A DNA stretch of 64,000 bases from Oscillospiraceae bacterium. Lineage in GTDB: Bacteria > Bacillota > Clostridia > Oscillospirales > Ruminococcaceae. Shown in pieces: positions 1 to 64,000 of the stretch (position 1 is the first letter of the stretch; every line of letters starts with the position of its first letter). The translations under genes and the position numbers were made by a program. Below the pieces are notes generated by a model. That model saw only the letters and a program-made list of their open reading frames with translations. It did not search any database and had not been told where the DNA came from. The stretch spans positions 1 through 64,000 of the forward strand of contig JAFTXQ010000013.1 of NCBI GenBank assembly GCA_017461565.1, in the 5' to 3' direction.

Positions 1-1233
1 AACGTTGATCTCAACGCTGGGCTGGTTGTCGGAGTATGTGGATAACACCTGAGATTTCTTGGTGGGGATAGTTGTGTTACGCTCGATCATTCTTGTGCAG
101 ATGCCGCCTGCGGTCTCGATACCGAGGGACAGGGGTGTAACGTCGAGCAGCAGGAGGCCTGTTACCTCCTTGTTCAGTACGCCACCCTGGATGCACGCAC
201 CGATGGATACGCACTCATCGGGGTTGATGCCCTTGAAGGGCTCCTTGCCGAGGAAGCTCTTTACAGCCTCCTGAACAGCGGGGATTCTTGTGGAGCCGCC
301 TACCAGCAGGATCTTGTCGATCTCGCTTGTGGACAGACCGGAATCGGAGATAGCCTGCTTCAGGGGACCCATTGTAGCCTCTACAAGGTCAGCGGTAAGC
401 TCGTTGAACTTTGCTCTGGAGAGAGTTACGTTCAGGTGCTTGGGGCCTGTTGCGTCTGCTGTGATATAGGGGATATTTACATTTACTGTTGTGGAGTTGG
501 AAAGGGCGATCTTAGCCTTTTCAGCTTCGTCCTTAAGTCTCTGCATAGCGAACTTGTCGTTTGCAAGGTCGATTCCGTCGGACTTCTTGAACTCATCTCT
601 CAGGAAGTCGATAACTCTCTGGTCGAAGTCGTCGCCGCCGAGACGGTTGTTACCTGCTGTTGCAAGAACCTCCTGTACGCCGTCGCCGATCTCGATAACG
701 GATACGTCGAATGTACCGCCGCCGAGGTCATATACAACGATCTTCTGGTCGTCCTCCTTGTCGATACCGTAAGCGAGAGCTGCCGCTGTGGGCTCGTTGA
801 TGATTCTCTTTACGGTAAGACCTGCGATCTGGCCTGCGTCCTTTGTAGCCTGACGCTGGGAGTCTGTAAAGTATGCGGGAACTGTGATAACAGCCTCTGT
901 TACTGTCTCGCCGAGGTAAGCCTCTGCGTCAGCCTTCAGCTTCTGCAGGATCATTGCGGAGATCTCCTGGGGAGTGTACTTCTTGCCGTCAATGTCTACC
1001 TTGTAGTCTGTACCCATGTGACGCTTGATGGAGATAACTGTCTTGTCGGGGTTTGTAACAGCCTGGTTCTTTGCAAGCTGGCCTACAAGACGCTCGCCGT
1101 CCTTTGTGAATGCCACTACAGAGGGAGTTGTTCTGTTACCCTCGGGGTTGGTGATAACTACAGGCTCGCCGCCCTCGATAACGGATACGCAGGAGTTTGT
1201 AGTACCTAAGTCAATACCAATGATCTTTGCCAT
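1..1233 (-). CDS. dnaK: Chaperone DnaK (Hsp70), C-terminal part outside window
   Basis: ATP-dependent Hsp70 chaperone that folds and protects cytosolic proteins with GrpE and DnaJ. The visible 411 residues hold the nucleotide-binding domain, beginning [18 protein letters not shown] (phosphate-1 motif), with [11 protein letters not shown] (phosphate-2) near residue 165 and [11 protein letters not shown] (adenosine motif) near 335, and reach the first strands of the substrate-binding domain (TPLSLGIET). The ATG is preceded by GGAGGAATATATT. About 200 C-terminal residues lie beyond base 1. It is the third gene of hrcA-grpE-dnaK and should be controlled by HrcA through the CIRCE element at 3003. 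Identification is secure. Confidence 0.98.
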
Positions 1234-1358
1234 AATATATTCCTCCATTCTTTTGTATGGCAGCCGTCACAAAAACACCGGCTTGCGCCTTTTCGTTTTT
1301 TACGGTTGCATTGATTTACTATTGATTATCGTGCGGACACCTCCGCGGGGATGTGTTA

Positions 1359-1895
1359 TCAGTTAACGACTGCGACCATCGCAAATCGGATAACTCTGTC
1401 GCCTATCCTGTAGCCCTTTGCAAAGGTTGTGGCTACCATGCCGCTTTCAAGCTCGTCGCTCTCTACACGCTGAACTGCCTGGTGCATGGACGGATCGAAC
1501 ATAACGCCGTCACTTTCGATCTCCTCAACGCCCAGCTTTGTGAGTATCTCAAGGAAGCTGTCGTCTATCATCTGTACGCCCTGCTTGTAGGCGGCGTCGG
1601 TACACTCGGCTTCAAGCGCCCTTGTGAGATTGTCCATCACGGGCAGGAACTCCTTTACCACGTCGGTGATTATCACGGGACGAAGCTCCAGCTTTTCCTT
1701 TGCGGCACGCTTACGGAAGTTGTCGTACTCTGCCACTGTACGCAGGAGCTGATCCTTTACGGAAGCGAGCTCTGCTGTCAGCTTTTCCTCGTTGGAGGGC
1801 TCTGTAACGACTTCGGCCTCGGGAGCGGTCTCCTCAGCGGTGACTTCTTCCTCGGTCCTGATCTCCTCGTTCATCTCCTCGTTATTCATCGCCAT
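1359..1895 (-). CDS. grpE: Nucleotide exchange factor GrpE
   Basis: GrpE releases ADP from DnaK and so resets the chaperone cycle. The 178-residue protein has the family layout: an acidic, Glu-rich first 45 residues, a long coiled-coil helix (AELASVKDQLLRTVAEYDNFRKR), then the compact beta domain ending with GYRIGDRVIRFAMVAV. Length is normal. The start overlaps the 3' end of hrcA by 14 bp, with AGAGAGGTAG as ribosome binding site inside hrcA, so translation is probably coupled. dnaK follows after about 125 bp. Confidence 0.97.
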   Translation of the reverse strand: MAMNNEEMNEEIRTEEEVTAEETAPEAEVVTEPSNEEKLTAELASVKDQLLRTVAEYDNFRKRAAKEKLELRPVIITDVVKEFLPVMDNLTRALEAECTDAAYKQGVQMIDDSFLEILTKLGVEEIESDGVMFDPSMHQAVQRVESDELESGMVATTFAKGYRIGDRVIRFAMVAVVN

Positions 1896-2943
1896 TCTGT
1901 TCTACCTCTCTTTCTATCTGTGCAAGCTGTCTGTCCTCGTCGTCCTCGGAGAGAAGCTGCGTCACTTTATTGCTGAAATATTCTATATATGGGATTATCC
2001 TGCGGTAATCCAGCCTCATAGGTCCTATTACGCCCAGCGTTCCTGCGGGCTTTCCGTCCTTGTAGTAGCTTGCGCTTACAAAGGTCGAGTTAGTTATCGC
2101 AAAGGTGCCCTCCTCTGCGCCGAACTTTATGTTGATGCCTGAGAATGCGCTGTCCAGCAGCATCGAAAGCTCGTTCTTCTGCTCAAGGAACCTCATGACG
2201 TCCATCATGGGGAACTCCTGACAGGCGAGGAGATTTGACTCTCCCTTTACATCGATGCTGTCACGCATCATCTCGCCCGTAAGCTCATACACTGCGTACA
2301 GCAGCGGTGAAAGGCTCATCATATAGCTGCCGAGAGCCTGTGCGAGGGTGCTCACGTACTCATCTGTCATGTTTGCAAGATTAACGCCCTGCAGGTGCGA
2401 ATTGAGGAAGCGTGTGAAGAACTCCATCTGCTCGTTGGACAGGTCGAACTCCATGCGGCACACTCTGTTCTTTACCTCGCCGTTGGAGGTTATCAGCAGC
2501 AGCACGTACATCCGCCTGCCTGTGGGGATAACGTCCACCTTGGTTATCACAGAGAACTGCGAAACGTGGTTTGTTGAGAACGTAGCGCACTTTGTTATCT
2601 CTGCGAGGGCGGCGGAGGCGTTCTTTATGATATCCTCCTCCGTTACTGCGTCACCGAAGATACGCTCGTCAAAATCTGCGAGGGCGTCATGGTTTATCGG
2701 CTCGGGGCTCATCAGGTTGTCGATGTAGAAGCGGTAGCCCTTGAATGTAGGCACACGACCTGCCGAGGTGTGCGGATGGTCGAGATAGCCCTCCTGCTCC
2801 AGTGCGGCCATGGTATTGCGTATCGTTGCCGAGGATACATTGATATCCGGCTTCTGCGCAAGCGCCTTGGAGCCTACCGGCTCTCCGGTCTTTATATACT
2901 CGTCAACGATGGCGGCGAGTATCTTCATTCCTCTAGCGTCCAC
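1882..2943 (-). CDS. hrcA: Heat-inducible transcription repressor HrcA
   Basis: Repressor of the class I heat-shock genes; it binds the CIRCE inverted repeat and needs GroEL to stay active. The 353 residues start with the winged-helix domain (MKILAAIVDEYIKTGEPVGS, SSATIRNTMAALEQEGYL, HTSAGRVPTFKGYRFYID), followed by the GAF-like dimerisation region. The chosen start is GTG at 2943, with AAAGGCAGG about 8 nt upstream; an ATG five codons in (2928) is possible but lacks a spaced Shine-Dalgarno. First gene of the operon, directly behind its own operator, so it is autoregulated. Confidence 0.97.
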   Translation of the reverse strand: MDARGMKILAAIVDEYIKTGEPVGSKALAQKPDINVSSATIRNTMAALEQEGYLDHPHTSAGRVPTFKGYRFYIDNLMSPEPINHDALADFDERIFGDAVTEEDIIKNASAALAEITKCATFSTNHVSQFSVITKVDVIPTGRRMYVLLLITSNGEVKNRVCRMEFDLSNEQMEFFTRFLNSHLQGVNLANMTDEYVSTLAQALGSYMMSLSPLLYAVYELTGEMMRDSIDVKGESNLLACQEFPMMDVMRFLEQKNELSMLLDSAFSGINIKFGAEEGTFAITNSTFVSASYYKDGKPAGTLGVIGPMRLDYRRIIPYIEYFSNKVTQLLSEDDEDRQLAQIEREVEQNGDE

Positions 2944-3002
2944 AGCCTACCTGCCTTTCAAAGGGATGTTGTTACCTGTTTAGCACTCTCTTCTCAAAAG
3001 TG

Positions 3003-3029
3003 TTAGCACTCTTTCTCTCTGAGTGCTAA
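3003..3029. promoter_or_regulatory. CIRCE operator for HrcA
   Basis: A perfect CIRCE: TTAGCACTC, 9-nt spacer, GAGTGCTAA. It lies just downstream of the hrcA promoter, where bound HrcA would block initiation or early elongation. A third exact TTAGCACTC half-site sits at 2980-2988, between CIRCE and the hrcA start. Confidence 0.97.
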
Positions 3030-3033
3030 ATAT

Positions 3034-3062
3034 AATTTATCATGTTTTCTCCGAATTGTCAA
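3034..3062 (-). promoter_or_regulatory. SigA-type promoter of hrcA-grpE-dnaK
   Basis: On the minus strand TTGACA (3062-3057) is followed after 17 nt by TAAATT (3039-3034). Transcription would start at the edge of the CIRCE element. The -35 is perfect and the -10 is weak, as expected for a repressed stress promoter. Confidence 0.7.
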
Positions 3063-3201
3063 GTGGTTTTTGAAAAAAACTGCACAAATTTGCAGATTTT
3101 TTTATTAAATCTATCGCACGAGTTTTAGATTTTCGCATAACAGCACAGTTTTTCGGCTTTTTTTAGTATTGCTCGCACTTCCTTTTTTATAATAGTTCAT
3201 A

Positions 3202-3240
3202 TAAAAAAAGACCGCTCCCGCACCTTGGTGCGAAAGCGGC
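3202..3240 (-). terminator. Rho-independent terminator of the aldo/keto reductase gene
   Basis: Minus-strand hairpin GCCGCTTTCGCACC / GGTGCGGGAGCGGT followed by TTTTTTT, immediately after the reductase stop codon. The bases between here and the hrcA promoter (3063-3200) are AT-rich and show no gene. Confidence 0.9.
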
Positions 3241-3247
3241 TGAGTTG

Positions 3248-4348
3248 TTATTCGAAATTCACTGCTACATCCTTAAGATACTTTATTATCTCCAGATGCT
3301 GGGGGCAGTGACCCTCGCACTGACCGCAGGCGATGCACTCCGATGCCCTGCCATGGCCCGAAGCGATATCCTCGTAGCTTTCAGTGGGAGTCATATCCTC
3401 CTGCTTGTCGGCGTTGTACAGTGCAAAATAGTCGGGTATCGGGATGTTCATGGGGCAACCCTCGACGCAATAACGGCAAGCGGTACAAGGGATGGATACA
3501 GCGGAGTTTATGATATCCGCCGCCCTGAACACAAGCTTCTGCTCCTCACTGCTGAGCGGCTTGAAATCAGCCATGTAGCCTGTGTTGTCCGTAAGCTGCT
3601 GCATATTGCTCATACCGCTGAGTACGCAGATGACTCCCTCAAGGCCTGCCGCAAATCTGATAGCCCAGGAGGGCACAGACATATCGGGTGCGCTGTCCTT
3701 AAACAGCTTTGCAGCCTTTTCGGGGACATTGGCAAGGGTGCCGCCCTTTACGGGCTCCATTACGATAACATCCTTGCCGTGCTTTCTTGCCACCTCGTAG
3801 CAGAGACGGGACTGCACGTTCTTGTCCTCCCAGTCGAGGTAGTTTATCTGAAGCTGCACGAACTCCATTTCGGGGTGTGCGGTGAGTATCTCGTCCAGGA
3901 GCTGTGCGTTGTCGTGATAGGAGAAGCCTATCCTGCGCACAAGTCCTTCCTTCTTTTTCTGCATAACGAAATCAAACGCACCTAAGCGTGTGGAGATCTC
4001 ATAGTTCTCCTTATTAAGACAGTGCAGGAGATAATAGTCAAAATAGCCTGCGCCTGTTCTTTCAAGCTGGGTGCTGAACATATTCTCCATGTCCTCTTTT
4101 TCCTTGAGGAACATCGTGGGGAGCTTTGTTGCAACCAGGAAGCTGCCACGGGGATGGCGCTCAACAAGCGCCTCCTTCAGCATACACTCGCTTGCGCCGT
4201 CATGGTACATATACGCTGTGTCAAAATAAGTAAAGCCCTGCTCAAGGAAACTGTCCACCATGCCGTTTATCTGCGCCTTGTCGAAGCTTTTCTGGTCGTT
4301 TCCGTCAAGGAGGGGAAGTCTCATAAAACCGAAGCCGAGTTTTTTCAA
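3248..4348 (-). CDS. Aldo/keto reductase with C-terminal ferredoxin-like Fe-S domain
   Basis: Predicted NAD(P)H-dependent oxidoreductase of the COG1453-type family: an AKR TIM barrel followed by two [4Fe-4S]-type motifs, [12 protein letters not shown] and [12 protein letters not shown]. The barrel keeps the Asp and Tyr catalytic region ([13 protein letters not shown]). The substrate cannot be read from sequence. The upstream ATG at 4357 abuts GAAAGG with no spacing; TTG at 4348 sits 9 nt behind GAAAGG and gives [12 protein letters not shown], so TTG is chosen. It is transcribed alone, between the heat-shock operon and the divergent clpC. Confidence 0.9.
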
Positions 4349-4382
4349 AAAGATCATCCTTTCAGAATTAAATATTATTTAT

Positions 4383-4411
4383 ATGATACCATTAAATTCC
4401 TTTAAGTGCAA
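4383..4411 (-). promoter_or_regulatory. Promoter of the aldo/keto reductase gene
   Basis: Minus-strand TTGCAC (4411-4406), 17-nt spacer, TATCAT (4388-4383), 35 nt from the reductase start. For the divergent clpC only a -10 (TATAAT, 4461-4466) is evident; no good -35 is present at the proper distance. Confidence 0.5.
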
Positions 4412-4501
4412 GAGGTTTTTAAAAATTTTTGAACAGGTAAATATTTCTGTGATTTCTGCCTATAATTACTATACGGATATTACGAAACGGAGTGATTAAA
4501 A

Positions 4502-6895
4502 GTGATCTCATTCAACGGATTTACCGACAAAGCCGCAGTTGCGCTCAACGCTGCCATTGCGGCGGCGATGGGCTTCGGGCACACCTATATCGGGAGCGAG
4601 CATATCCTGTACGGTCTCACCGCCGACGAGGGCAGCCCATCAGCGCTGGTGCTTAAAAAGTACGGCATCGGCAGGCGTGAGGTGCTTGCAAAGCTTGAGT
4701 CGCTCGTAGGAAAGGGCACTCCAACACGGCTTGGAGCGTCGGATCTCACGCCACGTAGCAAGCGGCTGATGGAGAGTGCAGTAAACCTCGCACGTGCCGA
4801 GGGCTCAAAGACCGCCGGCACAGAACATCTGCTGCGTGCGATCGTACTGGACAGGGATTGCTACGGCTGCGTTATACTCTCAGAGCTTGGAGCAAACATC
4901 GAACGCATTGCCGCCGAAAGCACGGCACGTAAATATGTGGAGCCGTCCTTTGACAATGAAAAAGAGCGGCGCACAAAAACACCTAACCTCGCAAAGTACG
5001 CAAAGGAGCTGACAGCGCTTGCCGCATCGGGACAGCTTGATCCCGTACTCGGACGTGAAAACGAGATAGAAGCGCTGACACGTGTGCTTCTTCGCCGCTG
5101 CAAGAACAACCCATGCCTTATCGGCGAGGCAGGCGTAGGAAAGACAGCTGTCGTAGAGGGCTTTGCACAGAGGATCGCAAGCCGTGAGGTGCCGCCCGAG
5201 CTTTGCGGCAGGCGTGTATTCTCGCTGGATCTGACCGCCATGCTCGCAGGCGCAAAATACCGTGGAGATTTTGAAGAGCGCCTGAAAGGAGTGCTTGAGG
5301 AGGCAACAGCTTCAAGCGGAGTGATACTATTCATCGATGAGATACACGGCATAGTCGGGACAGGAGCCGCAGAGGGCGCTATCGACGCCGCAAACATTCT
5401 CAAGCCAAAGCTTGCAAGGGGCGAAATATGCGTCATCGGAGCAACTACAACAGAGGAATACCGCAGGTTTATCGAAAAGGACAGCGCACTTGAGCGGCGT
5501 TTTCAGTCAATAAAAGTAGAGGCTCCCGACGAAGCCGCCACATTAAAGATACTAAAAGGTCTGAGAAGCCGTTACGAAGCGCACCATCACGCTGTCATCA
5601 CCGATGATGCGCTTGAAGCTTCCATCAGGCTTTCGGTCAGATATATCAACGACCGCAATCTGCCCGATAAAGCGATAGATCTGCTTGACGAGTCTGCTGC
5701 GAGGGCAAGGCTGGGATATACGGAGAACTCAGTCACTGCACGCATTGAGGAGATACGTGCTGAAATGGCAAGGATGATATCCGAAAAGAAATTTGACAGG
5801 ATACCTGCACTGCGTGAGCAGGAAATGCGGCTGATCGGCGAAAAAGCTCAGCCCTCACCTTCCAGAGTCATCGTTGACGGCAGCGCTGTTGCACAGACGG
5901 TATCAATCATGACAGGTATACCCGCAGCGCAGCTCACCGCTGATGAGAGCAGACGGCTCAGCGAGATCGAAACTCTCCTGAAAGAACGGATAATCGGGCA
6001 GGATAACGCCGTCGAACAAGTTGCCGCAGCAATACGCCGTGGTCGCAGCGGTCTCAAGGACCCCAGGCGTCCCGTATGCTCCTTTATGTTTCTGGGACAG
6101 ACCGGCGTAGGAAAGACGGAGCTTTCCAAAGCTGTGGCAGAGGTCGTATTCGGGGACGAGAGTCGACTCATCCGCTTCGATATGTCGGAATTTATGGAGC
6201 GGCACTCAGTATCAAAGCTTATAGGCTCGCCTCCCGGATATGTCGGCTACGAGCAGGAAGGGCAGCTTATCAAGCGCATACGAAGCTCCCCATATTCGGT
6301 AGTATTGTTTGACGAGGCCGAAAAGGCGCATCCCGAAGTGCTTAATCTGTTGCTTCAGATAATGGAAGACGGCACGCTTACCGCCGCAGACGGCAGGAAA
6401 GCGGACTTCAGAAACGCTATAATCATACTGACAGGCAACATCGGAGCAGAGACGCTCAGCAAGACCTCGCTGGGCTTCGGTGAAAGCAAAGCAGGAAAGA
6501 GCGACGTGATGCGTGAGCTGAAAAACCGCTTCAAGCCGGAATTTCTCAACCGCATCGACAGTATCGTGGTGTTCGAGAGCCTAGGAGATCCCCAGTTACA
6601 GCACATCTGCACACTGATGCTGAGATCGCTGTCGGAGCGTGCCGCCGCCTGCGGCATAAGCATCACCTTTGCTCCAAGCGCCATAAAGCAGCTGTGCGCC
6701 GACGCCATGCTTTCGGAGAGCGGTGCGGAAAAAATGGGGGCAAGACCACTGCGCAGGGTGATAACCTCAAAGGTCGAGGATATGCTGTCCAGCAAAATGA
6801 TAAGCGGGGAGCTGAAAAGCGGCAGCTGTGCCGAGGTATGCGCCGATGGCACTGTGATAACCGTTCAGCCTATACTTGTAAATTCAAAGCAATAA
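4502..6895 (+). CDS. clpC: ClpC-type AAA+ unfoldase (ClpA/ClpB family)
   Basis: Two-ring Hsp100 ATPase of 797 residues that unfolds proteins, probably for ClpP. Two Clp_N repeats fill residues 1-150. The first AAA domain has Walker [10 protein letters not shown] (~208-216) and Walker [10 protein letters not shown]; the second has GQTGVGKTE (~530) and [11 protein letters not shown] (~600). Between them is a short UVR-like helical insert ([17 protein letters not shown]) in place of the long ClpB middle domain, hence ClpC rather than ClpB. GTG start behind GGAG. McsA, McsB and CtsR are not neighbours, and no CtsR heptamer repeat is visible upstream, so regulation differs from the Bacillus clpC operon. 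Confidence 0.9.
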
Positions 6896-6900
6896 AACAA

Positions 6901-6942
6901 ATGCACTTTCAGCGATATCTGCGGAAAGTGCATCTTTATTAT
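6901..6942. terminator. Bidirectional terminator between clpC and the small membrane protein gene
   Basis: Perfect stem ATGCACTTTC / GAAAGTGCAT followed by CTTTATTATTT on the plus strand and by TTGTTTTATT on the minus strand. It serves two convergent genes. Confidence 0.85.
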
Positions 6943-7311
6943 TTAATTGCTTTTTAACAGGGAAACAAGGATCAGCGCAGGCGGCACTGCTATGAGGATA
7001 TCGCCAAGCGTAAAGCTTCCGCCTATCAGCGTGAAGATCATAGACACAGCGCACAATGCGATCATTGCCCCCGAGCTTATCAATGCACGCCTGTCGTTCT
7101 TACCGAGTCCGAAAAGACCCGCTGCACCAAAGCCTGCAACAGTAAGAAGCACACCGAAGATATTTCCGATCATCCCGAGGAAATTACCACCCTCTACCAC
7201 ACGGAAAAGAGCAATTCCCACAAACCAACCCTTTGCGCCGCTTGCGAAAAACGCAAAGATCACACTTGCCGCCGCTACTGCAAGGCACAACAAAGAACCG
7301 ATCTTTCTCAT
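6943..7311 (-). CDS. Small four-helix membrane protein of unknown function
   Basis: A 122-residue protein, almost entirely hydrophobic, with four likely membrane segments (about residues 5-25, 45-68, 78-98 and 102-120) and a short basic loop GKNDRRAL between segments 2 and 3. Start chosen from GGGAGG upstream of ATG. No catalytic motif is seen. It is probably monocistronic. No function is proposed. Confidence 0.75.
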   Translation of the reverse strand: MRKIGSLLCLAVAAASVIFAFFASGAKGWFVGIALFRVVEGGNFLGMIGNIFGVLLTVAGFGAAGLFGLGKNDRRALISSGAMIALCAVSMIFTLIGGSFTLGDILIAVPPALILVSLLKSN

Positions 7312-7340
7312 TTTACGTCCTCCCTTTCATGCTAAAGAAA

Positions 7341-7366
7341 AACCGCTGATCCATCAAGATCAGCGG
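7341..7366 (-). terminator. Terminator of tRNA-Leu
   Basis: Minus-strand hairpin CCGCTGATC / GATCAGCGG followed by TTTTTC, five bases after the encoded CCA end. Confidence 0.9.
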
Positions 7367-7371
7367 AACAC

Positions 7372-7458
7372 TGGTGCCGGTAGTGGGGGTCGAACCCACA
7401 CGGTATCGCTACCAACGGATTTTGAGTCCGCCTCGTCTGCCAATTCCAACATACCGGC
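7372..7458 (-). tRNA. tRNA-Leu (anticodon CAA)
   Basis: A class II tRNA of 87 nt with an encoded CCA. Acceptor strand GCCGGTA pairs with TACCGGC, the T-loop is GGTTCGACCCC, the anticodon loop CTCAAAA is closed by CGGA/TCCG giving CAA, and there is a long variable arm as expected for leucine. It has its own promoter and terminator. Confidence 0.97.
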
Positions 7459-7476
7459 GTATTATGTTACCGTAAT

Positions 7477-7505
7477 ATTTTAACATAATTCAGCGTCGTT
7501 GTCAA
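7477..7505 (-). promoter_or_regulatory. Promoter of tRNA-Leu
   Basis: Minus strand TTGACA (7505-7500), 17-nt spacer, TAAAAT (7482-7477), 19 nt before the mature tRNA 5' end. Confidence 0.85.
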
Positions 7506-7515
7506 TACCTATTGG

Positions 7516-7995
7516 TCATTTATGGTATTTTGAATTGTTCAGTATGGAGTATGCCCTGTACACCTGTTCAAACAGCATCACCCTTGCAAGGCTGTGCGGA
7601 AAGGTCATCGGTGACATCGACATACGGAGATCCGCCGAACTTTTAAGCCCCTCGGAAAGCCCGAATGAGCTTCCGACAACAAAATTGACAGTACTTATCC
7701 CCCTGTTTGCGATATCGGCAAGCTTATCGGCAAGCTGCTCACTTGAAAGCTGCTTCCCCTCGATACACATGGCAACAGTAAAGGATGACGGCTTTATATT
7801 CTCACGGATGCGCTGCGCCTCCTGCTCAAGCGCCTTTTCTATCTGCGTCCTGTTAGGGTCCTGCGGAAGATCCACCGGCGACGGCTCGTAGACCTTTGCT
7901 GCCGCAAAAGCACCCAGACGCTTGAGATACTCTGCGCACGCCTCACGGTAATAGCTCTCCTTAAGCTTGCCCATAGCAATAAAATTAACGTTCAT
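7516..7995 (-). CDS. rlmH: 23S rRNA pseudouridine-1915 N3-methyltransferase RlmH
   Basis: SPOUT-family methyltransferase that modifies pseudouridine 1915 in helix 69 of 23S rRNA. Family marks: N-terminal MNVNFIAMGKLKESYYREACAEYLKRL, the SAM-binding knot VNFVVGSSFGLSEG, and the C-terminal LARVMLFEQVYRAYSI. 159 residues is standard. Two ATGs are adjacent; the second (7995) is spaced 6 nt from AGGAG and overlaps the stop of the carboxypeptidase gene as ATGA, so the two genes are translationally coupled. Confidence 0.97.
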   Translation of the reverse strand: MNVNFIAMGKLKESYYREACAEYLKRLGAFAAAKVYEPSPVDLPQDPNRTQIEKALEQEAQRIRENIKPSSFTVAMCIEGKQLSSEQLADKLADIANRGISTVNFVVGSSFGLSEGLKSSADLRMSMSPMTFPHSLARVMLFEQVYRAYSILNNSKYHK

Positions 7996-9452
7996 CATCT
8001 TCTCCTGATGTTCTTCTTTTTCTGCGGTGCCATGCCTATCTTGCGGCGGCGCTGCATCTCCGCCACACGGCGGTTGTGACTGTTTCTGATACTGCTTGTG
8101 ATGATAAACAGGATGATAAGCACTACGAGCAGTATTACTATTGCGACAAACTGCGGAGTTTCGATAACGTTCATTATCTTTTCCTTGTAGTATTCTGCCA
8201 TATCAAGATCGATGTGCTTTTCTGTGACAAGCTTCATCTTTGTAAGTGTTTCGCCGTTGAGTCTCAGCTCCAGCATACCCATCTCAGCGCCCTTTTCTAC
8301 AGGGGCTTCAAGCTCCTCGGCATTTTTTGTGCATATCTTCTGGATGGTGGATGTGTCAAGCGATTTCGGCAGCAGCGTGTAAAAATTCTCAGTGACGATC
8401 AGTCCCACTTTATCGGCATTCTTGCCCTTGTCAACTTCGATCTGAGATATCTGCTCGTTCTTATTTATCACAAGAGCGTACTCAAACTCGTTGAAGGCCC
8501 AGTCATAAAGATTTATGTGGTCGGTAAAGGAAAGCAGCGTCTCAGTACTGGTTCCGTCGGGATTGCAGTAAGGAGCGCCCATCGAAACTATGATATAATG
8601 GAAGCCGTCCTTTTCCGCCGTGGTGACAAGCGCACGGCTGCCGTATTCAACATTGTCGTAATTAAAAGTGCCGTCCTCGTTCTTGTAGTAGTATCTGTCG
8701 ATGCTTCCGGTCTTGATGCCGTGAACGCCCTCGTAATAGTACTCACTGGTGGGCTGCATCATCTTGTTTGTGTGCGCTATGAGATAGCCATCGGGATTGT
8801 TCTCATTCGGGGGCATCTCATAGGAATAGGTATCGCAGATATCCATGAAGCGGGGATAATTGTCGATAGCGTACTTTGTTATCAGGTACATATCGTAGGG
8901 AGTGGTGTAATTATTCTCGTCGAAAAGGCCGTGGGGATTTGAGAAATGAGTGTTCCTACAGCCGATGGCGGCAGCCTTTTCGTTCATCATCCTCACAAAA
9001 TTCTCAATACTCTCGCCACCGACGTTGTAAGCAATGATATTCGCCGCCTCGCACGCAGAACGTACCATCAGCGCATACAGTGCATCCATGTAGGTAAGGT
9101 TGTTCTGGAGCGGCTGGATATCGGCGTTTGAAACACCACCGCCAAAGTTAGGGTTGCTGCCGCTGAACTCATTATAGGCAGCGTAAGGGCAATATACATA
9201 AGCATTGAAATCCTTGACCTCTTCCAGTGCCACAAGGCAGGTCATTATCTTAGTGGTAGATGCAGGATACATCTTCTTGTCGGCATTTTTCGACACCACA
9301 ACTATATCAGTGTCGGTATTCACCATATATACACCCTCGCTGTGGAGTGTAAACTTCGGCTTAAATGCCGCAGAAGCGCTTAAACTCCCTGCAAAAACAG
9401 TATATAGTAAAATTATCGACAGAATTAACGCAATTTTTTTAACTTTTCGCAT
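7995..9452 (-). CDS. D-alanyl-D-alanine carboxypeptidase (DacF/PBP5 type)
   Basis: Secreted, membrane-anchored penicillin-binding protein that trims the terminal D-Ala of peptidoglycan stem peptides. Motifs: SxxK in ASTTKIMTCL, SxN-type SACEAAN and KTG in HGIKTGSID. A signal peptide occupies the first ~30 residues (MRKVKKIALILSIILLYTVF). After a beta-rich domain, a C-terminal membrane helix (VAIVILLVVLIILFII) is followed by a basic tail ending KKKNIRRR, so the protein is tethered by a true helix rather than the usual amphipathic one. ATG 9452 is chosen for its AGGAG and the signal peptide. Coupled to rlmH. Confidence 0.93.
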   Translation of the reverse strand: MRKVKKIALILSIILLYTVFAGSLSASAAFKPKFTLHSEGVYMVNTDTDIVVVSKNADKKMYPASTTKIMTCLVALEEVKDFNAYVYCPYAAYNEFSGSNPNFGGGVSNADIQPLQNNLTYMDALYALMVRSACEAANIIAYNVGGESIENFVRMMNEKAAAIGCRNTHFSNPHGLFDENNYTTPYDMYLITKYAIDNYPRFMDICDTYSYEMPPNENNPDGYLIAHTNKMMQPTSEYYYEGVHGIKTGSIDRYYYKNEDGTFNYDNVEYGSRALVTTAEKDGFHYIIVSMGAPYCNPDGTSTETLLSFTDHINLYDWAFNEFEYALVINKNEQISQIEVDKGKNADKVGLIVTENFYTLLPKSLDTSTIQKICTKNAEELEAPVEKGAEMGMLELRLNGETLTKMKLVTEKHIDLDMAEYYKEKIMNVIETPQFVAIVILLVVLIILFIITSSIRNSHNRRVAEMQRRRKIGMAPQKKKNIRRR

Positions 9453-9620
9453 ATAGACAAATCTCCTGTTATGAGTTATTATATTATATGGATGTTTATT
9501 TCGATCCATTGCAGTTTCGTATTTTTATTATATCAAATTTCATGTCTCATTGTAAAGGCTTTTTGCGAAATTGTAACCGAATTGAAATAATTTCCGATAA
9601 CATTCAAGGACGGATACCGG

Positions 9621-10361
9621 ATGATATATATTACAGGTGATATTCACGGGGATTTTTCCCGCTTCAAGGACCCTGCGCTTAGAAAGCTGAAAAAGAACGA
9701 CGCACTTATTATCTGCGGTGACTTCGGCTTTATCTGGGACGGCAGCGAAAACGAAAAAAAGCTGCTGAAAAAGATAGGACGCAGACGCTATAATGTGCTG
9801 TTCGTTGAAGGCTCGCATGAAAACTACGACCTGCTGGAAAAATACGAGGTCAGCGAATGGTGCGGTGGCAAGACACGTCTGATAAGCGGCAAGCTGCGCC
9901 AGCTCATGCGTGGGCAGGTATATGAGATCGCAGAAAAAACAGTGTTCGCTTTCGGCGGAGGTCAGAGCGACGACTCAATGGAGCTTATCCAGGGGCAGAA
10001 CTGGTGGCCAAGGGAAATACCCGATGAAAGCGAGCTTGCCGAGGGACTGAAAAACCTCGAGAAATCAGACAACAAGGTGGACTTCATCGTGACATACGAG
10101 CCGCCCGCAAAGCTTCACGACTTCATCGACCACAAGAGCGGCGATGTAAACCACATCAATACATATCTTAACGATATCTATGAAAAGACCACGTTTGCAA
10201 AATGGTTTTTCGGCAAGCTTCATCTCAACAAGCTCATTCCGCCGAAATACCACGCAGTTTACGACGGCATAGTCATTGCCGACGAAACTAAGATAAAAAA
10301 GAAAAAAGAGCCAAAGCCCGCAAAAGCTTCGGCAAAAAACAAGAAAGCAGAGGAAATTTAA
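9621..10361 (+). CDS. Calcineurin-like metallophosphoesterase
   Basis: Cytosolic metallophosphatase of 246 residues. Visible metal-binding motifs are GDIHGD (residues 6-11), CGDFGFIWDG (~35) and the altered third block VEGSHENYD, where the usual GNHE is GSHEN. The C-terminal 25 residues are very Lys/Ala-rich, which suggests nucleic-acid contact. The stop is 1 bp from the start of the ssDNA-binding protein gene that follows, so the two are an operon. Substrate unknown. Confidence 0.85.
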   Translation: MIYITGDIHGDFSRFKDPALRKLKKNDALIICGDFGFIWDGSENEKKLLKKIGRRRYNVLFVEGSHENYDLLEKYEVSEWCGGKTRLISGKLRQLMRGQVYEIAEKTVFAFGGGQSDDSMELIQGQNWWPREIPDESELAEGLKNLEKSDNKVDFIVTYEPPAKLHDFIDHKSGDVNHINTYLNDIYEKTTFAKWFFGKLHLNKLIPPKYHAVYDGIVIADETKIKKKKEPKPAKASAKNKKAEEI

Positions 10362-10362
10362 A

Positions 10363-10599
10363 ATGGCTGAGATCAAATACGAGATCACAAAGGAGCTTGG
10401 CGTAATCTCCGAAAACGCTAAAGGCTGGACAAAGGAGCTTAACATGGTAAGCTGGAATGACCACGAGCCTAAGTACGACATCCGTGACTGGTCCCCCGAC
10501 CACACCAGAATGAGCAAGGGTGTGTCACTCACAGAGGAAGAGATGCAGCAGCTTGTTGAGCTGTTCAACGCACGTGACGAAGAAGACAGCTTTGAATGA
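10363..10599 (+). CDS. YdbC-like PC4-family single-stranded DNA-binding protein
   Basis: A 78-residue protein that resembles, from memory, the Lactococcus YdbC/PC4-type ssDNA-binding protein, notably LGVISENAKGWTKELNMVSWN and PKYDIRDWSPDH. Known members are homodimers that bind ssDNA in a sequence-independent way. Start ATG two bases after the phosphoesterase stop, with GAGGAAATTTAAA as binding site. A possible link is DNA or RNA end metabolism with the phosphoesterase; that is inference. Confidence 0.88.
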   Translation: MAEIKYEITKELGVISENAKGWTKELNMVSWNDHEPKYDIRDWSPDHTRMSKGVSLTEEEMQQLVELFNARDEEDSFE

Positions 10600-10623
10600 T
10601 CCTTATTGAACTTAAGATGATCG

Positions 10624-10660
10624 CCCCCGAAGGAACAGCCTTCGGGGGCAAAGCTTTTAT
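10624..10660 (+). terminator. Terminator of the phosphoesterase-YdbC operon
   Basis: Ten-bp GC-rich stem CCCCCGAAGG / CCTTCGGGGG with a 5-nt loop, followed by CAAAGCTTTTATAT. Confidence 0.85.
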
Positions 10661-10764
10661 ATAGCATAACAACACTTACAGCTGTCACATCAGACCGGAA
10701 GTGTACTTCTCGCTGCACATTTTAACAGACTGCGATGTGACATCGGAGTCATTAATGCGCTCCG

Positions 10765-11748
10765 TCAGCTGCGGTCAAGGTGCTTTTTGTATATCTGTTC
10801 CTGCTCCTCAACGAAGATCACACCCTTTTTCACTGTAACGAACTTTCCACGACAAGGGTTTATCTTACCCTTTCCCGAAAGCAGTATCTCCTCGGTCATG
10901 TTTATACGCAGGCTGCTTGGCTCGATGCCGCCCTGCATAAGTATCGTGCGTATCGCACGGGTGCGGATAGGACGTGGCAGCGTACAAAGCGCATCGACTG
11001 AATATCCGCAGCCGCTTTTCGCAGCCTCAAGCGACTGTGCCGCCATGCTTTCAAGAAGCTCGCTGTCCTCGCAGAGATTGCGCCGCACACGCTCCGCTGT
11101 ATCCAGAAACGAGCCGTTTATCTTCTGCATCTCCGGCAGCAGTATGTGCCGCACCTTGTTGCGTGTGTAGTCTGTGGAAAGATTTGTCTTGTCCGTGACG
11201 TATGAAAGTCCGTTTTCGGCGCAGTATTCCTCCACCTCGGCACGGGTGCAGTAAAGCAGCGGACGGATGATATTCCCCCTCACAGGCGGAATGCCACACA
11301 GCCCCTTGAGTCCTGTCCCCCTCATTAGATTGAGCAGCATAGTCTCAGTGCTGTCATTGCTGTTGTGCGCAGTGGCAAGCCTTGCGCCCTCCGATACACG
11401 GGCAAAGAAATCGTACCTCACACGGCGAGCGGTCTCCTCAATGCTCTCGTGCTTTTTCTGAAATGAGCGCACATCGGTGTCCAGTACCTCAAGCTCTACG
11501 CCAAGCCTGCCGCAAAGCTCCTGACAAAAGCGCATATCGCCGTCCGATTCCTCGCCCCGCAGGCCGTGATTTACATGGCACGCACCTACTGTAAAGCAAA
11601 GCTCCTCTGAAATCTCTTTAAGCACAAACAGCAGCGATACGCTGTCCGCACCGCCCGACAAAGCGACCACTGCCCTGTCGCCGCTGCGAAGCATATCATA
11701 CTGCTTTATCGTATTTTTTACAGTTTCTGAAAAATTTGATGTACTCAT
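10765..11748 (-). CDS. tilS: tRNA(Ile)-lysidine synthase TilS (short form)
   Basis: Converts C34 of the CAU anticodon of tRNA-Ile2 into lysidine, which allows AUA decoding. The PP-loop is VALSGGADSVSLLF (~30), with HVNHGLRGEESDGD and the second signature ATAHNSNDSTETMLLNLMRGTGLKGL. At 327 residues it is near the short Aquifex type and lacks the full C-terminal lysine-tRNA domain of longer TilS. Last gene of the rnj-gdpP-rplI-dnaB-tilS cluster; 63 bp separate it from dnaB. Confidence 0.95.
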   Translation of the reverse strand: MSTSNFSETVKNTIKQYDMLRSGDRAVVALSGGADSVSLLFVLKEISEELCFTVGACHVNHGLRGEESDGDMRFCQELCGRLGVELEVLDTDVRSFQKKHESIEETARRVRYDFFARVSEGARLATAHNSNDSTETMLLNLMRGTGLKGLCGIPPVRGNIIRPLLYCTRAEVEEYCAENGLSYVTDKTNLSTDYTRNKVRHILLPEMQKINGSFLDTAERVRRNLCEDSELLESMAAQSLEAAKSGCGYSVDALCTLPRPIRTRAIRTILMQGGIEPSSLRINMTEEILLSGKGKINPCRGKFVTVKKGVIFVEEQEQIYKKHLDRS

Positions 11749-11811
11749 ACATTACCTGCTGAAATTTTTGCCCCGTTGCATTATGCGGCGGGGCAATTAT
11801 CGTTGATGGTG

Positions 11812-13170
11812 TTATTCTGTCGGCATGACAGCAGCATTCGTGAATCTTGTGTACTGACCATCCCAGCCAAGCGGCACCGTGCCAGGCTCGCCGTGACGGT
11901 TCTTAGCCACGATGCACTCACAGGCGTTTGTGTTGGGGTCGGTCTTGTCGTAATAGGCGTTACGGTACAGGAACATAACGATGTCCGCATCCTGCTCGAT
12001 AGAGCCTGACTCACGCAGGTCTGACAGCAGCGGACGCTTGTCGGGACGCTGCTCGGGGCCACGTGCAAGCTGTGACAGGCATATAACCGGAACATCCAGC
12101 TCCTTAGCCATGATCTTCAGGTTACGTGTGATGTCCGAGATCTCAACAACTCGGTTTCCGCCGTAGTTCTTGGTGGAGGACATCAGCTGAAGATAGTCTA
12201 TCACCACAAGGCCCAGATTCTTCACACGGCGCAGCTTGGACTTTATTCCCGCTACGTTTACACCTGCGGTATCATCTATGTAGATATTGAGACGGGACAG
12301 GATATCAGCCGCTCTGCCAACGTCACGCCACTTCTCTTTGGTAAGTCTGCCTGTCCTCATCTCGTCGGAGCTGAGCGAAGCCTCTGAGCATATCATACGG
12401 CTGACTATCTGCTCCTTGGACATTTCCAGGCTGAACACGGCTATCGCCTTGTCGATGTGCTTTTTGCCCACATTCGTTGCGATATTCATTGCAAACGAGG
12501 TCTTACCCATACCGGGACGTGCCGCAAGTATGATAAGGTCGGACTTGTTAAGTCCGTGGATACGCTTGTCAAGATCCTTGTACAATGTGGAAAGACCGGT
12601 CATGGCAGGCTCGCCGTTCTCGCTTGCGGTGCGGTAAAGCTCGTCAAGGGCGTGTACTCTGTCAAGCACAACGCCGCTGATGTGCGTAAGACCCTTGACC
12701 TCGTTGCCGCTGCGGATATCGAAAATCTTCTGCTCTGCAAAGTCGATAAGCGTGTCGGCACTCTCGCCGCCTGCGTTTGCCGTATCGATTATCTCCTTTG
12801 AAGCGTATATAAGACTGCGCACCATGTACTTTTCGGAAACGATGTTAGCATACTTTCCGACGGAAGATATACTGGGCACAGCCGTAGTAAGCCGTGCGAG
12901 ATACTCCTTCGCCTGCTCTGCCGTCTCAAAGATACCCTGCTGCATCACCTTATCGAGAACAGTAACGATATCTATCCTCTCACCCGAAAGGAACATCTGT
13001 AGCATAACCGCATAAATGTCCCTGTGCAATGACACATGGAAATACTCGGGCTGGAGGATGGTGGCGATCTCTGCCATAGCGTCGCCGTCCATGAGCACGG
13101 CACCCAGTACGGATTGCTCTGCGTCAAGGTTTACGGGCAGATTTACGCCCGTGAGATCATACTCAGCCAT
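11812..13170 (-). CDS. dnaB: Replicative DNA helicase DnaB
   Basis: Hexameric 5'-3' helicase that opens the replication fork. The N-terminal domain starts VNLPVNLDAEQSVLGAVLMD; the RecA-like domain has Walker A AARPGMGKTSFA (~210), Walker B VVIDYLQLM and the arginine-finger region RESGSIEQDADIV. 452 residues is normal, and no intein is present. Start ATG 13170 overlaps the rplI stop zone with GAGGGCTGAT as binding site. The rplI-dnaB order is conserved in Firmicutes. Confidence 0.98.
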   Translation of the reverse strand: MAEYDLTGVNLPVNLDAEQSVLGAVLMDGDAMAEIATILQPEYFHVSLHRDIYAVMLQMFLSGERIDIVTVLDKVMQQGIFETAEQAKEYLARLTTAVPSISSVGKYANIVSEKYMVRSLIYASKEIIDTANAGGESADTLIDFAEQKIFDIRSGNEVKGLTHISGVVLDRVHALDELYRTASENGEPAMTGLSTLYKDLDKRIHGLNKSDLIILAARPGMGKTSFAMNIATNVGKKHIDKAIAVFSLEMSKEQIVSRMICSEASLSSDEMRTGRLTKEKWRDVGRAADILSRLNIYIDDTAGVNVAGIKSKLRRVKNLGLVVIDYLQLMSSTKNYGGNRVVEISDITRNLKIMAKELDVPVICLSQLARGPEQRPDKRPLLSDLRESGSIEQDADIVMFLYRNAYYDKTDPNTNACECIVAKNRHGEPGTVPLGWDGQYTRFTNAAVMPTE

Positions 13171-13171
13171 A

Positions 13172-13618
13172 TCAGCCCTCTACAACGCTTACTGTGAACT
13201 TTGCGGTAACGCCTGCATAAAGTCTTGCCTCTGCGGAGAAGTCACCGAAGCCCTCTATCTTCATGGAAATGTTGATCTTTTTCTTATCGACCTCACAGCC
13301 GAGGCTCTGCTTGATGGCAGCGGACACCTCCTTGGAGGTGACTGTGCCGAACAGTCTGCCGTTTGCACCTGCCTTTGCCTTTACAACGATCTTCTGGTCG
13401 TTCAGCTTTTCTGCGATAGCCTTTGCATTTGCGGTGTCAACATCGATCTTATGCTGTGCGTGATCCTTCTGACCCTGAAGCAGATTGAGGTTCTTTGCGT
13501 TTGCCTCCTGTGCAAGACCCTTCTTGATAAGGCAGTTGATGGCATAGCCGTCCTTAACCTCGTGGATCTCGCCCTTCTTGCCTGTGCCCTTAACATCCTG
13601 TAAAAGAATTACTTTCAT
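13172..13618 (-). CDS. rplI: 50S ribosomal protein L9
   Basis: L9 binds domain V of 23S rRNA at the base of the L1 stalk and helps keep the reading frame. The N-domain [26 protein letters not shown] is canonical, followed by the long connecting helix and the C-domain ([32 protein letters not shown]). 148 residues, strong AAGGAGG before the ATG. Its stop is one base before the dnaB start. Confidence 0.98.
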
Positions 13619-13656
13619 TTTTTTATCCTCCTTGGGAGATCATAAATTTATTAAGT

Positions 13657-15693
13657 CTATTTCTGCGAAAGATTGTCGTAATAGCCGTCTATGGCTTCAT
13701 ACAGCTTCTGTATCGCCTCGGATGCGGTAAGCTCGTAGAGCTGTGCGCCTGCCATCGTCTGATGACCGCCGCCGTCGTCCTTTTTGTTTCCCAGGCTCTC
13801 CATAACAAGCTGTACGTTTATCTTGCCGAGCGACCTTGCACTGAAGCTCCAGCCGTTGTCGCCCGTGGGATACATCGTAAAGGAAGCATCAACGCCGCTG
13901 ATGTACAGCATCTCGTCCGCCGCCTGCGAGCATATAACCCTGACATCGGGGAATACCTCATCAACAACGGAGATGGCGCAGCTTCTGTATATCTCGGCGG
14001 AGGCTACTATCTCCGCCTTTCTGGATTTACTCTGCATTGTGGTAGCAAACAGGCTCTTTACGGATACGGTGTCCGCACCCATCTTCTTAAGGAATGCTGC
14101 CGCCTCGAATGTGGAAACGCCCGCACGCATAACAAAATCCTTTGTGTCCAGCGTTATACCTGCAAGAAGAGCCTCCGCCTCAAGCGGTGCGAGGATAGGA
14201 TTGACTCCGAAATACTGGATAAGCTCCGTAACAAGCTCTGCCGAAGAAGAAGCGTTGGGATCCTGCCACATTATGCCTGCGTCCTCGATTGCGCCTGCGC
14301 TGAGGCGATGATGGTCGATAACTACGATGTGATCGGGGTCCGCCATGGCAAAAAGCTCCTTGTCGTCAAGCTTCTTGATGATGTGCGTGTCAACGATGAT
14401 AAGCAGCGAGTTCTTTGTAAAACCGAGCTTTGCTACATCGGGGTTTATCACGACGGGAGTTTCATAGCTGTCAAAGCGTTCAATAAGCTGCTTGGAAGCG
14501 TTCAGCTCCTTGTTCACCACCGCATAAGCGGTTACGCCGAGCTTTCTGATAGCGCATGCAAGACCGATAGCCGTGCCAACACTGTCGAAGTCACCATAGC
14601 TGTGTCCCATTATGTACACATTGTCTGCGGTGCGCACAACCATTTTGATATCGTCCGCCATGATACGGGTCTTTACCTTGCTGTAACGGCCTGTACCCTG
14701 AGTAACTGCGCCGTAGAAGTGGAAGCCGGACTCTGTCTTTATCGCACACTGGTCGCCGCCACGTCCGAGCGCCATGGAAAGCGCCTGACGTGCATAATCC
14801 TCGCTCTCGGCGAGCGTAGGCGCAGTGCGTCCTATACCGATGGAGAGCGTCACAGAGGTCCTGTCTGTTACCTTTATCTCACGTGCGAGGTCAAGAAGCC
14901 TTATCTTGTCATGGACCATATCCATCACATACCGCTCCTCGATGACCACGAGGAAGCGGTCCGCAGAAAGCTTTTGCAGCACTGCCTTCTTTTCGCTGAA
15001 GTATTCCTCCAGCAGACGGTCGATCTGGATGGTGACATAAGCCTTTTCGCTCTCCTTGCTGTCGTTGAGAAGCTCCTCATAGTTGTCTACCATCAGTATC
15101 ATTACCATCGGGCGTGACTTCCTGTGTTCCTCCTGGAGCGACTTGAAGTCAGTGATATCCTCAAAGAACAGCATGGTTATCTGATTGATGCTCTCCAGCA
15201 CCTCAACGCCTTTTCTGGCATTTTCGTTTTCATCGGGAGTGAACTGCGGCACACGTGCGTAAACACGGTATGTCCTGCCCTCGTACTCTATCTCTCTGCC
15301 CTCGCCGATAAACATTTCCATCGGCTCGTCAGTCACAAAGTCAAGGGTATTGTCGTCCTCGTCAGGCTTGAAAAAGCTGCTGTTGAAGCTCTCGTTGCTC
15401 CATACTATCAGCCTGCTCTCATTCACCAGCGCCACGGGCAGCGGAAAGCTGCAAAGGGCCACCCGGTTGGAGCTGTCTATCGTGCCGTTGAGCTGCTCAA
15501 AATAGCTGTACTCGTTGCGGCGTATCTGGATGAGCTTGCCTATCGCAAGCCCTGAAACCAGTACCAGCAGTGGAAGCGTACCCCAGAAAAGATACGGCTC
15601 ATCAGCAAACAGCATACCGTCCAGCACCAGCAGGCACGCTACCAGCGCACCCACAAGTATCAGCAGCGTATTGCTTTTATAAAAATTCTTCAA
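13657..15693 (-). CDS. gdpP: Cyclic-di-AMP phosphodiesterase GdpP
   Basis: Membrane-bound DHH/DHHA1 enzyme that hydrolyses c-di-AMP to pApA and so tunes potassium, osmolyte and cell-wall homeostasis. Order: two N-terminal membrane helices (residues 8-52), PAS-like domain (60-150), degenerate GGDEF lacking the signature (190-320), DHH domain with GHSYGDFDS (~362) and IDHHR (~457), DHHA1 with DDGGGHQTMAGA (~638). 678 residues is typical. The start is TTG, spaced 7 nt from GGAGG. It sits between rnj and rplI, as in many Firmicutes. Confidence 0.95.
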   Translation of the reverse strand: MKNFYKSNTLLILVGALVACLLVLDGMLFADEPYLFWGTLPLLVLVSGLAIGKLIQIRRNEYSYFEQLNGTIDSSNRVALCSFPLPVALVNESRLIVWSNESFNSSFFKPDEDDNTLDFVTDEPMEMFIGEGREIEYEGRTYRVYARVPQFTPDENENARKGVEVLESINQITMLFFEDITDFKSLQEEHRKSRPMVMILMVDNYEELLNDSKESEKAYVTIQIDRLLEEYFSEKKAVLQKLSADRFLVVIEERYVMDMVHDKIRLLDLAREIKVTDRTSVTLSIGIGRTAPTLAESEDYARQALSMALGRGGDQCAIKTESGFHFYGAVTQGTGRYSKVKTRIMADDIKMVVRTADNVYIMGHSYGDFDSVGTAIGLACAIRKLGVTAYAVVNKELNASKQLIERFDSYETPVVINPDVAKLGFTKNSLLIIVDTHIIKKLDDKELFAMADPDHIVVIDHHRLSAGAIEDAGIMWQDPNASSSAELVTELIQYFGVNPILAPLEAEALLAGITLDTKDFVMRAGVSTFEAAAFLKKMGADTVSVKSLFATTMQSKSRKAEIVASAEIYRSCAISVVDEVFPDVRVICSQAADEMLYISGVDASFTMYPTGDNGWSFSARSLGKINVQLVMESLGNKKDDGGGHQTMAGAQLYELTASEAIQKLYEAIDGYYDNLSQK

Positions 15694-15736
15694 ATCGTGT
15701 CCTCCGTTTATGTCGGAATGAAGTGTGGCTTACGCC

Positions 15737-17686
15737 TCAGACCTCCATGATTATCGGGAGTATCATGGGACTGCGCTTTGTCTTTGAATAGATATAGTCG
15801 CTGAGTGCGTCACGCATAGCGGACTTTATGTTGCCCCACTCTCTTATGTTGCGCTCCTGACAGTTGTTCATCACGTTCTTCATCAGCGCCTTTGCCTCAT
15901 CCATCAGCGCCTCGCTCTCACGGACATACACAAAGCCTCGTGATACGATATCGGGACCTGCAAGCACTCTGCCCGTCTCCCTTTCGATGGTAGCGACGAT
16001 TATCATCATGCCGTCCTCTGCAAGGTGCTTTCTGTCACGCAGTACGACGGAGCCTACATCGCCAACGCCGTAGCCATCTACCATCACCCCGCCTGCGGGA
16101 ACGGTGCCTGCGAATTTCATCTCGTTTCCGTCGGTCTCTATCACCTGACCGATGTCCGCAATAAAGATATTCTCCTCGGGTACGCCCATGCCGACCGCAA
16201 GTCTGCTGTGCTTTTTAAGATGCTTGTACTCGCCGTGGATGGGAACAAAGAATTTCGGCTTGGTAAGGGATATCATCAGCTTAAGCTCATCCTGGCAGGC
16301 GTGTCCCGAAACGTGCACCTCGTACATTGACTCGTACACTACCTCTGCACCCTGCTTCATCAGCTCGTTCACTACCTTTGTGACAAGCTTCTCGTTGCCG
16401 GGGATGGGTGTAGCGGAAATTATGATGAAATCCTGTGGAGTTATAGTAACCTGTCTGTGGTCGCCGCTGGACATTCTGGACAGCGCCGACATCGGCTCGC
16501 CCTGTGAGCCTGTGGTACATATTACAAGGCGCTCTGGCGGATACTTGTTGACATCGTCGATGTCGATGAGCGTGCCCTCGGGAACCTTGATATAGTTAAG
16601 CTCCGCAGCCTTTGCGATAACATTCACCATGCTCCTGCCCGATACCGCCACCTTGCGGTCGTGCTGTACAGCATGATCGATTATCTGCTGTATCCTGTGG
16701 ATGTTGCTGGAGAACGTAGCGATGATGATACGCTTGCCCTCAGCTGTGTTGAACAGACCTCTGAAGCTCTCTCCGACATGGCGCTCCGACCTTGTGTAAC
16801 CGGGGCGCTCGGCGTTGGTGCTTTCGGACATCAGCGCAAGCACACCGTTATTTCCAAGCTCGCCGAAGCGTGCAAGGTCGATTATTCCGCCCTCAATCGG
16901 GGTGTAGTCCACCTTAAAGTCACCCGTGTGGATGATAACACCTGCGGGTGTGTGTATAGCAAGTGCGCAGGCATCGGGGATAGAGTGGTTTACACGAATA
17001 AACTCCACCGACATACAGCCAAGCTTTACCTGCTGACGTGGAGCAACGACGTTGAGAGACGCCTGCGAAAGCAGATTATGCTCCTTGAGCTTTCCCTCGA
17101 CAAGTCCCAGCGTAAGACGTGTGCCGTATATCGGCACATTCACCTTTTTGAGCAGATAGGCAAGAGAGCCGATATGGTCCTCATGACCATGTGTTATGAC
17201 TATTCCACGGAAGCGCTCCTTGTTCTTCTCAAGATAAGTGAAATCCGGCACAACAAGATCAACGCCCGGCATATCGTCATCGGGGAACGCAAGACCGCAG
17301 TCAACGATCAGCAGATCGTTTCCGCACTCGTAAACGTAAAGGTTCTTTCCTATCTCGTTAAGACCGCCCAGTGCGACAAAGCGCACAGGAGGACAGGGCG
17401 CACCCTGTCTGCCGCTGTTATCCTTGACCGCAGGCGAATACTTTGACCTGAATTTCTTTACAGAAAAACCTGTCTTAGAATTTTTCTGCACGGGCGCCTT
17501 TGAAGCGTCAGTATTCTTTCCCTGCTTTGCGGGGCCGACAGCCTTTCCCTGCTTTGCAACACCTGTCCTCGCAGGTGCTTTTGCGCTGTTTTTCGAAGCC
17601 TTATTCGCCTTGGCAACTGTCTTTGCGCCCTTTGGCGAGATGTTTTCTGTTTCTGTCAATAATTTGTTGTTGGTGAGTAGACCCAT
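15737..17686 (-). CDS. rnj: Ribonuclease J with long basic N-terminal extension
   Basis: Metallo-beta-lactamase ribonuclease with 5' exonuclease and endonuclease activity in mRNA decay and rRNA processing. The catalytic core starts at residue ~101 (VRFVALGGLNEIGKN) with ITHGHEDHIGS and the beta-CASP signatures (STNAERPG, TGSQGEPMSAL, SGHA, PIHGEYKHL). The first 100 residues are a disordered Lys/Ala-rich tail with the repeat AKQGK; most RNase J proteins lack it. ATG 17686 is preceded by AAAGGAATTAAA. Only one RNase J is seen here. Followed at 43 bp by gdpP. Confidence 0.95.
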   Translation of the reverse strand: MGLLTNNKLLTETENISPKGAKTVAKANKASKNSAKAPARTGVAKQGKAVGPAKQGKNTDASKAPVQKNSKTGFSVKKFRSKYSPAVKDNSGRQGAPCPPVRFVALGGLNEIGKNLYVYECGNDLLIVDCGLAFPDDDMPGVDLVVPDFTYLEKNKERFRGIVITHGHEDHIGSLAYLLKKVNVPIYGTRLTLGLVEGKLKEHNLLSQASLNVVAPRQQVKLGCMSVEFIRVNHSIPDACALAIHTPAGVIIHTGDFKVDYTPIEGGIIDLARFGELGNNGVLALMSESTNAERPGYTRSERHVGESFRGLFNTAEGKRIIIATFSSNIHRIQQIIDHAVQHDRKVAVSGRSMVNVIAKAAELNYIKVPEGTLIDIDDVNKYPPERLVICTTGSQGEPMSALSRMSSGDHRQVTITPQDFIIISATPIPGNEKLVTKVVNELMKQGAEVVYESMYEVHVSGHACQDELKLMISLTKPKFFVPIHGEYKHLKKHSRLAVGMGVPEENIFIADIGQVIETDGNEMKFAGTVPAGGVMVDGYGVGDVGSVVLRDRKHLAEDGMMIIVATIERETGRVLAGPDIVSRGFVYVRESEALMDEAKALMKNVMNNCQERNIREWGNIKSAMRDALSDYIYSKTKRSPMILPIIMEV

Positions 17687-17921
17687 TTTAATTCCTTTCT
17701 TCATAAAGCTATGGCACAAAATGCCGATATGTACAGCGGACGGTCGGCTTTCCGATGCCACGACTCTGCCGCTGTTATGCAGACTGTCTGCAAGATGCTT
17801 ATTGTTTTTATAAAAAGCGATAACTGCCGTGATATTTACGGACACCGACAGCCGCCTGAATACAATAATACGCCATGGTACAATCATAATATATTATACT
17901 CCCAAAACGCCGAAATGTCAA
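17687..17921 (-). promoter_or_regulatory. rnj promoter and ~200-nt structured leader
   Basis: A perfect promoter lies at 17921-17893 on the minus strand: TTGACA, 17 nt, TATAAT. The leader of about 200 nt contains the exact palindrome TGCAGACAGTCTGCA (17792-17778) and a second stem GTCGtGGC / GCCGAC near 17765-17745. Such a leader on an RNase gene could serve autoregulated decay; that is inference. Bases 17922-18062 show nothing else recognisable. Confidence 0.7.
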
Positions 17922-18038
17922 GCATTGCACTTTCCTGGCATAATGGCACAGCGTTTATGCGGTAATAATTTCTTCGGGAATTCATTGTTAAGTATGCCCA
18001 TCCGAAAGTCGCAAAATGCCGCACACGAGAAATTTTCA

Positions 18039-18069
18039 GCATTAAGCGGCGCATGATTTTCCTATGATA
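18039..18069 (+). promoter_or_regulatory. Weak candidate forespore sigma (SigF/SigG) promoter for spoIVB
   Basis: GCATT (18039-18043), 19-nt spacer, TATGATA (18063-18069), which resembles the GNATR / CATNNTA pattern of forespore sigma factors with one mismatch in each box. No SigA-type promoter is evident in front of spoIVB. Confidence 0.25.
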
Positions 18070-18147
18070 ATTCACCCTTTTCTGCAAATAGTAAAAAAGC
18101 AAGTCAGAAAGAAAGGCGGTAGCTCAGAAATGGGCATGATATAAAAT

Positions 18148-19272
18148 ATGGAAAAAACAGCAAAGCTCCTGTCAAGGCTGCTGTGCGGTGTTATCACGCT
18201 TACAGCGGCGGTGATCGGCTGCCTTTACGTGCTGCTCCCGTCAGCGGTCAGCACCGAAGCAGGCGCACCTTACAGCGGCAGCTTCTGCGGAGCAAGGATA
18301 AAACAAAACGGGCAGGGCGCAGGATATTATCTCGGTGCAATACCGATAAAGCCCGTCAGCGCCGAAAGCAAGCAGCGCCCGATGCTCGTGCCGTGCGGGA
18401 CGCCCTTCGGTATAAAACTGCGCACGGACGGCGTTATCGCAGTTTCGGTAAACGAGGACTCCCCTGCCGATGATTGCGGTATCCGTGAGGGTGACCTTAT
18501 ACTCGCCGTCAACGGCAAAGAGGTCAGCTCCAACAGCGAGATATGCTCCGCAATACAGCTAAGCCCCGATGAGTGCAGGATAATACTCCGCCGTGGCGAC
18601 AGCGAAAAGCTGATGACCGCAGTTCCATACGAGGACTGCGGCATATATAAGATAGGTATATGGGTAAGGGACAGTGCGGCAGGCATCGGCACGATGACGT
18701 ATTACGACCCTGCCAACGGCAGCTACGGCGGTCTGGGACATCCCGTCAGCGATGTCACCACAGGTACGCTTATGCCGCTTGCAAGCGGCGAGATAACTGC
18801 CGCAGACATCGGCGGAGTTACCGCAAGCATCCCGGGTGAACCGGGAGAGCTTTGCGGCACTCTGAGGACAAGCAGCACGATAGGCACGATAGACCTCAAC
18901 ACACAGTGCGGTATCTTCGGCACTACAAGCTCTCAGCCTGTAAGCGGCAGCACTGTCCCCATGGCATTCCGACAGGAGGTGCACACAGGCTCCGCAACGC
19001 TGCTGGCAACGGTAGACGGCAGCACTCCGCAGGAGTACGACATTGAGATAGAGCATATCAACATCTGCGACATGGACAGCAGCAAAAGCATGGTCATACG
19101 CATCACAGACGAAAAGCTTCTTGATATCACAGGCGGGATCGTCTGTGGCATGAGCGGCAGTCCCATCCTCCAGGACGGCAGGCTTGTCGGCGCAGTCACC
19201 CACGTTTTCCTCAACGATCCCCAGCGTGGCTACGCCGTATTCTGCGAAACGATGCTGGAGCATGGGAAATAA
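18148..19272 (+). CDS. spoIVB: SpoIVB-type sporulation serine peptidase (family S55)
   Basis: In Bacillus SpoIVB is made in the forespore and cleaves SpoIVFA to trigger pro-SigK processing. This 374-residue protein has one N-terminal membrane helix (~15-33), a PDZ domain (~85-155: ALRTDGVIAVSVNEDSPAD, GIREGDLILAVNG) and the S55 domain: IGIWVRDSAAGIGTMTYYD, GGLGHPVSDV, CGMSGSPIL (catalytic Ser ~337) and VTHVFLNDPQRGYAV. ATG 18148 has no nearby Shine-Dalgarno. The only good one (AAAGGCGG, 18113-18120) serves an in-frame ATG at 18130 that meets TAA after four codons. Function is secure; the start is not. Confidence 0.92.
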   Translation: MEKTAKLLSRLLCGVITLTAAVIGCLYVLLPSAVSTEAGAPYSGSFCGARIKQNGQGAGYYLGAIPIKPVSAESKQRPMLVPCGTPFGIKLRTDGVIAVSVNEDSPADDCGIREGDLILAVNGKEVSSNSEICSAIQLSPDECRIILRRGDSEKLMTAVPYEDCGIYKIGIWVRDSAAGIGTMTYYDPANGSYGGLGHPVSDVTTGTLMPLASGEITAADIGGVTASIPGEPGELCGTLRTSSTIGTIDLNTQCGIFGTTSSQPVSGSTVPMAFRQEVHTGSATLLATVDGSTPQEYDIEIEHINICDMDSSKSMVIRITDEKLLDITGGIVCGMSGSPILQDGRLVGAVTHVFLNDPQRGYAVFCETMLEHGK

Positions 19273-19317
19273 AAAGTCAGATTATTTAAGAGTAAATGGA
19301 TCGGCTGATTTTCGTTC

Positions 19318-19402
19318 GACCCCACAATATTTATGTAGGGTCACCACCTCTCGTATCCGTTGATTCAACATCCTTTATCTACGGGCACGGCACGCCGTGC
19401 CC
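19318..19402. repeat. Two hairpin-forming intergenic palindromes downstream of spoIVB
   Basis: GACCCCACA / TGTAGGGTC (19318-19342, one mismatch) and the perfect 9-bp stem GGGCACGGC / GCCGTGCCC with a 2-nt loop (19383-19402), followed by CCTACTTTAT. The second can act as spoIVB terminator, but the form is that of dispersed palindromic repeats. The rest of 19273-19518 holds no gene. Confidence 0.55.
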
Positions 19403-19518
19403 CTACTTTATATGATTCCTGTCAAATTTCTCTCTGCCTGTTTTCACCGTTTGAATTACTCTGCATAAAATATCGTATGGGATGAAACATCCCTTAATAA
19501 CCAAAAAGGAGCGATCAG

Positions 19519-19722
19519 ATGGACAGCTTTTATATAAATATGCAGAGTGCCACACAGGCACAAAAGGCACGGGCAGTGCTGGCACGCAACGGAATCCGCA
19601 GCACGGCAGAACGTTATCACAGCCGAGGCAAGGGGTGCAGCTTCAGGCTCAGAGTATATGCGGACAGAGGCAAGGTATGCCTGCTGCTCGCCAAGGCAGG
19701 TATCCCCTGTGATATATCTTGA
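19519..19722 (+). CDS. DUF3343 family protein (putative Se/S carrier-like)
   Basis: A 67-residue protein of the small DUF3343 type: an N-terminal strand DSFYINMQSATQAQKARAVLARNGI, a Gly/Cys-containing turn KGCSFRLRVY and a C-terminal Cys (AGIPCDIS). Such proteins are proposed to carry sulfur or selenium from cysteine desulfurases; this is from family context, not shown by sequence alone. GGAG 6 nt before the ATG. It overlaps the aminotransferase gene by 14 bp, which supports joint action. Confidence 0.8.
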   Translation: MDSFYINMQSATQAQKARAVLARNGIRSTAERYHSRGKGCSFRLRVYADRGKVCLLLAKAGIPCDIS

Positions 19723-20860
19723 CAACGCCGCTACCACCTATCCCAAGCCACCACAAGTCTATCGTGTATGGGCGGACGCAATGCGCACCTACGGAGCAAA
19801 CCCGGGACGTGCAGGCTATGACTTTTCCTCTGCTACCTCAGAGGCAGTGTATACCGCACGTGAGTCCTGCGCCTCGCTTTTCGGTGCGCAGCCCGAAAAC
19901 ACGATATTCACCCTCAACTGCACCCATGCACTTAACCTTGCGATAAAAGGGATAGCAGGCAAAAAGTCACACTATGTGATAAGCGATCTTGAGCACAATG
20001 CAGTGCTAAGGCCTGTACATTCGGCGACGTTGAAAAACGGCGGAAGTTACAGCGTATTTGAAGTGTCAACAGACGACAAAGTGACGTTAGCCCGTGCGGA
20101 GCGTGCGATACGCCGTGACACCGCAGCTGTGATATGCACTGCCGCAAGCAACGTGACAGGCAGACGGCTTCCTGTAAAAGGGCTCGCCGAGATATGCAGG
20201 CGGCACGGAGTCTGCTTTGTCGTAGACGGCGCACAGGGTGCAGGAGCACTACCCTTGCAGCTGAGCGACGGAATAAACATCCTTTGTGCTGCAGGACACA
20301 AGGGGCTTTACGGACCGATGGGCACAGGGCTTCTCGTCACAGATGGAAAGTATCCGCTTGACACGCTGATGGAGGGCGGTACGGGCAGTGCCTCGGAAAG
20401 TCCGCTGCAGCCTGAGTTTACTCCCGACCGCTTTGAAAGCGGAACGATAAACACCGCAGGTGTGATAGCCCTCGGTGCAGGCGCACAATTCGTCCGCACA
20501 AAGACTCCCTCTGCGATACTGAAGCACGAGCTGGAGTTGTGCCGCCACTTCTGCGAGGAGGCAAGGAAGATAAAGGGGCTGGTGCTTTACAACGACATCA
20601 CACAGCAGAACTATCACAGCTATGCTCCCGTGGTGTCATTCAATCTGATAGGCAGACATTCTTCCGAGGTGTCGGATGAGCTTGGAAAACGTGGCTTCTG
20701 CCTGAGGGGAGGACTTCACTGCGCACCGCTTGCGCATCGCAAGCTTGGTACGCTTGATATCGGAACGGTGAGGTTTTCGCCCTCGGTATTCACGACCCAC
20801 GCCGAAGTGTTGGCGCTGCTTCGTGAGCTTTACCGCATGGCGTCCGCTCATAAGGCTTGA
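19709..20860 (+). CDS. Class V aminotransferase, cysteine desulfurase-like
   Basis: PLP enzyme of the SufS/CsdA-like branch, 383 residues. It has YLDNAATTYPKP at the N-terminus, the PLP-lysine region CAAGHKGLYGPMGTGLLV and the active-site loop LRGGLHCAPLAHRKLGT with Cys. The open frame extends upstream, but GTG 19709 is the start: it is 8 nt behind AAGGCAGG and yields VIYLDNAATT. Start and DUF3343 stop overlap, indicating coupled synthesis. Likely role: release of sulfur (or selenium) from cysteine onto the DUF3343 partner. No suf or isc genes are adjacent. Confidence 0.88.
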   Translation: MIYLDNAATTYPKPPQVYRVWADAMRTYGANPGRAGYDFSSATSEAVYTARESCASLFGAQPENTIFTLNCTHALNLAIKGIAGKKSHYVISDLEHNAVLRPVHSATLKNGGSYSVFEVSTDDKVTLARAERAIRRDTAAVICTAASNVTGRRLPVKGLAEICRRHGVCFVVDGAQGAGALPLQLSDGINILCAAGHKGLYGPMGTGLLVTDGKYPLDTLMEGGTGSASESPLQPEFTPDRFESGTINTAGVIALGAGAQFVRTKTPSAILKHELELCRHFCEEARKIKGLVLYNDITQQNYHSYAPVVSFNLIGRHSSEVSDELGKRGFCLRGGLHCAPLAHRKLGTLDIGTVRFSPSVFTTHAEVLALLRELYRMASAHKA

Positions 20861-20863
20861 CGG

Positions 20864-20905
20864 ATATAAAAACTCCGCTTCTTGCAAAACGCAGGAAGCG
20901 GAGCT
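20864..20905. terminator. Terminator shared by the convergent aminotransferase and rhaB genes
   Basis: Stem AGCTCCGCTTCCTGC / GCAAGAAGCGGAGT with TTTTTATAT on the minus strand; on the plus strand the tail is TGTTTATATT. Confidence 0.9.
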
Positions 20906-20913
20906 GTTTATAT

Positions 20914-22383
20914 TCAGTTGTTCACGAGCTTTGCGTAACGCTCAAGGGCGGGCAGCCATTTTTCATGACCGTCAGGCTCATAGGAAACTGTAAGTCCCGA
21001 GCTTATGATTATCTCACGTGCTCTGGAAAGGCTCTCTATCTCGCCCGAAGCCACAAGCGTACAGATACCGTTGCCAAGGGCGGTAGCCTCAACAGGGCCT
21101 GCGACTGCTGTGAGTCCCGTAGCCTGTGCTGTAAGACGGCAGAGCAGCTTATCCTTTGTGCCGCCACCGATCATGTGTACGCACTTGTAGTCGAAGCCCG
21201 TAAGCCTTGATATCTTTTTAAGGGTCAGCGCAAACTCGCAGGCAAGGCTCTGATAGATGCAGCGCATTATCTCGCCTGCTGTTTTGGGCACGGGCTGGGA
21301 TGTCCTGCGGCAGAACTCCTGAATCTTCAGCGGCATATCCTCGGGGGATGCGAACAGCGGATCGTTGGGATCGATGAAGCTTACAAAAGGCTCGCACTCC
21401 TCTGCCATGCGCTCAAGGTCGGCGAAGCTGTATTCCTCGCCCTGCTTTTTGTAGTAGCGGCGTGTTTCCTGGATAAGCCACAGACCCATGATGTTTTTCA
21501 GAAGTGTTGTAGTGCCGCCGTAGCCGCCCTCGTTGGTGAGACCTGTTTCAAGCGCCTCCTCGGTGACTACTGCGTGGCGCAGCTCCGTTCCGAAAAGCGT
21601 CCATGTGCCGCAGCTGAGGAAAGCGAAATGCTCGTCGGTCGTGGGCACAGCCATTACTGCCGAAGCGGTGTCGTGGGAGCAGCAGGCATACACGGGAACA
21701 GGCTCGATGCGGAATTCCTCGCAGAGCTCGGGCTTCAGCGTGCCGTATACCTCGCCTGGCTGTATGATGGGGCAGAAGATGCGCTTCGGAAGCTCCAGTG
21801 CCTCGATAAGCTTTACGTTCCAGCCCCTTGCCTTGCAGTCGATAAGCTGGCTGGTGGTAGCCTCGGTGTACTCGTTCCTTGCCTCGCCTGTCAGCAGGTA
21901 TGCGAACAGATCTGGCATCATCAGCAGCTTTTCCGCACGGAAGATGGAATTCTTCTCGTGCTGTGCGAGGTAATGCAGCTGGAATATCGTGTTGATGTTC
22001 ATGGGCTGTATGCCGCTGAGCATGAAAAGCTCCTTTGCGGAAAACTTTTCGTACACCTCCTCGGGCATACCCTCGGTGCGCTCGTCACGGTAGTGGACGG
22101 GCTTTTCGAGAAGCTCGCCGTCCTTGCCGATAAGTCCGAAATCCACGCCCCATGTGTCGATGCTGATGGCGTCGAAGCCGCCGTTGAACACGCCGAAGCT
22201 GATGCCTATCTTCATCTGCTCCCAGAGCTCGTCGATATCCCAGCGCAGGTGTCCGTTCTCGGTTATGGGACGGTTCTCAAAGCGGTGTATCTCTTCAAGT
22301 GAGATCCTTTCGCCGTCGTATTTGCAGAGCATTGCCCTTGCGCTGGAAGCGCCGAAGTCGAATACAAGTATCGTTTTTGACAT
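20914..22383 (-). CDS. rhaB: Rhamnulokinase RhaB
   Basis: FGGY-family sugar kinase that phosphorylates L-rhamnulose at C1. Evidence: N-terminal ATPase loop ILVFDFGASSARAMLCKYDG, the rhamnulokinase region IDTWGVDFGLIGKDG followed by PVHYRDERTEGMPEEV, and C-terminal MIGGGTKDKLLCRLTAQATG. 489 residues is normal. It forms an operon with the class II aldolase upstream; together they take L-rhamnulose to dihydroxyacetone phosphate and L-lactaldehyde. No isomerase (rhaA) or transporter gene is adjacent. Fuculokinase activity is a less likely alternative. Confidence 0.92.
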   Translation of the reverse strand: MSKTILVFDFGASSARAMLCKYDGERISLEEIHRFENRPITENGHLRWDIDELWEQMKIGISFGVFNGGFDAISIDTWGVDFGLIGKDGELLEKPVHYRDERTEGMPEEVYEKFSAKELFMLSGIQPMNINTIFQLHYLAQHEKNSIFRAEKLLMMPDLFAYLLTGEARNEYTEATTSQLIDCKARGWNVKLIEALELPKRIFCPIIQPGEVYGTLKPELCEEFRIEPVPVYACCSHDTASAVMAVPTTDEHFAFLSCGTWTLFGTELRHAVVTEEALETGLTNEGGYGGTTTLLKNIMGLWLIQETRRYYKKQGEEYSFADLERMAEECEPFVSFIDPNDPLFASPEDMPLKIQEFCRRTSQPVPKTAGEIMRCIYQSLACEFALTLKKISRLTGFDYKCVHMIGGGTKDKLLCRLTAQATGLTAVAGPVEATALGNGICTLVASGEIESLSRAREIIISSGLTVSYEPDGHEKWLPALERYAKLVNN

Positions 22384-22403
22384 GGGGTGGTTCCTTTCAG
22401 AAT

Positions 22404-22458
22404 GAATCAGGAGTTAGGAATTAGGAATGAGGAATTATTGTGCGCCTGCGGCGCAGAT
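22404..22458 (+). repeat. Short GGAATTA-rich repeat with palindromic end
   Basis: Between the aldolase and kinase genes lies a run of near-identical heptads (GAGTTAG, GAATTAG, GAATGAG, GAATTAT) that ends in the hairpin TGCGCCtgcGGCGCA. This looks like a dispersed intergenic element placed inside an operon. Confidence 0.5.
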
Positions 22459-22460
22459 TA

Positions 22461-23132
22461 TCAGTGATATTTTCTATATCCCGGATGTCTTATGGGGAAG
22501 CTCTTGCCGATCTCGCAGCACTCCTCGATCTTGTCCATGGGCAGATCCTTTGCGCCGCCCAGCTGACGTGCCACAAGGCTCACCTTTGCAAAGTGCTCCA
22601 GTGTCTCCATACGGTAGTATGCCTGGGTGATATCGATACCGACGGTGAGTGCGCCGTGGTTCTCCAGCAGGATGGTGTCGTGGTTTGCGAGGAACGGAAT
22701 AATGCTGTCCGCAACCCCCTGGGAACCGGGAGTGTCATAGGGTGCGATCGGCACACAGCCGAGGAAGATGATAGCCTCGGGCATGGTGTAGTCGTCCAGC
22801 GGGATATGTGCGATGGCAAAGCCTGTTGCGGTCGGGGGATGTGCGTGAACAACGGCATTTACCTCGGGGCGTGCCTCGTAGCAGCGCAGATGTACCTTGA
22901 ACTCGGAGGTGGGCTTGTAGCCTGGAGCTTCCTCAACTACCTCGTTGTTGGCGTTCATCTTGATTATCATCTCGGGTGTGAGGCTTGCCTTGCTGGTGCC
23001 TGTGGGCGTAACAAGAAAGTTTCCGTCAGGAAGTCTTACCGAGATGTTTCCGTCATTTGCAGCGACCATACCAAGCTGCCAAAGCTTGTGTCCTACATCG
23101 CAGATTGCCTGTTTTAATTCTAATTCTGTCAT
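22461..23132 (-). CDS. Class II (L-rhamnulose/L-fuculose-1-phosphate) aldolase
   Basis: Zinc-dependent retro-aldolase of 223 residues. Family marks: NDGNISVRLPDG and VTPTGTSKASLTPEMI (phosphate binding), the zinc histidines in VVHAHPPTATGFAIAH and the third in LLENHGALTVG. Start ATG 23132 is 8 nt behind AAAGGACT; a longer frame upstream has no binding site. By neighbour (rhaB) the substrate is more likely rhamnulose-1-phosphate, although the sequence style is that of FucA. First gene of the two-gene operon. Confidence 0.88.
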   Translation of the reverse strand: MTELELKQAICDVGHKLWQLGMVAANDGNISVRLPDGNFLVTPTGTSKASLTPEMIIKMNANNEVVEEAPGYKPTSEFKVHLRCYEARPEVNAVVHAHPPTATGFAIAHIPLDDYTMPEAIIFLGCVPIAPYDTPGSQGVADSIIPFLANHDTILLENHGALTVGIDITQAYYRMETLEHFAKVSLVARQLGGAKDLPMDKIEECCEIGKSFPIRHPGYRKYH

Positions 23133-23176
23133 TTGTTTATAGTCCTTTCGTATTAAGAAATATGAATTACAGATTA

Positions 23177-23205
23177 ATTGTATCATTTATTTCGCAAAAA
23201 GTAAA
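23177..23205 (-). promoter_or_regulatory. Candidate promoter of the aldolase-rhaB operon
   Basis: Minus strand TTTACT (23205-23200), 17 nt, TACAAT (23182-23177). No clear catabolite-response element was found around it. Confidence 0.5.
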
Positions 23206-23286
23206 GCATATCACGATGGTTTTCTTTTGTGCAATTTTACCAAAAATACACCCGATTATTTCTAATCGCATGGACGCTCCACTCTC

Positions 23287-23315
23287 TTGTAAAATCTGAC
23301 GGTTTGTTGTATAAT
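23287..23315 (+). promoter_or_regulatory. Promoter of the SF2-like/GHKL operon
   Basis: TTGTAA (23287-23292), 17 nt, TATAAT (23310-23315), about 88 nt before the first start codon. The leader shows no strong structure. Confidence 0.7.
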
Positions 23316-23402
23316 AGTATCATAGATTGTAATGGGTGAAGTATACTCTTTTTTAAAGATACCCTACATTCATATATTAACCGTTTAACGGAGGTGCGCT
23401 TA

Positions 23403-25355
23403 GTGAGTGAAAACAGCTTAAAATGGATCCCTCTGGGCGGAATGGAACTTTCCGCAGCCAACCTTGCCGCCGCTGAAAAGCTGCGTAAGTTCGGCTTCTC
23501 GCTGATGTTCAGCGAGTTCGGCTCGGAGAAGCTGACAAAGGCGGGGCTTTGTATATATGATGTCCTCGCAGAAAAAGAAAAACCGAACATCCTTCTGATA
23601 ACATCCACATCCGAGCTTTACGGATGGTACAGGATACTTATGACAGGCATCGGCGCTGATTTCAAGATATTCAGCGGCGCTTCAAATGCCATCACCTTCT
23701 TCTCCGAAAACTGTCCCAATCTCTGTCTGATGTCGTCCGAGGCGCTTGCAAAGCAGAGCGGCATAAAGGCAAAGGCAGACAAGGATTTCGTGTGGGATCT
23801 CATCGTTATCGATGAGGAGCAGAGCAGCAAGGTCCCCGACTATGCTTTCTATAAGGAACAGATCCCGTGGAAGGCTGAAAAGCTGCTTATCACTGCACCC
23901 TTCCCCGCAAAGAAGGGCGAAAACAAGGAGGCTCTTGCCGACCTTATAAAGAGCGTTCTGGCTGACCCCGCACTTGCTGCCGAGGCTGACAGCCTTATGT
24001 TCAACAGCGATATGTCAAAGCTTGACGCAGACATACCTGCAATGAGATACTTCGATCAGCGTGTTTACAACGGCAGTATGAAGCGCAATATTCTCTTCCG
24101 TGAATATGAGATGGACGAGGCAAAGCTCACAGGTCTGCGCAGAAGAATGGATCTCCGCTCGGGTCTGCCTGTTTACAAATACGGCGGAAATGTGTTCGAG
24201 GACTACGACTGCGAAATGTACAGGGCTACATACTTCAAGGCTTCCTATACACGTTCGGATGTCGAGGAGCTGAGAGCTTTCGACAAAAAGCTTGACAGCT
24301 TCATCTGTCTGATGGACGACATCATGGCTGAGGGCAAGCGCTCCATCGTTTACTGCTGCGACAAGAACACGATAGATTTCCTCAGAAAGGTGATCTCCTG
24401 CCTGTACGGAAAGAACGTTGTAAAGGTTGCAAAGGGCGAGCTTTTCACAAAGGGCGACATCCTCAGAAAGCTGAATGTGGATGACTCCACCGTGTATCCC
24501 GCTGTTGTGCTCGGCGTTGATAGTCTGGGCGCTGTAGGAGACGCACTCGACCGCATCGATTACATAATAAACTATGAGCTGCCTACGTCCGCAGCACTGC
24601 TGGAAAGACGTATGACACGCCACGGCACAAAGAACGAGGCCGAAAGAAAATTCATCATCTTCTCAGACAAGAACAAACTGTTTGACGCACGTGTGCTTGA
24701 CAAGGCGCTTTACGGAAGCATCGTATCGGGCTTCTGCGGTGCGCTTCCCACCAGAAACATCCTGCTGGATATCGACAGCAAGGGCGATCACCTCTGCAAC
24801 GTATTCGATGACCTTAAGTACGTTGTAAGCTACGCAAATGAGGTAGACAACTGCTTCGACCTCATCAAGAAGTTCAAGGGCGACTACACAGGCTACAACA
24901 CCGAGAAGATAAGCAGCGCAAAGCAGCTGGCAGAGTTTGCAGATAAGCTTCTTACACGTATCTGCAACGCTTTCGGGCTTACCAAGGACTCCACGCACGA
25001 CGATATCAAGGCTGCGATAGATGCGCTCTCGGGTCTGTGCGTGATTAACGACGGCAGACTTGAAAAGGTATCCGACGCTGAGCTTTCCGCTATGAGCGCA
25101 AGCTTCAATGACGAGTCCTGGAAGCAGCTCCCCTTTGCCACAGAAGCTGTAAACGGCGTCGCTGACGCAAAGAAGCATATCGACGAGCTTCACAGCGGCG
25201 AGAACTTCCACCTCAATATAAAGACGGAGCTTTCCGAGCTTGGTGACAGCATCCAGTATCCCGTACTGTTCGGTATCTGGAGATACAGAGTGCGTGAGCA
25301 GGACTCCACAAGATCTTTCAGAGAATACATCAAGATCCACAACGAAGGTATATGA
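23403..25355 (+). CDS. Degenerate SF2/SNF2-like helicase-fold protein, function unknown
   Basis: A 650-residue protein that keeps the outline of a superfamily 2 ATPase but not its chemistry. The expected Walker A region reads GSEKLTKAGLCIYDVL, with no GKT. Then come a motif Ia-like PNILLITSTSELYGWYRIL, a motif II-like DLIVIDEEQSSKV (~131-143) and, in the second RecA half, YPAVVLGVDSLGAVGDALDRI and INYELPTSAALLERRMTRHG (~390-408), which matches motifs V-VI of SNF2 proteins. The C-terminal ~200 residues are helical and unassigned. GTG 23403 follows GGAGG by 8 nt. It is cotranscribed with the GHKL ATPase. The SF2 assignment is my reading of weak motifs. Confidence 0.65.
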   Translation: MSENSLKWIPLGGMELSAANLAAAEKLRKFGFSLMFSEFGSEKLTKAGLCIYDVLAEKEKPNILLITSTSELYGWYRILMTGIGADFKIFSGASNAITFFSENCPNLCLMSSEALAKQSGIKAKADKDFVWDLIVIDEEQSSKVPDYAFYKEQIPWKAEKLLITAPFPAKKGENKEALADLIKSVLADPALAAEADSLMFNSDMSKLDADIPAMRYFDQRVYNGSMKRNILFREYEMDEAKLTGLRRRMDLRSGLPVYKYGGNVFEDYDCEMYRATYFKASYTRSDVEELRAFDKKLDSFICLMDDIMAEGKRSIVYCCDKNTIDFLRKVISCLYGKNVVKVAKGELFTKGDILRKLNVDDSTVYPAVVLGVDSLGAVGDALDRIDYIINYELPTSAALLERRMTRHGTKNEAERKFIIFSDKNKLFDARVLDKALYGSIVSGFCGALPTRNILLDIDSKGDHLCNVFDDLKYVVSYANEVDNCFDLIKKFKGDYTGYNTEKISSAKQLAEFADKLLTRICNAFGLTKDSTHDDIKAAIDALSGLCVINDGRLEKVSDAELSAMSASFNDESWKQLPFATEAVNGVADAKKHIDELHSGENFHLNIKTELSELGDSIQYPVLFGIWRYRVREQDSTRSFREYIKIHNEGI

Positions 25356-25436
25356 CCTCGTAGAATAAAGACCCATCGGCTGGCCGCACGGGGCGGTGGG
25401 TAAAAATCATACAGTGCGGAGAAACGGGGCGTAAAT

Positions 25437-28400
25437 ATGAGCGAAAACTACGAGGTTGTTGAAAAGCTCCTTGGTGACTTTTTTGAGCATCATACCGCTG
25501 GCGACAAAGCCGCCATGTCCGAGGTGCTTCAGAAGCTTCAGATGATGCTTTATTCGGGAGATGTTGACAGCACCCCCTTCAAGGACTATTTCAACAGCAT
25601 GTACACCGGCAGAAGCGCAATAAACTTTACGGGAATGATGCACGACTACCCTCGTGAATCCATCATCCGTGAGCTTCTGCAGAACGTTTTCGGCTGTGAT
25701 TACGAAGAAAATGATATCAAGGTAATGATCGAGTTCCTTGATGAAGGTCAGGTAAAGCTGACATACAACGAGACAGGATTTACACTGGAGCAGGTGTTCT
25801 ATTACCTCTCCGTCGGCAGAAACGACGGCAACACCGAGCGTGAAGGCCGTTTCGGTCTGGGTGCCAAGAGCGTATTTGCGAACGTTGACTGGTTCAAGAT
25901 GCGCTCCAACAACTACTCTCTGCGTGTTGTAAACGACGGCGGTACTCTCAAGGTGCGTGAGCTGGAGCTTAACGGCCCCAAGTTCAACCACACCGAGATC
26001 GTATTCGGCCTTGACGAGGAGAGCCAGAAGAAGCTTCACAGCAACCTTGTTTCCATGTGCGCCGAAAAGGGCGACTACATGAACATGGTGGATCTGTGCT
26101 TTGCGTTCATCCGTAAGAAGCATCTCAAGGCTTCCGATCCCGATGTTACACTCTCACGTACATTCAACATTGCCATCATCAGCTTCGGCAAGCCCGAGGT
26201 GGTATACAAGATCCAGGAGTTCCGCAAGGACGAGAACGACCTGCCCAAGATCCGCTTCTTTGAGAACGGCAAGAGCGTTGCTGACTTCATACACATGGAG
26301 AACGACGGCTTTGTATACCTCATTCCCTTTGCTATCTCAGGCGCAAGACGTGAAGCCGCAAAGGTGCTGATGCAGAAGTACAACTACTTCTCCACATACG
26401 AGCTTACGGGTCTTGTAAAGGCTACCAGCCAGCAGTTCTTACAGGAGCAGCTTTCTGCGTTCTTCGTAAGCGTACCCAACAAGTACATCACAAATAACCG
26501 TGCGGGCATCCGTCACGATTGCATTGAAGAGGTTTCGGGCGAGATCGAAAAGGATATCGTCGAGATCGTAGAACGTTACAAGAAGCTGTTCGTTCTGGAG
26601 CTTGTACAGCGTCCCGACAACGCTTCCCGCTATATGATGCGCCCGAGACAGTATGTTTTCGAGTTCTTCTACAACTACATCCACACCAGCTCCCTTGTAA
26701 AGGGACTTAAGGAGCAGTTCTGCGACAACATCTCGCTGAAGCTGCCCAATATCGAGGAGCCTGTTACATTCACAGAGCTTAAGCAGAACGGCTTCTTTAC
26801 CGAGCACAGCGGCATCTCCAAGGAGGAGCATGACGACGGAACAGCTATGCAGCTTCTGTATAACGACCTCGATCAGATGGAAGCCTGGTTCAAGGGCGAG
26901 GAGAACCACGTTCTGTTCGCAAAGTACAACTGGCACGAGCAGGCTACCGATGAGAGCGGCAGCGAGTATGTATATGCGTTCCACGAGAACGATGAGGTAT
27001 ACCTCATGTCCTCGGATAAGAACAGACAGATCCGTGACTACGATCTGTACGACGGCTTCAAGAACATCATCAGCCTTAAGCTCAATAACTGTGTTGTTGA
27101 TGGTGCCGTTGCGGATGAAAATGCCCTCGCTGAGGCGTTTGAGGTCATTGACGAGATGTTCGGCGAAAGCTACCGCATCTCCATGAAGTACTTCCAGTTT
27201 GTCATCACCTCAGGCGGAACCACCATCCAGTTTGAGGTATCCAAGATCAACATCGGCAACCTCAAGAAGGCGATGGATGTTATTTCGGCTCACGAGATGC
27301 GTTTCGAGAACCATCAGGTATACAACTCCGTTGTAACGCTGATAATGAACAGCTTCACAAACGGCAAGGATACCATGGACTTCCTGCGTGAGATAAAGAG
27401 CCAGGGCGGCGAGGTAACTCTCGCACTGGATATCAACAAGCGTTACCGTTTTGCTGCATACGGAAAGCAGTTCATGATCCCGCCGAACGTAACCAACGCA
27501 GACCTGCTTGAAGTGATCGGTGATGTTTATGTGCTTATCGACAGCGGTATGTTCAACAACCGTGTGTTCGACTTCCCGTTCTCTGCAGGAAGATACAGCT
27601 TTGATACCGATGAGATAGTTGCAGCACTGCCTGAGTGCGGTACGGCAGCAGATGTTGAGGAGATGCTCTCCAAGATCTATGTGTGCGACCTTGCACTTGA
27701 CAAGATCGCTCTGCTCGACGCTAACAACAAGCTGCTGAAGATCGTTGATATCGTTGAGCCTATCGCAGACGCAGACAAGGCTAAGACCGCAAAGTACGTT
27801 GTTCTGCGTGAGGCAGCAGGAAAGCCGCAGTTCGCAAAGTTTGTAGAGTTCCTGCTGACAGGCAAGAACCAGCAGGTGCTTGCAGCGCTGTACTCCAGCA
27901 CTGAGGAGCCTAATGTAGTTCTGCTTGACCAGATCCCCTATTACTACAAGCCCGTTCCTACCATCCGCAAGGATGAGTTCGGCTTCCTGCGCGGCGAGGT
28001 TCGCCGTATCTCGGGAATCAAGAACCCCAGAGTTTACAAGAACTACTTCGCACGTGACATCAATGCAAAGCTTTACGGCTACGGCGGTATCTGCCAGTGC
28101 TGCGGTCACGAGTCCGATGTTATCAACGGCTTTACGCTCAAGAGCTTCTCTATCGGTCTTCTGAACGGTGAGAAGGAGCAGAAGTTCAACTTCTCGCTGT
28201 ACCTGTGCGCTAACGACAGCTACAATGCAGGCGGCTGGATAATCGACGATGTTTCCATCGGCGGAATGAGTCCGTTCCTGTGGCTGGATGAGATCGCTAT
28301 GATTGACTATATCCCGCCGGAGTTCCTGTACTGCCGCATCAAGTACCGTCCTCAGGTGACTTATGATATATGCGAGGCTACAGCGGAGTCCGAGAACGCA

Positions 28401-28496
28401 GTTGCAGAGAATATCTACGACGGCGCTCAGGAGACGCTCGACATCATCCTTTCTCCGATGATGGCTGCAAAATGGGTAGAGGACAACAGAAAGTGA
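25437..28496 (+). CDS. Large sacsin/Hsp90-type GHKL ATPase with C-terminal Cys cluster
   Basis: 1019 residues. The N-terminal GHKL ATP site is recognisable: N-box RESIIRELLQNVFG (Asn ~83), G1 region LTYNETGFTLEQVFYYLSVGRN (~108-129) and G2 lid EGRFGLGAKSVF (~136-147). This matches sacsin-like, NO VEIN-type and MORC-type ATPases better than histidine kinases or GyrB. A long middle of unknown fold follows. Near residue 886 is ICQCCGHES, paired with a lone Cys in LYLCANDSYN, like a decayed treble-clef zinc site. No nuclease or methylase motif is seen. Codon use is strongly host-like. It forms an operon with the SF2-like gene (81-bp gap). Confidence 0.75.
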   Translation: MSENYEVVEKLLGDFFEHHTAGDKAAMSEVLQKLQMMLYSGDVDSTPFKDYFNSMYTGRSAINFTGMMHDYPRESIIRELLQNVFGCDYEENDIKVMIEFLDEGQVKLTYNETGFTLEQVFYYLSVGRNDGNTEREGRFGLGAKSVFANVDWFKMRSNNYSLRVVNDGGTLKVRELELNGPKFNHTEIVFGLDEESQKKLHSNLVSMCAEKGDYMNMVDLCFAFIRKKHLKASDPDVTLSRTFNIAIISFGKPEVVYKIQEFRKDENDLPKIRFFENGKSVADFIHMENDGFVYLIPFAISGARREAAKVLMQKYNYFSTYELTGLVKATSQQFLQEQLSAFFVSVPNKYITNNRAGIRHDCIEEVSGEIEKDIVEIVERYKKLFVLELVQRPDNASRYMMRPRQYVFEFFYNYIHTSSLVKGLKEQFCDNISLKLPNIEEPVTFTELKQNGFFTEHSGISKEEHDDGTAMQLLYNDLDQMEAWFKGEENHVLFAKYNWHEQATDESGSEYVYAFHENDEVYLMSSDKNRQIRDYDLYDGFKNIISLKLNNCVVDGAVADENALAEAFEVIDEMFGESYRISMKYFQFVITSGGTTIQFEVSKINIGNLKKAMDVISAHEMRFENHQVYNSVVTLIMNSFTNGKDTMDFLREIKSQGGEVTLALDINKRYRFAAYGKQFMIPPNVTNADLLEVIGDVYVLIDSGMFNNRVFDFPFSAGRYSFDTDEIVAALPECGTAADVEEMLSKIYVCDLALDKIALLDANNKLLKIVDIVEPIADADKAKTAKYVVLREAAGKPQFAKFVEFLLTGKNQQVLAALYSSTEEPNVVLLDQIPYYYKPVPTIRKDEFGFLRGEVRRISGIKNPRVYKNYFARDINAKLYGYGGICQCCGHESDVINGFTLKSFSIGLLNGEKEQKFNFSLYLCANDSYNAGGWIIDDVSIGGMSPFLWLDEIAMIDYIPPEFLYCRIKYRPQVTYDICEATAESENAVAENIYDGAQETLDIILSPMMAAKWVEDNRK

Positions 28497-28538
28497 TAAG
28501 CTTCTGTCATATATACCGCATATAAGTATAAAACGGCT

Positions 28539-28575
28539 AAACCGCTTCTGATCGTTCAGAGGCGGTTTATTGTTT
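28539..28575 (+). terminator. Terminator of the SF2-like/GHKL operon
   Basis: Stem AAACCGCTTCTGA / TCAGAGGCGGTTT followed by ATTGTTTATT. Confidence 0.88.
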
Positions 28576-28587
28576 ATTCAAGTTATA

Positions 28588-28622
28588 CATAAAAAGACCC
28601 GTGAATTCTCTTCACGGGTCTC
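28588..28622 (-). terminator. Terminator of pnp
   Basis: Minus-strand perfect stem GACCCGTGAA / TTCACGGGTC followed by TTTTTATG, 29 nt after the pnp stop. Confidence 0.9.
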
Positions 28623-28650
28623 GGTTTTAAATGTTATACTCAGAAAAATA

Positions 28651-30777
28651 TCAGCCGTTGTTCTGTGCTGCTCTCTTAGCCTCGATATCAGCAAGAGCGT
28701 CCTTGCGGGAAAGGTTGATCCTACCCTGCTGGTCGATCTCCATTACCTTAACGATGATCTCGTCACCGATGGAAACAACGTCCTCAACCTTTTCAACACG
28801 GCGGTTCTCCAGCTTGGAGATGTGCACCATACCGTCCTTACCGGGAGCGATCTCAACAAATGCGCCGAAGTTCATGATGCGAACGACCTTGCCCTTGTAG
28901 ATAGCACCGATCTCGGGAGGATTAACGATAGTGCCGATGACCTGGATACAAGCCTTAGCCTTCTCCATATCGAGACCGCAGATGAATACGTTGCCGTCAT
29001 CATCGATGTCGATCTTGCACTCAAAGTCAGCGCAAAGCTTCTGGATGACCTTGCCACCCTTACCGATGACCTCGCTGATCTTATCAGCAGGAACCTTAGT
29101 GGTAAGCATCTTGGGAGCGTACTTGCCGACCTCCTTGCGGGGCTCGGGGATAGCCTTGAGCATGATCTCGTCAAGGATGTAGTTACGTGCTGTATGAGTT
29201 GTCTCGATAGCCTGACGGATGATCTCGGGTGTAAGGCCGTCGATCTTGAGGTCCATCTGGATAGCTGTGATACCATCGTGTGTACCTGCTACCTTGAAGT
29301 CCATATCGCCGAAGAAGTCCTCAACGCCCTGGATATCGATCATTGTATCCCATCTGTCACCCTCTGTGATAAGACCGCAGGAGATGCCTGCAACTGGCTT
29401 CTTGATCGGAACACCTGCATCCATCAGAGCCAGTGTGGAGCCGCAGATGGAGCCCTGAGAAGTGGAACCGTTGGAGGAAAGCACCTCGGAAACAAGACGG
29501 ATAGCATAGGGGAACTCCTCGATAGAGGGGATAACGGGAACAAGAGCACGCTCAGCCAGTGCGCCGTGACCGATCTCACGTCTGCCGGGACCACGGCTTG
29601 CCTTTGTCTCACCTACGGAGTATGCGGGGAAGTTATAGTGGTGCATATAACGCTTGCCCTCTTCCTCGTCAAGACCCTCAAGCTTCTGAGAATCACTTAC
29701 GGGGCCGAGTGTAGCGATAGTCATTACCTGTGTCTGACCTCTTGTGAACAGACCGGAGCCGTGCACTCTGGGGAGAACGCCTACCTCGGCAGCGAGAGGA
29801 CGGATCTGATCCATTCTTCTGCCGTCAACACGCTTGCCCTCGTCAAGCAGCCAGCGACGAACTACGAACTTCTGCAGCTTGTAGATGCACTCGTCGATCA
29901 TAGCGATCTTCTCGGGATATACCTCGTCGAACTTTGCGTGGATATCGTCAACGATGGGCGCAAGGCGCTCCTCACGGATGTTCTTGTCGTCTGTGTCAAG
30001 AGCGAACTTAACACGGTCGATAGCGAACTCGGAGATAGCGTCGAACATATCGTGGTCAACTTCCTGGGACTCGAAAGCAAACTTGGGCTTGCCGATCTGA
30101 GCCTGGATGTCCTTGATAAAGGGAATAAGGCTTGTGGTGATCTCCTTGTGACCTGCCATGATAGCCTCGATCATCTTCTCATCGGGAACCTCGTTAGCGC
30201 CTGCCTCGATCATAACTACCTTATGCTCGGAAGAAGCAACTGTCAGTGTGAGGTCTGTCTTGGCACGCTGCTCCAGTGTGGGCATCATAACGATCTCGCC
30301 GTCAACAAGGCCAACGGAAACGCCGCCGATAGGACCGTTCCAGGGAATATCAGAGATAGATACTGCGATGGATGCGCCGATCATACCGAGGATCTCGGGG
30401 GAAGCGTCGGGATCAACAGCAAGAACTGTCATTGTGATAGCAACGTCATTTCTCATATCCTTGGGGAACAGAGGACGCATAGGACGGTCTACTACACGGG
30501 AAGTAAGGATAGCCTTCTCGGAGGGACGGCCCTCTCTCTTGAGGAAGCCGCCGGGGATCTTACCAACGGAGTAGAGTCTCTCCTCGTAGTCAACTGCCAA
30601 GGGGAAGAAATCTACGCCCTCACGGGGCTTTGCAGAAGCTGTTACGTTTACCATAACTACGGTCTCGCCATACTTTACCCAGCAGGAGCCGTTTGCAAGT
30701 CCGCAGACCTTACCTGTCTCAACGGTGAGCTCTCTGCCTGCGAACATGGTCTTGAATATCTTGTGATTTTCAAACAT
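28651..30777 (-). CDS. pnp: Polynucleotide phosphorylase
   Basis: 3'-5' phosphorolytic exoribonuclease of RNA turnover. Full family architecture in 708 residues: two RNase PH domains (first VNVTASAKPREGVDFFPLAVDYEE; second VLPRVHGSGLFTRGQTQVM, DMDFKVAGTHDGITAIQMDLK), a KH domain (VPADKISEVIGKGGKVIQKL) and an S1 domain (GAIYKGKVVRIMNFGAFVEIAPGKDGMVHIS). ATG follows AAAGGAAATAAAAGA. It lies downstream of rpsO, the classic rpsO-pnp order, separated by a terminator-like hairpin that may attenuate read-through. Confidence 0.98.
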   Translation of the reverse strand: MFENHKIFKTMFAGRELTVETGKVCGLANGSCWVKYGETVVMVNVTASAKPREGVDFFPLAVDYEERLYSVGKIPGGFLKREGRPSEKAILTSRVVDRPMRPLFPKDMRNDVAITMTVLAVDPDASPEILGMIGASIAVSISDIPWNGPIGGVSVGLVDGEIVMMPTLEQRAKTDLTLTVASSEHKVVMIEAGANEVPDEKMIEAIMAGHKEITTSLIPFIKDIQAQIGKPKFAFESQEVDHDMFDAISEFAIDRVKFALDTDDKNIREERLAPIVDDIHAKFDEVYPEKIAMIDECIYKLQKFVVRRWLLDEGKRVDGRRMDQIRPLAAEVGVLPRVHGSGLFTRGQTQVMTIATLGPVSDSQKLEGLDEEEGKRYMHHYNFPAYSVGETKASRGPGRREIGHGALAERALVPVIPSIEEFPYAIRLVSEVLSSNGSTSQGSICGSTLALMDAGVPIKKPVAGISCGLITEGDRWDTMIDIQGVEDFFGDMDFKVAGTHDGITAIQMDLKIDGLTPEIIRQAIETTHTARNYILDEIMLKAIPEPRKEVGKYAPKMLTTKVPADKISEVIGKGGKVIQKLCADFECKIDIDDDGNVFICGLDMEKAKACIQVIGTIVNPPEIGAIYKGKVVRIMNFGAFVEIAPGKDGMVHISKLENRRVEKVEDVVSIGDEIIVKVMEIDQQGRINLSRKDALADIEAKRAAQNNG

Positions 30778-30894
30778 TTCTTTTATTTCCTTTCGTAATT
30801 GATATCCTCAAAGGCACAGTTTAGCAATAAACTCAACTGCGGAAACCTCCGCCGCTCAGTTTAATGCTAACACCTGTACCCTTGTTTCAGAAAT

Positions 30895-30938
30895 AGCAAA
30901 AGGGGCAGAACTGTACTGATAAAGCCCAGTGCTGCCCA
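30895..30938 (-). terminator. rpsO terminator / pnp leader hairpin
   Basis: Minus strand GGGCAGCACTG / CAGTTCTGCCC followed by CTTTTGCTATTT. The remaining 115 nt before pnp contain a GCGGCGGAGG/CCTCCGC-like fold that could form the pnp leader structure. No separate pnp promoter with two good boxes is visible. Confidence 0.7.
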
Positions 30939-30954
30939 TTTAATGCACTTAAGA

Positions 30955-31221
30955 TTACTTACGGATGCCGAGCTTAGCGATGATAGCTCTGTAACGCTCG
31001 ATGTCCTTCTTCTGGAGGTAGTTCAGAAGGTTTCTTCTGCGACCTACCATCTTAAGGAGACCACGTCTGGAGTGGTGATCCTTCTGGTGAACCTTGATGT
31101 GCTCTGTCAGGTCGTTGATTCTCTTGGTGAGGATAGCGATCTGTACCTCGGGGGAACCTGTGTCGTTTGCAGACAGACGGTTAGCCTCGATAACTGCGGT
31201 TTTCTCTTCTTTTCTTAACAT
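30955..31221 (-). CDS. rpsO: 30S ribosomal protein S15
   Basis: Primary 16S rRNA binding protein of the central domain. 88 residues with the canonical core [32 protein letters not shown]-type segment ([24 protein letters not shown]) and C-terminal AKLGIRK. GAGGTG 7 nt before ATG. Confidence 0.98.
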
Positions 31222-31354
31222 AATAACACCTCATAAAAATTTATTCCGTGATCATAGCAGTGGGAAAGGTGTTGCTCCGCACTCCATGAAAACGGTATGG
31301 CTATGCATTTTTGCATAACACAGGTATTATATCATAAAAAAAACGATTTGTAAA
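31222..31354 (-). promoter_or_regulatory. rpsO promoter and leader
   Basis: Minus strand TTTACA (31354-31349), 17 nt, TATAAT (31331-31326), then a leader of ~98 nt before the S15 start. S15 usually binds its own leader to repress translation; the leader here can pair TGCAAAAATGCA and GGTGTT/AACACC segments, but no known S15 leader class could be assigned by eye. Confidence 0.6.
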
Positions 31355-31405
31355 TAGTTTTTTCAAAATATTTTAATTTATTTCGGATATTTTTGCATAA
31401 TGAAA

Positions 31406-32080
31406 CTAAAACACAAAGCTCCACACGCATATCAGCGCATCATAGACCCCATGGGCTATTATAAGCGACAGCAACGTGCAGTGCTTCACCTTTTCACGGC
31501 ACACATACAATATCCCGCCGATAACGGATGTGAAGATCACCTGCACTGCATTTCCGCCGAAGATGTGAAACAATCCGAACATCACCGATGATACTATCCC
31601 CGCAAACAGACTGCTGTCCTTTATCTGCCTCAGCTTATGTACGAAGTAACCACGGAATATAAACTCCTCAGTGACCCCGACCGCCCCGATACAGTATATG
31701 AATTCGTAAGCAAACTGCCACCACTCCGTGTAATTTTTGCCGGAACTCACCCAGTCGCCGAAGCCAAGCAAAGTCGGAACCAGCGTAAGCGTAAGTGACA
31801 TCGTCACTCCCACTCCGATACCAACGAGTATCTGTGCAGGGAGATTATCCTTTGTAAATCCAAGTTCCGCAGGCTTAACGTGCGAAATAAACACAAATAT
31901 TACAGGCACAGCCATGATAAGCCAATATATAAAGATCATGACTACCATTCTTATGCCAAGCGGAAGCGCCATCAGCAGATACTTCTGAAAGCATATCACA
32001 CCGAATAGGCTCGCCCATACCCCCACTATACATATCAACAGGTGTAAGAGTGCCGTCCTTTTTATTCTGTCCATGTACAC
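31406..32080 (-). CDS. CPBP family intramembrane metalloprotease
   Basis: Type II CAAX-protease-like membrane protein (ABI/CPBP), 224 residues with about seven hydrophobic segments. The conserved glutamates are in VTEEFIFRGYFVHKLRQI (EExxxR, ~136-141); the second motif is VMFGLFHIFGGN (FxxxH) and the third SLIIAHGVYDAL (H...D). Possible roles are immunity to bacteriocins or processing of membrane proteins; nothing here fixes a substrate. It lies 9 bp downstream of the pentad-repeat XRE gene, same strand, so the regulator and protease are likely one operon. Confidence 0.88.
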   Translation of the reverse strand: MYMDRIKRTALLHLLICIVGVWASLFGVICFQKYLLMALPLGIRMVVMIFIYWLIMAVPVIFVFISHVKPAELGFTKDNLPAQILVGIGVGVTMSLTLTLVPTLLGFGDWVSSGKNYTEWWQFAYEFIYCIGAVGVTEEFIFRGYFVHKLRQIKDSSLFAGIVSSVMFGLFHIFGGNAVQVIFTSVIGGILYVCREKVKHCTLLSLIIAHGVYDALICVWSFVF

Positions 32081-32089
32081 CTCTCTGTA

Positions 32090-32845
32090 TCAGAAGAACG
32101 CCTTGGCTATCTCAGCCGCCCATTTAAGCCATGACGGCACAAAAGTGTCGATGTTTTGCAGGATATGTGAATAAAAAGTAGTTATACGTTCACCCGAATA
32201 ACTGAACTCCCCGTAAGCCTCGGTGTATCCTATGGCTATCTGCGCCCGTGCGCTGTCGCCTACCGCAAGATAATGCGCTACCGCCGCACCTCCCGCCGAA
32301 ACAAGACCTATAGCAGCACCGCCTATCGCAAGCACGCCGACTGCCGCACCTCCGACAGCTATGATGCCAAGTGCCAGCGCTCCCAGTGCGATAAGTCCTG
32401 CCGCAAGCGATCCGAAAGCAAGCACACCAAGACTAAGCACGCCGCAGGAGAACACTCCCAACGAAAACAATCCGCAGGCGAACACTCCACGTGCCGCCAG
32501 TCCCAATGCAAAGATGCCCTTTGCGCTTCTTCCGAGGCCTATATTGATATGCCACAGCGGAACGCCGTGTACCATACGCTCGCTCTTACGCTCGTAATAC
32601 AGATCGGACAGACGCAGCGCACCCGACGGAGCGACAGGCTCGGCTGCCTGCTTATCCTTTATAAGGTAGTCAAGTGAACAGCCGTACATATCGCTCAGCT
32701 TTATCAGCTTGTCCGTCTCGGGATAGGCAAGGTCGCTCTCCCACTTGCTGACAGCCTGCCGGGATACCCCCAGAAGCTCCGCAAGCTGCTCCTGTGTATA
32801 GTTATTCTGCTTTCTGTACATTGACAGTTTTTCGCCAAGTGTCAT
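32090..32845 (-). CDS. XRE regulator with Gly-pentad repeat domain (16 pentads)
   Basis: Residues 3-63 are an XRE helix-turn-helix (LSMYRKQNNYTQEQLAELLGVSRQAVSKWE). After a linker and the anchor GVPLWHINIG comes an exact five-residue period: Gly at 110, 115, 120 and so on to 185, with bulky hydrophobic and small residues between (GIFAL, GVFAC, GLFSL). The tail 190-251 has a hydrophobic end near SWLKWAAEIAKAFF. Such a repeat may form a beta-helix or membrane-associated sheet; that is inference. Paralogue of the gene at 32960 and upstream of the CPBP protease. AAGGAGG before the ATG. Confidence 0.8.
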   Translation of the reverse strand: MTLGEKLSMYRKQNNYTQEQLAELLGVSRQAVSKWESDLAYPETDKLIKLSDMYGCSLDYLIKDKQAAEPVAPSGALRLSDLYYERKSERMVHGVPLWHINIGLGRSAKGIFALGLAARGVFACGLFSLGVFSCGVLSLGVLAFGSLAAGLIALGALALGIIAVGGAAVGVLAIGGAAIGLVSAGGAAVAHYLAVGDSARAQIAIGYTEAYGEFSYSGERITTFYSHILQNIDTFVPSWLKWAAEIAKAFF

Positions 32846-32959
32846 GATAGGTTCCTCCTTGTATTTGGTGAGTACATCATAACATTTACGTCAGAAAAGC
32901 TCCACCAATTTTGCATTTCTTTATGTAAGCTTTGGGTTGCATTGGCTTAACCATGCGGT

Positions 32960-33484
32960 TTAATAGTTATCAAACAGCAACGAGAGATACCCCCACACCG
33001 TTTCTATCCACGGCATAAGGCTCTGAAGCACGTTGATATGAAAATATCCCCACGACCATATTCCTACGCCTGCAAAGCACAACGCAAGCAGTCCCGCCGA
33101 CAAAACTCCCACCGATATGAACCCCACTGACATCAGACCGATCGCAACGATGCCCCTCGCCCTGAAGCCTATGGCGAATACAGCCTCGGCATAGTCGAGA
33201 GGGTCAAAGCAGATGTGCCACAGCGGAAGTGCGCCGAGCTTCACCTTGCTCTCACGGCTGAAGCCTTTAGGCAGCGGCTTTATATTCTCCTCGTAAGGCA
33301 GCAGCCTTTCATAGTCGCACCCTAATATCTCGCACAGCTTTCTCAGCTGCGTTTCATCGGGATGCTCAAGCCCTGCCTCCCACCTGTCGATAGTGAGCGG
33401 AGACAGCTCCATAAGCTCTCCGAGCTGTTCTAATGTCAAGACGTTCTTAAGACGACGTTTTCGTATCTTCTCGCCTGTTGTCAC
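32960..33484 (-). CDS. XRE regulator with shorter Gly-pentad repeat domain
   Basis: 174 residues: XRE domain (1-62: KIRKRRLKNVLTLEQLGELM, LTIDRWEAGLEHPDETQLRKL), linker, anchor ALPLWHICFD, then pentads with Gly at 106, 111, 116, 121, 126, 131, 141 and 146 (Cys replaces Gly at 136), and a short aromatic tail. It shares the LPLWH anchor and pentad core with the next gene at 32090, so they are paralogues of different repeat number. GTG start behind GGTGGTGATT. Targets are unknown. Confidence 0.78.
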   Translation of the reverse strand: MTTGEKIRKRRLKNVLTLEQLGELMELSPLTIDRWEAGLEHPDETQLRKLCEILGCDYERLLPYEENIKPLPKGFSRESKVKLGALPLWHICFDPLDYAEAVFAIGFRARGIVAIGLMSVGFISVGVLSAGLLALCFAGVGIWSWGYFHINVLQSLMPWIETVWGYLSLLFDNY

Positions 33485-33556
33485 GGAAAATCACCACCCA
33501 GAAAAAGTATAGCACAAAATACACCGCCATGCAACCGATTTCTGTCAGAAAAGGTG

Positions 33557-33585
33557 TTGAAATATTCTGCGGAATATGATAGAAT
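33557..33585 (+). promoter_or_regulatory. Promoter of the DUF3267-like membrane protein gene
   Basis: TTGAAA (33557-33562), 17 nt, TAGAAT (33580-33585), 38 nt before the ATG. Confidence 0.65.
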
Positions 33586-33623
33586 TGTAATGATACACTA
33601 AGCTAATTTTAAAAGGACATCTT

Positions 33624-34085
33624 ATGTTGAAAAAAATACAAACAAACCCGTTTGCCAGTGTAATATGGATATTGCTGTCCTGCGTGATACATTTCGTTTT
33701 ATTGAGTCCAAAAATCAATCCCGGTTATGAGGTATGGCAGAGAATACTTTCTTTGATAATAGCCGTGTGTCTTACTCTTCCCGTACACGAATTACTGCAC
33801 TTCGTATTTATGAAGATGTTTTGCAAGGGCAGCGTAAAGATCAGAATAATAAAAAGCCCGATAGGGCTACCTACTCTTGGCACAACAGCGCAGGGGGAAT
33901 TCAAGAAATGGCAGATGGTGATTTTTTATCTTGCACCATTTGTTTTTCTGACTTTACTGCCTGATGTCATCTTCTTGTTTTGTACACAAATAGAATTATT
34001 GTTTTTCATCATTCCGATATGCAATTCTGCAGGATGCTTTTATGATATTTTAGAAACACTGATAATAACTACGCATAAGGACTAA
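33624..34085 (+). CDS. DUF3267-like membrane zincin (HELLH)
   Basis: 153-residue membrane protein with about four hydrophobic segments. Segment 2 ends in LPVHELLHFVFMKMF, an HExxH zinc motif, as in DUF3267 putative metalloproteases. Segment 4 contains IIPICNSAGCFYDIL, where an Asn/Asp pair may supply the third ligand. The gene is more AT-rich than its neighbours, with many AAA/ATA/TTT codons, which suggests later acquisition. GGAC binding site. Substrate unknown. Confidence 0.75.
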   Translation: MLKKIQTNPFASVIWILLSCVIHFVLLSPKINPGYEVWQRILSLIIAVCLTLPVHELLHFVFMKMFCKGSVKIRIIKSPIGLPTLGTTAQGEFKKWQMVIFYLAPFVFLTLLPDVIFLFCTQIELLFFIIPICNSAGCFYDILETLIITTHKD

Positions 34086-34141
34086 TACTATTTCACGAAA
34101 AAATCAAAATCAATAATATCAACAACAAAAGGAGAAAAAAC

Positions 34142-35404
34142 ATGATCGCAAAAACACCGCCTATGGGCTGGAACAGCTGGGACTGCTACGGCCCCGCAGT
34201 GACCGAAACAACAGTACGTGCAAACGCCGACTTCATGGCTAAGCACCTTAAGCAGTACGGCTGGGAATACATCGTTGTAGACATCCAGTGGAGCCAGCCT
34301 ACCGCTACGAATCACGAATACCACCCCTTTACCGAGCTTTGCATGGACGAGTATTCCCGTCTTATCCCTGCCGAGAACCGCTTCCCCTCTTCCGCAGGCG
34401 GAAAGGGCTTTGCTCCTCTCGCAGAGTATGTACACTCCCTCGGTCTTAAGTTCGGCATACATATCATGCGTGGCATCCCCCGTCAGGCGGTACACCGCAA
34501 CACTCCCATCAAGGGTACCGACAAGACCGCAAGACAGATCGCAAAGACCTCCTCGATCTGCGCCTGGAACACCGATATGTACGGCGTAGACACCGAAAAG
34601 GAGGGCGGCAGAGAATACTACGACAGCCTGTTCGAGCTTTACGCTTCCTGGGGTGTTGACTTCATCAAGATAGACGACATCTGCCGTGAGCTTCCCCACG
34701 AGGAAAAGGAGCTTGTTACAGTAAGCGAATCCATCCGCTCCTGCGGCAGAGATATGGTACTCAGCCTTTCCCCCGGCCCTGCTCTTCTTGAAAAAGCAGA
34801 GCTTTACAAGGATCTCGCTAATATGTGGCGCATCACAGACGATTTCTGGGACAAGTGGGAGCTTCTCTACAATATGTTTGACCGTGCAGAAAAGTGGTGT
34901 ATCCACGCAGGCGCAGGACACTGGCCCGACTGCGATATGCTCCCCATCGGTGCGATACTTCAGGACTATGATGCAAATATCCGCACCAAGTTCACAGAGG
35001 ACGAGCAGATAACCATGATGACACTGTGGAGCGTAATGCGCTCTCCCCTCATCATCGGCGGCGAGATGACAAAGTTCGACGACTTCACCATGAGCCTGCT
35101 GACAAACTCCGAGCTTATCGAGATACTGAACAACACCCATTCCGCACATCCCCTTTTCAGAAAAACAGTGGACGGAAACGAGCAGATCGCCTGGATAACC
35201 TCTCACAACGACGGCAAGAGCTTCTATATCGCACTGTTCAACGCAGGCGAAGCAGAGTGCGACATCACCGCCGAAATGCCTTTCACATCGGACTTTACCG
35301 TTTCCGATGTATGGAGCGGCAAGGTGTGCGGCATGACCACAGCAACCGTAACAGCGGCTGTCAAGCCTCACGGTGCAAGGCTGTTCAAGGTGACAAGAAA
35401 GTGA
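34142..35404 (+). CDS. Alpha-galactosidase, glycoside hydrolase family 27
   Basis: Retaining exo-alpha-galactosidase of 420 residues: N-terminal TPPMGWNSWDCYGPAVTE and YIVVDIQWSQP, catalytic nucleophile in WGVDFIKIDDIC (second-block Asp ~177) and acid/base in WRITDDFWDKW (~232), followed by the beta-sandwich tail. There is no signal peptide, so it acts in the cytoplasm on imported alpha-galactosides such as melibiose or raffinose-type sugars. GGAG 7 nt upstream. No transporter is adjacent. The alternative activity alpha-N-acetylgalactosaminidase cannot be excluded. Confidence 0.9.
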   Translation: MIAKTPPMGWNSWDCYGPAVTETTVRANADFMAKHLKQYGWEYIVVDIQWSQPTATNHEYHPFTELCMDEYSRLIPAENRFPSSAGGKGFAPLAEYVHSLGLKFGIHIMRGIPRQAVHRNTPIKGTDKTARQIAKTSSICAWNTDMYGVDTEKEGGREYYDSLFELYASWGVDFIKIDDICRELPHEEKELVTVSESIRSCGRDMVLSLSPGPALLEKAELYKDLANMWRITDDFWDKWELLYNMFDRAEKWCIHAGAGHWPDCDMLPIGAILQDYDANIRTKFTEDEQITMMTLWSVMRSPLIIGGEMTKFDDFTMSLLTNSELIEILNNTHSAHPLFRKTVDGNEQIAWITSHNDGKSFYIALFNAGEAECDITAEMPFTSDFTVSDVWSGKVCGMTTATVTAAVKPHGARLFKVTRK

Positions 35405-35470
35405 TATAAATCTTGCAGGAGCTGCTTCCGACAGCATTTGCGCAACATTCAACACTGAGGTAAGGATGTA

Positions 35471-35893
35471 ATGGGATTTTTTGATAAGATCTTTCGCAGG
35501 AAGGATAAACCTGTGACAATAACGGCCGAGAGCAAGAATGCGCCCGTTATCGGCAACAAGTTCGGTATAATGGCAGAAAATCAGGATCGCCGCATTCCTG
35601 CTGAGCTTAACGCTGCAATGTATATGCTGGATGAGGCGTTTGAAAACAACGAGCAGTTTCTTACCCTTTCGTTGGAAAAACCGCTGTACGACGGAGTTTA
35701 TTTCGTCCAGGCAGCACGCATCCCTGACGGTTCAATAAGCGTTCAGGTCGGAATAGAAACGGAAAACGGTACAAGGCTTGTGGAAAAAACAATGGACGAG
35801 GTTTCCTGTGCAAAGATCATGATACATTTTCTTGAAACTGCCAGTGTCGGGGACATTGATAGCTACACCCTTGTAAAGATGTGCAGTGTCTGA
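35471..35893 (+). CDS. Hypothetical 140-residue cytosolic protein
   Basis: No family recognised. It starts MGFFDKIFRRKDKPVTI, a basic amphipathic stretch often seen at membrane-associated small proteins, then a mixed alpha/beta region with repeated acidic patches. No membrane segment. GAGGTAAGGATGTA precedes the ATG. It overlaps the GtrA-family gene by 8 bp, so it is coupled to it. Confidence 0.75.
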   Translation: MGFFDKIFRRKDKPVTITAESKNAPVIGNKFGIMAENQDRRIPAELNAAMYMLDEAFENNEQFLTLSLEKPLYDGVYFVQAARIPDGSISVQVGIETENGTRLVEKTMDEVSCAKIMIHFLETASVGDIDSYTLVKMCSV

Positions 35894-36455
35894 CAGGAGG
35901 CGAATTTCAATTACTGTTAAAGGAATAGATATCGGGGAGGCGCTTCACTCGCTTAAGACCGCCGAGGGCAGAAAGCAATTCTTTTCAAAGCACCGTGAAA
36001 TAATCACGTATATCTTCTTCGGCGTATGTACCACGATGATCTCGTTTGTCACATACTATCTGTTCAGGTGGATATTCCCCGATGAAAACAGCGTACCTCA
36101 GTGGCTTTCATGGATATACAACATAACCGCAGTTTTCGGCGCTGAAAGCAGCACCGCACTGCCTGTCATACTTTCCTGGATAGCCTCGGTTACGTTTGCA
36201 TTCGTCACAAACAGGCTGTTTGTATTTCAAAGCGAGGCTAAACGTGCAGGCGTGCTGCGTGAATGTGCGATGTTCTACCTTTCCAGAGTATTCACGCTGA
36301 TCGTCGATCTTGTGATAATGTTCCTGCTGGTAGACCTCACAGGTATACAGAACGGTCTGTATGAGTTCTGCGCAAAGGTGTTTTCAAACATCATAGTGCT
36401 TGTACTTAACTATGTGCTGAGCAAGCTGCTGGTCTTCAGGAAAAAGAAACACTAA
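35886..36455 (+). CDS. GtrA-family membrane protein
   Basis: 189 residues with the four-helix GtrA domain (about 40-185): REIITYIFFGVCTTMISFVTYYLF, FVTNRLFVFQS and FSNIIVLVLNYVLSKLLVFRKKK. GtrA proteins are thought to flip or move lipid-linked sugars for cell-surface polysaccharide. The only upstream start is GTG 35886, which places AGGAGG inside the first codons; a non-standard ATT start at 35904 or 35910 would fit that site better, so the N-terminus is uncertain. Confidence 0.88.
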   Translation: MSDRRRISITVKGIDIGEALHSLKTAEGRKQFFSKHREIITYIFFGVCTTMISFVTYYLFRWIFPDENSVPQWLSWIYNITAVFGAESSTALPVILSWIASVTFAFVTNRLFVFQSEAKRAGVLRECAMFYLSRVFTLIVDLVIMFLLVDLTGIQNGLYEFCAKVFSNIIVLVLNYVLSKLLVFRKKKH

Positions 36456-36480
36456 AGCACGCACTTTAAACAATATAATA

Positions 36481-36520
36481 AAGCTGCTTCTGATAACGAT
36501 ATCAAAAGCAGCTTTTTGTT
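36481..36520 (+). terminator. Terminator of the hypothetical-GtrA operon
   Basis: Stem AAGCTGCTTcTGAT / ATCAaAAGCAGCTT followed by TTTGTTT. Confidence 0.88.
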
Positions 36521-36545
36521 TCAACATTTTAACATAAGACTACTA

Positions 36546-37013
36546 TCAGTCTATTATCAATTGCTCCATCGACTTTCTGCGAGTGACAGCTTCGCCAAGA
36601 TCATTTGCCCATTTTTCAGTGAAAAACGAAAAATAGGATAGCTGCCCCTCTCTCCTCTTTTTGCCGCATACAGGCAGAAATCCCCACAGGGTGGACGGAA
36701 TGCCTATGACAATAAGATAAAGCGGACCAAGCAGCAGCGACTGGATGGTATGCCCGTATTCGTGCACCAACAGCCTGTCGGAAAGCTCCTGCATAGTGTA
36801 TTCATCCTTCAGTTTTTCGTAAAAGTACGGCTCTTCGGTGACAAAAACGAACAAACCAAGCGATACGCTCGACTTGTCCTTCCACTCTGTCACCACAGCT
36901 CCGTGATATAAATAGTGCTTGTCAGAAATATGGCATAAGAAAACAAATGCCCCTAACAAGGTCTGTAATATCCCCCATGTGCACTGCCACAGACAATATA
37001 AAAAAGCTTTCAT
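36546..37013 (-). CDS. Membrane protein with HEYGH putative zinc site
   Basis: 155 residues with an N-terminal hydrophobic segment (LYCLWQCTWGILQTLLGAFVFL) and a second after the motif (LGPLYLIVIGIPSTLWGFL). The motif LLVHEYGHTIQSLLLG is an HExxH metal site directly before the membrane, as in several small membrane zincins. The tail is cytosolic and ends WANDLGEAVTRRKSMEQ. No known family name can be given. Probably monocistronic. Confidence 0.75.
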   Translation of the reverse strand: MKAFLYCLWQCTWGILQTLLGAFVFLCHISDKHYLYHGAVVTEWKDKSSVSLGLFVFVTEEPYFYEKLKDEYTMQELSDRLLVHEYGHTIQSLLLGPLYLIVIGIPSTLWGFLPVCGKKRREGQLSYFSFFTEKWANDLGEAVTRRKSMEQLIID

Positions 37014-37028
37014 GTTTCACCTCAAACT

Positions 37029-37070
37029 AACAGCCGCTTCCGATGCAACAGAAGCGGCTGTTCTTATTTC
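37029..37070. terminator. Hairpin between the SPFH gene and the HEYGH gene
   Basis: Perfect 12-bp stem AACAGCCGCTTC / GAAGCGGCTGTT. On the minus strand the tail is AGTTTGAG, so termination after the SPFH gene may be partial; the T-richer tail lies on the plus strand. Confidence 0.6.
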
Positions 37071-37093
37071 TTAAATATCACGAATCAGCGTTA

Positions 37094-38434
37094 TTATACG
37101 ATATCGTTGGCGTCGAAGCTGTCGCCGCACTCGGGACAGAACTTGGGAGGATTCTTGGGATCCGCAGGCTCCCAGCCGCACTTGTCGCACTTGTAGAGAG
37201 GTGCACCTGCAGGCTTGGGCTTGCCGCACTCCGTGCAGAACTTACCCTTATTCTGGGCGCCGCAGTCGCATCCCCAGAAACCTGTATCCGCAGGCTTGGG
37301 AGAACCACACTGCTGACAGAACTTGCTGGTATTTTCAGCGCCGCAGCTGCACTTCCATGTAGCTGCCGCAGGAGCTGCGGGAGCTGGAGCAGCCTGCTGC
37401 TGTGCCTGCTGCTGAGCCATAGCCTGCTGTTGCTGCTGCATCTGGAACATATTCTGCGCATTGAAACCGCCTGCCTGCTGAGCCATGTTCATGCCCATAA
37501 AGCCCATCATAGCGCCGCCCTGGTTGCCTGCTGCGATCTTCATAGCATCGCCCTGGGACTCAACGAGGTGGGCCATGCCCATGTCAGCGTTGCGATAAAC
37601 CGCCTTGCGCTGAAGATCGGTGATCATAGCCTGATCTTCCTTGGTGAGGGTGGGAGGATTGATATTGAAGGACTCCATGTGCATACCACGCAGATCGCCC
37701 CACTTCTTGCACAGGATCTCGTTGAGTGCGTCGCAGATCTCCATAGCGTAGTTGGAGATACCGCTGGGACGCACGCCCTTGTCGGAGATCTTACCGAGAG
37801 CAGGCTGCAGTGCCATCAGCACCTCTGCCTTGAGCATGGAATCCATTGTAGAGCGTGAGTAAACATCTGTAACATTGCCGCATACGTTTGTATAGAACAG
37901 TACAGGGTTTGTTATACGGTAGGAATAGGTACCGTTGCAGCGCAGCTGTACATCTACATCAAGACCGATATTGTTGTCAACAACACGGAAAGGAATGGGA
38001 TTTACCGTACCGAAACGGTTGTCCATGATCTCCTTGATATTGATGTAGTAAACTCTGACATCAAGGCCTGCCTCGCCTCCATAAGTGATACGTGCGCCGA
38101 TATCCTTGATGGTGTTCATGATAGAGTCGCCAAGCTCGCCCTCGAAGATGGAGGGAGCGAGATCGGACTTGAACTCGAACACGCCTGCCTCAGCTGCTAC
38201 CTCGTTTACCTTACCGTTTACAACGATGAGGGCACACTGACCCTCGTTTACCGCAATGGCAGAGCCGTCTGTGATGATATTGTCAGAGCCCTTGTTAGTG
38301 CCCTTGCTGCCGACACGCTTGTGTCCTCTTACTGCGAGAACGTCCGAGGACATGGAATCACAGTAGATATATTCCTTATACTGATCCGCAAGATTACCTG
38401 TAACTGCGTTTATAGCTGCTTTAATTAAACCCAT
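37094..38434 (-). CDS. YdjI-like SPFH-domain protein with C-terminal zinc ribbons
   Basis: 446 residues. An SPFH/Band-7 domain (~20-300) starts MGLIKAAINAVTGNLADQYKEYIYCD, the style of YdjI and the so-called virion core protein family. A Gln/Ala-rich linker (MQQQQQAMAQQQAQQQ, ~325-345) leads to three zinc-ribbon pairs: CSCG..CQQCG, CDCG..CTECG and CDKCG..CPECG. In Bacillus such proteins take part in membrane-stress and envelope responses together with partners like YdjGH or LiaFSR; no such partner is adjacent. Own promoter upstream. Confidence 0.88.
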   Translation of the reverse strand: MGLIKAAINAVTGNLADQYKEYIYCDSMSSDVLAVRGHKRVGSKGTNKGSDNIITDGSAIAVNEGQCALIVVNGKVNEVAAEAGVFEFKSDLAPSIFEGELGDSIMNTIKDIGARITYGGEAGLDVRVYYINIKEIMDNRFGTVNPIPFRVVDNNIGLDVDVQLRCNGTYSYRITNPVLFYTNVCGNVTDVYSRSTMDSMLKAEVLMALQPALGKISDKGVRPSGISNYAMEICDALNEILCKKWGDLRGMHMESFNINPPTLTKEDQAMITDLQRKAVYRNADMGMAHLVESQGDAMKIAAGNQGGAMMGFMGMNMAQQAGGFNAQNMFQMQQQQQAMAQQQAQQQAAPAPAAPAAATWKCSCGAENTSKFCQQCGSPKPADTGFWGCDCGAQNKGKFCTECGKPKPAGAPLYKCDKCGWEPADPKNPPKFCPECGDSFDANDIV

Positions 38435-38469
38435 AATATTTCTCCTTTCAAAATTACAAGGTCAATATT

Positions 38470-38498
38470 ATTTTACAGCAAAAACGCACAAATGTCAA
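38470..38498 (-). promoter_or_regulatory. Promoter of the SPFH-zinc ribbon gene
   Basis: Minus strand TTGACA (38498-38493), 17 nt, TAAAAT (38475-38470), 36 nt before the ATG. Confidence 0.8.
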
Positions 38499-38557
38499 TA
38501 TCTGATCCTGTGATTATTTGTTAAAATTTGCATCTTAAAATTTTACACCTCTACGGG

Positions 38558-38586
38558 TTGACAAAAACAGATATTTATAGTATAAT
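38558..38586 (+). promoter_or_regulatory. Promoter of tRNA-Pro
   Basis: Exact consensus TTGACA (38558-38563), 17 nt, TATAAT (38581-38586). Confidence 0.93.
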
Positions 38587-38597
38587 ATTATAGCTAA

Positions 38598-38673
38598 CGG
38601 GGTGTGGCGCAGTTGGTAGCGCGCGAAGTTTGGGACTTCGATGCCGCAGGTTCGAGCCCTGTCACTCCGACCA
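38598..38673 (+). tRNA. tRNA-Pro (anticodon TGG)
   Basis: A 76-nt cloverleaf with encoded CCA. Acceptor CGGGGTG / CACTCCG (one G-T pair), anticodon stem CGAAG / CTTCG closing TTTGGGA, hence anticodon TGG, and T-loop GGTTCGAGCCC. Confidence 0.97.
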
Positions 38674-38676
38674 ACG

Positions 38677-38718
38677 TTCCGCTGGATCTTATCAGAATGA
38701 GGTTCAGCGGAATTTTTA
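38677..38718 (+). terminator. Terminator of tRNA-Pro
   Basis: Stem TTCCGCTG / CAGCGGAA followed by TTTTTATG, three bases after the tRNA end. Confidence 0.88.
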
Positions 38719-38816
38719 TGTTAATAAACGATCTATTTAAAAATAATACTGTTGGATAGCATAAAGCCGGATGCAATGATGTTCTTTCGGTTATGTCTTC
38801 AGTAAGGAGTATGGTT

Positions 38817-39701
38817 ATGAATATATTTGTTATTCATTCCGGCGCAGACACAGAAGTTGTAGAAAAACACATCGGCGAACTCAAAAAACTGTCTTATAGC
38901 TTAAATCCCCTTGTACTGCGAAACGGTAATGTCTTCTGGAAGCATGAAGCTGCCCAAAAGATCAAAAAATGTCAGATAGCCATATTTTTTGTCGGCGAGA
39001 ACTCCCACGCAAGTCCCAACATAGAATGGGAGATACACACCGCAATGAAATACGGCAAGCCAATATACACGGTCAAGCTTGATGAAAGCTTCAGATCTCA
39101 TCCGTCGTTGATCGTGCGTGACGCTTATTCAGGCTTACCGGTCTCCTATGACAAGGAAGTTACTTTTGATATGATCGCAAAGCTTATCAGCGATCACGAA
39201 AAAGGCGATTATAAAATATTCAATCAGGATATAGATAAGATCAATTCTTCTGTTCTGCTTGAACAGTACAAGGCCTTTCTTCAGACCTCGGAAGACCTTG
39301 TCTCAAGAAGACAGAATGTCAACAGCTTTTATATTTCTGTCAATTCCGCATTGGTTGCTATCTTCAGCTTCATTTCCGCACTGGAAATGGAACCGTTATA
39401 CAAGCTGTCAACAAGCGTCATCCTCACAATGGTAGGCATAATCCTTTCGGTTTCCTGGATAAAGACACTTATATCATACGGCGATCTTAACAGCAGCAAA
39501 ATGAAGATCATAAGCTGTATAGAAAAACAGCTTCCCGCTTCCCTGTATGACGCAGAATGGGCTGCGCTTTCCGATAAGCTCAACAAAAGGAAATATGTCT
39601 CATTTACCAACAACGAAAAGAACATCCCTCTTTTATTCATCGTAATTTATATTTGTGTATTCATACTGTATGTTATATTTATTTTAAAAGGATTATTCTA
39701 A
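38817..39701 (+). CDS. TIR-like (MTH538/ThsB-type) domain fused to a multi-helix membrane domain
   Basis: 294 residues. Residues 1-~125 read as an MTH538-type TIR-like fold: NIFVIHSGADTEVVEKHI, then IAIFFVGENSHASPNIEWEIHTAMKYGKPIYTV-type strand-helix-strand (55-86), with Glu70 and Glu72 near the usual TIR catalytic Glu. Residues 145-294 resemble the RipA/SLATT-like membrane modules: a YKAFLQTSEDLVSRRQNVNSFY helix, membrane segments at ~170-190, 199-217 and 270-291, and the motif EKQLPASLYDAEWAAL. ATG 38817 is 7 nt behind AAGGAG. AT-rich, alone, directly 3' of tRNA-Pro. Predicted membrane-acting immune effector; no antiphage activity is proven. Confidence 0.72.
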   Translation: MNIFVIHSGADTEVVEKHIGELKKLSYSLNPLVLRNGNVFWKHEAAQKIKKCQIAIFFVGENSHASPNIEWEIHTAMKYGKPIYTVKLDESFRSHPSLIVRDAYSGLPVSYDKEVTFDMIAKLISDHEKGDYKIFNQDIDKINSSVLLEQYKAFLQTSEDLVSRRQNVNSFYISVNSALVAIFSFISALEMEPLYKLSTSVILTMVGIILSVSWIKTLISYGDLNSSKMKIISCIEKQLPASLYDAEWAALSDKLNKRKYVSFTNNEKNIPLLFIVIYICVFILYVIFILKGLF

Positions 39702-39715
39702 GTACCTTTTCAAAA

Positions 39716-39756
39716 AGAGAAACCTGTTCATTTTAAATGAACAGGTTCTTTTTTAT
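39716..39756. terminator. Bidirectional terminator between the TIR-like and EAL genes
   Basis: Perfect 13-bp stem AACCTGTTCATTT / AAATGAACAGGTT with CTTTTTTATA on the plus side and TCTCTTTTTG on the minus side. Confidence 0.92.
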
Positions 39757-39786
39757 ACAGTTTTTTCGGTAAAACGCAGTCAAAAA

Positions 39787-41787
39787 TTATTCGCTGTATT
39801 TCTCCGCAAACTCTGCCACGGGCATCGGCTTTGCGTAAAAATATCCCTGGATAAGATCACATTCCTGCGCTGTCAGGAACTCTACCTGATCCTTGCTCTC
39901 GATGCCCTCCGCAACGATCTTCATGTTAAGCTTCTTTGCAAGGTCGATGACCTCGGACACGATCAGCAGACCTCTCTCTTCCACATCCGCACCACGGAAG
40001 AAATCCGCATCGATCTTCAACACATCGATCTGCAGCTCCTTCAGGGAATTCAGCGACGAATATCCCGCACCGAAGTCGTCCATCGATACACGGAAACCTG
40101 ACGCACGCAGCTTCTGTACCGTATTAAGGAGCACCTTTTTATCGTCAAAGAAAGCACTTTCCGTAAGCTCCAGCTCGATAACATCATGCGGCACATTATA
40201 TTTATCTACAATGGCACAGATGTGCTCTGCCAGATCTTCTCTGGTGAAATGCGCTCTGGATACATTTACCGATATAGGAACCAGCTTACGTCCCTGCGCA
40301 AGCCACTCCGCCTGTACTTTAGCGATCTCCTCCAGCATATAGTCATCCAGCTTTAATATGAAGCCGTTCTTCTCGAAGATGGGGATAAAACGATTGGGCG
40401 GAATAAAGCCCTCTGTGGGATGTATCCAGCGGACCAGCGCTTCCGCACCGCCCAGCACCTCTTCCGATGTGCTGATCTTAGGCTGCAGGTATACCTGGAA
40501 CTCCCTGTTTGCCAGCGCACGGTCCATATCATCCTCCACCTTGCGCTCCCACAGCTTACGGTTATTCATCTCAACATCAAAATAAGCGATCTTGTTCTCT
40601 GATTCTTCGCCCAACATCTCGCAGGCGATCATGGCGTTATTGTAAAGCTGCTCAATATCATTCTCGCCCTGCCCGATCAGATATACGCCTACACCGAAAT
40701 ACGTTTTAATTCCCGGTAAGGCTTCGCTCAGCATACTCTCTATTTTACGGATACGCTCTTCAAGCTGTGCCGCATCTGTATATTCCAGCAAAAGTCCGAA
40801 TGCTGCATTCTCATGATGCGCTGTCACTTCGTTGCGCTGTATCTCATTCTTCAGTGTGGCATAAAACTTCTCGATCAGTTCCTGGCCCTTATTGACGCCG
40901 AAGCAGGTACAAAAGCTGCGGTATTTGCGCATCTTCAGATGAAGCACGGCGTAGTTACACCTGGCTTTTTTATTCTTCTTCAGCAGACTTGTTCCCTTTT
41001 TGATAAACATCAGCCAGTTATCTCCGCCTGTGACCATATCGGTGTAGATGATCTTTGTGGTCTTATGCATACTACGGAACATGCTTATCATAGAGATCAC
41101 ATAATAAATTACAAAAACAGCGATCAGTATCGAACAAAGTATTATACAAACACCCATCATCAGCAGATCGGTATAATATACAGGGACATTATTGAGGACC
41201 AGGACCTCCAGACCGTTTACGGGAATGACGAGCCATAGCTTCATCCTTGCTGTGGGCATATCATCATAGCCCATATATTCGATATCTTCTTCAACACCCG
41301 ATGCCATCAGGAACTCTATTATGACATCTTCGTTGATACCGATCTCGCCGTTATCAACGGTAAATATCTGTCCGCCTTCATCAGCAATAATGATCCCGAT
41401 CTCTTTCTCGGATAGCTGAGGCATGATGTCCCATTTTATTAACTCATCCATCACGGGATACTCGCCGCTGCTGGACCAGACCGGCTTTCTGTCCGCATCA
41501 ACTACCGATACAGCGTCGACTACCTCCAGCGCTTCGATATAAGTCAGCACCTTCTGTTCGATCTCGTCCTTCGTACCTGCATTATAATCTTCAAAAAGAT
41601 CCGAAACTGTAACAGATTTACTGCTGCTGTCCATCCATTTTCTCTGCAAGATATCGGCAACAGCCAAATCAAACGCCAATACCATAACCAGAATGAATAT
41701 AAGAAGGATCAAGATCAGTCCCACTATCGAAGGCCAGATGTGCTTTTTCCTGAACTTCTTTATTCTTTTCTCTTTTGATCTGCTCAT
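39787..41787 (-). CDS. Membrane-bound EAL-domain c-di-GMP phosphodiesterase
   Basis: 666 residues. Two membrane segments (~20-40 and ~200-225) enclose an extracytoplasmic sensor region (PAS/Cache-like). Residues ~250-400 are a degenerate GGDEF without the signature. The EAL domain (~410-660) looks active: GAEALVRW, LELTESAFF, SMDDFGAGYSSL, VLKIDADFF and KIVAEGIE are all intact. Expected reaction: c-di-GMP to pGpG. Own promoter upstream; no c-di-GMP riboswitch found. Together with the YjfB-like gene and a chemoreceptor in this window it hints at surface or motility control. Confidence 0.92.
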   Translation of the reverse strand: MSRSKEKRIKKFRKKHIWPSIVGLILILLIFILVMVLAFDLAVADILQRKWMDSSSKSVTVSDLFEDYNAGTKDEIEQKVLTYIEALEVVDAVSVVDADRKPVWSSSGEYPVMDELIKWDIMPQLSEKEIGIIIADEGGQIFTVDNGEIGINEDVIIEFLMASGVEEDIEYMGYDDMPTARMKLWLVIPVNGLEVLVLNNVPVYYTDLLMMGVCIILCSILIAVFVIYYVISMISMFRSMHKTTKIIYTDMVTGGDNWLMFIKKGTSLLKKNKKARCNYAVLHLKMRKYRSFCTCFGVNKGQELIEKFYATLKNEIQRNEVTAHHENAAFGLLLEYTDAAQLEERIRKIESMLSEALPGIKTYFGVGVYLIGQGENDIEQLYNNAMIACEMLGEESENKIAYFDVEMNNRKLWERKVEDDMDRALANREFQVYLQPKISTSEEVLGGAEALVRWIHPTEGFIPPNRFIPIFEKNGFILKLDDYMLEEIAKVQAEWLAQGRKLVPISVNVSRAHFTREDLAEHICAIVDKYNVPHDVIELELTESAFFDDKKVLLNTVQKLRASGFRVSMDDFGAGYSSLNSLKELQIDVLKIDADFFRGADVEERGLLIVSEVIDLAKKLNMKIVAEGIESKDQVEFLTAQECDLIQGYFYAKPMPVAEFAEKYSE

Positions 41788-41895
41788 AAGTTATTTCCTT
41801 TCTGTCAGAGTATAGGTAAAATTTATAAATGCCTGCTGCTTTGAATTCAGGCATAGATCAGAAGACGTCACATTAAAATGCAAAGCCGCTTTTAA

Positions 41896-41924
41896 ATTAT
41901 ATCACATAAACATATTATTTGCAA
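41896..41924 (-). promoter_or_regulatory. Promoter of the EAL gene
   Basis: Minus strand TTGCAA (41924-41919), 17 nt, TATAAT (41901-41896). The leader holds the stem ATGCCTG / CAGGCAT (41830-41855). The stretch 41925-42057 is AT-rich with no gene seen. Confidence 0.75.
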
Positions 41925-42057
41925 CACAAATTAGTAATGCCGCAACAGATATTAAACGAAAGAAGAAAGATTGACGAACAAGTTATTTAAGCTTCATTGT
42001 CCAAAATGAACGACAGGCTTATAATTGCTTCTCTAACGTCATCGCATAAAAATCGCC

Positions 42058-42086
42058 TTGACAAAAACGGAAAAATATGTTACACT
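42058..42086 (+). promoter_or_regulatory. Promoter of the YjfB-like gene
   Basis: TTGACA (42058-42063), 17 nt, TACACT (42081-42086), 30 nt before the ATG. It is SigA-like, not the SigD type that drives yjfB in Bacillus. Confidence 0.75.
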
Positions 42087-42116
42087 TAAACTAATAAAAT
42101 GCAAGGAGGCGTTTAT

Positions 42117-42302
42117 ATGGAACAATCAATTGCAGCTATGGCAACAGGTATGGCGATGTCCAATCTGCAGAATTCCGTTTCTATCAGCATGATGAAAAAG
42201 ACCATGGAAGCTTCCGAGGCTTCGATGGAAGGCATCGTTGAGATGATGAACAATATGCCCTCCCCCGACGGAAGAGGCACATTGCTTGACATCCGTGTTT
42301 GA
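42117..42302 (+). CDS. YjfB-like putative motility protein
   Basis: 61 residues: EQSIAAMATGMAMSNLQNSVSISMMKKTMEASEASMEGIVEMM, the pattern of the small YjfB family (annotated as putative motility proteins). Very Met-rich and helical. ATG 42117 follows GGAGG by 8 nt. It has its own promoter and terminator. The molecular role of this family is unknown. Confidence 0.82.
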   Translation: MEQSIAAMATGMAMSNLQNSVSISMMKKTMEASEASMEGIVEMMNNMPSPDGRGTLLDIRV

Positions 42303-42320
42303 TCCGGTAGCATGACCCCA

Positions 42321-42352
42321 ATGCCGAGGCTTATGTCTCGGCATAACTTTTG
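42321..42352 (+). terminator. Terminator of the YjfB-like gene
   Basis: Perfect stem ATGCCGAG / CTCGGCAT followed by AACTTTTGC. Confidence 0.82.
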
Positions 42353-42382
42353 CAAAAAAGTCGAATAATTTTCAAAAAACAC

Positions 42383-42411
42383 TTGACAAATCGTTTTCGA
42401 TGTGTTATACT
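42383..42411 (+). promoter_or_regulatory. Promoter of rplJL
   Basis: TTGACA (42383-42388), 17 nt, TATACT (42406-42411). Confidence 0.88.
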
Positions 42412-42560
42412 GTTTATGCTGTTCTAAAGACAGCAGGTTGCCGCAAGGCTATAATGGTTAGTCCGCCTGCCGAGGAATGGGAATTGAAATCAGATTTCTG
42501 CGTTCCTTTCTGTCTTTGTTCAGAGAGGGATTTTTTATTTTCCGTGCTTTGAAACAGCGT
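42412..42560 (+). promoter_or_regulatory. Ribosomal L10 leader RNA
   Basis: The leader between the rplJL promoter and rplJ has the L10-leader pattern: GTTCTAAAGACAGCAGGT, GCAAGGCTATAATGGTTA, CCGCCTGCCGAGG, and a later hairpin with GGGATTTTTTATTTT. In Bacteria the L10(L12)4 complex binds this kink-turn structure and represses its own operon. Assignment is from position and motif memory; a covariance search would settle the borders. Confidence 0.85.
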
Positions 42561-42585
42561 AAATTTAGAAAAAGGAGTGAATTTA

Positions 42586-43095
42586 ATGCCTAGTAAAAGC
42601 ATACTTGAACAGAAGCAGGCTTACGTTGCTGATCTGGCTGAAAAGCTGAAGGGTGCCGCTGGCGGTGTACTCGTTGATTACAAGGGTATCTCCGTAGAGG
42701 ACGACACCAAGCTCCGTAAGGAACTTCGTGAAGCAGGTGTTGACTACTTCGTAGTTAAGAACACACTTCTGAAGCGTGCAGCTGAGATCGCAGGTATCAA
42801 CGGACTTGAGCCCGCTCTTTCCGGCACAACAGCGATCGCACTTCACACAGAAGATATCATCGTTGCTCCCAAGCTTCTGAACAAGAAGGCTGAGGCTTCC
42901 GATGGCAAGTTCGCTATCAAGCTCGGCTTTGTTGACGGTCAGGTTATCTCTAAGGAAGAGGTTGAAAAGTACGCAAAGCTTCCTTCCAAGGAAACACTGC
43001 TGTCCCAGCTCGTGTTCATGCTGCAGTCTCCCATTCAGCGTGTTGCTATCGCTATCAACGAGATCGCAAAGAAGAACGAAGAGCAGTCCGCTTAA
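42586..43095 (+). CDS. rplJ: 50S ribosomal protein L10
   Basis: Stalk base protein that anchors L7/L12 dimers. 169 residues; ILEQKQAYVADLAEKLKGAAGGVLVDYKGIS and VDYFVVKNTLLKRAAE are typical, and the C-terminal helix (QLVFMLQSPIQRVAIAINEIAKK) carries L12 binding. ATG 42586 with AAAAAGGAGTG 8 nt upstream. Confidence 0.98.
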   Translation: MPSKSILEQKQAYVADLAEKLKGAAGGVLVDYKGISVEDDTKLRKELREAGVDYFVVKNTLLKRAAEIAGINGLEPALSGTTAIALHTEDIIVAPKLLNKKAEASDGKFAIKLGFVDGQVISKEEVEKYAKLPSKETLLSQLVFMLQSPIQRVAIAINEIAKKNEEQSA

Positions 43096-43196
43096 TCTTC
43101 GGACAAACACCCTTGCGGCATAGAGCGCAGGGAAAACTTACTACTGCGGCTTAACGCAGAATAACATTAACAAACATATTTAGGAGGAAATTTAAA

Positions 43197-43574
43197 ATGG
43201 CTTCTGAGAAGATTTTAGCTATGATTGAAGAAGTTAAGGCTCTGTCCGTACTGGAGCTTAACGAACTGGTAAAGGCTCTTGAGGAAGAGTTCGGCGTATC
43301 CGCAGCTGCTGTTGCAGCTGCTCCCGCTGCTGGCGCTGGTGCTGCTGCAGCTGCTGAGGAGAAGACTGAGTTTGACGTAATCCTCGCTTCCTTCGGTGAG
43401 AAGAAGATGGACGTTATCAAGGCTGTTAAGGATATCTGCGCACTTGGTCTTAAGGAGGCTAAGGAGCTGGTTGAGTCTGCTCCCAAGGCTCTCAAGGAAG
43501 GCGCTTCCAAGGCTGAGGCTGAGGAGCTCAAGGCTAAGCTCGAGGCAGTTGGCGCAACAATCGAGCTCAAGTAA
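43197..43574 (+). CDS. rplL: 50S ribosomal protein L7/L12
   Basis: Multi-copy stalk protein that recruits translation GTPases. 125 residues: N-terminal dimer helix region, Ala-rich hinge [20 protein letters not shown] and C-domain [28 protein letters not shown] upstream. 101 bp after rplJ with a small CTGCGG/AACGCAG stem in the gap. Confidence 0.98.
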
Positions 43575-43590
43575 TTTTAATTACTGCTTT

Positions 43591-43623
43591 AAAACCCCGT
43601 ACTTCGGTACGGGGTTTTTGTTT
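43591..43623 (+). terminator. Terminator of rplJL
   Basis: Stem AAAACCCCGTAC / GTACGGGGTTTT with a TTCG tetraloop, followed by TTGTTTTG. Confidence 0.95.
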
Positions 43624-43624
43624 T

Positions 43625-43668
43625 GTATAAAAGGACGGGATGTGAAAACTCAATTTCCACATCCCGTC
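43625..43668 (-). terminator. Terminator of the ABC exporter operon
   Basis: Minus strand GACGGGATGTGGAAA / TTTCACATCCCGTC followed by CTTTTATAC, directly after the small gene at 43676. Confidence 0.9.
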
Positions 43669-43675
43669 AAATCAT

Positions 43676-43810
43676 TTATTGCCTGATATAGATCCCCTGC
43701 TCCTCGATGTAATCCTCAAGCTCCTGCTTCATGTCATCCACCCAGGTGTGCTCCCAGGTTTCAGGCTTGTCCTCGGTCTGTGCAGGGATATTCTTTTCCT
43801 TTTCGTCCAT
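43676..43810 (-). CDS. Small acidic protein (44 residues) at the end of the ABC operon
   Basis: A short gene: MDEKEKNIPAQTEDKPETW followed by EHTWVDDMKQELEDYIEEQG and IYIRQ. Two adjacent ATGs; the second (43810) is 6 nt behind AAGGAG. It is rich in Glu/Asp with one likely amphipathic helix. It starts 22 bp after the second ABC gene and precedes the operon terminator, so it is transcribed with the exporter. Good ribosome binding site and position support a real gene; function unknown. Confidence 0.7.
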   Translation of the reverse strand: MDEKEKNIPAQTEDKPETWEHTWVDDMKQELEDYIEEQGIYIRQ

Positions 43811-43831
43811 CATTTTCTCCTTGTCCGTCCG

Positions 43832-45577
43832 TCAGGCGTTTTCCTGACGGCTGTTTATCAGCTGCGAATAGAAGCCGCCCTTTGCCATAAGCTCTGTGTG
43901 ATTGCCCTGCTCCACAATGTGACCCGACTTCATGACAAGTATGCAGTCAGCCTCACGTATAGTGGAAAGGCGGTGCGCTACAACAAAGCTCGTCCTGCCC
44001 TTCATCATCCTGTCAAAAGCGCTCTGGATACGCATTTCGGTACGGGTATCGATACTCGATGTAGCCTCGTCCAGTATCAGCATGGGAGGCAGCGTAAGCA
44101 TTACCCTTGCGATACTCAGAAGCTGCTTCTGACCCTGCGAAAGATCGCCGCCGTCTGAGATCACCGTATCATATCCCTGAGGCAATCTTCTGATAAAGCT
44201 GTGAGCGTGCGCCGCCTTTGCCGCCTCGATGACATCCTCAAGCGGTGCATCGGGTCTGCCATAGGCAATGTTCTCACGTACTGTACCCTTGAACAGCCAT
44301 GTCTCCTGCAAAACTATACCGAAATTACTGCGCAGGCTGTTTCGTGTGAGCGACTTTATAGGGTGTCCGCTCACTTTTATCTCACCGCCGACTACGTCAT
44401 AAAAGCGCATAAGCAGATTTATGAGCGTTGTCTTTCCGCAGCCTGTGGGACCTACGATAGCGATGTGCTGTCCGCTCTCCACAAGCAGGTTGAGGTTTTC
44501 GATAAGCGGCTTTTCGGGAATATAAGAGAACGAAACGTCATGAAGCTCCACCTTTCCGTCACAGGAGGTGAGCACATAGTTGTCCGAGTCGTCCGACTCC
44601 GCCTTTTCGTCGATAAGCTCGAATATCCGTCCTGCCGAAGCGATAGCATTCTGAAGCTCCGTCACAACGCCCGATATCTCATTGAACGGCTTTGTGTACT
44701 GGTTTGCATACTGCAAAAAGCAGGACAATGCGCCGACAGTGAATGCTCCGCCCGAGGATACTACCCTAAGTGCGCCGAAAACTCCAACGCCCGCATACAC
44801 AAGCGAGTTCACAAATCTTGTACAGGGATTTGTAAGCGCAGAATAGAACTGTGCACGTCTGCCGCAGACATTAAGGCGCTCGTTTATATCGTCAAACTGC
44901 TCCTGGGCGCTGTCCTCATAGCCGAATGCCTTTACAAGCTTCTGACCGCCGATATGCTCGTCGATATAGCCTGTAAGCTCGCCTTTGAGCTGTGACTGCT
45001 CACGGAATTTGTTGAAGCACAGCTTTGATATCACAGCAGCAACCGCAAAGGATAACGGAGTTATCAGCACCACCACAAGCGTGATCTCTATATTCAGCGA
45101 AAGCATGAAGCACAGCGTACCGACTATCGTAACTATACCTGTAAAGAGCTGTTGAAAGCCCTGAAGAAGTCCGTCAGACACAGCGTCAACATCATTCACG
45201 ACACGACTGATGATGTCGCCGTGGGCATTCACGTCGATGTAAGACAGCGGTATCTTCTGCACCTGTGCGAATGCGTCGGTACGCAGCATCTTTACCGTCT
45301 TATGAGTGATAGCATTGGTGCAGAAATACATCAGCCACTGGAATATCATGACAAGCGGGATTATTACCGCAATCTGTATAAGGATAGGCGTCATCGCCAC
45401 AAAATCCGCACCGCTATCAGTGATACAGTCTACTGCATCGCCGATAAGCACCGTTGTATACAGCGACAGCAGCACGCTTGCCGCCGCACAGATAAGTGCG
45501 ATGACTACAAGCCACATCTGCGGCTTAACATATTTAAGGATACGCAGCAGCGCACCTTTTTTTGCTTTTTTCGCCAC
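43832..45577 (-). CDS. ABC exporter half-transporter, consensus-site subunit
   Basis: 581 residues: six-helix membrane domain (~15-310) and ABC ATPase domain (~335-575) with Walker A GPTGCGKTTLINLL, signature LSQGQKQLLSIARV, Walker B PPMLILDEATSSID (catalytic Glu present) and H-loop VVAHRLSTI. It pairs with the upstream gene as a heterodimer like LmrCD or TM287/288, and supplies the intact ATP site. GTG start with AAGGAGG. Four bases separate it from the upstream ABC gene. Substrate (drug, peptide or lipid) unknown. Confidence 0.93.
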   Translation of the reverse strand: MAKKAKKGALLRILKYVKPQMWLVVIALICAAASVLLSLYTTVLIGDAVDCITDSGADFVAMTPILIQIAVIIPLVMIFQWLMYFCTNAITHKTVKMLRTDAFAQVQKIPLSYIDVNAHGDIISRVVNDVDAVSDGLLQGFQQLFTGIVTIVGTLCFMLSLNIEITLVVVLITPLSFAVAAVISKLCFNKFREQSQLKGELTGYIDEHIGGQKLVKAFGYEDSAQEQFDDINERLNVCGRRAQFYSALTNPCTRFVNSLVYAGVGVFGALRVVSSGGAFTVGALSCFLQYANQYTKPFNEISGVVTELQNAIASAGRIFELIDEKAESDDSDNYVLTSCDGKVELHDVSFSYIPEKPLIENLNLLVESGQHIAIVGPTGCGKTTLINLLMRFYDVVGGEIKVSGHPIKSLTRNSLRSNFGIVLQETWLFKGTVRENIAYGRPDAPLEDVIEAAKAAHAHSFIRRLPQGYDTVISDGGDLSQGQKQLLSIARVMLTLPPMLILDEATSSIDTRTEMRIQSAFDRMMKGRTSFVVAHRLSTIREADCILVMKSGHIVEQGNHTELMAKGGFYSQLINSRQENA

Positions 45578-45580
45578 TGT

Positions 45581-47326
45581 TTACCCCTCCTTTTCCTGTT
45601 CAAGCAGCTCCTGCTCGGTATACTGTGTAAGACAGATCTCACGATACACCTCGCACTCCCTGAGAAGCTGCGCATGGGTGCCTATCCCCTCTACCATACC
45701 ATCGTCAAGCACGATTATCTTATCCGCATGGCGTATGCTGTTTGCACGCTGCGATACTATGACGCAGGTCATGGAAAGCTTCCTGAGTGCCTTTCTGAGC
45801 GCTGCGTCGGTAGCATAGTCAAGTGCGCTGGAGCTGTCGTCAAGTATAAGTATCTCAGGCGATTGTGCGATCGCACGGGCTATTGCAAGCCTCTGCTTCT
45901 GACCACCCGAGAAGTTCTTGCCTCCCTGAAGGATACGTGCATCAAGTCCGTCCTCAAGGTTATCGGTGAACTCCTTTGCCTGTGCGGTCTCAAGTGCGGC
46001 ATATATCCGCTCGTCAGTGATATCTGCCCTGCCCATAGTCATGTTCTCACGTATAGTGCCGCTGAGAAGCTCGGTCTTCTGCGGTACTATGCCGATGATA
46101 CGGCGAAGCTCCTTATCGGGGAAGCTCTTCACATCTGCGCCGTTTATCAGTACACTGCCCTGTGTGGCGTCATAGAAACGTGCAAGCAGATTGACAAGCG
46201 TGGATTTACCTGAGCCTGTGCCGCCAATTATTCCAAGTACCTCGCCCTTGCCGAGCGAGAATGTCACATTTTCGAGTGACTTTTCAGCATCCTCGCCGTC
46301 AAGATAGGAGAAGCTTACATCCCTGAACTCCACCGCAGGAGCATTTTCATCAGTTTCGGGAATGGAGTCGGCACCCACAACGCTCGGTTTAGTATCGAAC
46401 ACCTCGTTGATACGCTGCGAGGAAGCCGCTGCCTTTGTGAAGATAGTCACCAGATTTGCAACCACCACAAGTGCAAGAGATATCTGCGTCATGTAGTTTA
46501 CAAGGGCTATGACCTGTCCCTGTGTAAGTCCGTCAACAGAGACCATGCTTCCGCCAAAGTATACGATAAGGAGATATGCCACGTTCACCACAACAAAGAT
46601 AGCAGGATTTAAAAGTGCGTTTATCCTGCCTGCCTTAAGAGCAAACTTGCGGTACTCCTCAGCTGTCTCCTCAAAGCGCTGCTTTTCGTACTCCTGCCGT
46701 GAAAAGGCACGTACCACCCTCACGCCCGAAAGGTTCTCACGGGTTATGCGTGAGATGCCGTCAAGGCTCTTCTGCTGACGCTTGAAGAGCTTTACGGTTA
46801 TCACCATGATGGGATACATTATCGCAACAATGGCTATCATACAGCCGAAGAATATCAGCGAAAGCTTAAGGTCGATGGTCATAGCCATCACGGTTGCGCC
46901 GATAACAAGGAACGGTGCTCTGATAACAAGTCGTATCAGCATCGCAACGGCGGTCTGCACCTGATTTACATCGTTTGCGATACGTGTGACCAGCGCAGGG
47001 GTACCAAGCCTGTCTATCTCCCTGTATGAGAGTGTATTGATGTGCGCATAAAGGTCACGGCGCAGCAGTGTTCCCACTCCCTGCGAAGCAACGGAAGCCA
47101 GATACTGGCACACCAGTGTGAACGAAAGTCCGCACACGGCAAAGATGATGAGTTTTAATCCACCCTGCCAGATGATATTTTCATCGCCCGTGGCTATGCC
47201 GTTATCGATTATATCCGCCATAACAAGCGGTACGATAAGCTCAAATATCGCCTCGATAAGCTTGCACGCAGGTCCGAGGGAAACGTGCAGCTTAAAGTGC
47301 TTAAGATATCTTGCAAGTCTAAGCAA
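45581..47326 (-). CDS. ABC exporter half-transporter, degenerate-site subunit
   Basis: 581 residues, same layout. Walker A GGTGSGKSTLVNLL and signature FSGGQKQRLAIARA are intact, but Walker B reads EILILDDSSSALD (Asp for the catalytic Glu) and the switch His is Gln (VIVSQRANSI). These two changes mark the degenerate site of a heterodimeric exporter. TTG 47326 is chosen: it is 8 nt behind GGAGG, whereas the in-frame TTG at 47341 overlaps that site. Probably cotranscribed with sbcC, 51 bp upstream. Confidence 0.93.
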   Translation of the reverse strand: MLRLARYLKHFKLHVSLGPACKLIEAIFELIVPLVMADIIDNGIATGDENIIWQGGLKLIIFAVCGLSFTLVCQYLASVASQGVGTLLRRDLYAHINTLSYREIDRLGTPALVTRIANDVNQVQTAVAMLIRLVIRAPFLVIGATVMAMTIDLKLSLIFFGCMIAIVAIMYPIMVITVKLFKRQQKSLDGISRITRENLSGVRVVRAFSRQEYEKQRFEETAEEYRKFALKAGRINALLNPAIFVVVNVAYLLIVYFGGSMVSVDGLTQGQVIALVNYMTQISLALVVVANLVTIFTKAAASSQRINEVFDTKPSVVGADSIPETDENAPAVEFRDVSFSYLDGEDAEKSLENVTFSLGKGEVLGIIGGTGSGKSTLVNLLARFYDATQGSVLINGADVKSFPDKELRRIIGIVPQKTELLSGTIRENMTMGRADITDERIYAALETAQAKEFTDNLEDGLDARILQGGKNFSGGQKQRLAIARAIAQSPEILILDDSSSALDYATDAALRKALRKLSMTCVIVSQRANSIRHADKIIVLDDGMVEGIGTHAQLLRECEVYREICLTQYTEQELLEQEKEG

Positions 47327-47377
47327 AATAAAGTCCTCCAAAAGTTTGTTAATTCAGTAAGAATGATCTGATTCCGC

Positions 47378-50300
47378 TCATAAAATTCCGATACTGCTTC
47401 CCTGTCTTCCTTTGCTGATATATATCCTGCGGTCGGGGAATCGGTTCTGTATCTCCTTTACATGGGATACTATTCCAACCATTCTGTTCTGCGATGAGAT
47501 CTTGTTTATCACCTCCAGCGCAAGCTCAAAGGTGTTCTCGTCAAGCGCACTGAAGCCCTCATCAATGAACAGCACATCCGAACGGCGTGCGCCGCCCTGC
47601 TCCAGTGCAAAATCCGAAAGTCCTATCGCCAGCGCAAAGGACGCAAGGAACCTCTCACCGCCTGATAGCGTGGAAACATCACGGACTCCGTTTGCACCTG
47701 CGTTATTGTCGATGATGTTTATATCAAGTCCCGCTGTGGAGCGGCCGTTATCGTTGAGGATACGCCTGTCAAAGCGATATCTGCCATCGCTCATGACATA
47801 CAGCCTGTCGTTGGCTCTGTCCAATACACGGTCGAAAAGCTGACCCTGGATATAGCGCTCCAGGCTTATCTTTTCAGCTCCCTGTCCCGATACCGCACGG
47901 TATAGCTTTGCCATATCCGCTGCGAGCTTCGCCTTATCTGCACTGTCAGCAATAAGCTTGCCCAGCCGCAAAAGCTTATCCGAGATACGCCTGCACTCTG
48001 CAAGCGCCGTGCTCTCCTGAGTGCGATACACACTGCGCTCCTTGTCCAGCGCTTCGCTCTGCTCATGAAGCATTGCGGTATCCTTTTTTTGCGCACCCTC
48101 AGGCAGCTTGTCCGAGAGTGCCGAAAGCGTAGCCTCCGCTGCCGCAAGTGAAGCGTCATAGCTGCTTATCTCATCCGAAATTGCTTCTCTATGCTCCCTG
48201 TCCGAAAAGCTTGCACGAAGCTCCGCTTCATCTTCAAATCCATGCTGTGACATCGACTTTTCAAAAGCAGCCGCAGCCGCTTCAAGCTCCCGCTCCGTTT
48301 TGGAAAGCCTTGTCATCATCGAAATCTTTTCAGCCTGTGCCGCCGCAAGGACCTTTTCGGCACGAGCAAGCCCTAGCTCCGCCGCTTCAATACTGCGCAG
48401 CATCTCACTGCGCTCCTTCGAAAGCGAGCTTATCTCATTTTCCGTATCCGAAAGCGTTCTTCCTCCGAGCGAAGCCTTCTTCTCCTGTGCCACCGCAAGC
48501 CTTGCCGAATAGTCAGTATTGAGTCTCACAATCAGCTGCGAAAGCTTGTCGTTTTCTTCCGAAAGCTGCTTTTGTTTGTGTGCAGCCTCTTCAGCTTTTT
48601 GTGTAAGCGCTGTCACAGACTCACAGGCGCTCTTCACACGGGAAAGCTCCTCTGCTGCCTCTGACAAAAGCCGCTGCTTTTCAGCCTTCAGCTCAGTCAA
48701 ACGGCTTCGCACGCCGGTATCAGGTAGTTTTTCACTTAACAGTGTCGAATATTTATCCTCTGCCCTGCTCAGCGCCGCCTGATATGCTGCCTCTGCTCCT
48801 GCAAGCTGCTTATCTGCCGTCGAAAGCTGCTTCTGCTTTTTTCTCCACAGCTTTTCAGCCGCTTCAAGCGCCTTCTGGTCGGGGGCGTTTTCCGGGAACT
48901 CGGCAGGTGCGGGATGGTGTTGTGAACCGCACACAGGACACGCCTGCCCCTCACAGAGCTTTTGCGCAAGCACCGCTGCCGCATTAAGATGATACAGCGC
49001 CGCCGTGCTGTGATACTCACGCTCTGCAATGTCACATTCTGCAACAGCACTGTGCTGAGCTTCGCAAGCCGCTTCAAGCAAGGTCTTCGCCTTCTCCAGC
49101 TCTGTTACTGAGGCTTCAAGGCTGTCAACCTCGTCTGACGACCGCTGCGCCGAAAGCTGCCGCTCCTGCGCCGCCGAAAGCTGCGCCGCTGTCCGTTGTG
49201 CATCTGAAAGCTGCTGTGAAATCACGTCCGAAAGCGCCTTGTTCTTCTCCATATCAGCATTACAGCTCTGCTGCCGCTTTCTGGCTTTTTCTATCTCCGG
49301 GATCAGCTTGTCTGCTTCATTGTGTGCCGCCTGTGCCTGCTCAAACTTCGGTATCATAGATTCAAGTATGGCGAGCTTGCGGGATATTTCCTCCGCACCT
49401 GGCTTAAGGGAGTCACACTGCTGCTTTTCCAGCAGTGCGGAGCCTCTTTCCGCCTCTGCCTCAACAAGGTCTGTTTCTGCCGCCTCAAGTGAAGCGCAGG
49501 CCTCCGTCACAGCAGAAGAAAGCTCCGTCCTGCGGTCGTACAACGGACGCACCTCTGCTGCACGGCGCTGCCTTTCAAGCAGCGCTCTTTTCCTGTCTAC
49601 CACATCTTTTTGCAGTGCGAGAGTCTCAAGCTGCTTAGCTGCCCTTTCACGGTCGTCTATATCTCTGTTAAGGCTCTCCGCCTCCGCTGTCTCTGCGGCA
49701 AGGCGTGATATAGCTGTATCAAGCTCCTTTATTTTCAGTGCGGCAGCCTCTGCCTGTGAAGAAATCTGCTGCCTTTTCTGCCCAAGTGCGGCAAGCACGC
49801 TGTCAGCAAGCTCAATAGAACGCTGCTCCTCGGGAAGCTCCTCACCGTCAAGCTCTTTTTCAAAGTCACGCTTAAGCTCGCTCAGCTGCGCTGCACAAAG
49901 GTCGTTCCTCTGCTTCAGGAGCGCTGTAAAGCGCTCGTATTTTTCGGTGGAAAAAAGCTTTCTCAGCGTGACCTCACGCTCGCTTGATTTAAGGCGAAGA
50001 AACTTGTCAAATTCGCCCTGTGCAAGCATAGAAACACGACAGAACGACTCATAGTCAAAGCCTGTCACCTCTGTTATCTTGGCCGCTATCTCACGGTCAT
50101 TCTCCCAGTATCCACCCTTGTCGTCCGACAGCCTGTGGTCGGACTTCTTCTTGTTTTCGGTCGCACGGTAAACGGTGTAGGTGCTTGCCCCGGCGGTGAA
50201 CACAAGCTCTGCATAGCTTTTCGCATCAGGAGCGGCGTGCTGGCTCCTGAGGGTCTTTTTCCCCCTCACCGAGCCGCTGGTCTCCCCGAAAAGCGCAAAG

Positions 50301-50443
50301 GTGATACCATCGAATATCGTTGTCTTGCCTGCACCCGTGTCTCCCGTGATAAGGAACACCTTGCCCATGTAAGGGGTAAAATCAACTGTTTCAACGCCTG
50401 CATACGGTCCGAAAGCCGAAAGCGTCAGCCTTTCAACTACCAT
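47378..50443 (-). CDS. sbcC: Exonuclease subunit SbcC (Rad50-like)
   Basis: SMC-like ATPase that with SbcD opens and cuts hairpins and blocked DNA ends. 1021 residues: Walker A ITGDTGAGKTTIFDGI (~33-48), long coiled coils, zinc hook GQACPVCGSQ (Cys ~501 and 504, near the midpoint), signature LSGGERFLASFALAIGL and Walker B DVLFIDEGFSALDE. ATG 50443 follows GGGGG by 6 nt; a longer frame upstream has no site. It overlaps sbcD by 11 bp. Confidence 0.96.
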   Translation of the reverse strand: MVVERLTLSAFGPYAGVETVDFTPYMGKVFLITGDTGAGKTTIFDGITFALFGETSGSVRGKKTLRSQHAAPDAKSYAELVFTAGASTYTVYRATENKKKSDHRLSDDKGGYWENDREIAAKITEVTGFDYESFCRVSMLAQGEFDKFLRLKSSEREVTLRKLFSTEKYERFTALLKQRNDLCAAQLSELKRDFEKELDGEELPEEQRSIELADSVLAALGQKRQQISSQAEAAALKIKELDTAISRLAAETAEAESLNRDIDDRERAAKQLETLALQKDVVDRKRALLERQRRAAEVRPLYDRRTELSSAVTEACASLEAAETDLVEAEAERGSALLEKQQCDSLKPGAEEISRKLAILESMIPKFEQAQAAHNEADKLIPEIEKARKRQQSCNADMEKNKALSDVISQQLSDAQRTAAQLSAAQERQLSAQRSSDEVDSLEASVTELEKAKTLLEAACEAQHSAVAECDIAEREYHSTAALYHLNAAAVLAQKLCEGQACPVCGSQHHPAPAEFPENAPDQKALEAAEKLWRKKQKQLSTADKQLAGAEAAYQAALSRAEDKYSTLLSEKLPDTGVRSRLTELKAEKQRLLSEAAEELSRVKSACESVTALTQKAEEAAHKQKQLSEENDKLSQLIVRLNTDYSARLAVAQEKKASLGGRTLSDTENEISSLSKERSEMLRSIEAAELGLARAEKVLAAAQAEKISMMTRLSKTERELEAAAAAFEKSMSQHGFEDEAELRASFSDREHREAISDEISSYDASLAAAEATLSALSDKLPEGAQKKDTAMLHEQSEALDKERSVYRTQESTALAECRRISDKLLRLGKLIADSADKAKLAADMAKLYRAVSGQGAEKISLERYIQGQLFDRVLDRANDRLYVMSDGRYRFDRRILNDNGRSTAGLDINIIDNNAGANGVRDVSTLSGGERFLASFALAIGLSDFALEQGGARRSDVLFIDEGFSALDENTFELALEVINKISSQNRMVGIVSHVKEIQNRFPDRRIYISKGRQGSSIGIL

Positions 50444-51548
50444 GGCTATCCCCCTTTTCCGATTCGCCAAACAGCTCCCGTGCCTTTTCAAGAAGCTTCT
50501 CGTCTATATCCTCGCCCATCGCAAGGCGATAAAAGCCGCTGAAAAGCTCTCCGAACTCCATCTCGGAATACTCACGCTCCTGCGTCCGCTGCACCGCCTG
50601 CCGCTCATAGCTTATTTTCACACAATAGGGGAATTTTGTCTGCAAAAGGCGTGCCGCATCACTTTCGGCGTTTCCTCCCATCACCGTGATGAACATATAG
50701 TCCTCACAAGCAGCGTATCTGTCTGACATCAGCGCCTCAAAGCTATCCTCCGCAATGCTCACCTTGCGCAGTGGCTGTATAGGATGATTGGTCACCTCTA
50801 TATCACCATTGCTGTCGATATCTATGATGTCGATATATTTCTGCGGACTTTTTGCCTCCTTCGAGGAAAAGCACAGCGGTGAGCCACAGTAGCGCACCCT
50901 CGGTCCGCCGATATTCTTCGGCGTGTGAAAATGACCCAGCGCAGTATAAGCGAACCTGTCAAACACATGATAGTCCGCTGTTTCAATGCTGCCTATCGCA
51001 TCTGACACCGAACCTGCCACTGCCTGATGTGCTACCAGAATGCAGGGTCTGCCCTCTCTCGGAAGCTCCGCACGGTCGAATATCACCTGAAGCGCATTGT
51101 CGATGCTGTCTGGCACGTCGTCGGGAAAGCAGCGTGCAGCTGCCTCCGCCGAGACATACGGCAGCAGTGCGATATCGATATCCCCGAAAGGTATAACGCT
51201 GATGGTGTGCTCCGCCGAAATAGGCTCTGACAGATACACTCCGCTGTTCCTGAACAGCTCCCTTCCATAGCTTATGCGCTGAGCGCTGTCATGATTGCCG
51301 CTGATGGCAAAAACGGGGAGCGAAAGCTCCGCAGCACGGGACAGGAACTCGTCAAACAACGATATACACTCCGCCGACGGAGACGACTTATCATAAACAT
51401 CCCCTGCGATAATAAGCCCATCGGGTCTGAACTGCTCGTAAGCGCTTCCAAGCACCTGTCCGAATAACACATAGCGCATATCCTCACTGAGGTCCATACC
51501 GCCCAGCTGCTTTCCGAGGTGCAGGTCACTTATATGAAAAAATCTCAT
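50433..51548 (-). CDS. sbcD: Exonuclease subunit SbcD (Mre11-like)
   Basis: Mn-dependent nuclease subunit, 371 residues. Phosphoesterase motifs in order: ISDLHLGKQLGG, IAGDVYDKSSPS, ISGNHDSAQR, VAHQAV and LGHFHTPKNI. The C-terminal capping region follows. The Shine-Dalgarno is weak (AAAGAGTGAAATAA). First gene of an apparent sbcD-sbcC-ABC-ABC-small-ORF unit. Confidence 0.96.
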   Translation of the reverse strand: MRFFHISDLHLGKQLGGMDLSEDMRYVLFGQVLGSAYEQFRPDGLIIAGDVYDKSSPSAECISLFDEFLSRAAELSLPVFAISGNHDSAQRISYGRELFRNSGVYLSEPISAEHTISVIPFGDIDIALLPYVSAEAAARCFPDDVPDSIDNALQVIFDRAELPREGRPCILVAHQAVAGSVSDAIGSIETADYHVFDRFAYTALGHFHTPKNIGGPRVRYCGSPLCFSSKEAKSPQKYIDIIDIDSNGDIEVTNHPIQPLRKVSIAEDSFEALMSDRYAACEDYMFITVMGGNAESDAARLLQTKFPYCVKISYERQAVQRTQEREYSEMEFGELFSGFYRLAMGEDIDEKLLEKARELFGESEKGDSHGS

Positions 51549-51585
51549 TTATTTCACTCTTTTTAAAGTATTTATACATACCGAA

Positions 51586-51612
51586 ATCCTGCGGTGCACC
51601 CGCAGGATCCTG
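51586..51612 (-). terminator. Hairpin after the second GH5 gene
   Basis: Stem ATCCTGCGG / CCGCAGGAT; the minus-strand tail TTTCGGTATG is T-poor, so termination is likely but weak. Confidence 0.55.
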
Positions 51613-51629
51613 GTATAGTCTGTAAATTA

Positions 51630-52787
51630 TTATGCATTCTCAGCCGTATCCACAAGCGCCTTGATATATGTGGGATACGCCCATTCCAGCGTAGATCTTT
51701 TTATGAGTCCGTACTTCTCGCCGCCTGTTCCGAAAGCGTTGTTATCCCACAGGAAAACAGGAATACCGTATCTTCCGAACACCTCGGGGAAGCACTTCGC
51801 CCAGTTTATACGCTGCTGAAGATTTCCTTTGTCGGTAGCGCCGCACTCTCCTATGATCGCACCTACGCCCTTGCTGATACACTCGTCATACAGCAGCTTA
51901 GCCATCCATTCAAGCTCATTCACCTGACCTGCATTGTCGGCGCTGAAGTTGTTTGTAGCGCCTCCGCCAGTGTTCATGGCGAAGTTATAGGGCGAATATG
52001 CGTGTATGGAAACAATAAGATGCTCGTCATCAGGAAGCTCCAGCCCCTTTCGGAATGCGTCAATATTTGCCGCATAGGAGGGTATCATAAGGCAACGCTG
52101 TGAATTATTGCCGCCTGTGGCTCTTACAGTTTCAACGAATGTCTCGTTGAAAGCGTTCACCACGTCCCAGCCCTCTTGATTGCCGCCGTTCCATTCCCAC
52201 TGTGTGTTTCTCATTCTCGGCTCGTTCATGCCCTCAAATATAAGACGCTCATCATAATCCCTGAAGCGCTCGGCGATCTGCGTCCAAAGCTTCTTTACTA
52301 TCTTCTCGGCGTTCGCCTGATTGCTGTAATACGGGTCGTTCCAGTTCTCGTGATGAGCATTGAGGATAACATACATCTCGTTGTCATAGGCATAATCCAC
52401 GACCTCCTGAACTCTGTCCATCCATGCAGCGTCGATATTATGATCCTTGTCGCAGTGGTTATACCATGTGGTAGGAACTCTCACAGCATTGAAGCCTGCG
52501 TCCTTTACCGCAAGGATAAGCTCCTCTGTGGTTTTAGGACATCCCCAGCTGGTCTCGGAAGAAAGGCCGTAGCCTCCCGTTGCGTCAAGAGTGTTTCCCA
52601 GATTCCAGCCTATCGTGATATCCTCACACAGCTCTATCGGCGAGATACCCATGCTGCTTTCGCTATCGCCCGAGGAGGTTCCTATCCCCGCAAGCTCCTT
52701 AAGGTCGTCAAGCTTTACGCCCGTACCCGATGCCAGCACTGTAAGCGCCGTCAGCAGCGCAGTGAGCTTTGAAAGAAATCCGCCCAT
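51630..52787 (-). CDS. Secreted GH5 endoglucanase (second of tandem pair)
   Basis: 385 residues. N-terminal hydrophobic stretch SKLTALLTALTVLASGTG serves as export signal; there is no lipobox Cys. GH5 marks, closest in style to subfamily 4: GWNLGNTLDATGGYG, ETSWGCPKTTEELI, acid/base Glu in IFEGMNEPRMRNTQW, IVSIHAYSPYNFAMNT and nucleophile Glu in AIIGECGAT. No dockerin or carbohydrate-binding module follows. Expected activity: endo-1,4-glucanase, possibly xyloglucanase. Its ATG overlaps the stop of the upstream GH5 gene (TAATG), so the two are coupled. Confidence 0.9.
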   Translation of the reverse strand: MGGFLSKLTALLTALTVLASGTGVKLDDLKELAGIGTSSGDSESSMGISPIELCEDITIGWNLGNTLDATGGYGLSSETSWGCPKTTEELILAVKDAGFNAVRVPTTWYNHCDKDHNIDAAWMDRVQEVVDYAYDNEMYVILNAHHENWNDPYYSNQANAEKIVKKLWTQIAERFRDYDERLIFEGMNEPRMRNTQWEWNGGNQEGWDVVNAFNETFVETVRATGGNNSQRCLMIPSYAANIDAFRKGLELPDDEHLIVSIHAYSPYNFAMNTGGGATNNFSADNAGQVNELEWMAKLLYDECISKGVGAIIGECGATDKGNLQQRINWAKCFPEVFGRYGIPVFLWDNNAFGTGGEKYGLIKRSTLEWAYPTYIKALVDTAENA

Positions 52788-54025
52788 TATTTCACACCTG
52801 CACCTTTCATTATACCGTCTACCACGTCGGGGTATCTCCACTCACAGGTGGAGCGCTTTATAAGTCCGAAGGTCTCTCCACTTAAGAAAGCTCCGTTGTC
52901 CCACCAGAAGCAGGGTACACCGATCTCCTTAAACTTTCCGAAATAATACTCCGCCCATGCGCTGCGGAACTCATCATTTACCTTGGTTATCGTTTCAGCC
53001 TCGGCTGTACCATCAACAGTGGTCTCTACCTTCTTGACATAATATCTTCCCATTGCGCCCGTCTCGCCGATTATCACCGCAGTGCCCTTGCTGATGAAAA
53101 GTCTGTCCAGCACCTCCGCAAGAGTATCGATATCGCTGACGCAGCCCGATTTATCTGCCACCCACATGTGTGTTCCGTGCTCTGCAAGTGCAAATGTATA
53201 GGGAATATATGCGTGTACCGAAACTATAAGCCTGTCGTCATCAGGAAGCTGAAGCGCTGAAAGTGCGCTCTCGCTGCAATTAGCTGCATAGGGACATACC
53301 ATAAGGAAGCGATGCTCGTTATTGCCGCCTGTTGCTCTTACAGCGTCCACAAAAACGCCGTTAAGGTAGTTTACGACCTCTCTGCCTTCTTCGTTTCCTC
53401 CGTTCCATTCCCACTCGGTATTCTTCCAGCGTGGCTCGTTCATGCCCTCGAAGATAAGACGCTCGTCATAACCGATGAACTCATTTGCGATCTGCGTCCA
53501 TGCAGTCTTTAGCTTTGCGGCACAGGCATCCTTATTGTCGTTGGAGGGATAGTGCCACTCCTCGTGATGCATATTGAGGATGACATACATATCGAGATCG
53601 TATGCGTAGTCTACCACTTCCTTTACACGTGTCATCCACTCAAGGTCGATATTACCGCTTTCGTCCATGTGCGGCTCCCATGTAGTAGGAATACGCACCG
53701 CATTGAAGCCTGCGTCCTTTACCGCCTTGATAAGCTCGGGGGTGGTTTTGGGATTTCCCCAGCTGGTCTCAGTGGAAAGGCCTGTGCCGCCGTTTGCGTC
53801 AAGCGTATTTCCAAGGTTCCATCCCACCTTTATGCCTGCTGTAAATTCAAGCGGAGTGAGTGTGGTGTCTATCTCATCGATAACGGTATCCGCAACCGCA
53901 GGGGGCGCTTCCGATGTGTCAGGAGCGCTTGTCTGCTGCGAGGATGTACCGCCGCCGCAGCCTGCAAGCACAGCCGTACACGTCACCGCAGCGAGTATCA
54001 CAGAAATAAGTCTTTTCATCTTCAT
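52787..54025 (-). CDS. GH5 endoglucanase lipoprotein (first of tandem pair)
   Basis: 412 residues. Lipoprotein signal MKMKRLISVILAAVTCTAVLAGC, with Cys in the lipobox VLAGC, then a Ser/Thr/Pro-rich linker to residue ~65, so the enzyme sits on the outer face of the membrane. Catalytic domain: GWNLGNTLDANGGTG, ETSWGNPKTTPEL, acid/base in IFEGMNEPRWKNTEW, IVSVHAYIPYTFALA and nucleophile in AVIIGETGAMGRYY. It is a clear paralogue of the downstream GH5. GGAGAG before the ATG. No dockerin. Confidence 0.92.
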   Translation of the reverse strand: MKMKRLISVILAAVTCTAVLAGCGGGTSSQQTSAPDTSEAPPAVADTVIDEIDTTLTPLEFTAGIKVGWNLGNTLDANGGTGLSTETSWGNPKTTPELIKAVKDAGFNAVRIPTTWEPHMDESGNIDLEWMTRVKEVVDYAYDLDMYVILNMHHEEWHYPSNDNKDACAAKLKTAWTQIANEFIGYDERLIFEGMNEPRWKNTEWEWNGGNEEGREVVNYLNGVFVDAVRATGGNNEHRFLMVCPYAANCSESALSALQLPDDDRLIVSVHAYIPYTFALAEHGTHMWVADKSGCVSDIDTLAEVLDRLFISKGTAVIIGETGAMGRYYVKKVETTVDGTAEAETITKVNDEFRSAWAEYYFGKFKEIGVPCFWWDNGAFLSGETFGLIKRSTCEWRYPDVVDGIMKGAGVK

Positions 54026-54064
54026 ACTTAACTCTCCTTTTAGAAAGATCAATACTTTATTTAT

Positions 54065-54093
54065 ATTATATATTAGAACATCGCCGCCGTCAA
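54065..54093 (-). promoter_or_regulatory. Promoter of the GH5 pair
   Basis: Minus strand TTGACG (54093-54088), 17 nt, TATAAT (54070-54065), 40 nt before the first GH5 start. Confidence 0.8.
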
Positions 54094-54137
54094 GTGCAAA
54101 AACAGAATTTGAAACGCAAAGCATTCATAATTCAGGA

Positions 54138-54166
54138 GTATATTTTTTCATCCTTGGGAAACATTA
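54138..54166 (+). promoter_or_regulatory. Candidate forespore sigma promoter of the germination operon
   Basis: GTATA (54138-54142), 14-nt spacer, GGAAACATTA (54157-54166). Both boxes fit the SigF/SigG patterns GYATA and GGNNANANTR; the spacer is one base short of usual. No SigA-type promoter is seen for gerKA. Confidence 0.4.
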
Positions 54167-54193
54167 CATAAAGATGAAAGAAGGAGCGTTGAA

Positions 54194-55684
54194 ATGTCAG
54201 ATCAGAATATCCACACCAATCTCCCTGCCGACACGCAGATAGACGTAAGCCTTGAAAAAAACATCAAAAATCTCAGGCTGATGACAGGCAATTCCACTGA
54301 TGTCATCATAAAACAGGGACGTGTCTGCGGCAACGACATCGCTGTGATACTGAGCGAGGGCATGATAAGCACGCCAAACCTCGCCGCACTGATATACGAA
54401 AAGCTGAACGACATCCAGAACAAAGGTACCCTCACACCGTCAGAGCTTGTAGACAACTTTTTCGGTGTGTACCTCATCGCCGCAGAGCAACTGGAGATAA
54501 AGGACCTCGGCGATCTGTGCCTGAAGCTGGAGTCAGGCTTTGCGATACTGATGACAAACGGCTGTACAAGATGTATTGCCATCGGCGTACAGGGTTTTCA
54601 GTCACGCAGCGTAGATCAGCCGTCCACCGAAAACAACGTGCGTGGCTCACGTGAGGGGTTTGTTGAGGTCATCCGCTTCAATATCGGAATGATACGCCGT
54701 CGTATAAAGTCGCCTACGCTTGTTTTTGAGATGTCGCAGCTTGGCGACCGCTCAAAGACAGATGTATGCATCTGCTACATCAGCGACAAAGTGTCGCCAA
54801 AGGTCCTTGAAAAGGTAAAGAAGCAGCTTAAGTCCGTAGATCTCAGCATGATACTGGAAAGCGGCTATATACAGCCCTACCTTGAGGGTAAGGGTGGCTG
54901 GTTCTTCTCGGAATGCGGCGTGTGCGAACGCCCTGACTCCTTTGCCGCAAAGCTGTACGAAGGCAGAGTAGGTATACTTGTGGACGGTACGCCGTTTGCG
55001 CTTGTTGTTCCATACCTGTTTATAGAAAGCTTTCAGACCCTGGACGACTACACCCAGAAGCCGTTTTATACCACCTTTATAAGGGCGGTGCGGCTGTGTG
55101 CTTATTTCATCACGCTGTTTCTGCCGGGCGCCTACGTTGCAATAGCCTCGCACAGCCCCGAGATGCTGCCGTCGGCACTGCTGCTCAACCTTGCGGCAGC
55201 AGAACAGACTGCGCCGTTTTCGCTGATGCTTGAGTGCCTTGTCATACACTTCATGTACGAGATACTTCGTGAAGCAGGTATACGTCTGCCACGCCCCATC
55301 GGTCATGCCATAGGAGTTGTTGGCGGTCTCGTTATAGGCGACCTCACCGTTTCCGCAGGACTTGTCGGCGCTCCGATGGTGCTTGTGGTAGCATTGTCGG
55401 GACTGTGCAGCTTTGTGGTACCTGCACTGTACGAGCGCACAGTGATACTGAGGTTCATCTATATCATCGCAGGCGGCATATTCGGACTTTACGGTCTGTT
55501 TCTTGCCGCAGGAGCTGTGATAATGAAGATGTGCTCGCTGAACACCTACGGCATCCCGTATATGGCGCCGATCTCCCCGTTCACCCCACGTGCTTCAAGA
55601 GATATGTTTGTGCGTGCAGGCTGGCGCAGGCTCGCTAAGGGAGATATGACTGTACAGGAGCTTAATGGTTCTGACAAAAACTGA
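54194..55684 (+). CDS. Spore germination receptor A subunit (GerKA/GerAA type)
   Basis: 496 residues of the GerA family. A cytosolic N-domain (~20-280) with FFGVYLIAAEQLEI and the typical SRSVDQPSTENNVRGSREGF leads into DGTPFALVVPYLFIE. Five membrane segments follow, including LPGAYVAIASHSPEMLPSALLL and GHAIGVVGGLVIGD. The C-terminal GIPYMAPISPFTPRASRDMF-type tail is canonical. The protein sits in the spore inner membrane and takes part in nutrient sensing with the B and C subunits. GGAG 8 nt before the ATG. Confidence 0.95.
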   Translation: MSDQNIHTNLPADTQIDVSLEKNIKNLRLMTGNSTDVIIKQGRVCGNDIAVILSEGMISTPNLAALIYEKLNDIQNKGTLTPSELVDNFFGVYLIAAEQLEIKDLGDLCLKLESGFAILMTNGCTRCIAIGVQGFQSRSVDQPSTENNVRGSREGFVEVIRFNIGMIRRRIKSPTLVFEMSQLGDRSKTDVCICYISDKVSPKVLEKVKKQLKSVDLSMILESGYIQPYLEGKGGWFFSECGVCERPDSFAAKLYEGRVGILVDGTPFALVVPYLFIESFQTLDDYTQKPFYTTFIRAVRLCAYFITLFLPGAYVAIASHSPEMLPSALLLNLAAAEQTAPFSLMLECLVIHFMYEILREAGIRLPRPIGHAIGVVGGLVIGDLTVSAGLVGAPMVLVVALSGLCSFVVPALYERTVILRFIYIIAGGIFGLYGLFLAAGAVIMKMCSLNTYGIPYMAPISPFTPRASRDMFVRAGWRRLAKGDMTVQELNGSDKN

Positions 55685-55696
55685 TAAGGAGTTATT

Positions 55697-56578
55697 ATGA
55701 TAAGCAGATATCAGCTTTTTTGTATCATGCTCATATCACGCATTTCGTCCGTGATAGTCTGCCCGTCAACAGGCGGCTTCGGATTTGGCGATATCGCCGC
55801 AGCAGCGACAGCGGAGCTTATCTGGCTGCTCCTCTCACTGCCTGTGCTGATATATTCGTACAACGGCAGCTCTTTCTTCGCCGCCGCAAAGAAAAAGCTT
55901 CGGTTTCTCGGATATATCATCGCATTTGCGGCAGCTTTTGCCATGTCGTATATCGCAATGCGGAATATAATATTCACAGGCGAATTCGCACAGCGCACCG
56001 TAATGGGCGGAATGTCGGGAGCAGTGCTCTCGGTGCTGCTGGGAGCATTTGCAGTATATGCCGCTTTCAAGGGCAGTGAAGCGATAGCACGCTCCGCCAC
56101 GCTTTTCTCAGCGGCGGCAGCGATAGTGACTGTCGTCATAATCATTGCCGATATCCCAAGCATACGCCTGCGTGATATCCCAGCCGCACAGTTTAACAAA
56201 AACTTCCTTGACGATGTATGGGAGCATTTTCAGCGTGGCGGCGAATATCTTATATTTGCAGCACTGCTGCCATACGCCAAAAAGTGTACTGGCAGCACTG
56301 CTCTTGTATATGCCGCTTCATCTGTCATAGGGATAGCACTGATATCACTGTTTGGAATGTCAGTGCTCGGCGAATTCAGCAGCATCACCGAGTATCCCTT
56401 TGCTTCGGCGGCACAGCTTGCGGATATCGCATTGTTCAAACGGCTGGACGGTCTTTGCGCTGCGATCTGGTCACTAGCCTCAGGGCTGAAATCAGCGGCG
56501 CTTCTGTTTTCTTCATACGCAGGAATAAGCGCCGCCCTGCCCTCAAAAGACGCCAACGCAGAAAGGAGCACAGCATGA
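55697..56578 (+). CDS. Spore germination receptor B subunit (GerKB type), short
   Basis: 293 residues, about eight membrane helices, of the APC-related endospore germination permease family: ISRYQLFCIMLISRISSVIV at the start and FLDDVWEHFQRGGEYLIFAALLP in the middle. Usual length is about 360, so the last one or two helices are missing or very short. This subunit is thought to bind the germinant. GGAG 8 nt upstream, 12 bp after gerKA; it overlaps gerKC by 4 bp. Confidence 0.88.
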   Translation: MISRYQLFCIMLISRISSVIVCPSTGGFGFGDIAAAATAELIWLLLSLPVLIYSYNGSSFFAAAKKKLRFLGYIIAFAAAFAMSYIAMRNIIFTGEFAQRTVMGGMSGAVLSVLLGAFAVYAAFKGSEAIARSATLFSAAAAIVTVVIIIADIPSIRLRDIPAAQFNKNFLDDVWEHFQRGGEYLIFAALLPYAKKCTGSTALVYAASSVIGIALISLFGMSVLGEFSSITEYPFASAAQLADIALFKRLDGLCAAIWSLASGLKSAALLFSSYAGISAALPSKDANAERSTA

Positions 56579-57516
56579 AAAAGCTTTTACCTATACTCCT
56601 GATGCTGCTGATATTCACAGGTTGCTCCGACACTACGGAGCTTGGTGACAGAGCGATAATCCAGCTTGCAGCGATAGACCACACCGACGGCGGGTTTCAG
56701 ATAAGCGCACTGCTGTTCAGCGCTGGCGGCAGCGGCGGAACTATCGATGTGAAGGAGTCAAATGTCATAAAGGTCACAGGCAGAGGCAGCACCGTCAGCG
56801 AGGCGATAAGCGACCTCTCCCTTATCGACGGCAAGGAAATATATATGAGCGAGGCAAAGCTGCTGGTCCTCGGCAGCGGCTTTGAACAGGAAGACATCCC
56901 ATCAGTCCTGACCATGCTGTACCGTGATATGAGATGCAGCCTTAATATGCCTGTCTGCTGTGCAGACAGCGCCGAAATGCTGACAGACATGGAGTTCACC
57001 GAGGGCATCACAGCCGCCGAAAAGCCTTACAGTATGATAATCAACGGAAACCTTTCGGGAGCTTCCCCAAAGACCACCCTGCTGGATATCCTATCCGACA
57101 ACGAGGGCGGAAGAGCAACGCTGATCCCGATGTTTTCGGAAAGCGCAAACGGCAGCGGCATGACTAAAAGCAAGGACGGAAAGACAGCCGTGCTGAGCGG
57201 CTCCCGACTGGTTGCAGGCGGCAGGCTGACATACACCGCAGACATGGATGAGACCGCAGGCTATATGCTGCTATCAGGACTTTCCGACAGCACATCGCTC
57301 AGCATAACGGACAACACGGGAGAGACCTCATGCGAAGCCTATGGAATTGAGGTACAATGGAAAAACGATGCCGCAAAAATAACAGCGCATTTCCGCAGCC
57401 GCTCGGGTAGTCCGCTGTCGGAAGCACAGGAGCAGCTTGCACACAAACGACTATGCAATATCATAAGCGCAGGTATCGGACTATACAAGCATTCTCTAGG
57501 CTCAGATCTGTCATAA
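56575..57516 (+). CDS. Spore germination receptor C subunit lipoprotein (GerKC type), C-terminally short
   Basis: 313 residues. Lipoprotein signal LLPILLMLLIFTGCSDTTEL with Cys in FTGC, then the family openings ELGDRAIIQLAAID and VTGRGSTVSEAISDLSLIDGKEIYMSEAKLLVLG, with DIPSVLTMLYRDMRCSLNMPV. GerC proteins normally run 370-400 residues; this one stops after LCNIISAGIGLYKHSLGSDLS, inside the third domain, with no frame-shifted remainder visible downstream. Start ATG 56575 lies within the gerKB stop zone behind AAAGGAG. Confidence 0.88.
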   Translation: MKKLLPILLMLLIFTGCSDTTELGDRAIIQLAAIDHTDGGFQISALLFSAGGSGGTIDVKESNVIKVTGRGSTVSEAISDLSLIDGKEIYMSEAKLLVLGSGFEQEDIPSVLTMLYRDMRCSLNMPVCCADSAEMLTDMEFTEGITAAEKPYSMIINGNLSGASPKTTLLDILSDNEGGRATLIPMFSESANGSGMTKSKDGKTAVLSGSRLVAGGRLTYTADMDETAGYMLLSGLSDSTSLSITDNTGETSCEAYGIEVQWKNDAAKITAHFRSRSGSPLSEAQEQLAHKRLCNIISAGIGLYKHSLGSDLS

Positions 57517-57521
57517 AAAAT

Positions 57522-57560
57522 AAGCCGCTCCCGTATCGCACGGAAGCGGCTTTGATCTAT
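57522..57560 (+). terminator. Terminator of the germination operon
   Basis: Stem AAGCCGCTcCCG / CGGaAGCGGCTT followed by TGATCTATT; T-run weak. Confidence 0.75.
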
Positions 57561-57572
57561 TCGGTCACTGCG

Positions 57573-59246
57573 TTATTCTGTCTTAAATCGGCTTACAGCG
57601 TCGCTGAGAGATACAGCCAGTGCGGAAAGCTCCTCGCTTGCTGCGGCACTCTGCTCTGCTGTTGCAGTCGTGTTATGGATAGCTGCGTTCACGTTCTCCA
57701 TACCTGCGGAGATCTGCTCAACTGCGGCATTCTGCTCCGCATTTGCGTCGGCAATTCCCGTCATTACCTCGGATATCTCGGATACACCGCTTACGATGCT
57801 GTCAAGCGCCTCGGATGTGGTGTCAGCGAGCTCTGTGCCACGTGTAACGGCAGCGATGGAGCGTCCGATAAGCTCGCCTGTCTGCTGCGCAGCCTCGGCA
57901 CTCTTGCCTGCAAGGTTTCTTACCTCATCGGCAACCACTGCAAAGCCCTTGCCTGCGTCACCTGCCCTTGCAGCCTCGATAGCGGCATTGAGAGCCAGGA
58001 TGTTTGTCTGGAATGCGATATCATCGATAGCCTTCATGATCTGCTCGATCTCCTTTGCGGAGGATTCGATCTCATTTATAGCCTCAAGCATCTCGCTCAT
58101 GCTGCGTGCGCCTTCCTGTGCACGTTCGTTTGTATGCTGAACTGTTTCAAGAGCCTTGGAAACATTTTCGCTGTTAGCCTCAGTCTTTCTTGCGATATCC
58201 ATAACAGTAGATGTGATCTCATCCACTGCGGCAGCCTGTGTAACTGCGTTCTGCGAAAGCTGTGTGGAGCCTTCTGCAAGCTGCTCTGCGCCATCTCTAA
58301 CCTCAGAGGAGGAACGTCCAACCTCGCTCATTGTCTGGTTGAGAGAGTCACGGATAAGGTCAAGCGAGTTCTTGATCTCGCCAAATTCGCCCTTGTATTC
58401 TGCATCGGTAGTGACAGTAAAATCACCGTCTGCCATAGAAGTAAGCACACGTTTAATGTCGCCTATACAGCTTTCCATCGTAACTATCATATCACCAAGA
58501 GCATTGGTCATATACTGGATTTCTCCGCCCATATCGGACTTTGGCGCAGGGCTGGAAATATCACCATCCGAGAAAGCCATAAGGCGCTCAGCGGTATCAC
58601 TGATAGGTCTGGATATCTTTCTAATGGGAAATCTAAGTACGACAATAACGACTATCACCGCAATAAGAGCCATTATTACAATCTGAATTGCAGAACCGTT
58701 TATCGTATCAACAACAGGCTTCCAGGTAGTCGCTACTGCGATAGCCCAACCATCTGTACCCTCTACAGGAGCATAACCGATAAAATACTTCTCACCGCAG
58801 ATATCAGCATGACAGGAGCCACTCTCCTTTGCAAGCATTTTTGCAGCAAGCCCTTTAAGATCGGCATAGTCAGCCACAAGATTTTCCGTATCAGCAAGGT
58901 TTGTATGTGTCGGAATGATATCCTCACTGCTGGTAGCTATAATCTGTCCGTCCTTGTCAACGATGAAGCACAGACCCTTTTCTCCAAAGTGCACCTTTTC
59001 TATAACCTTATTGATCATATCAGTAGGAAGTCCGCTACTAACGATATTTTCAGTGCTTGCCGCATAAGACTCAGCCAGTGCAAGTGCCTCATCAGCATAT
59101 ACGGTGTTATAGGACACAGTAGTTGCTGCAATAGCAAGTGCAGTAACAACGATGCCAACTACAAGTGTAGGTATAACAGCCAATCTTGTCAGACGAGTAA
59201 GCAAACTGCCCTTAAGATTTTTCTTCTCTTTTTTTATCTTTGCCAT
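57573..59246 (-). CDS. Methyl-accepting chemotaxis protein
   Basis: 557 residues. Membrane helix ~22-42, extracytoplasmic dCache-like sensor (~45-195: [39 protein letters not shown]), second helix ~205-225 ([16 protein letters not shown]), HAMP, and the signalling domain with the hairpin tip [22 protein letters not shown] and [18 protein letters not shown]. It would signal to CheA/CheW, which are not in this window. ATG 59246 follows GGAGG; the longer upstream frame is not needed. Own promoter. Confidence 0.95.
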
Positions 59247-59295
59247 AAATATACCTCCGAAACAAATTGATAATACCAATAATATTATACTAAAA

Positions 59296-59324
59296 ATTAT
59301 ACCATGTTCACAATAGTTAGTCAA
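59296..59324 (-). promoter_or_regulatory. Promoter of the chemoreceptor gene
   Basis: Minus strand TTGACT (59324-59319), 17 nt, TATAAT (59301-59296). SigA-like rather than the SigD type usual for chemotaxis genes. Confidence 0.82.
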
Positions 59325-59327
59325 CAC

Positions 59328-59370
59328 CAAAAACACCTGCCCTATAACGAATATAAGGCAGGTGTATTTG
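59328..59370 (-). terminator. Terminator of the DUF5662 gene
   Basis: Minus strand AAATACACCTGCC / GGCAGGTGTTT followed by TTGGTGTT. Its tail overlaps the -35 of the chemoreceptor promoter. Confidence 0.8.
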
Positions 59371-59387
59371 TGCACTTTAAACAAATG

Positions 59388-59933
59388 TCAATAATTATTT
59401 TGGGATTTAATATATGTTTTAATGTGAAAAAAAGTTGCTTTCTCACCCTTTTCGGAGAGCATCACAAGCAGACTCTCAAGGAGTTCCGAGGTCTCGGGAT
59501 GGATGATACGAGTTCCTTTTGCTTTGAGAAAATAAGCGAGAGGTTCACTATCGGAATAGTTCTTTCCGAGGTATATCTTGCTCGCCGCTACACGGTCACA
59601 GAACATCTCTATCACATATTTCAGCGGCATTTTTACAGGCTCGTTCCGCTTTGTTGCGGGGTTGTAGTCAAACCAATACTCGAAATGATGGCGGTTTCTG
59701 CCCTTGTGGTGCAGCCACGCCTTTGAGTAGCCATAAAGCTCACGCTCCGCCTCATTCGGAGAGCGTGTACCCTGATAGTGCCTTGCGCCTGCAAGGAACT
59801 CAGTCGGCGAATACTTGGAAAGATCGTGGAACAAGCCCTGCCAGCCTATACCCGCCTTGAAACAATGCGATATCACCTTATGGCGATGCTTTGTGATAGT
59901 TCTGAAATGCCCGAAGGCTCCCTTAAGCGACAT
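59388..59933 (-). CDS. DUF5662 family protein (HD-like)
   Basis: 181 residues matching the DUF5662 style: TITKHRHKVISHCFKAGIGWQGLFHDLSKYSPTEF, where spaced His and HD residues suggest a metal-dependent HD-like hydrolase, and WLHHKGRNRHHFEYWFDY. The C-terminal helices carry MPLKYVIEMFCDRVAASKIYLG. GGAGG 5 nt before the ATG. Reaction unknown. ribU lies 20 bp upstream on the same strand, so it may be read from the FMN riboswitch transcript as well. Confidence 0.82.
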   Translation of the reverse strand: MSLKGAFGHFRTITKHRHKVISHCFKAGIGWQGLFHDLSKYSPTEFLAGARHYQGTRSPNEAERELYGYSKAWLHHKGRNRHHFEYWFDYNPATKRNEPVKMPLKYVIEMFCDRVAASKIYLGKNYSDSEPLAYFLKAKGTRIIHPETSELLESLLVMLSEKGEKATFFHIKTYIKSQNNY

Positions 59934-59953
59934 TTTTACCTCCGATAAGCTGC

Positions 59954-60595
59954 TTAGCCCTCGCTTCTGTATATACTGTTGAACACAGGGCGCAGCCGTT
60001 TATAGAGCGGTACCGAAATAAGCGCCGCTACAAGTCCCTTTAACATTGTAAAGGGCATATTGAACATAACGAGCACATCAAGAAGCCCATTTATATTTCC
60101 GTCAAGCACAGGGATAAGCCCCTTGTACATACTCACCAGCACGTCTATCTCCGTATGGAATGCAGCCGCATAAACGGGATACACGATAAAGTAGTTTGAA
60201 GCGATGCTGACCACTCCGCTCAATACCGCACCCAGGATACAACCCACAATAACATGGGAATACTTGTGGAATTTATGCGCAGCTATTCCGGCAGGGAGCA
60301 CAAGGCAGGCGCTGAGTATGAAATTCGACAACTCTCCCACACCGCCTGTGGCGGTAGACATAAGTCCCTGCAGATTTTTAAGCAGACATACCAGCACACC
60401 CGAAACAGGTCCCATGGTAAGAGAGGCGAGCATAGCGGGCATATCGGAAAAATCGAAGCTGATAAATCCCGGCATGAAAGGCACCTTGAAGCTGGTAAGT
60501 TCAGAAAGCACTATTGACAGTGCCGCCATAAGTGCAGTAAATACCAGTTTACGCACATCTACACGCTTTTGTGTTTTGGTTGTTGTGTTGTTCAT
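59954..60595 (-). CDS. ribU: Riboflavin ECF transporter substrate-binding subunit RibU
   Basis: 213 residues, six membrane helices. VRKLVFTALMAALSIVLSEL and FMPGFISFDFSDMPAMLASLTMGP followed by LVCLLKNLQGL are the RibU signature. It binds riboflavin and works with a shared EcfA-A'-T module encoded elsewhere. ATG 60595 is 6 nt behind GGAGG. The FMN riboswitch upstream fixes the substrate assignment well. Confidence 0.95.
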   Translation of the reverse strand: MNNTTTKTQKRVDVRKLVFTALMAALSIVLSELTSFKVPFMPGFISFDFSDMPAMLASLTMGPVSGVLVCLLKNLQGLMSTATGGVGELSNFILSACLVLPAGIAAHKFHKYSHVIVGCILGAVLSGVVSIASNYFIVYPVYAAAFHTEIDVLVSMYKGLIPVLDGNINGLLDVLVMFNMPFTMLKGLVAALISVPLYKRLRPVFNSIYRSEG

Positions 60596-60617
60596 CGTTT
60601 CCTCCAATTCCTCGGGA

Positions 60618-60657
60618 AAACAGAAAGCCCGACACAGAATATCTCTTGTGTCGGGGC
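60618..60657 (-). terminator. Riboswitch-controlled terminator before ribU
   Basis: Minus strand CCCGACACA / TGTGTCGGG followed by CTTTCTGTTTT, between the FMN aptamer and the ribU ribosome binding site. Likely the off-state hairpin of the riboswitch. Confidence 0.75.
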
Positions 60658-60692
60658 GCAAAAATGTTCTTTTTGAGAGACAAATTTGTTCT

Positions 60693-60802
60693 GATTCTTT
60701 CATCCGGACTATACCGTCGGTATGGGAATCTCACCCATTCAACCATAAAGGCTCGCGGACTATACCGCCGGTGGGGAATCGCACCCCGCCCCGAATCTTT
60801 TT
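60693..60802 (-). promoter_or_regulatory. FMN riboswitch (RFN element)
   Basis: Minus strand shows the full RFN core in order: ATTCGGGGCGGGGTGCGATT, CCCCACCGGCGGTATAGTCC, GCGAGC, GGTTGAATGGGTGAGATTCC and CATACCGACGGTATAGTCCG, closed by GATTC/GAATC at the base. It senses FMN and should switch off ribU when flavin is ample. Confidence 0.97.
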
Positions 60803-60849
60803 TGTGTCCATTGTTTCATTTCGCCTGCATTATACTTTTCAGCTATATC

Positions 60850-60950
60850 ACCGCCTACTGCGTTAAAGCTCCTTGACGGGCACAAAGCCCGCCTGCGTCG
60901 CTTTGCCTTGTATGCGATGATCTATCTTAAAAAGTCTAACGCAGCCTCAA
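60850..60950 (-). repeat. Candidate small inverted-repeat element (MITE-like) in the ribU leader
   Basis: About 90 bp bounded by the exact inverted repeat CTGCGTTA (60858-60865) and TAACGCAG (60937-60944). Inside is a short stem GACGGGC/GCCCGCC. It lies between the ribU promoter and the FMN aptamer and has no coding content. Element status is inference from shape. Confidence 0.5.
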
Positions 60951-61003
60951 TGAACCACTGTCCACTGAAATATAATAAATTATGACCTTATAGCCACTGC
61001 TAC

Positions 61004-61032
61004 ATTATATACCTATCTCTGTATTTTGTCAA
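61004..61032 (-). promoter_or_regulatory. Promoter of the FMN riboswitch-ribU transcript
   Basis: Exact consensus on the minus strand: TTGACA (61032-61027), 17 nt, TATAAT (61009-61004). It starts 10 bp after the yicC stop. A lone TATAAT at 60834-60829, nearer to the aptamer, lacks a -35. Confidence 0.85.
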
Positions 61033-61041
61033 TAGAATATT

Positions 61042-61920
61042 TTACTCAATATTCTGTATCTGTTCACGGATCTTTTCTATCTCGCTCTTCTGGTCCACTA
61101 CTATCCTTGTTACCTCGATATCCTGTACCTTGCTGCCGATGGTATTGGTCTCACGGTTCATTTCCTGCACAAGGAAGTCCAGCTTTCTGCCTATCGCCTC
61201 GCTGCCGTCAAGCATGGTGCGGAACTGTGCGATATGGCTGCGCAGTCTTACCGTTTCCTCATCAACGGCGGTCTTTTCGGAGAATATGCCCGCCTCAAGC
61301 AGGATACGGCTCTCGTCGATATTTGCGTTGTTCAGCACCTCGCACATCTTGTCATACAGCTTCTTGCGATAGTCCTCAACGATAACTGGAGCACGCTCCT
61401 CCACGATGCCGACCCAGCCCTCGATAGTGGAAAGCCTCGAGAGGATGTCCGCCTTCATACGCTCACCCTCGGTTTCACGCATGGCAATGAACTTATCAAG
61501 CGCAGTTTCAGCCACGGACTTAACATCAGCCCATATCTGCTCCTCGTCCGCCTCGGTCTTTACAACAGTGAACGCATCGGGGATACGCATAACATGGGAA
61601 AGTGAAAGATCATCGTTCAGGCTGAACTCATCCTTCACTGAGCGCAACGCTTCTATGTAGTCCTTCACAACTTCCTTATTGATGGAGATCTTCTCATCGG
61701 GGGCGTCAACATTGTAAACAAGCACCGAAACCTCCACCTTGCCACGGTTTATCTTACCGTTGAGCAGCGTCTTGAGCTTCTCCTCAAGGAATCCCAGACT
61801 GCGTGGGATACGGCAGCCAAACTCGTAGTATCGGTGGTTTACGGCACGTATCTCAACAGTGATATCACGTCCGTTAAGTATCTCGTGGCCTCTGCCGAAG
61901 CCTGTCATGCTTCTGATCAT
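61042..61920 (-). CDS. yicC: YicC/YloC family endoribonuclease
   Basis: 292 residues. N-terminal MIRSMTGFGRG and the AVNHRYYEFGCRIPRSL block define the family; the C-terminal half has IGRKLDFLVQEMNRETNTIGSK and ends VVDQKSEIEKIREQIQNIE. Members act as endoribonucleases in RNA turnover. GAAAGGATCG before the ATG. gmk and rpoZ, its common partners, are not next to it. Confidence 0.93.
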   Translation of the reverse strand: MIRSMTGFGRGHEILNGRDITVEIRAVNHRYYEFGCRIPRSLGFLEEKLKTLLNGKINRGKVEVSVLVYNVDAPDEKISINKEVVKDYIEALRSVKDEFSLNDDLSLSHVMRIPDAFTVVKTEADEEQIWADVKSVAETALDKFIAMRETEGERMKADILSRLSTIEGWVGIVEERAPVIVEDYRKKLYDKMCEVLNNANIDESRILLEAGIFSEKTAVDEETVRLRSHIAQFRTMLDGSEAIGRKLDFLVQEMNRETNTIGSKVQDIEVTRIVVDQKSEIEKIREQIQNIE

Positions 61921-61949
61921 AATTATGCGATCCTTTCAAAAATCTGAAG

Positions 61950-63212
61950 TTATTTTATAAGTCCCTTATCCATCATGGACTGTGCTGCAAGCATCACACC
62001 TGCCTTGCCGGTGGGGAATGTAAGCCCTCCCTGGAGCCATACCGCATACGGCTCTCTCAAAGGAGCGTCCGCAGAAAGCTCCAGCGAGCTTCCCATAGTA
62101 AATGCGCCTGCTGCCATGATGACCTTACTCTCATAGCCGGGCATATCCCACGGCTCGGGGGCTGCGAAGCTGTCCACAGGCGAGCCGCCCTGTATTCCCT
62201 GACAGAATGCGATAAGCTGCTCCTCACCGCCAAGCTTCAGCGAGGTAATGATATCCGTGCGTAGCTCGTTGTAACGTGGGAAGCACTCATATCCGAGTAT
62301 CTCGAACAGTGCCGAAGCAAACACCGCAGTTTTAAGCGCTCCGCAGATAGCCTCGGGCGCATGGAATATACCGAGGTACATACCACGCAGCTGGTCAAGG
62401 CTTGCGCCCACCTCCTTGCCGGTGCCGGGAGTGGTCAGCCTGTAAGCGCACTGCTCAACATAGTCGGCACGTCCTGCGATATAGCCTCCTGTTTCCGCAA
62501 TACCTCCGCCGAGGTTCTTGATAAGGCTGCCGATAATAAGGTCAGCACCCACCGCCAGAGGCTCATGCTCCTCTACAAGCTCGCCGTAGCAGTTATCCAC
62601 CATGATACAGCAATCCTTATTTACGCTGCGCACAGCCTCAACTATCTTACCGATAACATCGATCGTAAATGAAGGGCGCAGCGAATATCCTCTTGAACGC
62701 TGGATATAAGCCACCTTACAGCCTGCCGCCTTAGCTTTGATAGCCTCGTAATCGGGGGTACCGTCGGCAAGCAGATCCACCTGATCGTATTTAACGCCGA
62801 AATCCTTGAGCGAGCCTATACCGTCGCCGTTTATCACGCCCTGAATGGTATCGTAAGGCTCGCCAGTCAGCGCAAGCAGCGTGTCGCCTGTGCGAAGCAC
62901 ACCGAACAAAGCTGTGGTGATAGCGTGTGTGCCGTTCACAAAATTATGTCGCACCAGTGCGTCCTCAGCACCCAGTATCTGCGCAAAAACTGCGTCCAGC
63001 TTGTCCCTGCCGTCATCACCGTAGCCGTAGCCGTTAGTACCCTTCATGTGGATATCGCTGATACGGTTGTCGATAAAGGCCTTAAGCACCTTCTGTCCAT
63101 TGTGATCCGCAAGCCTGTCAAGTCTTGCAAACTGTTCTGCACAAAGCTCCAGCGCCTTTGCCTCTGCCGCTTTCAGGGCAGGAGAAAACTCAAACATATC
63201 TGATAATTCCAT
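61950..63212 (-). CDS. Methionine gamma-lyase family protein (YnbB, former 'aluminium resistance protein')
   Basis: PLP-dependent fold-type I lyase of 420 residues: ISDIHMKGTNGYGYGDDGRDKLD, ALVRHNFVNGTHAITTALFG, DNCYGELVEEHEP and the PLP-lysine region IIGSLIKNLGGGIAETGGYIAG. The family resembles cystathionine gamma-synthase enzymes, but the natural substrate is not established. AAAGGTCATAAAA before the ATG. It is 29 bp upstream of yicC on the same strand, so the two may be cotranscribed. Confidence 0.9.
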   Translation of the reverse strand: MELSDMFEFSPALKAAEAKALELCAEQFARLDRLADHNGQKVLKAFIDNRISDIHMKGTNGYGYGDDGRDKLDAVFAQILGAEDALVRHNFVNGTHAITTALFGVLRTGDTLLALTGEPYDTIQGVINGDGIGSLKDFGVKYDQVDLLADGTPDYEAIKAKAAGCKVAYIQRSRGYSLRPSFTIDVIGKIVEAVRSVNKDCCIMVDNCYGELVEEHEPLAVGADLIIGSLIKNLGGGIAETGGYIAGRADYVEQCAYRLTTPGTGKEVGASLDQLRGMYLGIFHAPEAICGALKTAVFASALFEILGYECFPRYNELRTDIITSLKLGGEEQLIAFCQGIQGGSPVDSFAAPEPWDMPGYESKVIMAAGAFTMGSSLELSADAPLREPYAVWLQGGLTFPTGKAGVMLAAQSMMDKGLIK

Positions 63213-63463
63213 TTTTATGACCTTTCTATTTTACGGACGTACCGTCCGAAATAATATCTGAAATGTACAATACACTCTAATATATAATGATACACTTTTT
63301 TTCACGAACTGTCAACTGTTTTACATGATACGACAAAAAAATCGGAGATAGGACACAAAGCTCCGTCACCAAATATCATCATCGGCATAATATGTACTAT
63401 GAAACGGAAGCTTCAACGGGAAGCCGAGGTTTCTGAAAGAAATTTTCTAAGGAGGACATCATT

Positions 63464-63601
63464 ATGTCATGCTTCAACTTTGGTGGTAACAACTGCTGCT
63501 GGATCATCATCCTCATTCTCCTGTTCTGCTGCTGCGGTAACGGCAACAACAGCGGCTGCGACAATGGCTGCGGCAACAACGGCTGCAATCCCTGCTGCTG
63601 A
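63464..63601 (+). CDS. Cysteine-rich membrane micropeptide (45 residues, 11 Cys)
   Basis: Sequence pattern: MSCFNFGGNNCC, a hydrophobic segment WIIILILLF, then CCCGNGNNSGCDNGCGNNGC and NPCC. Eleven of 45 residues are Cys. It recalls the small proteins annotated in Clostridia as 'chorion class high-cysteine' proteins, which share a WIIILILL core and Cys/Gly/Asn tail; the name has no functional meaning. Very strong binding site AAGGAGGACATC before the ATG, and its own terminator. Metal or redox binding at the membrane, or a spore-related role, is speculative. Confidence 0.82.
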   Translation: MSCFNFGGNNCCWIIILILLFCCCGNGNNSGCDNGCGNNGCNPCC

Positions 63602-63626
63602 TACCTAATCCGAAACAAACAACGGC

Positions 63627-63660
63627 AGGCCTCCCCATTCGGGGAGGCTTTTGCTTTTTT
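63627..63660 (+). terminator. Terminator of the Cys-rich peptide gene
   Basis: Stem GCCTCCCC / GGGGAGGC followed by TTTTGCTTTTTT. Confidence 0.93.
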
Positions 63661-63705
63661 CGTCAGTACCACAAATCACCGAAAACAAAAAAATGTCATA
63701 ATCTC

Positions 63706-63735
63706 TTGACTAATTATATTATTATATGTTATAAT
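63706..63735 (+). promoter_or_regulatory. Promoter of the terminal lipoprotein gene
   Basis: TTGACT (63706-63711), 18 nt, TATAAT (63730-63735). A second TATAAT-like box lies at about 63850-63860 without a good -35. Confidence 0.75.
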
Positions 63736-63846
63736 AAAACAGCTTTTGTTTCAATTGCTGTCGCAATTGCGCTGTTTTATTGAAAAATATCCTCCGTCTG
63801 CTCACGCAGACAACGGCTATGCCGTTTCGCAGAGCATCCGCTCTGC
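63734..63846 (+). repeat. Chain of four hairpins in the lipoprotein leader
   Basis: In order: AAAACAGC / GCTGTTTT enclosing CAATTGCtgtcGCAATTG; GTCTGCtcacGCAGAC; AACGGCtatGCCGTT; GCAGAGCatcCGCTCTGC. All stems are perfect. They stand between promoter and start codon. They may be an RNA regulatory leader or stacked palindromic repeats. Confidence 0.7.
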
Positions 63847-63919
63847 GGATATATTATAATAAGCGAAATCATAAAATGGGGCTTTATGGGTAAGTTCCGG
63901 AAAGAAAGGTAGAAAAAAC

Positions 63920-64000
63920 ATGAAAAAGTTACTTAAATCAATTGCAGCTGCCGCTATGCTGGTAGTTATGTGCGCAGGTTGCAGCGGCGTTAAGCCCAAC
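63920..64000 (+). CDS. Lipoprotein, N-terminal fragment at window edge
   Basis: 27 residues are visible: MKKLLKSIAAAAMLVVMCAGC followed by SGVKPN. This is a classic type II signal peptide with lipobox MCAGC. The rest is outside the window, so function is unknown; a solute-binding protein or peptidyl-prolyl isomerase are common guesses. Binding site AAAGGT 11 nt before the ATG. Confidence 0.8.
   Translation, partial: MKKLLKSIAAAAMLVVMCAGCSGVKPN

Follow-up and report, generated by a model that had tools for sequence, protein, structure and literature searches.

The window analysed here, a 64,000-nucleotide stretch of an Oscillospiraceae genome, contains a two-gene unit, A-B, which we regard with middling confidence as a domesticated SNF2+GHKL module; in this reading, A is a partner that has no ATPase activity and probably binds nucleic acid, and B is the switch. 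No description of this pair was recognised in the literature listings searched. The features of the unit are as follows.

23287 to 23315, + strand: promoter-like site TTGTAA-17-TATAAT for the A-B operon (consensus match only)
23403 to 25355, + strand: gene A, degenerate SF2/SNF2-like protein of 650 amino acids (open reading frame and profile comparison)
23520 to 23537, + strand: Walker A relic GSEKLT, residues 40 to 45 of gene A (G40 and K43 in 47 of 47 sequences)
23805 to 23822, + strand: motif II VIDEEQ, residues 135 to 140 of gene A (D137 in 47 of 47)
24600 to 24626, + strand: motif VI remnant LERRMTRHG, residues 400 to 408 of gene A (R403 and R406 in 47 of 47)
25372 to 25419, + strand: candidate H-type pseudoknot RNA (helices S1 and S2)
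25372 to 25378 and 25394 to 25400, + strand: S1, CCCATCG / CGGTGGG (self versus swapped arms, permutation p 2e-4, n = 18)
25384 to 25389 and 25414 to 25419, + strand: S2, CCGCAC / GTGCGG (covariation)
25426 to 25429, + strand: GGGG, the probable Shine-Dalgarno sequence for gene B; it begins 7 nt downstream of S2 (sequence)
25437 to 28496, + strand: gene B, sacsin-type GHKL protein of 1019 amino acids (open reading frame; NCBIfam NF047352, E 1.6e-5)
25671 to 25685, + strand: GHKL N-box ELLQN, residues 79 to 83, or RELLQN, 78 to 83 (E79, L80, Q82 and N83 in 48 of 48)
25764 to 25781, + strand: GHKL G1 box YNETGF, residues 110 to 115 (Y110, N111, E112, G114 and F115 in 48 of 48)
25839 to 25877, + strand: GHKL G2 box REGRFGLGAKSVF, residues 135 to 147 (11 of 13 positions in 48 of 48)
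28092 to 28208, + strand: C-terminal cysteine cluster, CxxC (886, 889) plus C924; may be a zinc ribbon that lacks its fourth Cys (alignment)
28538 to 28569, + strand: terminator-like hairpin with T-rich tail, 3' of B (consensus match only)

Both open reading frames, with the strand, order and motifs given in the original prediction, were found in place, and the promoter and terminator that it had assigned to the unit were located as consensus matches only; the consensus scan gave 10 promoter-like sites across the region, compared with an average of 4.5 in shuffles, and terminator-like sites are not commoner there than in shuffles (4 versus 4.8). Gene A most likely starts at the GTG at 23403, rather than at the mechanical start at 23394; a Shine-Dalgarno sequence, GGAGG, lies at 23390 to 23394, 8 nt upstream of this GTG. 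The reading of both genes as optimised to host codons is borne out by their place at the top of the CAI ranking of the 19 non-reference window genes picked for testing (reference set of four genes), and this codon usage suggests strong expression. The flanks of A-B in the window encode RNase J, SpoIVB, an aminotransferase, an FGGY kinase, an aldolase, PNPase, and S15, and housekeeping genes are likewise the recurrent neighbours in related loci. As first noticed, no restriction-type nuclease or methylase accompanies the pair: none was detected among the ten window neighbours scanned, nor was any restriction nuclease or methylase among 10 neighbour proteins that recur at related loci, one of which gave no match at all. 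With mean pI values of 5.2 for A and 5.1 for B, the two proteins are acidic, and strong DNA binding gets no support from pI.

Among the relatives found, the closest is an SNF2+GHKL pair whose helicase motifs are intact; it is known from two places.

L081, 7063 to 12863: intact pair in the congeneric genome G598, an extra chromosomal copy
L086, 6398 to 12081: intact pair on the Lysinibacillus capsici plasmid pFN9B (NZ_CP106864.1)

The pair resembles A-B in gene order, strand, and tight spacing (a 4-nt overlap in L081 and 5 bp from stop to next start in L086), in its homologous SF2 protein and GHKL ATP site, and in the cysteine pairs near the C terminus. In contrast to A, its SF2 partner has a full Walker A (GTGKT/GTGKS), DECH/DEAH, TATP, and motif VI, and in contrast to A-B the pair occurs on a plasmid or as an extra copy and leaves no space for an intergenic RNA element. 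The adjacent pair in G598 is the only nonorthologous match to the A or B profile in 43 genomes of the genus. On the plasmid, the neighbours encode a PD-(D/E)XK protein, a UvrD helicase, and an Eco57I-type methylase. The L081 copy is flanked by large surface-type open reading frames, as read by eye, and not by a clear defence island. With just these two occurrences of the intact pair, the case for its role in defence depends on a single plasmid neighbourhood. No intact pair was detected in viral contigs, and the intact GHKL protein had no match in phage records and matched one plasmid. With the intact GHKL profile as query, a reverse search across 295 genomes of the order gave 8 hits: the B loci G000 and G094, both already known, and six loci from g16, each of which carries A and B; G015, which holds an A-B pair, was missed by this search. 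We infer that the direction of change was from intact to eroded.

The A profile aligns with the intact SNF2 partner over 353 columns that include both RecA lobes (hhalign, E 8e-19) and with the RecA lobes of solved SF2 proteins (MJ0669, 4.2e-6; RapA, 1.4e-4; SNF2/Rad54 1z63, 4.9e-3), which upholds the original assignment of A as SF2/SNF2-like and is consistent with the RecA-like fold on which that assignment depended. Its score against Pfam Helicase_C is 14.3 bits (cutoff, 23.5). All 47 sequences of A are 645 to 659 amino acids long, and K43, D137, R403, and R406 are identical in every one. G015 shows Gln at position 406. The relic GSEKLT aligns where the intact relative has GTGKT, and the window clade no longer has the glycine preceding K or the Thr/Ser following it; the motif VI remnant aligns with the sequence LEQRFGRIER / LEQRFGRIDR found in the intact SNF2 relatives, whose TATP (motif III) and second motif VI arginine are not kept. 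The combination of GK[ST] with an acidic motif II, D[ED], that marks an active SF2/SNF2 helicase occurs in 0/47 sequences: Walker B alone is preserved in 32/47, Walker A alone in 7/47, and neither in 8/47, with the acidic residue after D137 absent in 15/47. The claim that A has lost Walker A does not hold as a simple loss: in the window protein that site is eroded and motif II is kept, but a relic of Walker A persists, and both Walker motifs erode by lineage, so that which half is gone varies between A lineages. As judged from these alignments, A is an SF2 scaffold that has been kept while its ATPase site eroded. The C-terminal part of A (residues 405 to 650) and the middle of B (195 to 860) gave no significant match to the intact pair, and homology of these parts was set aside, a shared PxRN motif being visible by eye only.

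Gene B keeps the motifs for GHKL ATP binding. The N-box (ExxxN), G1, and G2 glycine motifs occur in order in 48/48 sequences, and the variable G2 positions are A143 (47/48) and 141, which is L or V. Residues 60 to 215 match the intact GHKL protein with an hhalign E of 1.5e-9, and the B profile matches that partner over the ATP site (E 1.5e-6). The sacsin-type ATP domain is the sole family match of B at an E of ≤1e-3; the NF047352 score of 25.2 bits lies under the curated cutoff of 50, and 33 of the 34 members of the B alignment match this model at an E of ≤1e-3 (best, 1.3e-6). In this alignment (A2), as in the B motif alignment, the C-terminal tails of longer relatives were trimmed off. B thus resembles sacsin and NF047352 proteins in the order of N-box, G1, and G2 but differs in its score under the cutoff and in having no match to any other sacsin domain in Pfam. 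Together with the NF047352 match, we take the G1 pattern Y-N-E-x-G-F to be sacsin-like. Since no MORC-specific match was obtained and the G1 box is of this kind, B is not filed as a MORC protein; of the mixed kinship first proposed for the ATP site, the sacsin type stood in 48/48 sequences and the MORC part was not supported. Nor does "giant" suit a protein of 1019 amino acids next to sacsin, for which 4579 are listed. The decayed zinc site, by comparison, was recovered as described: C886 and C889 occur in 48/48 sequences and C924 in 47/48, the remaining one being cut by a contig end, and no fourth cysteine is in place. Intact relatives have CxxC...CxxC near the C terminus, to which the B cluster gives a weak profile match (11 columns; E 0.001; Prob 22). 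The PADLOC model TmtA, presumably Tiamat, matches the Lysinibacillus GHKL relative (2.6e-8) and window B (0.0074) over about 80 residues of a model of 1370 to 1486 positions, and no pairing of TmtA with SNF2 is described in the material examined.

Linkage of the two genes, on which the original prediction also depended, is seen in 48/52 loci, while in the remaining 4 the contig ends within B; A also adjoins B in six g16 loci checked, which include G132, among the loci already known. Profile searches recovered B in 41/43 and A in 40/43 genomes of the genus, and each in 27/27 of those with completeness of ≥90% and contamination of ≤5%; a second ortholog of A or B was seen in none of the 43. Beyond its genus the pair is rare (6/197 genomes of the family, with the own genus counted). 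Trees of A, B, and PNPase from 20 genomes gave no conflict between splits with support of ≥0.9, and the shared splits were 13/17 for A-B, 11/17 for B-PNPase, and 10/17 for A-PNPase, most A sequences in the A tree being partial. Over 14 pairs, dN/dS was 0.047 to 0.179 for A and 0.028 to 0.150 for B. As the first reading had it, the system appears to be vertically kept: within the genus, these data point to vertical inheritance of adjacent genes under purifying selection, as opposed to the sporadic, laterally mobile distribution of MORC/paraMORC operons. Within the genus, A differs on average at 43% of its amino acids, B at 28%, and PNPase at 8%, and the fast evolution of A is unusual for a housekeeping part. 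A phage or plasmid origin was rejected: the window pair had no match in plasmids, none of 159 pattern matches in viral contigs was a relative, and the one "phage" record, MT835670.1, shows no phage genes when its open reading frames are read by eye and looks bacterial. Other SF2 matches in the family (G055 and G018) and weak B-like matches in G165 and G200 were also discarded, as the fetched stretches contain no sacsin-type GHKL motif.

Prokaryotic MORC/paraMORC operons, as described in PMC2292703, place a GHKL ATPase beside an SFII helicase (SWI2/SNF2 in type 2), are laterally mobile, and encode nucleases and, in many cases, methylases. A-B shares the adjacency of GHKL and helicase genes (48/52 loci), its helicase being degenerate. 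It differs in having no nuclease or methylase among the scanned neighbours, in the eroded helicase, in vertical inheritance, and in the sacsin-like G1 box. The best PADLOC match of A is HmaA (2.3e-7), the helicase of the candidate defence system Hma (PMC8565338), but the match is limited to the shared SNF2 core; the HmaA, HmaB methylase, and HmaC set of that system, as described there, is not assembled in A-B, which has no methylase among its 10 neighbours and whose B gave no Hma model match. Membership in Hma, DISARM, or Dpd was therefore rejected, the matches being confined to the shared helicase core. VcSduA of Shedu (PMC12137116) is, like B, a GHKL ATPase, there in phage defence, but it is described as a single protein with a PD-(D/E)xK nuclease domain and without an SF2 partner. 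The inactive Swi2/Snf2 domains of PglZ and DndH, proposed nucleic-acid binders (PMC12839542 and PMC10853773), resemble A in being SNF2 derived and without ATPase motifs; as described there, each consists of one second RecA lobe embedded in a larger protein, whereas A appears to have both lobes, in a separate protein with a GHKL partner.

It is possible, though doubtful, that A-B still acts against phages or plasmids and has become fixed in the genus; A would then be a DNA sensor without catalytic activity, and B an ATP-driven effector or signal transducer. The nuclease, helicase, and methylase genes beside the plasmid pair, the fast evolution of A, and the proposed role of the PglZ and DndH domains agree with this explanation, as do matches of 30/33 members of the A alignment to HmaA and 30/33 to DrmD (PDLC02623) at an E of ≤1e-3, but these PADLOC matches span shared helicase cores, and no effector domain was recognised in A or B. 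The occurrence of A-B in 27/27 good genomes argues against an ordinary patchy defence system, and vertical inheritance, the lack of a second ortholog in 43 genomes, and the housekeeping neighbours weigh on the same side.

A sacsin- or Hsp90-like chaperone, in which B would fold or disaggregate protein or ribonucleoprotein clients and A would be an RNA- or client-binding cofactor, is unlikely. It would suit the only family match of B, the abundance suggested by codon usage, as with chaperones, the acidity of both proteins, and the argument that the Hsp90-like domains of sacsin are ATP driven (PMC9880540). However, neither a J nor a HEPN domain is among the Pfam matches, the partner of B is helicase derived in both clades examined, and in the intact relatives the GHKL protein is accompanied by a complete SNF2 motor. 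Very improbable is a working ATPase or translocase with a noncanonical site in A: the four invariant residues and the VIDEEQ of window A would allow for it, but no sequence keeps both Walker halves, and the TATP and second motif VI arginine of the intact relatives are gone.

The stretch between A and B, where the first reading noted no RNA helix, contains a covarying helix beside the ribosome-binding site of B that we consider, from its pattern of substitutions, a new RNA element and perhaps a pseudoknot. In S2, 98.1% of cells are paired, against 18.5 to 58.6% in slid controls, with two-sided changes at 3/6 pairs, and a GAGAAAYGRGG-like stretch at the Shine-Dalgarno sequence of B is conserved (alignment A5). 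Covariation is the support for this element; minimum-energy folding of the stretch is no better than that of shuffles (z, -0.34), and the best such fold differs from the S2 helix. None of 4227 Rfam models matched it at gathering score or at an E of ≤5. The exact window pattern occurs once in its own genome, and the reversed control occurs 0 times.

If A-B is a domesticated module, A and B would form a stoichiometric complex, in which A would bind nucleic acid as a static positioning partner and perhaps also nucleotide via K43, D137, and R403. B would dimerise on ATP binding and close like the GHKL clamps MutL, Hsp90, and MORC, and this clamp would remodel or hold a DNA or nucleoprotein substrate. 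Such a complex, with neither nuclease nor methylase, would no longer restrict DNA and may have taken a housekeeping role in chromosome organisation, silencing, or repair. In the window clade, translation of B is probably gated by RNA structure beside the ribosome-binding site; in the distant clade, it would be coupled to A by the 1- to 2-nt gap. A bolder version, which we hold to be decidedly unlikely, has a mobile SNF2-GHKL defence module become a core MORC-like clamp, the motor-dead SNF2 protein placing the live GHKL protein on the chromosome, where DNA would be compacted or silenced, and the RNA pseudoknot controlling GHKL translation, possibly by binding the complex.

According to one proposal, bacterial GHKL operons linked to restriction gave rise to the MORC proteins of eukaryotes, and some members may have been taken up for roles other than restriction (PMC2292703). 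A-B is a candidate case of this kind inside bacteria, one genus having both an eroded core form and an intact-motif form, and the clamp reading, if true, would parallel in bacteria the proposed rise of eukaryotic MORC silencers from restriction-linked systems. The two apparent routes of ATPase loss in A, through both of which K43, D137, R403, and R406 persist, offer a testable example of a helicase that became a static partner, and the RNA helix lends itself readily to a reporter assay of A-B control.

The pair of gene A (a degenerate SF2/SNF2-like protein) and gene B (a sacsin-type GHKL protein) is bracketed by a promoter-like site upstream and a terminator-like hairpin downstream, all on the + strand:

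23403-25355, + strand: gene A, 650 aa
25437-28496, + strand: gene B, 1019 aa

According to Pfam, the upstream neighbors are RNase J, SpoIVB peptidase, a class-V aminotransferase, an FGGY kinase, and a class II aldolase, and the downstream neighbors are PNPase, ribosomal S15, an Rce1-like peptidase, and two HTH proteins; no restriction nuclease or methylase was found among the ten flanking ORFs scanned. Two ordinary RNA elements elsewhere in the window are an L10 leader (42406-42545, + strand; 55.6 bits) and an FMN riboswitch (60688-60802, - strand; 108.6 bits). A scan of genome contigs yielded 52 loci. A immediately precedes B in 48 of them, and the contig end falls inside B in the remaining four (L029, L034, L057, and L059). 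The gap between the genes is 1 to 2 bp in the 15 loci of the distant clade and in L037 and about 70 to 170 bp in the window's clade. The flanks vary by subclade: 20 loci are followed by Rnf-complex genes, and 6 distant-clade loci are preceded by a class II tRNA synthetase gene.

Neither protein reached the Pfam or NCBIfam cutoffs. B matched the sacsin N-terminal domain model below that model's cutoff (E value, 1.6e-5) and Pfam SACS at 0.058; 33 of the 34 members of the B family alignment matched the N-terminal model at an E value of ≤1e-3, and no solved structure was found to match the B profile at an E value of ≤1. A matched the PADLOC models HmaA (2.3e-7) and DrmD (1.8e-4), and its family profile matched the RecA lobes of the solved SF2 proteins MJ0669 (4.2e-6), RapA (1.4e-4), and SNF2/Rad54 (4.9e-3).

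Searched against 43 genomes, the A and B profiles gave exactly one nonorthologous match each, at neighboring genes of genome G598:

L081:7063-12863: intact pair of G598, SNF2 protein of 816 aa and sacsin-type GHKL protein of 1117 aa, 4-nt overlap

The SNF2 protein of this locus has Walker A, DECH, TATP, and motif VI. In G598, the intact pair is a second, distant pair in addition to that genome's core A-B pair. Another intact pair is carried by the Lysinibacillus capsici plasmid pFN9B, where it adjoins a PD-(D/E)XK protein, a UvrD helicase, an integrase, and an Eco57I-type methylase; this region (L086:192-18594; PD-(D/E)XK, UvrD, SNF2, GHKL, integrase, and Eco57I methylase) is possibly a defense island without a name. 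By hhalign, the A profile aligned with the two intact SNF2 proteins over 353 columns (E value, 8e-19) and the B profile with the two intact GHKL proteins over the ATP site (E value, 1.5e-6; 1.5e-9 when cut to the domain), and outside the RecA and GHKL cores no significant match was found between the A-B and intact families. In 295 genomes of the order, the intact GHKL profile gave eight hits, namely, the B loci of G000 and G094 and six loci of genus g16, all six of which carry both A and B; the A-B pair of G015 was missed by this search.

The key residues of the N-box, G1, and G2 of B are the same in all 48 sequences, counting that of the window and that of one relative cut by a contig end, and invariant residues make up 46% of positions 70 to 160 versus 18% of 161 to 860 and 10% of 861 to 950. 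Among 47 full-length A sequences, including that of the window, K43, D137, R403, and R406 are identical throughout, and GK[ST] and the D[ED] of motif II never occur together: 32 keep D[ED] and lack GK[ST], 7 keep GK[ST] and lack the acidic residue after D137, and 8 lack both. The latter two groups are the 15 sequences of the distant clade. The A protein of G015, outside the 47, has GNDKHG, VDGG, and glutamine at position 406. Because the Walker losses differ among sequences, the motor of A appears to have been lost along different routes, and the length of 645 to 659 aa in all 47 indicates that the reading frame stayed under constraint. Split or partial genes were left out of these counts (A of L013 and L036; B of L040 and at least three contig-end loci). 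At L040:7968-11342 (UBA5579), B is split into two ORFs by an assembly error or a real break, and G582:C71 is similar. Of 47 loci, 25 encode a B protein of more than 1045 aa (maximum, 1159 aa); the longer B proteins of near-clade relatives have a Pro/Ala-rich tail after the AAKWxEDN end (e.g., L012:11055-11276 and L016:5267-5644), several tails repeat a short motif like TPRYPAPEGVxPR, and the window B is without such a tail.

In the window's genus (43 genomes), B was found in 41 genomes and A in 40, and both were found in 27 of 27 genomes with completeness of ≥90% and contamination of ≤5%. The two genomes without a B match are G586 (83% complete) and G602 (69% complete); since G586 is in only about 10 contigs, real loss is possible there. 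Seven B matches were obtained in the family (197 genomes). That of G165 (E value, 8.8e-4), with two stops inside, was put down to chance, and the remaining six, including the window's own genome, are spread over three genera. The class (391 genomes) gave two matches, one in the window's own genome and one in G015, a member of the same family. An A-B pair also occurs in L082 (MT835670.1), which is labeled bacteriophage; no phage genes were recognized among its ORFs, and their reading suggests a bacterial contig.

For 20 genomes, the A and B trees share 13 of 17 splits, B and PNPase 11 of 17, and A and PNPase 10 of 17, with no conflict among splits of support ≥0.9. Five of 25 genomes (G612, G600, G599, G583, and G099) were omitted for want of a usable PNPase; the PNPase of G597 is partial, as is A in most rows (about residues 175 to 650; 431 to 650 in G587). 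NG86 dN/dS for 14 pairs of loci was 0.047 to 0.179 for A and 0.028 to 0.150 for B, ratios that are rough where dS exceeds 1, as it does in several pairs. On average, the 18 genus members differ from one another at 43% of amino acids in A, 28% in B, and 8% in PNPase; the A-B distance correlation persists with PNPase removed (partial r, 0.80). Against a reference of rplI, rpsO, pnp, and partial dnaK, B and A have the highest CAI (0.573 and 0.500) of the 19 nonreference window genes tested.

Among 32 intergenic sequences from the window's clade, 29 contain a tail anchor (absent in L016, L033, and L052) and 28 contain both the tail anchor and the 5' arm (arm absent in L031). In helix S2, CCGYRC pairs with GYRCGG immediately upstream of the B ribosome-binding site. 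Paired cells amount to 98.1%, versus 93.0% in shuffles and 18.5 to 58.6% in slid controls, figures to be read knowing that the arm motif was written after inspection of the sequences, so that arm choice is not independent of pairing. Two-sided changes affect 11 cells, versus 3.6 in shuffles (reached by 0 of 500), and 3 pairs, versus 1.3 (21 of 500); further pair types number 5, versus 4.4 (170 of 500). Swapping arms gave a P value of 2e-4 (n = 21), with relatedness of the sequences still in. In longer-spacer sequences, a variable hairpin, S1, has the 5' arm of S2 in its loop. For 18 dereplicated sequences, S1 self-pairing averages -12.3 kcal/mol versus -7.5 with swapped arms (permutation P, 2e-4, relatedness again included); individual sequences span a range from the window, which beats every swap (0 of 17 as good), to L013, L018, and L019, which do not exceed the swap average. 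This geometry is compatible with an H-type pseudoknot. In six relatives (L024, L026, L027, L030, L032, and L055), there is just a short hairpin whose arms are 10 to 12 nt apart. A single exact copy of the window pattern is present in the genome, and the intergenic RNA matched no Rfam family.

At the level of sequence, what has been kept together is a partner derived from SF2, whose ATPase site is eroded, and a GHKL protein whose ATP site is preserved. According to PMC2292703, about 70% of MORC neighborhoods have an SFII helicase gene, SWI2/SNF2 types among them, and that paper suggests recruitment of some MORC-family members outside restriction; the word sacsin has 0 occurrences in it. From that source and what is known of GHKL enzymes (MutL, Hsp90, and MORC), ATP binding would close a B dimer over its substrate, A would place B on nucleic acid, and ATP hydrolysis would reset B. 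We consider domestication of the pair probable and the DNA clamp, argued by analogy, somewhat less likely than not; the reading as a whole stands at about even. Its cellular task may be chromosome organization, repair, protein care, or defense.
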